This document shows, in pieces, positions 1 to 34,138 of a stretch of 34,138 nt of DNA (position 1 is the stretch's first letter; each line of letters begins with the position of its first letter). The translations under genes were made by a program, and so were the position numbers. The stretch comes from a virus. Location of the stretch: the IMG/VR virus record IMGVR_UViG_3300042386_000397, positions 1 to 34,138 of that record; one strand, written 5' to 3'. Under the pieces are notes generated by a model that made no database searches, was not told where the DNA came from, and saw nothing but the letters and a program-made list of their open reading frames with translations.

Positions 1-351
1 TAAAGGATTACCATCTACATCTAGAACATCATCGGAGATGTCAAAGAATTCACCTTGACCAAAGATAGCTTCCATGATCTCAGCGTGACGAGTCTCAATG
101 GCTTGCTGAGTAGCTGGTGAGATGATCCGTGAACGCTCTGACTCACGAGTCTTATCCTCAGCAGCCCAGATACCTCGGAAGACTCGCTCATACTCTTGCC
201 ACAAGTCCATGTAGTTAGCATCTCTGTGGTCACGCCAGCGAGTAATGTGCTGAGTAACCCATGAGGTTAGTTCTTTCTCAGTCTCTGTAGGTTCCTCAAA
301 GGACGTACCGTTCTTCTCGTCATCATTAAACTTATCATTAGTTAAAGCCAT
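1..351 (-). CDS. Portal protein, N-terminal part (cut by window edge)
   Basis: The frame reads leftward from the ATG at 351 through 117 codons without a stop and runs off the window, so only the N-terminus is present. Visible text includes the acidic start MALTNDKFNDDEK, an aromatic/basic stretch WVTQHITRWRDHRDANYMDLW and the block RSRIISPATQQAIETRHAEI near residue 80, which resembles the N-terminus of portal proteins of P22/T7-like podophages. Portal forms the dodecameric ring at the capsid vertex through which DNA is packaged and ejected. Its place directly downstream of the large terminase gene fits. Family members are usually about 500-750 residues, so most of the gene lies outside the window. 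The identity rests on recollected similarity plus gene order. Confidence 0.75.
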   Translation of the reverse strand, partial: MALTNDKFNDDEKNGTSFEEPTETEKELTSWVTQHITRWRDHRDANYMDLWQEYERVFRGIWAAEDKTRESERSRIISPATQQAIETRHAEIMEAIFGQGEFFDISDDVLDVDGNPL

Positions 352-370
352 TGTGTTTATTCCTTGTTCA

Positions 371-625
371 TTACCATTTAACTTTGTTAGCCCAATAAGC
401 CGCTGACATCTTACCTTTAGCTATGTTCTTAGCGTGTCTAGCTTTAAAGGAATCACTACGAGCTGAACCTTCAGGACTACCTGAGACACCTTGCTGTCCG
501 AATCGTATCAGCTTAACCTCTTCACCATCTTTGGCTAAGACAGCATGACTCTTAGTTGAATGTCCGGGAGTTCTCTTAGGTTTGTTATAACCTTGGAACT
601 CTTCACTACCTCTTTTAATAGCCAT
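371..625 (-). CDS. Conserved small basic phage protein between terminase and portal
   Basis: This 84-residue basic protein has no membrane segment or signal peptide. It contains the blocks KPKRTPGHSTKSHAVLAKDG, IRFGQQGVSGSP and ARHAKNIAKGKMSAAYWANK. I recognise this pattern as a family of small proteins found in many tailed phages (a DUF6321-like family, from memory), for which I know no assigned biochemical function. It lies 12 bases after the large terminase gene and 19 bases before portal on the same strand, so it is probably co-expressed with the packaging genes. A role in packaging or head assembly is only inferred from position. Confidence 0.75.
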   Translation of the reverse strand: MAIKRGSEEFQGYNKPKRTPGHSTKSHAVLAKDGEEVKLIRFGQQGVSGSPEGSARSDSFKARHAKNIAKGKMSAAYWANKVKW

Positions 626-637
626 ATATTAATATCC

Positions 638-1921
638 TTAGTAGCCTGAGATAACGTCTAAGACTTCGTAGTCATCATCTTCGTAGTCTTGGTTGTAGCT
701 TGTGATAGCTAACTGGTCAATGTAACTTAAAGCATCTACCAAGTCATCATGTACACCAGCTGTTGGGAACATTACTAATTGATCTCTGAACTCACTCCAG
801 TCTTCTTTCTCATTGAAGGATACCCTTCCATGTTCCATACGACCTTGTAAGCTCCAGACAACCCTATCAGTCTTCTTCTTATTACCGTGAGTTAAGTCCT
901 GAATGTGAGCATAGATGTTATTCTTTCTCATCAAGTCATTCAAGTAGGGCAGTACTGCATTCTTCAATGCTCCTCGCTCAATACCAATGCTTGTAGGCTG
1001 GAAGTCTCTAATTACCTTTAAGATGTTCACAGCAGTCTCTCTAATGTCCCACCTACCATGCTGGATCTTATGAACCCACCAGTCACCATTGTCCTCTAGC
1101 TTAACTACTGCAATGGCTGTCTCATCTAGTCTCTTTTTAGATGCACCTGCATTCTTACCAACCTCTTCAAAACCTGCTAAGTCAATGGCTACAATGTATG
1201 TACCAAACTGAGGTTCTTCAGCAGTCTTGAACCATTCCTCTTTAAAGACATCTGCACCTGCAGTATCAAAGCTAGACAAGTACTCCTGCTTGAATGCGAA
1301 TGAACTCAATGTTCTCTTTGCAGCCTCAACTTCCTTAGGATCAATAGTCTCATTGTCAGCTGTGGTGAAGTGCCATGACTTCCACTCATCGTCCCTGCGG
1401 GACTGTTCGTCATCTGCATCAAATTGACCTAGCTTAAAGATGTCATAGAACCAGTTACGACCTGATGGTGTTGAGATGAATAAAGCTCTACCTTTCTTGT
1501 CTGACAGTGAAGCTCGTATGATCTTCTGCCATGTATCTTCTTTAACGAAAGCACACTCATCAAGTACTACAAAGGTTAGTGAGACACCTCGAAGACTATC
1601 TGGGTTATCTGCACCCCTTACTAGAATCTTCCTACCATTAATCAGTGTTATCTCAAGATTATTGATGTGACTTGCTTTAATGACTGGTCTACCAAGCTCA
1701 TGCAGTAAGTCCCACATAATCGTTCTAGCTTGTCCTAGGGTAGGTGCTATGTACATCACAGCTGAGCCTTCAGGACAGTTTAAACCTTCAATCAGTAACG
1801 ATATAGCTGACAGCCTTGACTTACCACAACGCCTACCTGCAGCTACAACTTTAAAGCGAGTAGTATCTTTAAAGACACTCTGCTGCCACTTAAGCAGTTG
1901 GAAGTTAAGTTCAGTTGTCAT
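638..1921 (-). CDS. terL: Terminase large subunit (packaging ATPase-nuclease)
   Basis: This is the motor that translocates phage DNA into the prohead and cuts it. The 427-residue protein has an N-terminal ATPase with Walker A AAGRRCGKS (27-35), Walker B VVLDE (118-122) and the coupling motif STPSG (150-154). A C-terminal RNase H-like nuclease follows, with candidate metal ligands D247 (VAIDLAG), E315 (GIERG) and the HDDLVDALSY block (391-400). The length is typical for compact podophage terminases. Its ATG overlaps the stop of the small-subunit gene by ATGA (1918-1921), indicating translational coupling. All key motifs are intact, so it should be functional. Confidence 0.95.
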   Translation of the reverse strand: MTTELNFQLLKWQQSVFKDTTRFKVVAAGRRCGKSRLSAISLLIEGLNCPEGSAVMYIAPTLGQARTIMWDLLHELGRPVIKASHINNLEITLINGRKILVRGADNPDSLRGVSLTFVVLDECAFVKEDTWQKIIRASLSDKKGRALFISTPSGRNWFYDIFKLGQFDADDEQSRRDDEWKSWHFTTADNETIDPKEVEAAKRTLSSFAFKQEYLSSFDTAGADVFKEEWFKTAEEPQFGTYIVAIDLAGFEEVGKNAGASKKRLDETAIAVVKLEDNGDWWVHKIQHGRWDIRETAVNILKVIRDFQPTSIGIERGALKNAVLPYLNDLMRKNNIYAHIQDLTHGNKKKTDRVVWSLQGRMEHGRVSFNEKEDWSEFRDQLVMFPTAGVHDDLVDALSYIDQLAITSYNQDYEDDDYEVLDVISGY

Positions 1922-2310
1922 ACATCTATTACCTCATCACTTGTACTAACCATAGGACTATTAAGACCACTAATGTTAATACTAATCTGAGGCATACTAC
2001 CACCACTCTTAGCTGCATCAAACACTGAAGCTGGTAATATCCTGTCCATTGCTAACTTAATTGCTGCCATCTGTCCGGGATGTTCATCATCCAAAGCTAT
2101 CTGAATCATCTTATCAAGGATTCTAGTACCACCTGTGGCTAGTAATCTTTCCTTGAACTCTTGAAGTCTACCTGCATCACCTACAGGTCTACCTACCTTA
2201 TTCTTTGTTCTGTTCTTAACTGCTTGAAGGTCAGTCTTTGGAGGTCTACCCTTACCACGCAGTTTGGGAGACATAACCATTGAGACACTATCATCTTGCT
2301 TTACTTCCAT
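1918..2310 (-). CDS. terS: Putative terminase small subunit / DNA-recognition protein
   Basis: This 130-residue protein is the first gene of the leftward packaging operon and ends in a 4-base overlap with the large terminase start. The N-terminus is basic and contains two AT-hook-like tripeptides (KGRPPK near 20 and VGRPVG near 40). A helical region follows (RLQEFKERLLATGG, MIQIALDDEHPGQMAAIKLA), then a short hydrophobic tail. Phage small terminases recognise the packaging site and load the large subunit. The position, size and basic N-terminus fit, and I recall similar proteins labelled this way, but no diagnostic motif exists. The ribosome site AGAGGAC lies just upstream of the ATG at 2310. 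Confidence 0.65.
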   Translation of the reverse strand: MEVKQDDSVSMVMSPKLRGKGRPPKTDLQAVKNRTKNKVGRPVGDAGRLQEFKERLLATGGTRILDKMIQIALDDEHPGQMAAIKLAMDRILPASVFDAAKSGGSMPQISINISGLNSPMVSTSDEVIDV

Positions 2311-3294
2311 CGTCTTTGTCCTCTATAGGGGAGACTTTTACATATAGTACTATAGAGTACTAAGACATTATATTTAAGTTATATAGACATAACATTATAA
2401 GATACTTATATTAGTTATTAATATTAATTTACTTATAATATTTAATTTAAGTGGTATTTTAACTACTATGTTCCCCTACTAGGGTGTGCATATCAGCCTA
2501 CTTAGTCTTAACTTAGAAGTGGGGTCAGGCTTCTCAGTAAACTCAATTATATCCTATGAAGAATATTGTATCATACTTTTGTCTGTTTGTCAAGCTTTTA
2601 TTGTCATGTACACATATATTTTTACATTTATGTGATTGTAGTCACATATATGTTCACTTTAACGCTACGCTGAAGTTCCCTTACAAAGTGTCTGTACTTA
2701 CACACAAGTACCTACATTTTAGATACTTTGTAGTCTACACTACTTTTACTTTATAAATCAAGTACTTATGGTTACTTCATCTGTCCCTAATTAGTCCTTT
2801 TTAGTTTTACTTTTTTGTGAACTTTAGAGGCTCCTACAACAATCTTCACATCTACGATGACCCTCCCCCCCTATGAAGTTAGTTAGTGCTTACTTCGCAG
2901 TGCCTACAAAGTCATAAGTACACTTACGAGTTTAAGTTAGTGAGTACTTACTAGCATACTTGCATGAAACGTTAATGAGAATCATTCGCATCTACAATGC
3001 TGGGGTGTGTAGGACGGTGTAGGATCCTTTGAAGTACTCTCAAGCATACTCTTAAGGGTATAAGTATATACTCTATAGGGTATGCACGTTTATACCAGGA
3101 TTTTAGCATCAAGTCTTATATAAGACATAAGAGTACTCTTCTATAAGACATAAGATATAAGACATAAGAGTACGGTAAGACATAGGGTTTATACGTAAGG
3201 GTTTATAGTTTAAAAATAAATGTATTTGTAAGGTTCACGTAAGGTTCAAGCTTGATACTCTATCCATCGCAACAACAAACCAAAGGGTTTACAT
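2311..3294. promoter_or_regulatory. Divergent AT-rich intergenic control region (possible promoters and origin)
   Basis: Nearly 1 kb without a convincing gene separates the leftward terminase genes from the rightward early block, so promoters for both must lie here or be read into it. It is very AT-rich around 2340-2460. It holds many copies of a GTACTTA-like word (near 2694, 2760, 2943) and inverted repeats such as GTACTATAGAGTAC (2347-2360), GTCTTATATAAGAC (3113-3126) and AAGAGTACTCTT (3129-3140). A run of seven C (2865-2871) and a tandem 14-base repeat (3119-3169) are also present. The word CTCTATAGGG occurs at 2321-2330 and 3071-3080. No single consensus promoter could be fixed with confidence. 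A replication origin or packaging site here is inferred. Confidence 0.6.
3119..3184. repeat. Tandem 14-bp iteron-like repeat TATAAGACATAAGA
   Basis: Three exact copies of TATAAGACATAAGA lie at 3119-3132, 3142-3155 and 3156-3169, the last two directly adjacent, and a partial copy TAAGACATA is at 3176-3184. Copies one and three are each followed by GTAC. Copy one overlaps the palindrome GTCTTATATAAGAC (3113-3126) and runs into AAGAGTACTCTT (3129-3140). This arrangement looks like binding sites for an initiator or regulator ahead of the first early gene. Confidence 0.85.
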
Positions 3295-3516
3295 ATGACA
3301 CTTGAACAACTTATTAATTCTCTTACGCTTGAGCAAGCTACCCAGTGTGAGCGTGAAACTGACAAGCTTATATGGATTGAAACCATGCTGCTAGATCCAC
3401 TGGGATTGTCTCGAAGACATGCGGAAACTGTAGACTTAGCATTAGAGAAGATCTACTGGGATTTTATAGAAGAGACACAATGGGAAAAGAACGCAGATAG
3501 AATGTATCACAATTAA
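3295..3516 (+). CDS. Hypothetical early protein, first gene of the rightward block
   Basis: This 73-residue acidic protein begins with ATG at 3295 after the divergent control region and is probably the first protein made on infection. It is predicted mostly helical (MTLEQLINSLTLEQATQCER, TVDLALEKIYWDFIEETQWE). It has one cysteine, no membrane segment and no recognisable motif. Spacing to the next small gene is 14 bases. First-expressed small acidic phage proteins often act on host functions, but nothing in this sequence shows that. The function is unknown. Confidence 0.6.
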   Translation: MTLEQLINSLTLEQATQCERETDKLIWIETMLLDPLGLSRRHAETVDLALEKIYWDFIEETQWEKNADRMYHN

Positions 3517-3530
3517 ACTAGGGGATCAAC

Positions 3531-3626
3531 ATGCTAGATAAATGCTTAGATATCATACTTGCCATTGCAATCGGTTTATGCTTATGCATGGGCTTGCTTG
3601 CATACTTTGACGTACTTACAAAATAA
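3531..3626 (+). CDS. 31-residue single-span membrane peptide
   Basis: A very short frame encodes a peptide with the hydrophobic run IILAIAIGLCLCMGLLAYF flanked by charged ends (MLDK and DVLTK), a plausible single membrane span. It is preceded by AGGGG at good spacing (3520-3524). Its leader TAAACTAGGGGATC closely matches the leader of the next gene (TAAACTAGGGATAT, 3624-3637), which supports real translation. It sits between two other rightward genes with short gaps. The function is unknown; a membrane-acting early peptide is possible. Confidence 0.5.
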   Translation: MLDKCLDIILAIAIGLCLCMGLLAYFDVLTK

Positions 3627-3640
3627 ACTAGGGATATACC

Positions 3641-4510
3641 ATGCAAATTAAACTGTTTTCAAATAGTGCTCAAAAATTCAAAGCTTTGCAAGGGCTTGCA
3701 ATAGCTATTCAAGGTGGCACGCAAGATAGTGCCATGCAAGCATTAAAAACCTTGCAAGCTTCTAGCATGTTCACCGGCAAAGGGTGGCAAGATAACTTTG
3801 CAAAGCTTGAGCATACATTTAAAACCTTAGATCCAAGTTATAGTGTATTTTCTTTGAACGGTAATTCTAAGTTGCCGTTCGTATCATTTTCAAGCTTGCC
3901 CGGTGTGACATGTCCGGGAGCGGGTGAATGCTTAGAATTCTGCTATAGCTTCCGTGCATGGCGTTATCCCGCTGCATTCATGAGACAAGCCCAAAATGCA
4001 TACTTGATGCGCTATGCTCCCGATTCTATTGTCAAAGCTTTGCACATTGTAGATGCATCGTTTAAGGGTTCACAATATGACGTGCGTCTATACGTTGACG
4101 GTGATTTTAGCAGCGACAATGACGTGAAATTTTGGTTCGATCTAATTAAAACCGTGCCCAATGCAAGGGTTTACGGTTATTCAAAAAGCTTCAATCAAAT
4201 TATGTCTTATGCGGGTGATCTACCGTCTAATTATGTATTAAACGTATCCGGTGGCCACAATTCAAGCATTGATACAGTGAAAACGGTTAAAGCATTGTCA
4301 ATTACTAGGGGCGAATTTATTGCCGTTCGTATAGGCAAAAAGGTTCGCTCAAGTGATCACGGCAAGCCGGAAACCGTCAAAGCTTTAAGACAAGCATTCA
4401 CGGGCAAAGCTTTCCCATGTCCGGGGACATGCGGCACGTGCACCGGAAAAGGCCATGCATGCGGCATGCAAGCTTTGAAGGGCGTGCCCATTATCATTGC
4501 CATGCATTAA
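3641..4510 (+). CDS. GP88-like cysteine-rich phage protein
   Basis: This 289-residue protein resembles the mycobacteriophage 'gene product 88' family (Pfam GP88), which occurs in many phages and plasmids and has no established function that I know. An N-terminal helical region precedes FSLPGVTCPGAGECLEFCYS (about 84-103, consensus CPGAxxCxxxC). A central domain with LYVDGDFSS follows, and a C-terminal cluster FPCPGTCGTCTGKGHACGM (about 256-275). The two cysteine groups suggest a bound metal or iron-sulfur cluster, which is inference. Codon use is unlike the replication genes: many GGC, ACG and GCA codons and GCATGC words. A short hairpin terminator follows at 4558-4577. The leader AAACTAGGGATATACC supplies the ribosome site. 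Confidence 0.8.
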   Translation: MQIKLFSNSAQKFKALQGLAIAIQGGTQDSAMQALKTLQASSMFTGKGWQDNFAKLEHTFKTLDPSYSVFSLNGNSKLPFVSFSSLPGVTCPGAGECLEFCYSFRAWRYPAAFMRQAQNAYLMRYAPDSIVKALHIVDASFKGSQYDVRLYVDGDFSSDNDVKFWFDLIKTVPNARVYGYSKSFNQIMSYAGDLPSNYVLNVSGGHNSSIDTVKTVKALSITRGEFIAVRIGKKVRSSDHGKPETVKALRQAFTGKAFPCPGTCGTCTGKGHACGMQALKGVPIIIAMH

Positions 4511-4530
4511 TGATGCTAGATTCTAGAATG

Positions 4531-4577
4531 TAGCGCATGCTTATACGTGCGCTATGTCCTACAATCTGTAGGTTTTT
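4531..4577 (+). terminator. Two hairpins after the GP88-like gene, second with a T-tract
   Basis: TAGCGCA (4531-4537) pairs with TGCGCTA (4548-4554) across a 10-base loop. Immediately after, CCTACA (4558-4563) pairs with TGTAGG (4567-4572) across ATC and is followed by TTTTT (4573-4577). The second element has the form of a weak rho-independent terminator on the plus strand. It would attenuate transcription between the GP88-like gene and the next small genes. Confidence 0.55.
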
Positions 4578-4600
4578 AATCCAAAGTAAGGGTAATTAAA

Positions 4601-4861
4601 ATGTTGACTATTGAAGCAAGCAAAACCGTTCGCCCATTGCACGTGATTGCACGTGATATCTATCAAGCATGGCCTAAGGTCAATTATGCTGCAAAACCGT
4701 ACTTAGAAGCAATGCGAGATCTATCATCGATCAACGATCGTTATGGTTATGATGATGCAAGATCTATTGTCTTATACTTTTTGTCTAATGCTGCAAGCTT
4801 TAAGGGTGATACAGCTAAGCTTTTAAAGCTTGAATTGAAGGCTATTGCAGGGATCAAATAA
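4601..4861 (+). CDS. Hypothetical small phage protein (YAAKPYLEAM type)
   Basis: This 86-residue protein is predicted all-helical and soluble. It contains the block VNYAAKPYLEAMRDLSSIND followed by DDARSIVLYFLSNAASFKGD. I recall unnamed phage and plasmid proteins with the same NYAAKPYLEAM and SIVxYFLSNAxxxxG pattern, but no function. It belongs to the compositionally distinct small-gene group with its neighbours. The following gene starts one base after its stop. Confidence 0.7.
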   Translation: MLTIEASKTVRPLHVIARDIYQAWPKVNYAAKPYLEAMRDLSSINDRYGYDDARSIVLYFLSNAASFKGDTAKLLKLELKAIAGIK

Positions 4862-4862
4862 C

Positions 4863-5177
4863 ATGTTAAAACGGTTTACTAAACTACAAAAAACCCGCAT
4901 TGTAAACAACATTGTAAGGGCTTGCACGGATCCCGACAAGCTTAATAAGCAAGGCTATGATTTTCTATATCTTGCAAGCGGGTTTATAGCGCATTACAAT
5001 TTAAAGGGCTTTATTGGGCACTATTCCCAATGGCATAGCCTTAGAAGTGACATTCTAGAAAATCAACGGTACAATCAATGGCACAATTTTGGCGTGAATG
5101 ACAATGATTTTGGCTATTACATGGATAAACGTGCGATCTACAATGCAATTTGCATTCAATTGAAAGAGGGTGAATAA
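4863..5177 (+). CDS. Hypothetical protein, 104 residues
   Basis: The ATG at 4863 is preferred over an upstream in-frame TTG at 4845 because AGGGATCAA lies just before it. This start leaves the upstream gene's stop undisturbed. The protein is basic at its start (MLKRFTKLQKTRIVNNIVRA) and rich in Tyr, Trp, His and Asn further on (FIAHYNLKGFIGHYSQWHSL, NQWHNFGVNDNDFGYYMDKR). It has no membrane span or signal peptide and no family I recognise. It shares base composition with the GP88-like gene and is packed between two other small genes. Confidence 0.65.
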   Translation: MLKRFTKLQKTRIVNNIVRACTDPDKLNKQGYDFLYLASGFIAHYNLKGFIGHYSQWHSLRSDILENQRYNQWHNFGVNDNDFGYYMDKRAIYNAICIQLKEGE

Positions 5178-5181
5178 CATC

Positions 5182-5379
5182 ATGCTACAAATAAACGATT
5201 ACAAGCGCAAAACCAAAGAACAGTTGCGTTATATCATTGACGATGCTACATTGGCGGCAAGGGCTATGCAATCAATTGGCAATAGTGCTGCAGAGGGCAA
5301 GTATCGGGATCAAGTAAACGATGCATGCTCCGAGCTATATAAAAGGTCTATTAAGGTTTTAAGGGGAAAACGAGCATGA
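5182..5379 (+). CDS. Hypothetical small basic protein, 65 residues
   Basis: The start is taken as ATG at 5182, with GAGGG at 5166-5170 upstream. An in-frame GTG at 5170 would add four residues and overlap the previous gene. The product is basic and helical (NDYKRKTKEQLRYIIDDATL, YKRSIKVLRGKRA). It could bind nucleic acid, but no motif is visible. Its stop TGA overlaps the ATG of the next gene (ATGA, 5376-5379), indicating coupled translation. Confidence 0.6.
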   Translation: MLQINDYKRKTKEQLRYIIDDATLAARAMQSIGNSAAEGKYRDQVNDACSELYKRSIKVLRGKRA

Positions 5380-5507
5380 TAAAACGTATGCGGGCAAGGT
5401 TTAAGGGGCTATGCTGCAGATCCGGTGCATGTATCAACATTGGCGATGAAATTATGTATGATACAGTGACACGGCAAGCATGGATAACAGTGGACAATGA
5501 CAGATAA
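5376..5507 (+). CDS. 43-residue small phage protein with GDEIMYD motif
   Basis: The ATG at 5376 overlaps the preceding stop by ATGA. The product starts basic (MIKRMRARFKG), has two close cysteines and a third nearby (CCRSGAC), then INIGDEIMYDTVTRQAWITV. I recall many tiny phage proteins of this plan, with a cysteine pair followed by KGDxIxYD, as if a small beta zinc-binding fold. The first gene after it begins 8 bases downstream. Its function is unknown. Confidence 0.6.
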   Translation: MIKRMRARFKGLCCRSGACINIGDEIMYDTVTRQAWITVDNDR

Positions 5508-5515
5508 GGATTAAA

Positions 5516-5680
5516 ATGAATACTAAACTACTAAAACACTCACGTGAACTATTCAAGTCTTATGACGTACCCGAACACGTAAGGCGAAGCTATCGTCTAA
5601 AGTGGGTGAAATCAATTAGAAATCTAGGTGATAAGTGGCTATTTGCCCATCATGTTCAACGGAAGGAACCAACACAATGA
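5516..5680 (+). CDS. 54-residue conserved small phage protein (VRRSYRLKWVKSIRNLGDKWL type)
   Basis: The frame opens with ATG at 5516 behind AAGGA and closes at 5680 in an ATGA overlap with the next gene. The product is strongly basic. It contains VPEHVRRSYRLKWVKSIRNL followed by GDKWLFAHHVQRKE, a pattern I have seen in small proteins of many T7-like and related podophages (VPKHVRRxNxxxWVRSVxxLGxKWLLA). No enzyme motif is visible. The conservation suggests a genuine early gene of unknown role. Confidence 0.7.
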   Translation: MNTKLLKHSRELFKSYDVPEHVRRSYRLKWVKSIRNLGDKWLFAHHVQRKEPTQ

Positions 5681-5973
5681 CGATCGACACAATAACCTTT
5701 CACTTTGTAGGTCAATTAGAGGACTCAGGGGCTATCGTTGACGTTCAATGTCAGATTGACGAAGATGGTGACTGCAGGGACTTAGATTCTGCAATGTATC
5801 AAGGCATCAATGTACTAGATGTGATCTCACACGATCAATGGAAAAACCTTGAATGGGAGGCATCAAAGAAATATAAACTGGAGCACAATGAACAGTTGAC
5901 CATTGCTCACGATCAAGAGTGTGCTTTGGAGGCCGTCTATGGCCTCTCTAAGCCTTCATTGACTATTAGGTAA
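5677..5973 (+). CDS. Hypothetical acidic protein, 98 residues
   Basis: The start chosen is ATG at 5677, which overlaps the previous stop by ATGA and has GGAAGG at 5661-5666. An upstream in-frame GTG (5635) lies inside the preceding conserved gene and is unlikely. The product is acidic, beginning MTIDTITFHFVGQLEDSG with an alternating beta pattern, followed by DVQCQIDEDGDCRDLDSAMY and a helical C-terminus. I do not recognise a family. Base usage returns here toward that of the replication genes. Confidence 0.65.
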   Translation: MTIDTITFHFVGQLEDSGAIVDVQCQIDEDGDCRDLDSAMYQGINVLDVISHDQWKNLEWEASKKYKLEHNEQLTIAHDQECALEAVYGLSKPSLTIR

Positions 5974-5986
5974 GGATATTAATACC

Positions 5987-6175
5987 ATGTACTACACAAA
6001 AGGCTCTGTTGTGGGTCACTCAGACGAATCTAAGACTGAGGTTATTAGGTTTGAATTTAACTGTTTAATGACTGACGATGACTTAGAAAAGGTGTTACAG
6101 TCAGTTAGGGATCAATTCAACAGTATTGGTGAACCTTTACACTTTAAATTAACCCTTGAAAGCGAGGACTTTTAA
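5987..6175 (+). CDS. Hypothetical acidic protein, 62 residues
   Basis: A good AAGGA site precedes the ATG. The product alternates a beta-rich first half (KTEVIRFEFNCLMTDDD) with a helix (LEKVLQSVRDQFNSIG) and a final strand (LHFKLTLESEDF), a small alpha/beta fold. There are no known motifs. It abuts the next gene without a gap, so it is part of one polycistronic run. Confidence 0.6.
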   Translation: MYYTKGSVVGHSDESKTEVIRFEFNCLMTDDDLEKVLQSVRDQFNSIGEPLHFKLTLESEDF

Positions 6176-6370
6176 ATGATCTCAGATGTTGACTTAAAAG
6201 ACTGGATAAAGGAACCAAAGAAAATGAATGAATATTGCTTTAAAGTAAGTGAGACAATGGAAGTATGGGTCTATGCCAGCAATGAGGAAGAAGCTGAAAG
6301 CATGGTCTATGAGCAGCTTGGGTATGACCCTGAGGAAATGGACTTGATTGAAGTCAGGGAGGATGTATGA
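6176..6370 (+). CDS. Hypothetical acidic protein, 64 residues (alternative start gives 48)
   Basis: Two starts are possible. ATG at 6176 follows GCGAGGAC. ATG at 6224 follows AAAGGAACC and would begin MNEYCFKVSETMEVWVYASN, which looks like a natural N-terminus. The shared region is acidic with an alpha/beta pattern (EEAESMVYEQLGYDPEEMDL). The stop overlaps the next ATG (ATGA at 6367-6370). The function is unknown; small acidic phage proteins of this kind can mimic DNA or bind host proteins, but nothing here proves it. Confidence 0.55.
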   Translation: MISDVDLKDWIKEPKKMNEYCFKVSETMEVWVYASNEEEAESMVYEQLGYDPEEMDLIEVREDV

Positions 6371-6606
6371 AATGCTTATGTTGCGATAGGATACTGACAG
6401 ACTATGAAAGTACACGTAAACACGCAGTGACAGGGACATTTATTGACCTATGCCAGCAATGCTTTAAGACTGTACAGGCTGACTCACATCTGCCTACAAA
6501 GGACAGGAAAGACCTTATATCCTCGGATGATATTGATGACAGTGCTGAGACTGAGGAACAGGATGACTGTCACGTTAGCGACACCAACATTGAAGGAGAG
6601 CATTGA
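6367..6606 (+). CDS. Small zinc-finger-like phage protein
   Basis: The 79-residue product has a CLCC-type cysteine group at residues 3-6 and a second pair CQQC near residue 29, separated by SxRKHAVTGTFIDL. This is a treble-clef or ribbon-like zinc-binding arrangement that I recall in small phage proteins with the sequence CxxCDRxLTDxESTRK. The C-terminal half is very acidic and probably disordered (DLISSDDIDDSAETEEQDD). The start overlaps the previous stop by ATGA. A binding or regulatory role is likely, target unknown. Confidence 0.7.
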   Translation: MKCLCCDRILTDYESTRKHAVTGTFIDLCQQCFKTVQADSHLPTKDRKDLISSDDIDDSAETEEQDDCHVSDTNIEGEH

Positions 6607-6657
6607 CAAACTGTACAAAGTGTGCTACCCTAACTTTAAAGATACTACAAAGTATCT
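6603..6657 (+). promoter_or_regulatory. Candidate sigma70-like promoter and hairpin before the next gene group
   Basis: TTGACA (6603-6608) is a perfect -35 box. With a 17-base spacer, TACCCT (6626-6631) is only a 3/6 match to the -10. Downstream AGATACT (6640-6646) pairs with AGTATCT (6651-6657) over ACAA. The 151-base gap 6607-6757 is AT-rich and otherwise empty. A secondary middle-gene promoter is plausible but unproven because the -35 overlaps the end of a gene. Confidence 0.35.
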
Positions 6658-6757
6658 AGGATGATTCATAGAAGTTAAATACACTATATAAGTATTATTT
6701 AAGTAATATACTTATAAAGACTTTAAAGTAGACAACAACCCTTGAAAGGATAATTTT

Positions 6758-6958
6758 ATGTCTATAGAACTGTTTGATGATGATGTTGACATGGACTTGG
6801 TACAGTATGAATGCTGGTATTGGTCTGTCATTGATAGCATGGCTGAATTAGTTATGAACAATGGTCGTGATAAGGTTATGTCTCATGTTGCTGAGGCAGT
6901 CTTAAACAAGGCTCATAGCGGTCACGTAGCAGCTCAGGAAGACCCCTTCGCATGGTGA
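6758..6958 (+). CDS. Hypothetical acidic protein, 66 residues
   Basis: ATG at 6758 follows AAAGGATAATTTT, a good ribosome site, after a 151-base gap. The product has an acidic start (MSIELFDDDVDMDLVQY) and aromatic residues (YECWYWSVI), then a helix (MAELVMNNGRDKVMSHVAEA), and no membrane span. The family is unknown. It would be the first gene of the segment leading into the replication module if the upstream promoter is real. Confidence 0.65.
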   Translation: MSIELFDDDVDMDLVQYECWYWSVIDSMAELVMNNGRDKVMSHVAEAVLNKAHSGHVAAQEDPFAW

Positions 6959-7011
6959 TGGCTATCTTTGTCACTATCGTAACTTTAATTAAACTTGTAC
7001 TAAGCAAGTGA
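6952..7011 (+). CDS. Possible 19-residue hydrophobic peptide
   Basis: A short frame overlapping the end of the previous gene encodes MVMAIFVTIVTLIKLVLSK, essentially one membrane-spanning helix with a lysine end. Starting instead at ATG 6958 gives 17 residues. No strong ribosome site is present, but coupling to the previous stop (TGATG) is possible. The hydrophobic content could be chance in an AT-rich gap. Confidence 0.25.
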   Translation: MVMAIFVTIVTLIKLVLSK

Positions 7012-7027
7012 ACAACGAGAACGTAAA

Positions 7028-7264
7028 ATGAACATTGATGAGAATAAACCTTGGCCTTTCCCATCACACTTTGGTGATGCCCATGAAGATGATAAGTTAA
7101 AGGCTGATTGTCTAGCCTTACTGCAGGACTTCACAGCCTTCCAGCTTCGAGGTGAAATCTACTATGGCTACCTCGATGTGAAGGCATTGAAGGTCATCGA
7201 AAGCCTAAGGGCTGATGAAGAACTACGTAAGGACAGAGATAGTGAAACTAAATCTAGTACGTAA
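7028..7264 (+). CDS. Hypothetical protein, 78 residues
   Basis: The product starts MNIDENKPWPFPSHFGDAHE, continues with a helical segment (DKLKADCLALLQDFTAFQLR) and ends in charged residues. Its last 50 bases overlap the start of the primase-helicase gene in another frame. I recognise no domain. The WPFP segment near the start and acidic composition suggest a small soluble protein. Its position at the head of the replication module suggests co-expression with it. Confidence 0.6.
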   Translation: MNIDENKPWPFPSHFGDAHEDDKLKADCLALLQDFTAFQLRGEIYYGYLDVKALKVIESLRADEELRKDRDSETKSST

Positions 7265-8870
7265 ACAACAACCTGAGTCTAAGTTCATAAAGCACATACC
7301 CTGTGACTATTGTGGAAGCTCAGACGCAGGTGCACTCTACGACGACAATCACACCTACTGTTTTAACTGTAAAGAAACTCATTATGAGAATGAATATGAT
7401 GACTTCACAGTTAAGCAAGATGCGGTGCAACCACGAAAGACCCAGATGCTAGACATCAAAGGAACCATTAAAGCAATACCTGACAGAGGTATTACCCAGC
7501 AAACCTGTGAGAAATATGGAGTTACACAAGAGAATGGACAACACTTTTATCCTTACACTGACGATGCCGGAACACCTGTTGCAGCAAAACTTAGACGAGT
7601 GGCAGACAAAACTTTCAGCATTCTTGGAACATTCACGAATGCTAGGCTTTTCGGACAGCAGCTCTTTCACGCTGGTGGCAAAGCAGTCACCATCACTGAA
7701 GGAGAACTTGACGCTCTAGCAGCTTTTCAGATGAATGGTAGCCTCTACCCTGTGGTGTCAGTCAGAAACGGTGCACAGGCTGCTTTAAAGGACTGCAAGG
7801 CACAGTATGAGTGGCTTAACTCCTTCGATAGCATTGTGATCTGCTTTGATGCTGATGAGCCGGGTAAGAAGGCATCTAAGGAAGTAGCTGAATTGTTCGG
7901 TCAGAAGGCTAAGATTGTGAAGCACTTGAGTGGCTACAAAGATGCCTGTGATTACCTCATTGCTGGTGCTACCAAAGAGTTTGTGAATGAGTGGTGGAGA
8001 GCTGAGGTGTACATCCCAGATGGCATCATCAATGCTGCATCACTGTGGGAAGAGGTGATTAAACCTGAGGCTAAGGCTGAGGCTATGTATCCTTGGAAGG
8101 GCTTGAATAAGCTCTTGTATGGTATGAGGCCATCGGAGTTAATCACAGTCACTGCAGGATCTGGACTAGGTAAGAGTCAATTCCTACGTGAAATATTGTT
8201 CAATATACTGAACACTACCAAGTGGAATGTTGGAGGGTTATTCCTTGAAGAGTCCACTCGAAAGACAGCTAGAAGCATTATGTCGTTACACGCTAACAAG
8301 CTTCTGCACTTGCCTGACACACCTACAACTGAGAAGGAACTTAAAGATGCTTTCGATGCAACACTTGGTACTAATCGTGTGTATCTCTTTGACCATTTCG
8401 GTAGCAGTGACGTTGACAATATTGCCAACAGAATCCGATACATGGCTAAAGCTTGTGATTGTAGGGTTATATTCTTGGATCATATTTCCATTGTTATATC
8501 TGGTCAAGACAATGGAGATGAGCGTAAGGCTATTGATAACATGATGACGAAGCTTCGTACACTTGTGCAAGAGCTGGAGATCACCTTGATCTGTGTCAGT
8601 CACCTTCGTAGACTGCAGGGAAACCAAGGGCACGAAGATGGAGGCAGTGTGTCATTGTCGCAGCTCAGAGGCTCAGGTGCTATTGCTCAGCTGAGTGATG
8701 CTGTGATTACCTTGGAGCGTAACAGCATGGCAGCAGATGACAATGAACGTCACATGACTAAGGTGGCTGTGGCTAAGAATCGTTACAATGGTTACACAGG
8801 GCCAGCGTGTGTACTTAAGTATGACATGAACACTGGTCGCATGGTTGAGATGCAGGAGGAGGTGCTATGA
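7215..8870 (+). CDS. T7 gp4-like primase-helicase
   Basis: This bifunctional replication enzyme makes RNA primers and unwinds DNA at the fork. An N-terminal zinc ribbon (C30, C33, C49, C52; PCDYCGSSD and YCFNC) is followed by a TOPRIM primase domain with TEGELDAL (161-168) and FDADEPG (211-217). The C-terminal RecA-like helicase has Walker A AGSGLGKS (314-321), LEES (344-347), IFLDHIS (419-425), VSHLRR (461-466) and the arginine-finger region LRGSGAIAQLSD (484-495). The length of 551 residues is close to T7 gp4A. The start could be ATG 7215 or GTG 7242, which has AAGGACAGAG before it; either leaves the zinc ribbon complete. It overlaps small genes at both ends. Confidence 0.95.
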   Translation: MKNYVRTEIVKLNLVRKQQPESKFIKHIPCDYCGSSDAGALYDDNHTYCFNCKETHYENEYDDFTVKQDAVQPRKTQMLDIKGTIKAIPDRGITQQTCEKYGVTQENGQHFYPYTDDAGTPVAAKLRRVADKTFSILGTFTNARLFGQQLFHAGGKAVTITEGELDALAAFQMNGSLYPVVSVRNGAQAALKDCKAQYEWLNSFDSIVICFDADEPGKKASKEVAELFGQKAKIVKHLSGYKDACDYLIAGATKEFVNEWWRAEVYIPDGIINAASLWEEVIKPEAKAEAMYPWKGLNKLLYGMRPSELITVTAGSGLGKSQFLREILFNILNTTKWNVGGLFLEESTRKTARSIMSLHANKLLHLPDTPTTEKELKDAFDATLGTNRVYLFDHFGSSDVDNIANRIRYMAKACDCRVIFLDHISIVISGQDNGDERKAIDNMMTKLRTLVQELEITLICVSHLRRLQGNQGHEDGGSVSLSQLRGSGAIAQLSDAVITLERNSMAADDNERHMTKVAVAKNRYNGYTGPACVLKYDMNTGRMVEMQEEVL

Positions 8871-9043
8871 GTAAGGGAAGTACACCTAGACCTTTCAGTG
8901 TAGCTCAGGAGCAGTATGATGCTCGATGGGACATGATCTTTGGTCGTGATAAGGGTGATAAAGAACGTGATAGGCGTGAAGATGCCTTAGCTGAAGTACA
9001 ACGATTAGGACAAGAGATTCAACCTGAGGAGCAAGACAAATGA
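8867..9043 (+). CDS. 58-residue conserved small phage protein (MSKGSxPRPFSV type)
   Basis: The ATG overlaps the helicase stop (ATGA at 8867-8870) behind AGGAGG. The product begins MSKGSTPRPFSVAQEQYDAR, followed by WDMIFGRDKGDKERD and an acidic helical tail. I recognise this N-terminal pattern from small proteins in many podo- and siphophages; no function is known to me. The strong ribosome site and coupling suggest that it is made in step with the helicase. Confidence 0.75.
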   Translation: MSKGSTPRPFSVAQEQYDARWDMIFGRDKGDKERDRREDALAEVQRLGQEIQPEEQDK

Positions 9044-9186
9044 GTGCATGGTTAATCGCTGTAGTTGGAGTGGTCTACACTGTCGTAGCTGTGGACTTAC
9101 TCTACAAAGGGAATACTGGTCTGGGTATAGCCTTTGTAGGTTATGCACTAGGTAACGTGGGTCTGTACATGGAGGCTGCAAAATGA
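9040..9186 (+). CDS. 48-residue membrane protein with two hydrophobic segments
   Basis: ATG 9040 overlaps the stop of the preceding gene, and its own stop overlaps the next ATG (ATGA, 9183-9186). The protein has two hydrophobic stretches, MSAWLIAVVGVVYTVVAVDL and GLGIAFVGYALGNVGLYM, joined by LYKGNTG, consistent with a small two-span inner-membrane protein. I recall similar small membrane proteins in the replication region of podophages. A link to membrane-associated replication is possible but inferred. Confidence 0.65.
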   Translation: MSAWLIAVVGVVYTVVAVDLLYKGNTGLGIAFVGYALGNVGLYMEAAK

Positions 9187-9449
9187 GCAAGTGGGTTAAG
9201 AACGTTAAGAATCAAGACGAAGCTGATGCTATCATTGAAGCCCGTAAGGAGAATAATAGACAGAAACAAAGAGCATGGGCTAAAGCCAACAGAGACAAGG
9301 CCAATGCATACAGGAGAAGAGCTAAGGAACGTAAGAGGAATACATTACTAGTAACCGCAGCAGACCCTGTAAAGACTGCCTACCATACTGACTGGAAGGG
9401 TACACTGTATCATTGCCCAGAACTAACGTATAGAGGAAAACATGATTGA
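9183..9449 (+). CDS. Small strongly basic protein, 88 residues
   Basis: This very basic protein is dominated by a charged helix from residue 17 to 54 (IIEARKENNRQKQRAWAKAN, AYRRRAKERKRN). A short region with TDWKGTLYHCPEL follows. The composition suggests nucleic acid binding. The helix resembles the basic stretch of some HNH-type phage proteins, but no His-Asn-His motif is complete here. It is translationally coupled at its start and overlaps the next gene by 8 bases. Confidence 0.6.
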   Translation: MSKWVKNVKNQDEADAIIEARKENNRQKQRAWAKANRDKANAYRRRAKERKRNTLLVTAADPVKTAYHTDWKGTLYHCPELTYRGKHD

Positions 9450-9624
9450 CGTAGACACAATAGCTGGTAGAATGTTGGACTTGGAGACTAAGTACTATGA
9501 AATGCAGGACAAGTATCAGTTACTCATTCACCACTATGAAGACTTGAAAGCAGAATATGAAGCGTATCGTATTGGACATCGAGACAACCTTAGATCACAA
9601 CACGATTTGGATGGTGGTAACTAA
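9442..9624 (+). CDS. Small coiled-coil protein, 60 residues
   Basis: The protein starts behind AGAGGAAAAC and consists almost wholly of one charged helix with heptad-like spacing (MLDLETKYYEMQDKYQLLIH, EDLKAEYEAYRI), a likely coiled coil. Its last 68 bases overlap the start of the DNA polymerase gene in a different frame, so its translation probably feeds polymerase translation. The function is unknown. Confidence 0.55.
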   Translation: MIDVDTIAGRMLDLETKYYEMQDKYQLLIHHYEDLKAEYEAYRIGHRDNLRSQHDLDGGN

Positions 9625-11275
9625 GGACATTGACACTGGAGAAGTGAACGTATGGAAAGCAGCAGACAGCCTCGTGGAGTATTTAAAGGACGTTACATTG
9701 ATAGTAGCCCACAACGGAATAGGCTTCGATTTCTCGATACTCAACAGGCTCTGGAATACGAAGATTCGCTTGAACCAAGTGTTCGATACACTGATAGCCT
9801 CAAGACTGCTAGATCCCTCAGTAGAGAACGGTCACAGCTTAGACGCATGGGGCAACAGGATGGGGACAGTTAAGAAGGTAGACTACAAAAGGATATGGGA
9901 ATGGTTGATGGAACGACAAGAGGAATACAAAGGTGAGTGCTTTAACATTCCTCACATGGCTCTTCTGGAGTATTATTGCATTAGGGACGTTGAGGTCACT
10001 TGTAATCTTTATAAGCATATTACTGATGAACTCACTAAGAAAGAATTTTCACAAGAAAGCCTTGCTCTTGAGCATAAGGTAGCAGCTATCATTGAGGAGC
10101 AGACACGCAATGGATTCAAACTCGATCAAGTCTACACCACTTGCTTACTTGCTGACATCAAAGGAAAGATGGCTGGAATCTATGAGCAGATGCAAGAGAG
10201 ATGGCCTCCAACAATCACACCAAGGTTCCACAAGACAAGTGGAAAGCCCATTAAAGACTGCATTGATACTTTCAACCCCGGAAGTAGAAAGCAGATTGGA
10301 GAGAAGCTAATGGAGTTAGGATGGAAACCTAAGGTGTTCACTGAGAAGGGTCAGGCCATTGTCGATGAGTCTGTACTTGCTAAGGTTCCTCTACCTGAAG
10401 CTCAGTTGATTGCCACGTATCTGATGCTACAGAAACGTGTAGCTCAGATTGAAAGCTGGCTAGAGTCTGTAGGTAAGGACGGTAGAGTACATGGTAAGGT
10501 TATAACGAATGGAGCTGTTACAGGTAGGATGACACACAGTACTCCTAACATGGCACAGATTCCTAATGCTGGAAGTATTTATGGCCCTGAGTGCAGAGAG
10601 TGTTGGACTGTGGAAGCAGGTAACGTATTGGTTGGCTGTGACGCTAGTGGCCTTGAGCTTCGTATGCTTGCACATTATATGAAAGATGATGAATATGTTA
10701 AGACAGTCACTGAAGGATCTTCAAAAGAAGGTACAGACGTTCACACCCAGAACCAAAAAGCTGCTGGGCTTCAAACCAGAGATCAAGCGAAGACGTTTAT
10801 TTACGCATTCCTATACGGTGCAGGGCCAGCTAAGATTGGTTCCATTGTCGGTGGTAATGCTAAAGCGGGACAGAAACTTATTGACTCCTTTCTTGCGAAC
10901 ACACCAGCCCTACAGCGTCTTAGAAATACGGTTAGTAGATATGCGGGTAAGGGCTTTGTACCGGGGCTTGATGGTCGTAAGATATGGGTTCGCTCAGAAC
11001 ACGCTGCCCTCAATTCGCTCCTTCAAGGGGCTGGGGCGATTGTGATGAAGAAAGCTTTGGTATTATTTCACGATAAGACTAAGGCTAACAAGTGGCCTGT
11101 GAAGCTAGTAGCAAATGTCCATGATGAATTTCAACTTGAAGTTCCAAAGATATATGCTACAATAGTTGGTGAGGCTGCAAAGCAAAGTATCGTTGAAGCT
11201 GGGTTGCATTTCAAGCTTCGTTGTCCACTAGACGGAGAATATAAAATTGGTAACAACTGGCGTGAAACACACTAA
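9557..11275 (+). CDS. Family A DNA polymerase with 3'-5' exonuclease (T7 gp5-like)
   Basis: This is the replicative polymerase, 572 residues. The N-terminal proofreading exonuclease has Exo I DIETT (7-11), Exo II AHNGIGFD (51-58) and Exo III YCIRDVEVT (140-148). The polymerase domain has motif A DASGLELRML (362-371), motif B R408 to G421 (RDQAKTFIYAFLYG) and motif C VHDE (521-524). Tyr416 occupies the site of E. coli Pol I Phe762, as Tyr526 does in T7. All metal-binding acids are present. The protein is shorter than T7 gp5 (704 residues); the thumb may lack the long thioredoxin-binding insertion, which I infer from length only. It starts inside the preceding coiled-coil gene. Confidence 0.95.
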   Translation: MKRIVLDIETTLDHNTIWMVVTKDIDTGEVNVWKAADSLVEYLKDVTLIVAHNGIGFDFSILNRLWNTKIRLNQVFDTLIASRLLDPSVENGHSLDAWGNRMGTVKKVDYKRIWEWLMERQEEYKGECFNIPHMALLEYYCIRDVEVTCNLYKHITDELTKKEFSQESLALEHKVAAIIEEQTRNGFKLDQVYTTCLLADIKGKMAGIYEQMQERWPPTITPRFHKTSGKPIKDCIDTFNPGSRKQIGEKLMELGWKPKVFTEKGQAIVDESVLAKVPLPEAQLIATYLMLQKRVAQIESWLESVGKDGRVHGKVITNGAVTGRMTHSTPNMAQIPNAGSIYGPECRECWTVEAGNVLVGCDASGLELRMLAHYMKDDEYVKTVTEGSSKEGTDVHTQNQKAAGLQTRDQAKTFIYAFLYGAGPAKIGSIVGGNAKAGQKLIDSFLANTPALQRLRNTVSRYAGKGFVPGLDGRKIWVRSEHAALNSLLQGAGAIVMKKALVLFHDKTKANKWPVKLVANVHDEFQLEVPKIYATIVGEAAKQSIVEAGLHFKLRCPLDGEYKIGNNWRETH

Positions 11276-11432
11276 GCAGATTATCTTTGACATTGTAGAT
11301 GATAACTTCAAAGTCAAGATTGTAGGAGATCTGGATCTGGAACAGGTATACATAGTGCTAGGATCGGCTATGATGTACTTGGAAGATCTAGCTGAGGGTA
11401 ACGTAGCTCACCCATTCAAAGAGCTACACTAA
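11262..11432 (+). CDS. Small alpha/beta protein after DNA polymerase, 56 residues
   Basis: The start is uncertain. GTG at 11262 gives VKHTKQIIFDIVDDNFKVKI, while in-frame TTG at 11247 has GGAG at 11234-11237. Either overlaps the end of the polymerase gene. The fold looks like two strands (QIIFDIVDDNFKVKIVGDL) and a helix (DLEQVYIVLGSAMMYLEDLA). I recall similar tiny proteins in other phages without a function. Confidence 0.55.
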   Translation: MKHTKQIIFDIVDDNFKVKIVGDLDLEQVYIVLGSAMMYLEDLAEGNVAHPFKELH

Positions 11433-11448
11433 AGAAAGAGGAACGTAA

Positions 11449-11604
11449 ATGGTATTCGATGTTGAACCTAATGAAGCTGCCTTCATTGTTCGAGTGATTG
11501 GACAACTACCAACTGAGTCAGGTGCATTCCCATTGCATCAGAAGCTGGTAGCTCAATTCCAAGAGCAAGAGAAACAAGTAGCTGAACCTGTAGAATCTAA
11601 TTAA
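11449..11604 (+). CDS. 51-residue conserved small phage protein (IGQLPTESGAFPL type)
   Basis: AAAGAGG lies at good spacing before the ATG at 11449. The product has a helix (PNEAAFIVRVIGQL) followed by PTESGAFPLHQKLVAQFQEQ and an acidic tail. I recall the GQLPTxSGAFPLxxKL block from small proteins beside ssDNA-binding genes in podophages. It sits 20 bases before the ssDNA-binding gene. Its role is unknown. Confidence 0.65.
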   Translation: MVFDVEPNEAAFIVRVIGQLPTESGAFPLHQKLVAQFQEQEKQVAEPVESN

Positions 11605-11624
11605 ACTAACCTAAGGAAAATGAA

Positions 11625-12056
11625 ATGAGTATTGATACAATGAAGCCCGTTAAAGTTGCTGGTGAAATCTTCTGGAGTAACTGGATGAACACCTTTAACA
11701 CTAAGTTCAACGAGGACAACAAGAAGTACGAATGTACTATTGGTAACTTGAGTGATGCAGCCTGTGAGAAGCTTAAAGAGCTGGGCATCAACATCAAGAA
11801 CAAAGAGAGCATGGGTAACTTTATTGTTGCTAAGTCAACTTACCTGTTCACACCTGTGGACGAAGAAGGTAATCCTGTAGACATTGCTAAGATGGGTAAC
11901 GGTACTAAGTGCCATGCAGTTATCTCTTCATACCGTCACAAGATGTCAGCTAAGTTTGGTGCTGCACCATCAATTAAGAAGTTGATTGTGACTGAACTGA
12001 AGGTGTACGTCCCTGAAGGTGAAGAAGAATCAGAGACTGCGGACGATGTCCTCTAA
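11625..12056 (+). CDS. Single-stranded DNA-binding protein (T7 gp2.5-like role)
   Basis: This protein is expected to coat single-stranded DNA and coordinate polymerase and helicase. The 143-residue protein opens with VKVAGEIFWSNWMNTFNTKF. It has a beta-rich core (FIVAKSTYLFTPVDEEGNPV, MGNGTKCHAVISSYRHKMS, IKKLIVTELKVYVP) consistent with an OB fold. It ends in the acidic tail EGEEESETADDVL, the hallmark used by gp2.5 and bacterial SSB to contact partners. I recall this family in podophages as SSB-like. Its place between polymerase and exonuclease fits. The exonuclease start lies inside its last codons. Confidence 0.8.
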   Translation: MSIDTMKPVKVAGEIFWSNWMNTFNTKFNEDNKKYECTIGNLSDAACEKLKELGINIKNKESMGNFIVAKSTYLFTPVDEEGNPVDIAKMGNGTKCHAVISSYRHKMSAKFGAAPSIKKLIVTELKVYVPEGEEESETADDVL

Positions 12057-12765
12057 CAAGCCAACTGAGGCTATTGTAGATGCTGACTTTTTAGTTTATA
12101 AAGTTGGCTTCTCCAATGAGGATGAAGAGGAACGGTGGGCACTAAATCGACTCACGGAGTGGTTTACCGACATAATCTATATGCGTCTGAAGTGTGATGA
12201 CTATAGAGCATGGATTACAGGTAAGACTAACTTTAGATTCGAGGTAGCTACCACTGTTCCTTACAAAGGTAATCGTAAGGATGCTCCCAAGCCTAAGCAC
12301 TATGAGGCTCTTCGCAAACATCTAATGAAGCTCGGTGCTAAGATGTCTGAGAACGAGGAAGCTGATGACTCTGTAGGCATAGCGTCCACTGAAGGTAACT
12401 ACTGGATCGTCCACGTTGACAAGGATCTAGATCAGTTACCGGGGTGGCACTATAATCCTGTAAAGGATGAGGAGTATTATGTTACTGAGTTTGAAGGCTT
12501 GTACAGTTTCTATAAACAGATACTGACAGGTGACAGAGTTGATAACATTGAAGGTATCCGAGGTATTGGCCCTGTAAAGGCTGATAAGATTCTCAAAGAC
12601 TGTACAACCGAAGAGGAATTATATGCAGCTTGTATCAAAGCTTATGACGGCAATACTGACAGGGTACTGGAAAACGGTAAGCTCTTATGGCTAAGAAGAA
12701 AAGCAAACCAGATGTGGCAACCTCCTTTGAACTTGCAGGATCAAAGTGGCACGTTAACTACGTAG
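12046..12765 (+). CDS. 5'-3' exonuclease, flap-nuclease family (T7 gp6-like)
   Basis: This nuclease degrades DNA from 5' ends, removing primers and breaking down host DNA. ATG 12046 gives 239 residues starting MSSNKPTEAIVDADFLVYKV; an upstream GTG (12019) would overlap the previous gene more deeply. Family marks are IVDADFLVYKVGF, the positively charged NFRFEVATTVPYKGNRKD region, the metal-binding ENEEADDSVG, VHVDKDLDQLPG, and the helix-three-turn-helix LTGDRVDNIEGIRGIGPVKA. Acidic metal ligands appear intact. The last 79 bases overlap the HExxH gene. Confidence 0.9.
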   Translation: MSSNKPTEAIVDADFLVYKVGFSNEDEEERWALNRLTEWFTDIIYMRLKCDDYRAWITGKTNFRFEVATTVPYKGNRKDAPKPKHYEALRKHLMKLGAKMSENEEADDSVGIASTEGNYWIVHVDKDLDQLPGWHYNPVKDEEYYVTEFEGLYSFYKQILTGDRVDNIEGIRGIGPVKADKILKDCTTEEELYAACIKAYDGNTDRVLENGKLLWLRRKANQMWQPPLNLQDQSGTLTT

Positions 12766-12989
12766 TGCACATGGATGATATGGGTAAGTGTGACCCTGAG
12801 AAGCAAGTCATATCTATCCGTATGGACATGAACAAGCAGACTACTGAGCAAACCTTCTACCATGAGTTAGTTCATGCCATTATGTTTACAATGGGTAAGC
12901 TCACACATGATGAAGAGTTTGTAGATACCTTTGGAGCTTTCTTGCACCAGTATCACATCACTAAGGAGTACCATGAAGCCGAAGCGTAA
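12687..12989 (+). CDS. HExxH putative zinc metallopeptidase-like protein
   Basis: The 100-residue protein contains FYHELVHAIMFTMGK with the zinc-peptidase signature HExxH (H-E-L-V-H, near residues 60-64). A downstream acid lies in HDEEFVDTFGAFLHQY, which could supply the third ligand, as in SprT/IrrE-type minimal metallopeptidases. The N-terminus is lysine-rich (MAKKKSKPD). It begins inside the exonuclease gene and ends inside the endonuclease I gene, so all three are made together. Whether it cuts proteins is unknown; the small size and intact HExxH are seen, the activity is inferred. Confidence 0.75.
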   Translation: MAKKKSKPDVATSFELAGSKWHVNYVVHMDDMGKCDPEKQVISIRMDMNKQTTEQTFYHELVHAIMFTMGKLTHDEEFVDTFGAFLHQYHITKEYHEAEA

Positions 12990-13398
12990 GAAGCCACTGA
13001 CAGTTAGACAAGTAGCTTTGAAGCATGGGTTCAGGTCAGGATTAGAGGATAAGATAGCTGATAACTTAAAAGCCTTAGGTATTCCATTTGAGTATGAGAA
13101 GCTAGTGATTGCATATACGCAGCCTGAGAAGAAACGTACATACACTCCTGACTTCTTACTACTTAGTAACGGTATCATCATTGAGAGCAAAGGTAGGTTT
13201 GTGACTGCTGACAGACAGAAACATTTGATGGTGAAGGAACAACATCCTGAACTTGATATTAGATTTGTATTCAGTAACTCTAGGTCTAAACTCTCAAAGA
13301 TAAGCCAAACTACATACGGGGATTGGTGCACTAAGCATGGATTCAAGTATGCCGATAAAGATATTCCACTGTCATGGTTAAAGGAAAAGGGTAAATGA
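12973..13398 (+). CDS. Endonuclease I, Holliday-junction resolvase (T7 gp3-like)
   Basis: This enzyme resolves branched DNA and helps degrade host DNA before packaging. AAGGAG just before ATG 12973 decides the start (141 residues); the longer frame from 12931 lies within the HExxH gene. The catalytic set matches T7 gp3 in order and spacing: E25 (FRSGLEDK), D60 (TYTPDFL), E71 and K73 (IIIESKGRF), versus E20, D55, E65 and K67 in T7. The N-terminus is basic. Its stop overlaps the next ATG (ATGA). Confidence 0.93.
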   Translation: MKPKRKKPLTVRQVALKHGFRSGLEDKIADNLKALGIPFEYEKLVIAYTQPEKKRTYTPDFLLLSNGIIIESKGRFVTADRQKHLMVKEQHPELDIRFVFSNSRSKLSKISQTTYGDWCTKHGFKYADKDIPLSWLKEKGK

Positions 13399-13664
13399 TT
13401 ATGTTAGATAACCTAATTAAAGAACTTGAGAAGTCAGCTGATCTTCGTAATGCTTGGGATGACTTCACAGATGTACTGGTAGTCAGTAAGCTCAAAGAGT
13501 CTTATTTGAATACTATCAACGGTGGATTCAGTAGCCATCCTGAGGACATTGAAGATAACTTGAAAGTCAATGCAGCCCTTGCTGTTTGCTTAGGTTACTT
13601 CATGTACGTAGGTGATGCTAAAGCATTCTTGAAGGAGGCTGAAAGTGAACGTAAATCTGATTAA
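13395..13664 (+). CDS. Hypothetical acidic helical protein, 89 residues
   Basis: It starts in an ATGA overlap with endonuclease I (a second ATG lies two codons in, at 13401). The product is acidic and mostly helical (LDNLIKELEKSADLRNAWDD, KVNAALAVCLGYFMYVGDAK). It has one moderately hydrophobic helix but no clear membrane span and no motif that I recognise. The next gene begins inside its last seven codons behind a strong AAGGAGG. The function is unknown. Confidence 0.65.
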   Translation: MIMLDNLIKELEKSADLRNAWDDFTDVLVVSKLKESYLNTINGGFSSHPEDIEDNLKVNAALAVCLGYFMYVGDAKAFLKEAESERKSD

Positions 13665-13839
13665 AGAACATGAGAATGGTGATGCAACATATCAGTTTGA
13701 CCTTACAGCTGATGAAGCTCAAGCACTGCTTACCTTTGGTATCTTAGAAGCCATCAAAGCTGGTATACGTGAAGGTGACAGACTAACTGTTGAAGGAGAT
13801 AACATTGAGAATATTAGTCGTGCCGGACTGTCAGATTAA
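13645..13839 (+). CDS. 64-residue small phage protein with GTG start
   Basis: GTG at 13645 is fixed by AAGGAGG at 13632-13638, a strong site inside the previous gene. The product reads VNVNLIKEHENGDATYQFDL, then TADEAQALLTFGILEAIKAG and an acidic end. I recall the pattern of a short beta segment followed by LTxxExxxLxxxGIxxAIxxGI in small phage proteins near metallophosphoesterase genes. No function is known. Its end overlaps the start of the metallophosphoesterase gene by 35 bases. Confidence 0.65.
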   Translation: MNVNLIKEHENGDATYQFDLTADEAQALLTFGILEAIKAGIREGDRLTVEGDNIENISRAGLSD

Positions 13840-14572
13840 AGAGGGTGTACCTTTAGAGCACCTGACATGGGCTGGTAAAGCCATTGTCGATTACAAACCT
13901 GATGTGGTGGTTAACATAGGTGACTTTGCAGATATGCCCAGCCTTAGTAGCCATGACATCAAGGGGAGTAAGTACTTTGAAGGTCTGCGCTACAAGAAGG
14001 ACGTTGAAGCTGCTAAGGAGGCCATGAAGTTGTTGTTGGCTCCTTTGAAGGAAGCTCAGAAGGCTCAGAAGGAATCTAAGCACAAGGTGTACAAGCCTCG
14101 TATGGTGATGACTTTAGGGAACCATGAGAACCGTATCGATAGGGCTGTCAATAACAACCCAACTTTAGAAGGCTTAATTTCCACAAAGGACTTAGAGTAT
14201 GAAAAAGATTGGGAAGTACACGGGTTTCTTCATCCTGTGTTCATTAATGGTGTTGGCTTTAACCATTATTGGCCTGTTGGTGCAATGGGACGTCCAGCAG
14301 GTGCTGCTAGTGCTATCATTAACAAGCTTCATATGTCTTGTGTTGCAGGACACCAACAAGGAAAGCAAATTGCCTATGGTAAGCGTGCTGATGGGAAGCC
14401 TATTTGTGCTATCATCGTTGGCTCTTACTATCTACACGATGAGAGTTATATGGATCAACTAAGTAACAGACACTGGAGGGGATTACTTATGATGAATGAA
14501 GTACAAGACGGTCACTTCGATGAAATGTTTTTAAGTGTTGAATACCTTGGGAGGAAATATGGACGAGCTTGA
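13805..14572 (+). CDS. Calcineurin-like metallophosphoesterase
   Basis: The start is TTG 13805, with AAGGAG at 13793-13798 six bases upstream and the expected N-terminal strand MRILVVPDCQ. Motifs of the dinuclear metallophosphoesterase fold are VVPDCQ (the family's DxH, here D-x-Q), VVNIGDFAD, MTLGNHENR (GNHE) and SCVAGHQQG (GH). The protein is 255 residues and soluble. Substrates of phage members of this family are mostly unknown; nucleic acid ends or nucleotides are possible given the replication context. The Gln in place of the first His is seen; whether it changes metal choice is inference. It is packed between overlapping genes. Confidence 0.88.
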   Translation: MRILVVPDCQIKEGVPLEHLTWAGKAIVDYKPDVVVNIGDFADMPSLSSHDIKGSKYFEGLRYKKDVEAAKEAMKLLLAPLKEAQKAQKESKHKVYKPRMVMTLGNHENRIDRAVNNNPTLEGLISTKDLEYEKDWEVHGFLHPVFINGVGFNHYWPVGAMGRPAGAASAIINKLHMSCVAGHQQGKQIAYGKRADGKPICAIIVGSYYLHDESYMDQLSNRHWRGLLMMNEVQDGHFDEMFLSVEYLGRKYGRA

Positions 14573-14963
14573 TAAGAAATGTAAAACCTGCTTTTATAGT
14601 AATCTAGATAAAGGTATTCATCCTTGTAACCATTGCTTTCAGTTTGATAGATGGGTTCCTCGTGATATGTACATAAAAGAAGCAGCAAAGCCATTAAGTG
14701 AAGCCATTAAAGAATGGGTTGATGGTAATGATGATGAAGCTGGGTATCAGAAGTGGAGTCCAGTTGAGAAGCCTAGACACTACACTGAGCACCCGTCAGG
14801 TATTGAATGTATCCAAGTTACAGAACACATGGGCTTTAATTTGGGCAATGCAATCAAATACATCTGGCGTTGTGACCTTAAGCAAGATGCCATTGAAGAC
14901 CTGAAGAAGGCTAAGTGGTATATTGACAGAGAGATTAATCGTCGTGCTAAACATAACATTTGA
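14559..14963 (+). CDS. DUF3310-type protein with N-terminal cysteine cluster
   Basis: ATG 14559 follows GGGAGG and overlaps the metallophosphoesterase gene by 14 bases. The N-terminus has CKTC and, 13 residues on, CNHC (MDELDKKCKTCFYS, HPCNHCFQFD), a likely zinc site. The C-terminal half, starting KPRHYTEHPSGIECIQVTEH and GNAIKYIWR with a KKAKWYIDREI helix, is the DUF3310 domain. That domain is found alone in many phages and, as I recall, in T7 gp1.7 nucleotide kinase. A role in nucleotide metabolism fits the neighbouring ribonucleotide reductase but is not proven. Confidence 0.85.
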   Translation: MDELDKKCKTCFYSNLDKGIHPCNHCFQFDRWVPRDMYIKEAAKPLSEAIKEWVDGNDDEAGYQKWSPVEKPRHYTEHPSGIECIQVTEHMGFNLGNAIKYIWRCDLKQDAIEDLKKAKWYIDREINRRAKHNI

Positions 14964-15102
14964 AGAACTGAAAGAGGCTCTCAAGCGTTTAGATGAGGTC
15001 ACACTCGTGGAACTGCTAGGACTTCAGAGTGATGACCTTGTCGAAAGATTTGATGATTTGATTGAGAAGAAACAAGAATATTTAATAAAGGAACTAGACT
15101 AA
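14944..15102 (+). CDS. 52-residue acidic small phage protein (GTG start)
   Basis: GTG 14944 gives VLNITFEELKEALKRLDEVT, then LVELLGLQSDDLVERFDDLI and a charged tail, an acidic all-helical product. It overlaps the end of the DUF3310 gene by 20 bases. Its stop TAA shares a base with the ATG of the ribonucleotide reductase (TAATG). I recall the pattern ITFEELxxAIKRLDEVTLLELL beside DUF3310 genes in other phages. The function is unknown. Confidence 0.65.
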   Translation: MLNITFEELKEALKRLDEVTLVELLGLQSDDLVERFDDLIEKKQEYLIKELD

Positions 15103-17009
15103 TGACAACAACAACTATGACACCTTACCAAGAGTACATAGGAAAAAGCAGATATTCTCGCTACTTGGATGATAAAGGCCGGAGAGAGCACTGGCCTGAG
15201 ACTGTTAACCGCTACTTTGACTTCATGAGCAAGCACTTGCAAGAGAAGCATAATTACACTATTCCTGCAAATCTAAAATCGGAACTTCAATCTGCAGTAA
15301 CTAACTTAGAAGTGATGCCATCAATGAGAAGCATCATGACAGCTGGTGATGCTTTAGAGCGTCAGAACATTGCAGGTTATAACTGTTCATACCTACCCAT
15401 TGATGACCCCAAAGCCTTTGATGAGGCTATGTACATCCTCCTGTGTGGTACTGGTGTAGGCTTTAGTGTGGAGCAAAAGTATGTATCTAAGTTACCTGAG
15501 ATTCCAGTTGAGTTGTACAATAGTGGCACTGTCATTAATGTTAAGGACTCCAAAGAGGGCTGGGCTAAAGCCTTACGACAAGTCATTGCCTTGTTATACG
15601 CTGGAGAAGTGCCTAAGTGGGATGTTTCGGGTGTACGTCCGGCAGGAGCGAGACTCAAGACTTTCGGTGGAAGAGCATCAGGGCCACAACCGCTTGTTGA
15701 CTTGTTCAAGTATGTGGTTGCAAAGTTCCGTGGAGCAGTTGGACGGAAGCTCACCTCGCTTGAGGCACACGATATTCTATGTAAGGTCGGAGAAGTCGTG
15801 GTTGTTGGTGGTGTACGACGATCAGCAATGATCTCTCTGTCAGACTTGAGCGATGACCGTATGGCTCACGCTAAAGCTGGTAACTGGTGGGACGGTAATG
15901 GTCAACGTGCCTTGGCTAACAACAGTGCCATCTACGAAGTTAAGCCTGACGTAGGTAAGTTCATGCGTGAGTGGTCAAGCATTTATGAATCACATTCTGG
16001 AGAGCGAGGCATCTTTAACCGTTATGCAAGTGAACTTCAAGCAGCTAAGAGTGGACGTAGGGAATTGGGTAAAGAGTGGGGTACAAACCCTTGCAGTGAG
16101 ATTATCCTTAGACCTTATCAATTTTGTAATCTGTCTTCTGTTATTGTTCGGAGCGATGATAGTGTGGATACTCTACGGAATAAAGTGCGCTTGGCTACTA
16201 TTCTGGGGACTTTTCAATCGACGATGACTAACTTCCCGTACCTTCGTAAGGTGTGGCAGACAAACACTGAAGATGAGCGTTTGTTGGGTGTGTCTATGAC
16301 TGGTATTTTGGACAATGCTTTGCTCAATGACCCTGATAACACTGAGTTGCCAGCTATCTTGGAAGGACTTAAAAATGTTGCTATTGACATTAACGCTCAG
16401 TTTGCTGACGCTATCGGTATTAATCGTAGTGCTGCCATTACTGCCATTAAGCCAGAGGGAACTGTCTCTCAGCTTACAGGGACTGCTAGTGGTATCCACC
16501 CTCAGCACAGTCAGTACTTTATTCGTCGTGTTCGGTCTGATAACAAAGACCCTCTGACTGCATTCTTGAAAGAGCAAGGGTTCCCGTCTGAGTTGTGTGT
16601 GATGAAGCCAGATAGCACAACTATCTTTAGCTTCCCAATGCGAGTTGAGAAGGGTGCTGTACTGCGTGAAGACTTGAATGCTATCCAACACTTGAAACTG
16701 TGGTTACTGTTCCAGCGTCACTACTGTGAGCATAAGCCTTCAGTGACTATTTCAGTGACTGAGACTGAGTGGCCTGAGGTTGGAGCATGGGTGTGGAATA
16801 ACTTTGATGAGATTACAGGTGTGAGCTTCTTACCGATGGATGGTGGAACATACCGACAAGCTCCTTATGAGTCCATGACTGAAGAAGAGTATCATGCAAT
16901 GGTTGCTGCTATGCCAGCTGGTATTGATTGGGATAAACTGGTTGAAGGTACTGACAATGTAGAAGGTGCTCAGACACTGGCTTGCACCGCTGGTGCTTGT
17001 GAGATATGA
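15102..17009 (+). CDS. nrdJ: Adenosylcobalamin-dependent (class II) ribonucleotide reductase, monomeric
   Basis: This enzyme reduces ribonucleotides to deoxyribonucleotides using vitamin B12 as radical source, supplying dNTPs for phage replication. The 635-residue protein resembles the monomeric Lactobacillus leichmannii RTPR. It has C95 in NIAGYNCSYLP and NPCSEIILRPYQFCNLSS, in which two cysteines 11 apart match C408/C419. GTVSQLTGTASGIHPQHS follows, and the C-terminal pair ACTAGAC, 5 apart, matches C731/C736. The protein is about 100 residues shorter than the Lactobacillus enzyme. No nrdA/B or nrdD is present, so dNTP supply would depend on host or environmental cobalamin. AAGGA precedes the start. 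Confidence 0.93.
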   Translation: MTTTTMTPYQEYIGKSRYSRYLDDKGRREHWPETVNRYFDFMSKHLQEKHNYTIPANLKSELQSAVTNLEVMPSMRSIMTAGDALERQNIAGYNCSYLPIDDPKAFDEAMYILLCGTGVGFSVEQKYVSKLPEIPVELYNSGTVINVKDSKEGWAKALRQVIALLYAGEVPKWDVSGVRPAGARLKTFGGRASGPQPLVDLFKYVVAKFRGAVGRKLTSLEAHDILCKVGEVVVVGGVRRSAMISLSDLSDDRMAHAKAGNWWDGNGQRALANNSAIYEVKPDVGKFMREWSSIYESHSGERGIFNRYASELQAAKSGRRELGKEWGTNPCSEIILRPYQFCNLSSVIVRSDDSVDTLRNKVRLATILGTFQSTMTNFPYLRKVWQTNTEDERLLGVSMTGILDNALLNDPDNTELPAILEGLKNVAIDINAQFADAIGINRSAAITAIKPEGTVSQLTGTASGIHPQHSQYFIRRVRSDNKDPLTAFLKEQGFPSELCVMKPDSTTIFSFPMRVEKGAVLREDLNAIQHLKLWLLFQRHYCEHKPSVTISVTETEWPEVGAWVWNNFDEITGVSFLPMDGGTYRQAPYESMTEEEYHAMVAAMPAGIDWDKLVEGTDNVEGAQTLACTAGACEI

Positions 17010-17158
17010 TACTTGACTTTGAATTCAAGACTGGATTAGTCTTTGGTATAGAAGCTGATGAACTCTACATCATGGATGAAAATGATAAGATGTCAGAGGA
17101 AGCTAACCAAGTCATCTACTTACATATAGGCTTTATAACAATAGCTTTTATATTCTAA
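17006..17158 (+). CDS. 50-residue small phage protein downstream of nrdJ
   Basis: ATG 17006 overlaps the reductase stop by ATGA. The product starts MILDFEFKTGLVFGIEADEL and ends in the hydrophobic LHIGFITIAFIF. I recall this FEFKTGLVFGIExDE pattern in tiny phage proteins. It is the last gene of the rightward block, 3 bases before the convergent terminator. The function is unknown. Confidence 0.6.
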   Translation: MILDFEFKTGLVFGIEADELYIMDENDKMSEEANQVIYLHIGFITIAFIF

Positions 17159-17161
17159 CTA

Positions 17162-17197
17162 AAAAGCCCTTAGGAGATAAAACTCTTAAGGGCTTTT
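17162..17197. terminator. Bidirectional rho-independent terminator between converging blocks
   Basis: AAAAGCCCTTAGGAG (17162-17176) pairs with CTCTTAAGGGCTTTT (17183-17197) over the loop ATAAAA, a 15-bp stem with one G-U pair. The A-tract on one side and T-tract on the other make it work in both directions. It sits exactly where the rightward early/middle block meets the leftward late block. Confidence 0.93.
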
Positions 17198-17203
17198 CTG
17201 TTA

Positions 17204-17815
17204 TTAGCTCAGTACTTCTAGAGCATGGTTGATATGTTTTATTCTATCCTCTAGACCTATCGTACCTCCATTGATACGCTTAGTCATTGTTACGAAGTCA
17301 CCACTATCAGCATACTGGTTAAGCCTATGTGTTTGCCAAAACCATCCAGCTGTTTGAGCTGCATACATTGGTGTACGAACTAACTCAGGCTGCATGATAA
17401 AGTCAACACCCAAGGCTTGTCCAGCGTGATAGAAATTATTCATGCCAGTCAGCTGTAAAAATCCGGAGCCACGGAACCTGAACCCATCCCCAGAAGCTTC
17501 ATCTCTGTTGCCCATACGATTACCGTAAATCCTATTGGCAATCTTCTGTGGCTGCTTCTCATAAGCTGCTGCAGTCTCAGGAGTGAATCCCCACACACGC
17601 CTAGGAGTTTGAGGAAACAACTTCAGCAGGGTAGGTGCTCTGTAGTTTAGATTCTCTTCCATGATGCGGAAGTTCCCACACTCATGACCACACTGACCAA
17701 TCCATGAAGCTTGCTGAGCTGGTGTAGTGATACCAAACCTTTCAAAAGTCTCATTGAAAGGATCTGCAAGTGCAGGGTCAATCTTAAGCTGTCTTAGTTG
17801 TTCACCGTTTACCAT
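17204..17815 (-). CDS. Endolysin, GH19 chitinase/lysozyme family
   Basis: This enzyme cleaves peptidoglycan sugar chains to release progeny. The 203-residue protein has the GH19 features: catalytic E45 in GQCGHECGNF, nearby E53/E54 (RIMEENLNYR), ANRIYGNRMGN, and the substrate-binding FRFRGSGFLQLTG. The C-terminal half completes the helical fold (AGWFWQTHRLNQYA, MTKRINGGTIGLEDR). No signal peptide or membrane span is visible, so it needs the holin for export. It is the last gene of the leftward late block and its start overlaps Rz by 14 bases. Confidence 0.93.
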   Translation of the reverse strand: MVNGEQLRQLKIDPALADPFNETFERFGITTPAQQASWIGQCGHECGNFRIMEENLNYRAPTLLKLFPQTPRRVWGFTPETAAAYEKQPQKIANRIYGNRMGNRDEASGDGFRFRGSGFLQLTGMNNFYHAGQALGVDFIMQPELVRTPMYAAQTAGWFWQTHRLNQYADSGDFVTMTKRINGGTIGLEDRIKHINHALEVLS

Positions 17816-18275
17816 TGACCAGCTCCCTCATTTCGTTGTAGGCTGCGACACATTGGGTGTGCTTGACGATGGCTTTGTCTCCTTCTGCGACGATGTCGAT
17901 AAGAGCATTAATAGTCTGTCGCTCAAGTTCGGAAGGCTCGTCTCTGCTATTTCCTGTGGCAGGGGTGGAACCTGTGCTGGCTTGTGCACAACTGGTGGTG
18001 GGGAGGCGCAACCTGCCAGTGTTAGCAAGCTCACGCATAGCAGACTTCTTTTTAGATATTTCATTTTTAGCCTTTCTTAGTGCCGTTTCTTTATCAGCTA
18101 GTTTAGAAGCCATTGACTTTTCAATTTCACGAGCTTCAGCATTCTTCTTAGCAATCTCTATCTGCATATCCTGATCTCGTTCAAGCCATCCATAATGATG
18201 ACCAACTTGATACGTACCGAATAAAGATATGAGTGCACTTATTATAAGCCACGGTAATGGTATTGGAAGGAACAT
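17802..18275 (-). CDS. Rz: Rz-like inner-membrane spanin
   Basis: The 157-residue protein has an N-terminal membrane span (PLPWLIISALISLFGTYQVG) followed by a long charged coiled coil (MQIEIAKKNAEAREIEKSMA, ALRKAKNEISKKKSAMREL), the plan of i-spanins. These bridge to an outer-membrane lipoprotein and fuse the membranes at lysis. An Rz1-like lipoprotein is wholly embedded in another frame. The start overlaps the previous stop (TAATG at 18275). The C-terminal region contains two cysteines. Confidence 0.88.
   Translation of the reverse strand: MFLPIPLPWLIISALISLFGTYQVGHHYGWLERDQDMQIEIAKKNAEAREIEKSMASKLADKETALRKAKNEISKKKSAMRELANTGRLRLPTTSCAQASTGSTPATGNSRDEPSELERQTINALIDIVAEGDKAIVKHTQCVAAYNEMRELVNGKR
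17828..18064 (-). CDS. Rz1: Rz1-like outer-membrane spanin lipoprotein, embedded in Rz
   Basis: The frame lies entirely within Rz, shifted by one. ATG 18064 follows AAAGG. The product has a lipoprotein signal MKYLKRSLLCVSLLTLAGCA with lipobox LTLAGC, so it should be lipidated at Cys18. A proline-rich mature start follows (SPPPVVHKPAQVPPLPQ), as in lambda Rz1. Its 78 residues are in the usual range. The pairing with Rz gives a complete two-component spanin. Confidence 0.9.
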   Translation of the reverse strand: MKYLKRSLLCVSLLTLAGCASPPPVVHKPAQVPPLPQEIAETSLPNLSDRLLMLLSTSSQKETKPSSSTPNVSQPTTK

Positions 18276-18817
18276 TAGTCTACCTCTTTTCTAGCTTGTG
18301 CTATCTCTTCTCTATCCTCATCATCCTCTAGGTGCTCAGGAGGAGTCGTAGGTGGAGGGCCGGGTGTCCATGATTCATCTAACTCAGGATTCTTCCATAC
18401 TGGCATAGCACCAAAGGGTTGACTTGGTAGGCCATAGGCTGACTGTGGAGGAGCGAAGCTCTGGTGAGGAGCATAACTGCTACCGTAACCTCCACCGTAT
18501 CCTCCACCATTGCCACATTGTTGCATCATAGGAGGCTGTGGAGATCTAAAAGCACTGTTAACAGCTCTCTTACCTACAATGCCTCCAATACCACCCACAA
18601 GTAACAAGACAATATCGTTAAGCATCTTGGTGTATGCTTGGTCAATAGGAGCCATTGACTTAATAGGCTGTGTCACAAAGGTAACTGAGTATAGGAGTGC
18701 AAAGACAATACCTATTAAAATGAAAGTAATAGCAATTACAACGAAGCCCCAGATACGTACTTCAATCTCTTCAGTTGTTAGTTTAATTGGTGTATCGCTA
18801 CTATTTAGTCTTATCAA
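18275..18817 (-). CDS. Two-span membrane protein, holin candidate
   Basis: The 180-residue protein has a long hydrophobic helix (WGFVVIAITFILIGIVFALL) and a second shorter one (DIVLLLVGGIGGIVGKRAV). A Gly/Tyr-rich and then Pro-rich hydrophilic tail follows (GNGGGYGGGYGSSYAP, WTPGPPPTTPP) and ends in charged residues. Adjacent to spanin and endolysin genes, it is the best holin candidate in the lysis cassette, a role it would play by forming membrane lesions that release the endolysin. The long low-complexity tail is unusual for a holin. The assignment is from topology and position; I recall the KLTTEEIEVRIWGF start from unnamed phage membrane proteins. Confidence 0.65.
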   Translation of the reverse strand: MIRLNSSDTPIKLTTEEIEVRIWGFVVIAITFILIGIVFALLYSVTFVTQPIKSMAPIDQAYTKMLNDIVLLLVGGIGGIVGKRAVNSAFRSPQPPMMQQCGNGGGYGGGYGSSYAPHQSFAPPQSAYGLPSQPFGAMPVWKNPELDESWTPGPPPTTPPEHLEDDEDREEIAQARKEVD

Positions 18818-18989
18818 TTTGTTTCTCCAAGATAGGTGCTACAAGGTATTCAGGACAGGTTTGAGTAAACTGACATCTAGGTTTCTGACACTGTTCAGCA
18901 TGGAAGTTATCAGGATTCTGACAATAGTATCTGTATCTGTCTTCACACCCTGCTAACATAAATAATAGAATGAATAATAGATATTTCAT
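18801..18989 (-). CDS. Small cysteine-rich lipoprotein
   Basis: The protein begins MKYLLFILLFMLAGCEDRYR, a type II signal with lipobox FMLAGC and predicted acylation at Cys15. The 48-residue mature part carries four further cysteines (YYCQNPDN, EQCQKPRC, QTCPEYL). I recall similar lipoproteins (RYRYxCQDPxN pattern) in lysis regions of podophages. It overlaps the holin candidate by 17 bases. It could act at the outer membrane in lysis or superinfection exclusion; this is not proven. Confidence 0.75.
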   Translation of the reverse strand: MKYLLFILLFMLAGCEDRYRYYCQNPDNFHAEQCQKPRCQFTQTCPEYLVAPILEKQIDKTK

Positions 18990-19135
18990 AAACCAATCTT
19001 AGATAGTAGGAGATTAACAACTTTATCCGACAAATCGTCAGGGAGAAACTTAAGGAAGCCTAAGAAGTACAAGGCTACACAGCCATAGACAAATATCTTG
19101 AGGCACATATCAAATGTCTTCTGGTATTCATTCAC
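18986..19135 (-). CDS. 49-residue membrane protein (GTG start)
   Basis: GTG at 19135 overlaps the stop of the upstream gene (GTGA), and the stop overlaps the lipoprotein ATG (ATGA, 18986-18989). The product is VNEYQKTFDMCLKIFVYGCV, then ALYFLGFLKFLPDDLSDK and a hydrophobic end, one clear membrane span. An ATG at 19108 is a weaker alternative start. Perfect coupling at both ends argues that it is real. The function is unknown; it may belong to the lysis cassette. Confidence 0.65.
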   Translation of the reverse strand: MNEYQKTFDMCLKIFVYGCVALYFLGFLKFLPDDLSDKVVNLLLSKIGL

Positions 19136-19629
19136 CGTCCACACCTGAGAGTAGTTTGACAGAAGGTCATTAACTCATTAACACCAATAAACACTAAGAA
19201 CAAAACAAAAGCACAACCACCTATAATCATTCCTAGTTCATTCATCTCTTGTTCTTTTTGTTTAGCTGCTTTCTCAGCCTTCTTCAGAGCACTAAGCTCC
19301 TTAGCATCAGCTAAGTCCATGTCAGCTTGTCTAGCCTTAATCTTATTCCAGACATCAATCTTACCTGTCTGCATGAAGAGCATCTTGAGTTCTTCTTCAA
19401 AGGCTCTGGCTTGATCCAAAGCCATCTCAATCTGTAATGCAGTTCCCATGTTGGAACCTTTACCAGACTGCTTAGCCTGAAGCATAGCCTTTGTAGCTAC
19501 ACTCTTAGCATCAAACATCTTGCCAATCATGGGTGCAAGACTGCCTAGGTCATTGGCTACTTTACTAGCCTTCTTGACCATACTAATTGCTGACTGTATA
19601 CCCGCTAGAGCTGTTAGAGGATCAATCAT
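19132..19629 (-). CDS. Helical protein with C-terminal membrane span
   Basis: ATG 19629 overlaps the previous stop by ATGA and gives 165 residues beginning MIDPLTALAGIQSAISMVKK; in-frame starts further upstream lie inside that gene. Long alternating-charge helices follow (AFEEELKMLFMQTGKIDVWN, ALKKAEKAAKQKEQEMNELG). The single C-terminal membrane segment is MIIGGCAFVLFLVFIGVNEL. I recall MIDPxTAxAxxQSAIxxVKK proteins in phage late regions without a firm function. An internal virion or lysis-associated role is possible. Confidence 0.75.
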   Translation of the reverse strand: MIDPLTALAGIQSAISMVKKASKVANDLGSLAPMIGKMFDAKSVATKAMLQAKQSGKGSNMGTALQIEMALDQARAFEEELKMLFMQTGKIDVWNKIKARQADMDLADAKELSALKKAEKAAKQKEQEMNELGMIIGGCAFVLFLVFIGVNELMTFCQTTLRCGR

Positions 19630-19793
19630 TTCTTGTCTGCTTTCTTCCATTCTAGACACACGACAATACGAGTCTTATAGTCATCAGCCCACCTCCATGC
19701 CCACTTAACACATCTATCTGCGTTAGGGTCGAAGCCAGCTGTCGCTATAAAACTCGTAAAGATGATGAGAAGGGCTAGAGTTAGCCTCTTCAT
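19626..19793 (-). CDS. 55-residue secreted protein with signal peptide
   Basis: The frame starts at ATG 19793 and ends in an ATGA overlap with the next gene. The N-terminus MKRLTLALLIIFTSFIATAG is a clear type I signal peptide, probably cleaved after ATA or ATAG. The short mature part has two cysteines (DRCVKWAWRWAD, VVCLEWKK) and many tryptophans, and could form a disulfide-linked periplasmic peptide. No family is recognised. Its position is between virion and lysis genes. Confidence 0.65.
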   Translation of the reverse strand: MKRLTLALLIIFTSFIATAGFDPNADRCVKWAWRWADDYKTRIVVCLEWKKADKK

Positions 19794-19799
19794 GGATAC

Positions 19800-21296
19800 T
19801 TACTGTTGAGGTTCTTGAGGAACACCAGACAACATTCCTCGCCATGCCATATTAGGAGGAATCTGTGGAAGTTGTCCTGAAGCTATGTCTGACATCAACC
19901 TATTTACACCACGTTGACGTAGAGCACCTTGAAGCTTATCAGCACCATAACCTAAACCTGCTACTGTAGCTGCAGCTGCTGGATTAGCAAAGGAACCAGC
20001 AACAGTACTAGCTTGCATCAAAGCACTACGCTCAGGGTTCAGACGAGCCACCAGAGACAATAGAGGATCTCCTACTGGCCCTGAAGCTACACTCTTAATA
20101 GCATTTTTCTCACGCTCTGAAAAGAATCTCATCTTATCTTTATTAGCTGCTAAATTAATCAACTGTCTACGAATTAATTCACCCTCAGAAGCTTTAGGAT
20201 CTAGTGCACGAGCTTCAGCAACATTCAAAGCATCTTCTAGCACAGTAGCACGAGACAAATTACGCCAGTCCTTACGTGCATCCTGTACAGTTTTAACAGC
20301 TGTGCCTAAATTACCTTTACTAGCTAATACATCTTTAGAACCTAGCTTAGTGATGTAGTTATCCAGTTCAGATACAGCTTGACCAGCATACTTACGAGTT
20401 GCTGCGTCTTTCTCTAACTTCAAGTCTACTAAGGCAGACCTCATCTGTTCTAGCTTAGTGAAAGAAACTCTCTGAGTTCCTACCATGTCTCTAACTTGTT
20501 CAAGCACTTGGGCAACAGGTTCATGTGCTTTAAGTTTAGGGTTAAAGTTTTCTTTAAGTAAAGCAGCTTCAATATTGTTAAAGTTATCTAATACACTCTT
20601 AGGCTTAAGAAAGACACCTTGTTGATCTACAGTTGCATAGGATCTTTGAGCACGTTGTTTAATCTGATCTAAAGTTATGAGAGGTTCACGCTGTGCAGTT
20701 GCAGCTGTAGCACCTTTAGCAGCACCTACGCCAGCCACAGCACCAGCAGCAATACCTGCAATAGCACTTAGAAGTGGATTCTCAGTAGCCTCTTGAACAA
20801 CATCTGCAGCAGCTTGTCCAGCCACACCACCAGCTCCCGCAGCAGCTGTCTGTTGTAGTAAGTTCTGACGCAATGGAGCCAAAGCAGCTGAAGTGCCTGA
20901 CATAACAGCCTGTGCTGGAACACTTGCCATCGCTGCTGTACCAGTCTGCACAGCTCTCTCAAGTCCTGTCTCAGGAGTTGGAAGACCTGCAGCAGTTAGA
21001 ACATTCTGCAAGCCTTGAGTTGGTGAAGCCATTACTTGCTTACCAGCTAACATATTTACACCTGCAGCTACAGGCTCAGCCAACATAGCAGGAAGTGAAG
21101 CTAAACCTGTAATACCAGCACGAGCTGTAAGACCTAATTGTCTACCAGTCTCTTGAGCTAAGCTGCGTTGAGGCTTCTCAGCAGGTGTAGAGTAGTTCTG
21201 CTGTGCATAAGCTAGTACTTGTTCTTGTGTAGCTCCTTCAGGTGCTGTAATCTCATACTCCTTACCATCTGGAGCTGTAACAACGTATGTAGGCAT
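19800..21296 (-). CDS. Putative internal virion / DNA ejection protein
   Basis: This 498-residue Ala-rich protein has an N-terminal motif YVVTAPDGKEYEITAPEGAT (about 4-23) that I associate with large phage internal proteins. Hydrophobic glycine/alanine stretches follow (LLSAIAGIAAGAVAGVGAAK), then a long helical region (KLEQMRSALVDLKLEKDAAT). No enzyme motif is visible. It is the third of three consecutive Ala/Gln-rich virion genes, the place where P22-like and T7-like podophages keep ejection proteins that cross the envelope with the DNA. The assignment is by composition and order. Confidence 0.65.
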   Translation of the reverse strand: MPTYVVTAPDGKEYEITAPEGATQEQVLAYAQQNYSTPAEKPQRSLAQETGRQLGLTARAGITGLASLPAMLAEPVAAGVNMLAGKQVMASPTQGLQNVLTAAGLPTPETGLERAVQTGTAAMASVPAQAVMSGTSAALAPLRQNLLQQTAAAGAGGVAGQAAADVVQEATENPLLSAIAGIAAGAVAGVGAAKGATAATAQREPLITLDQIKQRAQRSYATVDQQGVFLKPKSVLDNFNNIEAALLKENFNPKLKAHEPVAQVLEQVRDMVGTQRVSFTKLEQMRSALVDLKLEKDAATRKYAGQAVSELDNYITKLGSKDVLASKGNLGTAVKTVQDARKDWRNLSRATVLEDALNVAEARALDPKASEGELIRRQLINLAANKDKMRFFSEREKNAIKSVASGPVGDPLLSLVARLNPERSALMQASTVAGSFANPAAAATVAGLGYGADKLQGALRQRGVNRLMSDIASGQLPQIPPNMAWRGMLSGVPQEPQQ

Positions 21297-21310
21297 TATG
21301 AATCCTTGTA

Positions 21311-22573
21311 TTAAGACTTAGGTTTAATAGACCATCCACTTGGGGCAGCAGCTGGAGCACCTGTTTGTGGTTGCTTAGACTTTAAGAACTCATCCAATGA
21401 AAGAGGCTGTAGCCCTTGTGTAGTACGAACCCAGTTTGAATAGTGATTCTCAATCTTATTCAAGTTCTTTTGAAGTTCTGCTTTAGATTGTCCTAACTCT
21501 AAAGATCCTACAGTTGCTTGTAAGGCTTGAAGTTCCTGTACAGCAACCTGACCTAGAGCACCACCTGTAGGACTGGCATCACGCATCTGTTGCAATCTAT
21601 CAAAGCCTAAGTTAGCTTTAAGAGTTACTAAACGCTGTTGTAAATCATAAGCGGTTGTACCGGGAACAAATGAAGAACCCTTACCAACAACACCTGTAGT
21701 CATACCTGTAACAAGACCTTCAGCAGACTGTACATCAGAAATAACCTTAGAAGCATGATTAACAGCAGCTTTCTTAGCTTCTTCCTTTTTATCTTCCTTA
21801 TCTGTCTGCTTAGATCTTAGATCTGCTAAGCGTTGTTCAGCAAGTTCTCTTTGAACACCTGTTAGAGCCGACCTAGAAGAGGCACTAAAAGCAGCCATTT
21901 GTTGTTTAAACTCTTGGTCACGTTGCTTTTCAATAGCCCGTTGCTCAGCCTTCTCACGCTCTAGTTCAGCTTTAGCAATACGATTAGCTTCTGCTGTAGA
22001 CCTACGTTCTAATGTTTTAAACATGTCATCAGGCTTACCATACTTACGTACAATATTTTCAACAGCTTTATCATCAGCGTCAGGAGGTAAGGCAGCTAGT
22101 TCAGCACGTAACTGTTCATCCTTAGCTTCACCACTGAGTATTTTACCTTGTTCAGCTAAATACTTAGCAGCTTGAGCTTCTTGTGTCAGTGTTTGAGCTT
22201 TCTGTGTAGTTGTCTTAGCTTGCTCTAACTCCATAGCCTGAGCTTGCTGCATTACACGCATACCCAATTCAGGATTAGTGGACTGTAAAGCCTGAGCCAT
22301 CTGCTTCAAACCTTCAGGTGTATTAGTATCAAACTGTGAAGCCAACTGACGAAGCATAGTAGCTTGACGCACTGCAGGGTCTTGTACATCCACTCCAAAA
22401 GCACCAGCTAAGCCACGACCTAAGTTAGCACCGCCTTTGTAAGCCATCGAGCCAAGTTGCTGGTCAGGAGTCAACTGAGCAAACTGCACAGCTCTAGCTT
22501 GAGTTGCTTGTTGTTGCATTTCCTCAGGAGTACCCATGCCTCCAAACAAACCTTGAATTGATTGTATAGCCAT
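21311..22573 (-). CDS. Putative ejection / internal virion protein, coiled-coil
   Basis: The 420-residue protein is Gln/Ala/Glu-rich with long coiled coil (QQAQAMELEQAKTTTQKAQT, AKAELEREKAEQRAIEKQRD). It starts MAIQSIQGLFGGMGTPEEMQ and carries a C-terminal SLDEFLKSKQPQ region. No catalytic motif is visible. It is flanked by the two other candidate ejection genes with gaps of 10-14 bases, implying one operon. Function is inferred from context. Confidence 0.6.
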   Translation of the reverse strand: MAIQSIQGLFGGMGTPEEMQQQATQARAVQFAQLTPDQQLGSMAYKGGANLGRGLAGAFGVDVQDPAVRQATMLRQLASQFDTNTPEGLKQMAQALQSTNPELGMRVMQQAQAMELEQAKTTTQKAQTLTQEAQAAKYLAEQGKILSGEAKDEQLRAELAALPPDADDKAVENIVRKYGKPDDMFKTLERRSTAEANRIAKAELEREKAEQRAIEKQRDQEFKQQMAAFSASSRSALTGVQRELAEQRLADLRSKQTDKEDKKEEAKKAAVNHASKVISDVQSAEGLVTGMTTGVVGKGSSFVPGTTAYDLQQRLVTLKANLGFDRLQQMRDASPTGGALGQVAVQELQALQATVGSLELGQSKAELQKNLNKIENHYSNWVRTTQGLQPLSLDEFLKSKQPQTGAPAAAPSGWSIKPKS

Positions 22574-22583
22574 TATTTATTCC

Positions 22584-23594
22584 TTAACCTTGTTGGAAGT
22601 ATGGGTTAATAACAGCATTGTAATTAACACCACCAGTATTACCACCACCTGTTAAACCTGCAATGAGTTGACTAATAGGATCTGTTAAGCCAGCTACAGT
22701 ACCTTGCAAAGCTGCACGTTGAGCTTGGTTAGCAGTTGACTGTCCTGCTGCATATTGGTTAGCTGCTGCTTGAGCTGAAGCAGCTCCTGCTGAGCCTAAA
22801 GCTGAACCTTGAGTCAAAGCATTCAGACCTTGATTCTCTAAGTTTATAGCTTGTTGAGCATAATTAGTGTACGGAGCAAGAGCCTGTGTTTGTAATCCAA
22901 AACCTTGACCTGCTAAGTTCAATCCACCAGTCATCAATCCTTGACCGAATGTAGCTTGTTGTTGACCAGCAATCTGAGCCTGAGCAGCCAACTGAGCATC
23001 TTGCTGAGCTTGAGCATTGTAGTATGCAGCCATCTGAGGATTAGTAGCTTGCAAGCCGGGAGCACCTGCAGTGTAGCCTGACATTGTTCCACCAGTGGCT
23101 AGACCTAAACGACCTTGCTGTTGCTGCTGGTTAGTCAAGTTAGCCAATGCTTGTTCACGACCGGGAGCTAATAGTTGTTGCTGCTGAGTCAAGTATTGCT
23201 GAGCTTGTGCTTGAGGTGTCTGAGCTACGTAGCCTTGACCTAAATTAAACAACCCTTGAGCTGCAGTATTAACATTAGGCTGGAATGCCTGTACAGCTTG
23301 AGCCTGACCTAAACCAGTACCAGCTAAGCCCATCAAACTTTCACGAGCTGCAGCTACGTCAGGAGCTACTTGGTAGCCAGCACCTGTTAGTTGTCCAGTT
23401 GTAGGGTCATACTGAAAGCCTGATTTACCAAACCTTGTAGTAACTCCTACAGGTCTGAATTGAGCCATCTGTGCAGCTGTCTGAGCTGATGATGCAGCGT
23501 TACCAGCTGCTTGGTTAGCTGCATAATTAGTGCCTAAAGAACCTATGGCACTAGCACCAAGGTTCCCTAGTAAAGTTGTGTAATCAATAGCCAT
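22584..23594 (-). CDS. Gln/Ala/Gly-rich virion protein
   Basis: The 336-residue protein is low in charge and very rich in Ala, Gln and Gly (TNYAANQAAGNAASSAQTAA, TPQAQAQQYLTQQQQLLAPG). It contains the more specific segment VTTRFGKSGFQYDPTTGQLT near residue 50, which I recall from structural proteins of environmental podophages. The start MAIDYTTLLGNLGASAIGSL resembles the amphipathic starts of ejection proteins. It is probably in the virion; no enzyme motif is visible. Confidence 0.6.
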   Translation of the reverse strand: MAIDYTTLLGNLGASAIGSLGTNYAANQAAGNAASSAQTAAQMAQFRPVGVTTRFGKSGFQYDPTTGQLTGAGYQVAPDVAAARESLMGLAGTGLGQAQAVQAFQPNVNTAAQGLFNLGQGYVAQTPQAQAQQYLTQQQQLLAPGREQALANLTNQQQQQGRLGLATGGTMSGYTAGAPGLQATNPQMAAYYNAQAQQDAQLAAQAQIAGQQQATFGQGLMTGGLNLAGQGFGLQTQALAPYTNYAQQAINLENQGLNALTQGSALGSAGAASAQAAANQYAAGQSTANQAQRAALQGTVAGLTDPISQLIAGLTGGGNTGGVNYNAVINPYFQQG

Positions 23595-23595
23595 A

Positions 23596-23826
23596 TTAGT
23601 ATGTGCCTCCGTCCACGGTTGCTGTAAATGTTCCTGAAACTGTTAAGTTAACAGCTGTAATAGTTCCAGTGAATGTTGGGTTAGCCTTATCAGCTTTAGA
23701 GTTAACTGCTGATTGAATAGCTGAAAACTCAGTATCAATCTCAGTGCCCTTTACAAGCTTACTTGGGTTTCCTGTAGACAATGAGTCTTTGATTGCAAAA
23801 TCTGTACTCTTGGTGTAATTACTCAC
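23596..23826 (-). CDS. Small tail-associated protein, 76 residues
   Basis: The product reads MSNYTKSTDFAIKDSLSTGN, then KLVKGTEIDTEFSAIQSAVN and a beta-rich Thr-rich end (FTGTITAVNLTVSGTFTATV). This matches a module I know from the N-termini of phage tail fibre and collar proteins (FAxKDSLxxGxPxKxVKGTEIxTEF), here as a free-standing small protein. It lies between the tail protein and the Gln-rich virion protein genes, with a 13-base upstream gap and a 1-base downstream gap. Confidence 0.7.
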   Translation of the reverse strand: MSNYTKSTDFAIKDSLSTGNPSKLVKGTEIDTEFSAIQSAVNSKADKANPTFTGTITAVNLTVSGTFTATVDGGTY

Positions 23827-23839
23827 ATTAATCTCCTAG

Positions 23840-25381
23840 TTATCTGATACGTCCAGCTTTGACATAGCAGTCAAGCTTTTGTAATGAAATCTCAAAACCA
23901 TTAACATCTAATTCCATGCCAATCTGTAAGACATTACCTGAACCACTTGCTTGAATCTTCTGGTTATCAAATACAATACCTGCAGTGTATTCACCAATGT
24001 TATATTCAGCAATACCATACTCAGCTATTGATGAACTACCTAATGCAATGGTTCTAGACTGGTATGCAGCACTGTAATCAAAGCCATACTTAATAAATAC
24101 TGTAGCTGAGTTACCACCAATGAATGTTAAGTTAATCTTCTTTAACATCTTCAAAGCTGTAGGGCTACCAAAGTCAAAGTAGTTAGTATAGTATTGTACT
24201 CTATAAGTCTCAGCACTGTCAAGGTTTGTATTGTATTTACCAATAAAACCATCTTGTCCTAGCAATAAATCTTTATTACGAGTGTAGAAGAAAGCTCTAG
24301 GAGTAATGTTATTCCACGTTGTAGTCTTAGCTGCACCATTCTGAAGCTGTCCTCGCATATCAAAGCAATAGACAGTATTAACAGTGGGTAAAGACAATAG
24401 GTAGAAGGCATCCTTGTCTGAATATACAGCCTTAATATTAATTGCAGTCTCAGAAGATAAATCCTCTACCAAAGCATCCTTAACATTCAAGCTTAACTCT
24501 CTCATTGGAGCTGATTTCTCTTGAATGGTACGCATTAATGAACGTACACCTGTATCTGATAGAAAGACAATATCACTACCAGTCTTAACTACGGAGTCTC
24601 TGGCAAAGCATCCAATACCTGTTATAGAATCAGATAATGTAATGTTATTAGGGTCTGTAGCATTGGAATATATCAATATCTGTCTACGACCAAAGATAAT
24701 TAAGAAACCATTGTGTGCTGCCAGTGCTGTAATCTCATCAGCTCCTGCGGGCCATACCTGAGATACATCCAATGTACCAGCTGTACCTGTACTTAATACA
24801 TGACCTGCTAAGAGGTCTGAGAACTGTACAATACTCTTATTGGTTGCATTGTTAGCACTCCATGTACGACCATAGGCACTGATAACACAGTTATTACTTG
24901 TTACTGTAGCTACATAGCCAGTCTTCTCAGAGATACGTTTATAAGTAGTTGAACTGGTTGCTGGGTCAAACACCAAAGGATTATGTCCAGCTTGGTACAG
25001 GTATAAGCATCCATTCAACGGAGCCATCTGCCAGTGGTCAACTGTAATGGTAGGGGCTGTACCACCACCTCCGTAGGTTAACTCAGACAGTGTTGTACCT
25101 ACTAACTTAAATAGTTTGTTGTTACCAGCAGCTACAATGTAAGAGTTACCAGCGTTATCAATTAACTCACCAATAGCTTTTACATAGAAGCCTGTTAAAG
25201 CTGCCAAGGAAGAGTGAGCTGCTGACCATCCCTTCCTAGCACCAATACGTCCGAACCTGTCAATGACACAGTTCTGAGCAACAGTTGCAAACCCATTATC
25301 TAGATTGACAGATGAGTCTTGCAAGTTCAGTCCCATGAAGCCGGGAGCTTGAACTGTTGTTGTTAGCAGTTGTTCAGCCAT
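23840..25381 (-). CDS. Tail hub / stabilization protein, predicted beta-propeller
   Basis: The 513-residue beta-rich protein has an N-terminal segment (FMGLNLQDSSVNLDNGFATV, AQNCVIDRFGRIGARKGWSA) typical of podophage tail nozzle or DNA-stabilization proteins. Repeated blade-like strands follow (FLIIFGRRQILIYSNATDPN, DIVFLSDTGVRSLMRTIQEK). P22 gp10 (472 residues) and T7 gp12 hold comparable positions after the adaptor. It probably closes the tail channel. Identity is from fold impression and gene order. Confidence 0.7.
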   Translation of the reverse strand: MAEQLLTTTVQAPGFMGLNLQDSSVNLDNGFATVAQNCVIDRFGRIGARKGWSAAHSSLAALTGFYVKAIGELIDNAGNSYIVAAGNNKLFKLVGTTLSELTYGGGGTAPTITVDHWQMAPLNGCLYLYQAGHNPLVFDPATSSTTYKRISEKTGYVATVTSNNCVISAYGRTWSANNATNKSIVQFSDLLAGHVLSTGTAGTLDVSQVWPAGADEITALAAHNGFLIIFGRRQILIYSNATDPNNITLSDSITGIGCFARDSVVKTGSDIVFLSDTGVRSLMRTIQEKSAPMRELSLNVKDALVEDLSSETAINIKAVYSDKDAFYLLSLPTVNTVYCFDMRGQLQNGAAKTTTWNNITPRAFFYTRNKDLLLGQDGFIGKYNTNLDSAETYRVQYYTNYFDFGSPTALKMLKKINLTFIGGNSATVFIKYGFDYSAAYQSRTIALGSSSIAEYGIAEYNIGEYTAGIVFDNQKIQASGSGNVLQIGMELDVNGFEISLQKLDCYVKAGRIR

Positions 25382-26032
25382 TTACACAGCACTCCAAACT
25401 ACTGAGTCTTCATAACGATTTCTCTCCAAGGCAATAGCGTCTGCCAAGGCTAATCTGTACATCAAGTAAGCTTCAGATGATGTTACACCTGAGTCTTCAC
25501 CTCGCTCAGCAATAGCTTTAGAGTATGCCAACAGAGGAGGCAAGTGAGAGGGTATTAAGAGAGTATCTGAGTCATTCACTAGATCCACTGTAGGGATAGT
25601 CAGCTCAAACCTCAATGAATATACACCATTAGGATTAGGGTATAAATCTACCTTAGTATCACCGTTACTGTCTACACCATTATAAGCATAGTATGTAGGT
25701 GATGCTGGTGTTGATGTACCTAAGTAGTACATACGGTTAAGCCAGTCACGATTAACTGGTCGCATTGAGAAGTCATCAGTGTCGTTAAGTACATCACTGG
25801 TGGTGAATCTTTGACCTGAACCTGTGAGAGTATAGTTACGAGTGTTAGCTACTGTGGTAACTACAATGGTATTGCTTAAAGCATTCCAGTCATGGGAATC
25901 TTCAATCTCACGCTTAGAGTCATTAATCCAGATACCTACAAGCCTAGAATAATCAGTATCATTTACAGCAGTAACAGTAGGCTCACGCAAGCGTCTGAGC
26001 ACATTGTTCACAACGTCTAAATACGTAGCCAT
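25382..26032 (-). CDS. Head-tail adaptor (tail tubular A / gatekeeper-like)
   Basis: The 216-residue protein begins MATYLDVVNNVLRRLREPTV. It has the segment IWINDSKREIEDSHDWNALS, a helical adaptor pattern, and a beta insertion (KVDLYPNPNGVYSLRFELTI) before a final helical part (LPPLLAYSKAIAERGEDSGV). It resembles T7 gp11 / P22 gp4-type proteins that form the ring under the portal. It is adjacent to the tail hub gene, starting the tail module. The stop abuts the next ATG directly. Confidence 0.7.
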   Translation of the reverse strand: MATYLDVVNNVLRRLREPTVTAVNDTDYSRLVGIWINDSKREIEDSHDWNALSNTIVVTTVANTRNYTLTGSGQRFTTSDVLNDTDDFSMRPVNRDWLNRMYYLGTSTPASPTYYAYNGVDSNGDTKVDLYPNPNGVYSLRFELTIPTVDLVNDSDTLLIPSHLPPLLAYSKAIAERGEDSGVTSSEAYLMYRLALADAIALERNRYEDSVVWSAV

Positions 26033-26043
26033 TTATATGTCCT

Positions 26044-26232
26044 TTACTTCTTATTTCTACCAGTTTTTCTCTTAGCTCTATCAGCTTCACTCATGGCAAT
26101 AGCAACTGCTTGGTCACGAGACTTCACCACAGGGCCACCCTTACCACTGTGGAGAGTACCACTTTTATACTCACCCATAACCTTCTTCATCTTGTTCTTA
26201 GCTGTTCTCTGACCACGTGTAGGCATATTCAT
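26044..26232 (-). CDS. Small basic phage protein (DUF6496-like)
   Basis: The 62-residue very basic protein has KKVMGEYKSGTLHSGKGGPV and KSRDQAVAIAMSEADRAKRK. I recognise this as the common small phage family with the pattern VMxEYKxGxLxSGxGxxVxxxxQAIAIALSEA (DUF6496-like). The function is not established. Its location between adaptor and decoration-like genes suggests expression with virion genes. Confidence 0.78.
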   Translation of the reverse strand: MNMPTRGQRTAKNKMKKVMGEYKSGTLHSGKGGPVVKSRDQAVAIAMSEADRAKRKTGRNKK

Positions 26233-26248
26233 GATATTATTCCCTCTA

Positions 26249-26521
26249 TCAATAAAAGATTTTAACTGTAATAGTGCCTGACGTAAAAGCTGTTACATTA
26301 GCTCGTATATAAGGTGTGGGAGATGTAAGCGTTACAATACCATCAGCTGTCAAAGCTGTAGCTACTGTAGCCCACGTTGTACCATCTACAGAGCCTTGAA
26401 CAGCTACTGTACCAATAGTAATACCTGAAACCTGTACATGAGCTGGTACTGCACCGTCTGTACGAATTCCAAGTGAAGCACCTGTGGCAGATACGCCACT
26501 TAAAAGAGTTGCCAATGCCAT
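26249..26521 (-). CDS. Putative decoration / Ig-like beta-sandwich protein
   Basis: The 90-residue protein is almost all beta strand with small residues (AHVQVSGITIGTVAVQGSVD, TTWATVATALTADGIVTLTS) and ends IRANVTAFTSGTITVKIFY. This pattern is typical of phage surface decoration or head-fibre domains that bind saccharides or the capsid surface. No cysteines or charged catalytic residues stand out. The role is inferred from fold and location. Confidence 0.6.
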   Translation of the reverse strand: MALATLLSGVSATGASLGIRTDGAVPAHVQVSGITIGTVAVQGSVDGTTWATVATALTADGIVTLTSPTPYIRANVTAFTSGTITVKIFY

Positions 26522-26523
26522 AG

Positions 26524-26760
26524 TTATTTTACTCCATTAAATCTGTTGTCAATAGCTAACCAAATAGCCCCGAAGAAAGCACCTATAATAATGATAGGTT
26601 TCACAGCTTTAGCGATCCACTCAAGCACTAGGAAAGCACCTGAGGCAGCGTTAAAGGCTTTGATTACATCTTGTGTATTCTTCTCTATGTTGTCTACTTT
26701 GGACTCTACAGCCAGTAAACGCTCATAGATGTGTTCGTGAGTGACTGGCTCGTCTACCAT
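26524..26760 (-). CDS. Coiled-coil plus membrane-span protein, second holin-like candidate
   Basis: The 78-residue protein has an N-terminal coiled coil (HEHIYERLLAVESKVDNIEK) and one membrane segment near the C-terminus (PIIIIGAFFGAIWLAI) with a basic end. This plan is shared with hemolysin XhlA-like holins and with small phage membrane proteins I recall as VTHxxIYERLLAVExKVD. It lies far from the endolysin, within tail genes, so a holin role is less certain than for the protein at 18275-18817. Confidence 0.6.
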   Translation of the reverse strand: MVDEPVTHEHIYERLLAVESKVDNIEKNTQDVIKAFNAASGAFLVLEWIAKAVKPIIIIGAFFGAIWLAIDNRFNGVK

Positions 26761-26762
26761 GG

Positions 26763-27065
26763 TTACTCAGCAGCCCAAGGTGTGCCAGTAGCAGTAACAG
26801 GATTCTTCTGCAAAGCAATATTAGCTGCCAGAGCATCTTCTGTGGCTTGTTTATCAACTGTTTCCCACACCCAATTCAATACTTCTGCTTCAGTAACTGA
26901 GGCGTATGGGATTGTGGGTGTTCCTGCTTGCCAAGATGCTGTGGAGTAGATGGAAGCCGTGTAGTCTCCATCAACCGCAGTTGCAGTCCAGTGGGCTGTA
27001 GAAATGAAACCATCTGCGGTGAGATAGTCAGTCTGGGTAATTTTCCAAGTAGTTGAGATAGTCAT
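26763..27065 (-). CDS. Small conserved protein near the tail fibre (DUF7936-like)
   Basis: The 100-residue protein begins MTISTTWKITQTDYLTADGF with a beta-rich domain (AHWTATAVDGDYTASIYSTA). The helix EVLNWVWETVDKQATEDALA and the tail NPVTATGTPWAAE follow. I recognise this as a small family that commonly follows phage tail fibre genes (DUF7936-like from memory). It may assist fibre folding or attachment; that role is inferred from neighbours only. It is separated from the fibre gene by 12 bases. Confidence 0.7.
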   Translation of the reverse strand: MTISTTWKITQTDYLTADGFISTAHWTATAVDGDYTASIYSTASWQAGTPTIPYASVTEAEVLNWVWETVDKQATEDALAANIALQKNPVTATGTPWAAE

Positions 27066-27077
27066 GATATTTTCCTT

Positions 27078-29849
27078 TTAAAGATTAGCGGCATCAAGTC
27101 GTGCCTTGAGTGATTCAATGATTGCTTGTTGTTCTTGGATTGCGGCAGTCAATGTCGCTACTAAGAATGATGTGTCAATACCTTGAGGCTTAATGTTTCC
27201 ATTGGCATCTAGCGCATCTTTTGTACCAGTAACGGCTTCAGGAACTATGGCTTGTAATTCATGAGCAATAAAGCCTTGCGATTCTTCGCCTGTTTCTTTC
27301 CAAGTATAAGTGACTGGTTTAAGTGCAGATACTTTAGCTAATGCCCCAACCATAGGCAAAACATTTTCTTTTAGTCTGTAATCTGAAGTGGTTGAATATG
27401 TTGTTCCACCGCTATTAACTTGAATAAAACCTACTTGACTTCCCGTAGCGTTTCTAAAATCAAACGCATAACTAGAATTAACCGATACTTGTACTTCGCA
27501 AACATCTGCACCCGAAGTTCCTTTAGCAACAAATCTAGCGTTTGTGTTTCCTGAGACTGCTGTTGTTGTGCCAATGGCAAATAAGCCATTTGACGATATT
27601 CTGGCTCGTTCTGCGTTGTTAGTGCCCAATATTAATGGTGAATTTGAATATGAGTAAACTCCAACAAGACCACCAATAGCATACAAAAGAAGTTCTTCAC
27701 CACCAGAAGCACGAATAGACTGAAAAATTTCTGCATTTCCGTTGGCAAGACTTAAGGCAGTATTACTGTTTCCAGCAATTCCAAGCGTAGTAGTTCCGAC
27801 TAACAATCGTGAACTTGCATCCAGAGTCATCGCCTGAGTAAAGGAGATAGTGTTCCCTGCTGTGCCTGATGCGGCTGTGTACCACCTAAAACCGCCATTA
27901 TATAAATCATGTCTACAAGCGGCTAAACTAGCTTTATATACATAAGAACCACCAGAATTAAGAAATCCGTTTTGAATTAAACCAAAATCAGTATTACTTA
28001 TATTAAACAAAGAACCCGCAGAAAATTCTAATGCTCTCGTTGACAATGGCGTATACCAAGCACTCGGAGTAACTCCCAAGCCTAGATTGCCTGAGGAGTC
28101 GAGTCGCATGACTTCTGTCCCTGCACTTTGAAAACGATATGACCTCCCAGTGCCATAGATATTAAAGTTTAGAGATAAATCATTGTGGTTAAAAGAAACA
28201 ATCCCGTTGTTGCTAGTAGAGTTTTCTGCATTGGCAAAGCTAATGACACCAGTAGATGTTGTGCCACTTCGTATTGTCATACCTGTATTGCCCGATGAAG
28301 CAATTACCAAGTTTCTTGCGTCTGTGGCATATGAACTAGGCGAACTTGTACCAATACCCAACCCTGTTGAGGTAAATCGACCTACTTCAGCATTGGAAAT
28401 TTGAAAAACCAAGTTAGTTGGTGCTAGGGTCAGCATTGTGTTTTGCGAACCATCTAGGAAATTTATTCCATTTCCACTTCCTGATTGCAAATATAAATTG
28501 TTGTCTGATGACCTTCCAAATATAGTAGCCGTACCAGCCGAGGGGAGTGTAGTACCACCAAAAGCCAATCTAGGTGTCGTTGCAGTAGTCCCATCAAATG
28601 TCAATAAAGACCCAGTAGCCAATGCACTAGAACTAGATGCATACACCACACCATTAGCTGTGAATGATGTTAGGTTTGTACCGCCATTAGCAGTAGGTAA
28701 AGTTCCTGTCACTCCAGTTGTCAAGGGTAGGCCAGTTAAGTTTGTAGCAGTACCGCTAGATGGAGTTCCAAGCACACCACCATTGACCAAAGGTGCGCCA
28801 GAAGAGCCTACATTGACCGCTAGAGCCGTTGCCACACCAGTTCCCAAGCCTGATACACCTGTAGCAATAGGAAGACCTGTAGCGTTCGTTAAGGTTGCGC
28901 TAGTAGGTGTTCCAAGGATAGGTGTGACTAAGGTAGGAGAAGTAGCAAATACTGCTGACCCTGTGCCTGTTTCGTCTGTCAAAGCACCCAAAAGGTTAGC
29001 AGAACTAAATGAACCCAAAGAGGTAGCATTGCCAACAGAAGTGACTGCACCTGTTAAGTTAGCGTTAGTAGTGACATTACCCGCAGTCAGACCTGAAGCA
29101 GTGCCTGTGATGTTTGTGCCTACCAAGGCTGATGGAGTACCTAAAGCAGGAGTTACCAAAGTGGGGCTATTGGCAAACACCAAAGCACCTGATCCTGTTT
29201 CATCTGTAACGGCAGAAGCCAAGTTAGCAGATGATGGTGTACCCAAGAATGTAGCTACACCAGTTCCCAATGAAGTGATTCCTGTACCCCCATTAGCCAC
29301 AGGAAGAGTACCTGTCACACCAGTACTTAGAGGCAGACCAGTTAAGTTAGTAGCTACACCTGACGCTGGAGTACCTAGTGCTGGAGTTACCAGTGTAGGT
29401 GAATTAGACAACACGACATTGCCAGTACCTGTAGAGGATGTAACACCAGTACCACCATTCGCTACAGGAAGAGTACCTGTAATGTCACCAGTTGAAATAC
29501 TAATGGCATCCCAAGTAGCATTAGTACCATCAGTTTGCAAGTACTTATTAGCATTGCTTGTTTGTGATGGTAACAAGTTATTCAATGCTGCTGTAGCTGT
29601 TGAAGCACCTGTACCACCATCTGCAATAGCCAAGTCAGTGATACCAGCAATAGAACCACCTGTGATGGCTACAGCATTAGCTTCTTGATTACCTAAGGAG
29701 CCTACAAGCTTAACAACAGCTGCACTGTTATCCTTGGTATAGATTTTCTTATCGGTAACGTTAACAGCTAACTCACCCTTAGTTAAATCACCTACAGCTG
29801 GGATTGCTGAGGCTGTACTGCTATTCTTTGTAATGATTGTGCTTGCCAT
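27078..29849 (-). CDS. Tail fibre/spike with C-terminal S74 self-cleaving chaperone
   Basis: The 923-residue receptor-binding protein starts with a virion-anchoring segment ([20 protein letters not shown]). A repetitive Gly/Thr-rich shaft (about 121-395) carries NGGTG and [12 protein letters not shown] repeats. A beta-rich region with [16 protein letters not shown]-type motifs comes next, then the peptidase S74 domain (from S822: [30 protein letters not shown], ending in a coiled coil). S74 domains trimerise the fibre and cleave themselves off at the Ser of S-D-x-R-x-K. Base use changes between the shaft and the C-terminal part. It determines host range. Confidence 0.93.
28665..29489 (-). repeat. 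Coding repeats in the tail-fibre shaft
   Basis: The encoded blocks [12 protein letters not shown] (residues 124-135 and 179-190, with a variant at 381-391) and [12 protein letters not shown] (150-161 and 228-239, variant at 304-315) recur with near-identical DNA. Related SSANLxxAxTDETG blocks lie between them. These repeats are likely recombination points for changing fibre length or tip. Confidence 0.8.
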
Positions 29850-31238
29850 TTAAGCTCCGTATTGTGAGTTGTACCATGCAGCCAGAGGAGATGCCACATC
29901 ACGAGGCACTGCTGGCATGAGATTGTTGTAGTTCTGTTGAATAGCTCTGTAATAATCTGCAGTATTCAAAGGGATACCTTGAGTGGGTAGTGCACCTACA
30001 GGCATTGTAGAAGTATTAGATGGTGGGGGTGTTAGAGCATTAGTTACAGCACCAGCACCTAAAACACTGACAAGAGAATTAATAACTGAAGGTGTTAACC
30101 AAGTTGGAAGTGTAGTTGGAGGTACTACTGTTGGAGTTACAGGTGTCACTGGAGTAGTAGGTGTTACTGGTGTAGTTGGGGTAGCGGGTGTTGTAGGAGT
30201 AGTTGGAGTAGTCACCACTGTCGTAGGTACTGTATATGGAGGAGTATATACACCTGTATTCAAAGCACCATTACCTAAGCCAATATTGCCTGTAGTTACA
30301 CCTGTGTTAAGTGCGTTAGCTCCTACATTAGCTGTGTTTGTAAGTCCTGTTAAACCACCCACTGTAGCAGCTGTATTAGCACCAGTACCTAACAATTCAG
30401 CACCCAAGGTAGAACCTGAAAGAATACCAGTACCCACTAAAGGAGTTGTACTTGTAGTGCCTAGTAAATCAATACCTAAATTAGAACCTGATAATAGACC
30501 TGTACCTGTAAGACCAGCTAAACCTGTACCAGTACCTAATAAAGCTGTACCAAGTTGAGAACCTGTAAGAACACCAGTTCCAGTTAAGCCACCACCAACT
30601 GTGATGCTATTCAATCCTGAGGTAAGTCCAGCATTAAGGCCATAGCCAGCACTAGTTCCTGTAAGACCTGTGCCAGTACCCATATTCACAACATTGGCAA
30701 GACCAGAACCTCCACCAGTAGTTGCAGCAGTTCCTAAAGTTTCAGCTCCAACAGGAGCACCACCAAACAATCCACCACCATAAGCACCAAATAAAGCAGC
30801 TAGAACTACAGGGTCTTTAAAAGCTTCAGCTAGACCACCAAAGAATGAAGTATCTCCGCTTGATGTTGTTTGAAATGTATTTAAATACTCACCTGTAGGT
30901 GAAAAGTTTTGTACGTCTGTGCCTACGGCAACTTGGTCATTTACTCCACCAGTAGTTTTGTAAACTTGTATATTTTCTAATGGCCCAATGACTTCACTCT
31001 CTCCTGCACCATAGGTTTGATATTGGGGTTGAACCCAAGTATCACCAAGTAAAACAGCTTGATTGGGAGGAACTGTAGCTGCAGCACGAGCAATAATCTC
31101 ATTCTCCGATACTCCAGTAGATTCAGCCAGTTGAGCTGGTGAGATACCAAAGGTAGCCATATCAGCTGCAAGCTGAGCATCACTTAAGCCGGGGTTAGCC
31201 TTCAAGTAGTCAAATACTTGTTGATTAGTGAATGCCAT
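29850..31238 (-). CDS. Low-complexity Gly/Thr/Pro-rich virion protein
   Basis: The 462-residue protein has an N-terminal helical domain (QQVFDYLKANPGLSDAQLAA, FGISPAQLAESTGVSENEII) followed by RAAATVPPNQAVLLGDTWVQ. I recall such a start in proteins of betaproteobacterial phages and prophages. A hydrophobic Gly segment (VVLAALFGAYGGGLFGG, 144-160), three 24-25 residue repeats (218-286), a Thr-Pro tract (about 343-369) and the C-terminal DYYRAIQQNYNNLMP/AAWYNSQYGA region follow. Its stop abuts the fibre ATG. It is probably a virion protein; function unknown. Confidence 0.65.
   Translation of the reverse strand: MAFTNQQVFDYLKANPGLSDAQLAADMATFGISPAQLAESTGVSENEIIARAAATVPPNQAVLLGDTWVQPQYQTYGAGESEVIGPLENIQVYKTTGGVNDQVAVGTDVQNFSPTGEYLNTFQTTSSGDTSFFGGLAEAFKDPVVLAALFGAYGGGLFGGAPVGAETLGTAATTGGGSGLANVVNMGTGTGLTGTSAGYGLNAGLTSGLNSITVGGGLTGTGVLTGSQLGTALLGTGTGLAGLTGTGLLSGSNLGIDLLGTTSTTPLVGTGILSGSTLGAELLGTGANTAATVGGLTGLTNTANVGANALNTGVTTGNIGLGNGALNTGVYTPPYTVPTTVVTTPTTPTTPATPTTPVTPTTPVTPVTPTVVPPTTLPTWLTPSVINSLVSVLGAGAVTNALTPPPSNTSTMPVGALPTQGIPLNTADYYRAIQQNYNNLMPAVPRDVASPLAAWYNSQYGA
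30384..30587 (-). repeat. Three tandem coding repeats LTGTGxLxGSxLGxxLLGT
   Basis: Within the 462-residue protein, units begin at residues 218, 243 and 267 (LTGTGVLTGSQLGTALLGT, LTGTGLLSGSNLGIDLLGT, LVGTGILSGSTLGAELLGT). A Thr-Pro repeat tract follows at 30132-30212. The variation falls at a few fixed positions, as expected for duplicated structural units. Confidence 0.85.
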
Positions 31239-31243
31239 GATAG

Positions 31244-31576
31244 TTACTCGCCTTTTCTGTATAACTCAAACGTGTTGATAATATTCATTGTGGAGCCAGT
31301 CTCAGAAGTTGCTCGAACTTGATCGCCCTCTTCAAGAACAATATAAGCACCATCATTAAATTTAATAAACTGAGTAGTACTTAACACATAGTTATCTAAT
31401 ACGTAAATCTCAGTTGCTGCGCTTGAGTCATACCACACAACATCAATAAATTTATTATTACCTGAGTGGTTTACAACGTAACAAAGAGGCCACCTAGCAT
31501 AGTAACCAGTAGGTACTGTAAACAGAGTAGTCTGCGTTGCAGCAGTAAGAACATTACCCGTCGATACTGGTTTCAT
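31244..31576 (-). CDS. Small beta-rich virion protein, 110 residues
   Basis: The protein begins MKPVSTGNVLTAATQTTLFT with VPTGYYARWPLCYVVNHSGN, and has a beta-sandwich-like pattern through KFIDVVWYDSSAATEIYVLD and VLEEGDQVRATSETGSTMNI. This is typical of phage head-decoration, neck or fibre-associated proteins. It follows the capsid gene group and precedes the 462-residue protein by 5 bases. The first 23 bases overlap the 56-residue gene upstream. The exact role is unknown. Confidence 0.6.
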   Translation of the reverse strand: MKPVSTGNVLTAATQTTLFTVPTGYYARWPLCYVVNHSGNNKFIDVVWYDSSAATEIYVLDNYVLSTTQFIKFNDGAYIVLEEGDQVRATSETGSTMNIINTFELYRKGE

Positions 31577-31724
31577 CTTGTTTTACTACTGTTTTCTTAG
31601 TTGCTTTAGGTGCTTCAACTACTTCAACTACCTCAGTGTAGCCAGTATGTTTACGCATCTCCAGAATCTCATGCTCTTGGAAGAACTCTACTGTGTTACC
31701 AGATTGAATACATTTGAATTTCAT
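31554..31724 (-). CDS. 56-residue small protein after the capsid gene
   Basis: ATG 31724 follows AAAGG at good spacing. The product MKFKCIQSGNTVEFFQEHEI continues with LEMRKHTGYTEVVEVVEAPK and a lysine-rich tail. I recall MKFxCIxSGNxVEF-type small proteins directly downstream of major capsid genes in phages, some with a mild zinc-ribbon look. The gene lies after the capsid terminator and overlaps the next gene. The function is unknown. Confidence 0.65.
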   Translation of the reverse strand: MKFKCIQSGNTVEFFQEHEILEMRKHTGYTEVVEVVEAPKATKKTVVKQDETSIDG

Positions 31725-31762
31725 TGCTGTTAACCTTTCTGATGTACTAGATTTAATACATT

Positions 31763-31796
31763 AAAAAGGCTCCCACACCTTATGAGCATGGGAACC
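31763..31796 (-). terminator. Rho-independent terminator after the major capsid gene
   Basis: On the minus strand GGTTCCCA (31796-31789) pairs with TGGGAGCC (31775-31768), eight pairs including one G-U, across a 13-base loop, followed by TTTTT (31767-31763). Partial termination here would leave capsid mRNA more abundant than that for downstream tail genes. Confidence 0.85.
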
Positions 31797-31808
31797 TAGT
31801 TAGTCTAC

Positions 31809-32768
31809 TTAGACGGGAACCACGAGGGCAACGCCACCGTAGTTACGCAGCTCAGCGCAACCGTACAAAGTATCAGCTGTGAACAATGTACCGAGGTACT
31901 CTTGTTTGTACTGAGTCTGTGAACGGACACCAACTTGCTCAACCAGAACCATAGAGTCTTTGTGAGCCATCAAGCACACACGACCCAAGCTAGTACCAGT
32001 ACCATCAGCAGCAGACTTAGCTGTGCCAGCATTGGACGAAACGTAGACTGGAACACCGTAGATGTCACCAATCATGCCGTTACGGATGCTGTTAGCAGAA
32101 CCAGCTTCACCAACGCTGTTGAAGGTTGTGAACTCAGTCAAACCCAAGATAGTGTTACGTACATTTGGGGGAATCAAGAAGAAGCGGTTGTCCATAGGAA
32201 CATCGCTGTCATCAAGACGCTGAATTGTACGACGAATGCCAGCAGCTGTCAAAGCTGAAGCATTACCAGCATTGGTGTTAGCTGTGTAGTCAAAGGCTGT
32301 AGAGCCATCACCACCAATGAAAGCACCAGCGTAGCGGAAGTTACCAGCACCAGCTGTTGAAACATTGAACTGTTGACCCAAGTTCACCAAGTCAGTATCA
32401 ACTTGACGACCCAAAGAGTAACCAGCATCATCAGTGTAGAACTGACGGAGGCTAGACAATGCTTGGGCTTCGACGATGTCCTCAATCAAACGTGAGTACT
32501 CGTAGTGCTTGTTGATAGAGATTGTAACTTCAGTCTCAGTAGCTGCAATCAATGTTACTTGTGTAGAAGCTGCCTTAGCAGAAGCATTGCCACGTGCAGG
32601 GACTGGAATGTGAACTACGTCACCTTTCTTGCCCTTGAAGCTCATCTTCTTAACTAGGTTAGCTGCAACCAAGCTCTTTTTGTACGCAGCAGCAATTTCG
32701 TCACTCCAAACTTCTGGAATAAACGTTGCTGCTGTGGTACTCGTTACGTGATCTGTTCCTAATGCCAT
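31809..32768 (-). CDS. Major capsid protein
   Basis: This 319-residue protein is the main shell subunit, probably of HK97 fold. It starts MALGTDHVTSTTAATFIPEV with an N-terminal arm followed by WSDEIAAAYKKSLVAANLVK. The core has VHIPVPARG, EVTISINKHYEYSRLIEDIV (E-loop to spine region) and DTDLVNLGQQ. The C-terminal part has RFFLIPPNVRNTILGL, YGVPVYVSSNAG and a final LRNYGGVALVVPV. The pattern is that of T7/environmental podophage capsids. A strong AGGAGA site precedes the start, the scaffold gene lies upstream and a terminator downstream. The codon choice is smoother, with more C-ending codons, than in neighbours, as expected for the most abundant protein. Confidence 0.9.
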   Translation of the reverse strand: MALGTDHVTSTTAATFIPEVWSDEIAAAYKKSLVAANLVKKMSFKGKKGDVVHIPVPARGNASAKAASTQVTLIAATETEVTISINKHYEYSRLIEDIVEAQALSSLRQFYTDDAGYSLGRQVDTDLVNLGQQFNVSTAGAGNFRYAGAFIGGDGSTAFDYTANTNAGNASALTAAGIRRTIQRLDDSDVPMDNRFFLIPPNVRNTILGLTEFTTFNSVGEAGSANSIRNGMIGDIYGVPVYVSSNAGTAKSAADGTGTSLGRVCLMAHKDSMVLVEQVGVRSQTQYKQEYLGTLFTADTLYGCAELRNYGGVALVVPV

Positions 32769-32801
32769 TTTAAAATTCTCCTGTGAATTTGTGAATTAAA
32801 T

Positions 32802-33608
32802 TTACTTTACCCTGCCTTCAGAGTACGCAGCCATAATCTCAGGTTGCAGTGCCTCATAACGGTCAGGATCTGTCATACGTAGCCGGATAAGGTCGGCACG
32901 ACGATATACTTTCTTAGAAGACTCTCCAGTTCCTCCAACATCGACACCAGCTGCTTTAAGGTTCTGTTTGCGGACAGCGTTACCTGCATCAGTAGTTTGT
33001 TGTGTCTTAGATGTACGAATCTGTTTGAATGTAGAAATCAGTTCATCAGCTGCATTAAAATCATAGTTAGCATCTGCCATTGCGTAGATATTAAGCCTCA
33101 TTGGAGAAGCTTTAACCCACTCAATAAACTCACCATCACGTACAACATCTGCAAAGTCAGGATGCTTCTTGTTGAGCATTGCTTGTGTCTGAATTTGCTT
33201 TAACTGCTGTGATGCCTGTTTAGCGGCAATTACGTCAGGATGATTCGCTACAGCACGATTAACGTGACTCTGCGGATCTTCAAAGAAATCAATCTCTTGT
33301 GAGGAGTTATTTACCTCATTTGGTTGAACTTGTTGTTGATTCTTTTGAGCTATGCTCTGTTTAATGAGATCATCAGCTAAACGTCTAACTTCACCAACTT
33401 CCTGTGCTTGCCTACCAATTAGCTTTTCAGCCTCTTGGTGCATACGAACAATGTCTTCGAGATTCTTCCCTTTGTACTTCTCAGGGATCTCTGGAGCTTG
33501 CTCTGCAGGTTGTTGAGTTTGTTGTACGCTTGTGGACTGTTGTTTAAAATCCTCAGCTTCTATCTCACTAACGTTACCTAGTTCCTCATTACTATCAATT
33601 AAAGCCAT
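32802..33608 (-). CDS. Capsid scaffolding protein
   Basis: The 268-residue acidic, Gln-rich, helical protein lies directly upstream of the major capsid gene. ATG 33608 (MALIDSNEELGNVSEIEAED) is preferred over an upstream in-frame start at 33653. The middle is disordered and Gln-rich (VQQTQQPAEQAP), with IPEKYKGKNLEDIVRMHQEA. The C-terminal segment is KVYRRADLIRLRMTDPDRYE, like the capsid-binding basic helices of podophage scaffolds. It would direct shell assembly and then leave. Confidence 0.85.
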   Translation of the reverse strand: MALIDSNEELGNVSEIEAEDFKQQSTSVQQTQQPAEQAPEIPEKYKGKNLEDIVRMHQEAEKLIGRQAQEVGEVRRLADDLIKQSIAQKNQQQVQPNEVNNSSQEIDFFEDPQSHVNRAVANHPDVIAAKQASQQLKQIQTQAMLNKKHPDFADVVRDGEFIEWVKASPMRLNIYAMADANYDFNAADELISTFKQIRTSKTQQTTDAGNAVRKQNLKAAGVDVGGTGESSKKVYRRADLIRLRMTDPDRYEALQPEIMAAYSEGRVK

Positions 33609-33675
33609 ACCTAACCTTTCCCTGTCCACGTGTGGATTACAGGATAATTTCAAAATAAAATTGGGTTGCCTGAAG

Positions 33676-33909
33676 CTACTCAGATCCTCTCTTTTGTTCC
33701 TGCTTGAGCCTGTCAGCTCTCACAGCAGCCCACTTAGCCGTAGCACCGGGGAAGTCACCAGATATGGCATCTAACCCAATGGTAGGAGCTGAAATGAGCC
33801 TGATAGCGTCCTTACTACATACTTTGCATTTTGCAGTGGTATGATCGCTATCTACCAGCGATTCAGTTATGTGATCGTTAGGGCATTGGAAGTCGTACAA
33901 CCGTTTCAT
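33676..33909 (-). CDS. Small zinc-ribbon protein (FmdB-like)
   Basis: The 77-residue protein starts MKRLYDFQCPNDHITESLVD and has a second pair CKVC near residue 28. A C/H metal-binding ribbon is therefore likely (CPNDH and CKVC). The region ISAPTIGLDAISGDFPGATA and the helical basic tail match a phage protein type that I recall before scaffold genes. The start overlaps the previous stop by ATGA (33906-33909). Its function is unknown; regulation or assembly is possible. Confidence 0.75.
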   Translation of the reverse strand: MKRLYDFQCPNDHITESLVDSDHTTAKCKVCSKDAIRLISAPTIGLDAISGDFPGATAKWAAVRADRLKQEQKRGSE

Positions 33910-34136
33910 TGTTGTAAGTCCTCATATACCTTCTCACACACAGCTTTACGCCCTAAAACCAATTCAAGAATATCTAACTGTCCTTTACGATAATAAAGTG
34001 TTTGTGTATCGTTGACAGTAGAAATATCGTTTAAACTAGCCTTAATCTCTTCAAAGTCTTCAATTAAGAAGCCCCAACCCTTAGTACTCATAGTATTAAA
34101 GGTTTCTTCGTAGTAAACTTGTAGGTCTTTTTCCAT
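33906..34136 (-). CDS. Small acidic protein between portal and scaffold genes
   Basis: The 76-residue acidic protein starts at ATG 34136, two bases from the window end. It reads MEKDLQVYYEETFNTMSTKG, then WGFLIEDFEEIKASLNDIST and a helical tail. I recall a similar YYxxxFxMxxTxGWxxLxED pattern in small proteins downstream of portal in podophages. Since its upstream sequence is missing, coupling to portal cannot be seen. Its exact role is unknown. Confidence 0.7.
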   Translation of the reverse strand: MEKDLQVYYEETFNTMSTKGWGFLIEDFEEIKASLNDISTVNDTQTLYYRKGQLDILELVLGRKAVCEKVYEDLQQ

Positions 34137-34138
34137 TT

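Follow-up and report, generated by a model that had tools for sequence, protein, structure and literature searches.

GP88 (PF17338) and DUF7227 (PF23872) are phage protein families without known function, and our literature search found no paper naming either of them. Cultured phages hold 265 records of one subtype of GP88-type genes and 147 of another, and such genes are also present in archaeal viruses. The nearest described proteins by predicted fold are the radical-SAM enzymes, which carry a cluster motif after strand 1 and a GGE motif after strand 2. For the small protein family phrog_13953, PHROG lists no function, and the recurrent GP88/DUF7227 neighbourhood reported below is not in the family record. 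Here we analyse a virus record of 34,138 bases (hereafter the window), in which a GP88 gene, a conserved tandem hairpin and a gene for an 86-aa protein of phrog_13953 follow each other within a compositional island. We give about even chances to the view that they form an exchangeable early cassette, made of a radical-SAM-like protein, a recurrent small partner and a conserved tandem hairpin that closes it.

At the left end of the window the terminase genes run leftward, and they are followed by a divergent region with repeats and then by the rightward early genes, namely a 73-aa gene, a 31-aa membrane peptide, GP88, small genes and replication genes in this order (Table 1). Three imperfect copies of TCTTATATAAGACATAAGA, possibly regulatory or origin-related, lie at 3114-3173 in the divergent region ahead of the early genes. 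About 20 related loci have a homologue of the membrane peptide ahead of GP88, and the peptide has no Pfam or PHROG match above the cut-off. It stands upstream of GP88 even where the GP88 is of another subtype (L054, L055).

Table 1. Features of the island and its surroundings in the window
Feature	Position	Strand	Evidence and remarks
31-aa predicted membrane peptide	3531..3626	+	upstream island edge; homologues 52-100% identical
GP88 protein, 289 aa	3641..4510	+	PF17338 E 9.5e-19; alignment of 37 homologues; AlphaFold2
TAGA and hairpin 1	4524..4557	+	covariation; covariance model; contains GCATGC at 4535
Hairpin 2, CCTACA-ATC-TGTAGG and T-run, terminator-like	4558..4577	+	terminator scan
86-aa helical protein	4601..4861	+	phrog_13953 E 6.7e-22; alignment of 46 homologues; AlphaFold2
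104-aa protein	4863..5177	+	no family match in Pfam or PHROG; with GP88 mainly within the same phage lineage
65-aa protein	5182..5379	+	lineage-restricted; no family
43-aa protein	5376..5507	+	lineage-restricted; no family; downstream island edge

The earlier note had described 3531-5507 as a compositionally distinct island, and both codon and tetranucleotide statistics bear this out, with borders that fit these positions. No other 600-codon block of the record deviates as much: the island has a codon distance of 174.5, equal-sized blocks average 63.7 (sd 32.6), and every block approaching 174.5 overlaps the island; the codon statistics therefore differ from those of the rest of the genome. 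Compared with the other rightward genes, the island prefers GGC (.44 vs.14), GCA (.52 vs.28) and ACG (.19 vs.08), and GGT and GGA together account for.74 in those genes vs.40 in the island, all as had been noticed before. Preferred even more are ACC (.33 vs.16, stronger than ACG), CCC and CCG (together.76 vs.17), CAA (.96 vs.51), TGC (.81 vs.35) and AAA. Gene by gene, the signal is carried by GP88 (z 7.2) and the 104-aa gene (z 3.3), the remaining small genes being too short for single-gene codon tests. The tetranucleotide distance of the island is likewise the largest within the window, with CTG/CAG depleted and TGCA, AAGCTT and GCAAGC enriched. As for the word GCATGC, said to be confined to the island, it occurs exactly four times in the record (4457, 4464, 4535 and 5323), all in the island, where 1.9 are expected, and not once in the 32 kb outside, where 8.4 are expected; the oddity is its absence elsewhere as much as its excess inside. 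The backbone avoids palindromes generally (4-mers 1647 vs 1901 expected, 6-mers 334 vs 434 expected), a pattern as under restriction pressure, and the island is free of this avoidance (4-mers 183 vs 159 expected, 6-mers 63 vs 60 expected), which would fit DNA from a source with a different restriction history. Counts of single words outside 3531-5507 are 65 for GATC (108 expected), 103 for CATG (158), 0 for CGCG (7) and 1 for CCATGG (10).

The window GP88 matches PF17338 at 68.6 bits, against a curated cut-off of 24.4. Its sequence has C91-x5-C97-x3-C101-Y after strand 1, R149..G154-D155 after strand 2 and C260-C264-C267-C274 near the C-terminus, and the GD after strand 2 is invariant among the 37 aligned homologues. 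Compared with the Pfam GP88 and DUF7227 families, the window type is longer at the N-terminus by about 75 residues, modelled as helices, and spaces its C-terminal cysteines differently. Further subtypes are the L054 type, a type without C-terminal cysteines, DUF7227 and an unnamed type. The L054 type matches both PF17338 and DUF7227; by profile comparison it is linked to DUF7227 with 89% probability and the window type to the cysteine-poor type with 73%, and the unnamed type is only weakly linked (9-11%). The unnamed type (L084, L107, L075, L127 and L068) reads CG.C ... CYV ... YGD ... CPAS ... C..C..C, has weak DUF7227 matches only, and accounts for 147 cultured phage records, Klebsiella phages among them. 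A reciprocal scan with DUF7227 returned the query contig itself as the sole match. A search of the sequences of solved structures gave no match for GP88 or the 86-aa protein, NCBIfam gave none, and the Pfam search found no ArdcN domain in either protein.

The AlphaFold2 model of GP88 (pLDDT 91, pTM 0.89) has N-terminal helices followed by a radical-SAM-like partial barrel. Six PDB chains exceed a Z of 8, scoring 8.8-9.1 over 187-200 residues with rmsd 4.0-5.2, and every one of them is a spore photoproduct lyase; the resemblance is moderate given the warning of the structure-search tool that a best Z of 7-8 is common. RlmN comes next with Z 6.1, and lipoyl synthase, MqnE, BtrN, SpeY, Cfr and HydE follow, interspersed with other barrels; Foldseek compares GP88 with spore photoproduct lyase at E 0.18 and prob 0.82. 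Like these enzymes, GP88 has a partial barrel in which strand 1 is followed by three cysteines and strand 2 by GD, and it has further cysteines close to the C-terminus. However, its first cluster is C-x5-C-x3-C instead of the canonical C-x3-C-x2-C, relatives showing other spacings still, and it has no match to Pfam Radical_SAM up to E 1. Because of this spacing and the missing superfamily match, we file GP88 as radical-SAM-like and not as a member; it is most likely a divergent radical-SAM-like iron-sulphur enzyme, for which iron-sulphur and SAM chemistry would be predicted. The same two cysteine clusters, the non-canonical spacing and the lack of a Pfam radical-SAM match could also speak for a structural or regulatory protein whose cysteines hold zinc, with no enzymatic activity; we consider this rather unlikely, as radical-SAM enzymes head the fold matches by a wide margin over unrelated barrels and the GD motif is invariant. 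A repair or alteration of nucleic-acid bases in the style of spore photoproduct lyase or RlmN, the closest folds to GP88, also comes to mind; since fold likeness shows no function and the cysteine spacing is unlike that of both enzymes, we regard such a role as unlikely. The phage family DUF5131 (Gp37/Gp68) also resembles GP88 in having CYA after strand 1, and aligns with it in register over strands 3-4 at a sub-significant 46% profile probability, but the DUF5131 family alignment is without the C-terminal cysteine cluster. This comparison rests on real sequence records; the DUF5131 member of the ANMV-1 virus has a weak radical-SAM match.

The 86-aa protein has the motif W..VN.AAKPYLEAM...YFLSNA..WRG..AK..K.ELK, and its AlphaFold2 model is a small helical fold (pLDDT 91) for which the fold search gave no clear match. 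Among 47 non-redundant loci chosen by the 86-aa gene alone, 17 have a GP88/DUF7227-type gene, always within 1.75 kb and in 10 of them at most 330 bases away, and the other 30 have no GP88-type gene within reach in the available DNA. Neither gene was found in 80 random viral loci (716 kb). The 86-aa gene adjoins GP88 in mycobacteriophage IronMan, DUF7227 in phage DSL-LC05 (gammaproteobacterial host) and a GP88-like gene of the unnamed type in Gordonia phage Anon. Viewed from the other side, the majority of GP88 genes of other phages are without it, and for the unnamed type it is present in 21 of 80 loci (3 of 9 when made non-redundant). The 86-aa protein is thus a recurrent, not obligate, neighbour of GP88/DUF7227 proteins in unrelated phages, and the two proteins may be physical partners. 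Large phages have the 86-aa sequence as a domain within longer proteins, and it forms the C-terminal part of large proteins that also contain a peptidoglycan-binding domain (L101) or a ferritin-like domain (L104, L119); as a guide to function these fusions were not informative. The plasmids searched gave no homologue, and in bacterial genomes a scan with a single peptide pattern gave matches at two loci (one metagenome-assembled genome).

Between the GP88 stop codon and the 86-aa gene lies a tandem hairpin that the earlier note had missed, hairpin 1 occupying 4528-4557 and hairpin 2 with its T-run following directly. Hairpin 1 has the form AUGUA-stem-loop-stem-UAUGU in the window and CUGUA/UAUGG at its ends in most relatives. 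Over 14 GP88 loci from related and unrelated phages its covariation score is 0.570 against 0.189 in shuffled alignments, with 96.8% of cells paired; when the alignment is slid by 1-3 columns the score is at most 0.15, a comparison in which the true register has an advantage, the structure being taken from the same alignment. The ends (TAGA-CUGUA/UAUGG, with two G-U pairs) are conserved and the stem varies by compensation. A covariance model finds 14 matches in 530 kb from 51 sources, all 3' of a GP88-type gene and including four loci outside the model-building set. In 3.0 Mb of loci picked mostly for GP88 or the 86-aa gene, a regular expression finds 28 matches, 27 of them 12-212 bases behind GP88-type genes. 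We also scanned the whole viral collection independently of genes with the pattern TAGACTGTA-N(15-24)-TATGGCCTA. The stems are complementary in 88 of the 90 matches obtained (L018, L007, L002, L076 and new loci), and 47 of these 88 share their locus with a GP88-type gene, several subtypes being represented; that gene is mostly 7-264 bases upstream of the hairpin and downstream of it in four of the 47. Other elements stand behind genes with an ArdcN domain (PF08401, E 4.8e-7) or behind clamp-like genes, and because this unbiased scan places the element behind other genes too, the hairpin as a mark of GP88 alone is rejected. Of the 69 distinct elements, 68 include hairpin 2, where shuffled sequences give 14.9. 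Overall, the order of GP88, hairpin and 86-aa gene recurs in about two dozen loci. In four loci (L401, L403, L405 and L408) the tandem hairpin occurs twice, with 1.1-1.9 kb between the copies and a different gene in front of each; one of the two genes is ArdC-N-like in every locus.

Could the element simply be an intrinsic terminator, common among these phages and without any role specific to the module? Hairpin 2 has the G+C-rich hairpin and T-run of such a terminator, the element mostly lies 8-21 bases past a stop codon, and it also follows ArdC-N-like, clamp-like and other genes. Yet the conserved ends and compensating stem of hairpin 1 exceed the needs of a terminator, and the element is rare, as its near-confinement to GP88-type genes in the 3.0 Mb shows; on balance we rate the plain terminator at a little short of even chances. 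The T-run is weak or absent in some relatives, and a candidate attenuator-like fold with upstream bases would be mutually exclusive with hairpin 2. Rfam covariance models gave no match in the window and three relatives, and by eye the element ends in TAGACTGTA / TATGGCCTA and not in the RYYYAAC / GTTRRRY of the integron attC base.

That the island was acquired as one module, as had been proposed, holds for a part of it. GP88, the hairpin and the 86-aa gene recur across unrelated backbones and with different GP88 subtypes, so co-occurrence elsewhere is established by the neighbour search, but outside this phage lineage the genes at 4863, 5182 and 5376 hardly ever go with GP88. A travelling set of all five small genes is therefore rejected beyond the lineage. 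Exchange can be seen in both directions. L054 and L055 have terminases 92-94% identical to that of the window (and L054 a helicase 93% identical), with a distant GP88 of about 21% identity in the same slot adjoining the 86-aa gene; L016 and L031 have a GP88 70-71% identical to that of the window, yet their terminases are unlike. The odd composition could alternatively reflect selection, for expression timing or word avoidance, instead of acquisition: many GP88 orthologues of 57-71% identity, in phages of differing base composition, likewise have little CTG/CAG and much TGCA. However, the orthologues of L026, L027 and L029 lack this composition, the distant GP88 in the same slot and backbone of L054 and L055 has normal CTG/CAG, and the island is also free of palindrome avoidance. 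Codons with a differing residue fit the window dialect overall no better than their own flank, with gains and losses mixed, and at codons differing between orthologues the foreign dialect is kept in some phages only. With this mixed outcome we make no strong claim for selection on codon dialect and hold it to be improbable; a composition common to many but not all orthologues, and inconsistently kept, indicates a fading trait of the gene lineage and is no proof of selection.

The GP88-type gene stands at the beginning of a rightward operon opposite leftward genes including terminase in the window, L016, L029, L031 and DSL-LC05. In the T7-like Mesorhizobium phage Lo5R7ANS it is gene 2, and in mycobacteriophages such as IronMan it is at the right end, which in L5-type phages holds the early lytic promoter Pleft (PMC5712189). 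No early-end pattern was found for the GP88 relative of Synechococcus phage B23. GP88 of the window would accordingly be expressed early. The earlier note had thought of an early host-takeover or defence unit; the position at or near the operon start fits this in several phages, and in other phages the same hairpin follows an ArdC-N-like gene of the anti-restriction type. Together, position and company suggest counter-defence or host takeover as a putative role of GP88.

In the exchangeable-cassette reading, the GP88 gene, the tandem hairpin and the small helical partner gene would be located at the beginning of the early operon of tailed phages or close to it, and being swapped between phages would keep a foreign composition. 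Both encoded proteins, GP88 and its 86-aa neighbour, would be active within minutes of infection, with host machinery, host defence or nucleic acid as their target. For the hairpin, the most likely role is to terminate the GP88 transcript or to make it more stable, and it may serve as a shared junction for swapping. A bolder version, which we put forward as speculation with a low chance of being right, has GP88/DUF7227 proteins as virus-specific radical-SAM-like enzymes that form with the 86-aa protein an early pair for counter-defence or host takeover, on cassettes that have their conserved tandem hairpin, as a dedicated RNA or site of exchange, in common with ArdC-like anti-restriction genes. 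GP88-type genes are found in hundreds of cultured phages, often at the early genome end, and have had no known function; that function becomes directly testable now that the protein has a probable enzyme fold and a partner that recurs, and the gene a hairpin conserved on its 3' side. In addition, the tandem hairpin is a handle for finding more early accessory genes, ArdC-N-like ones included.
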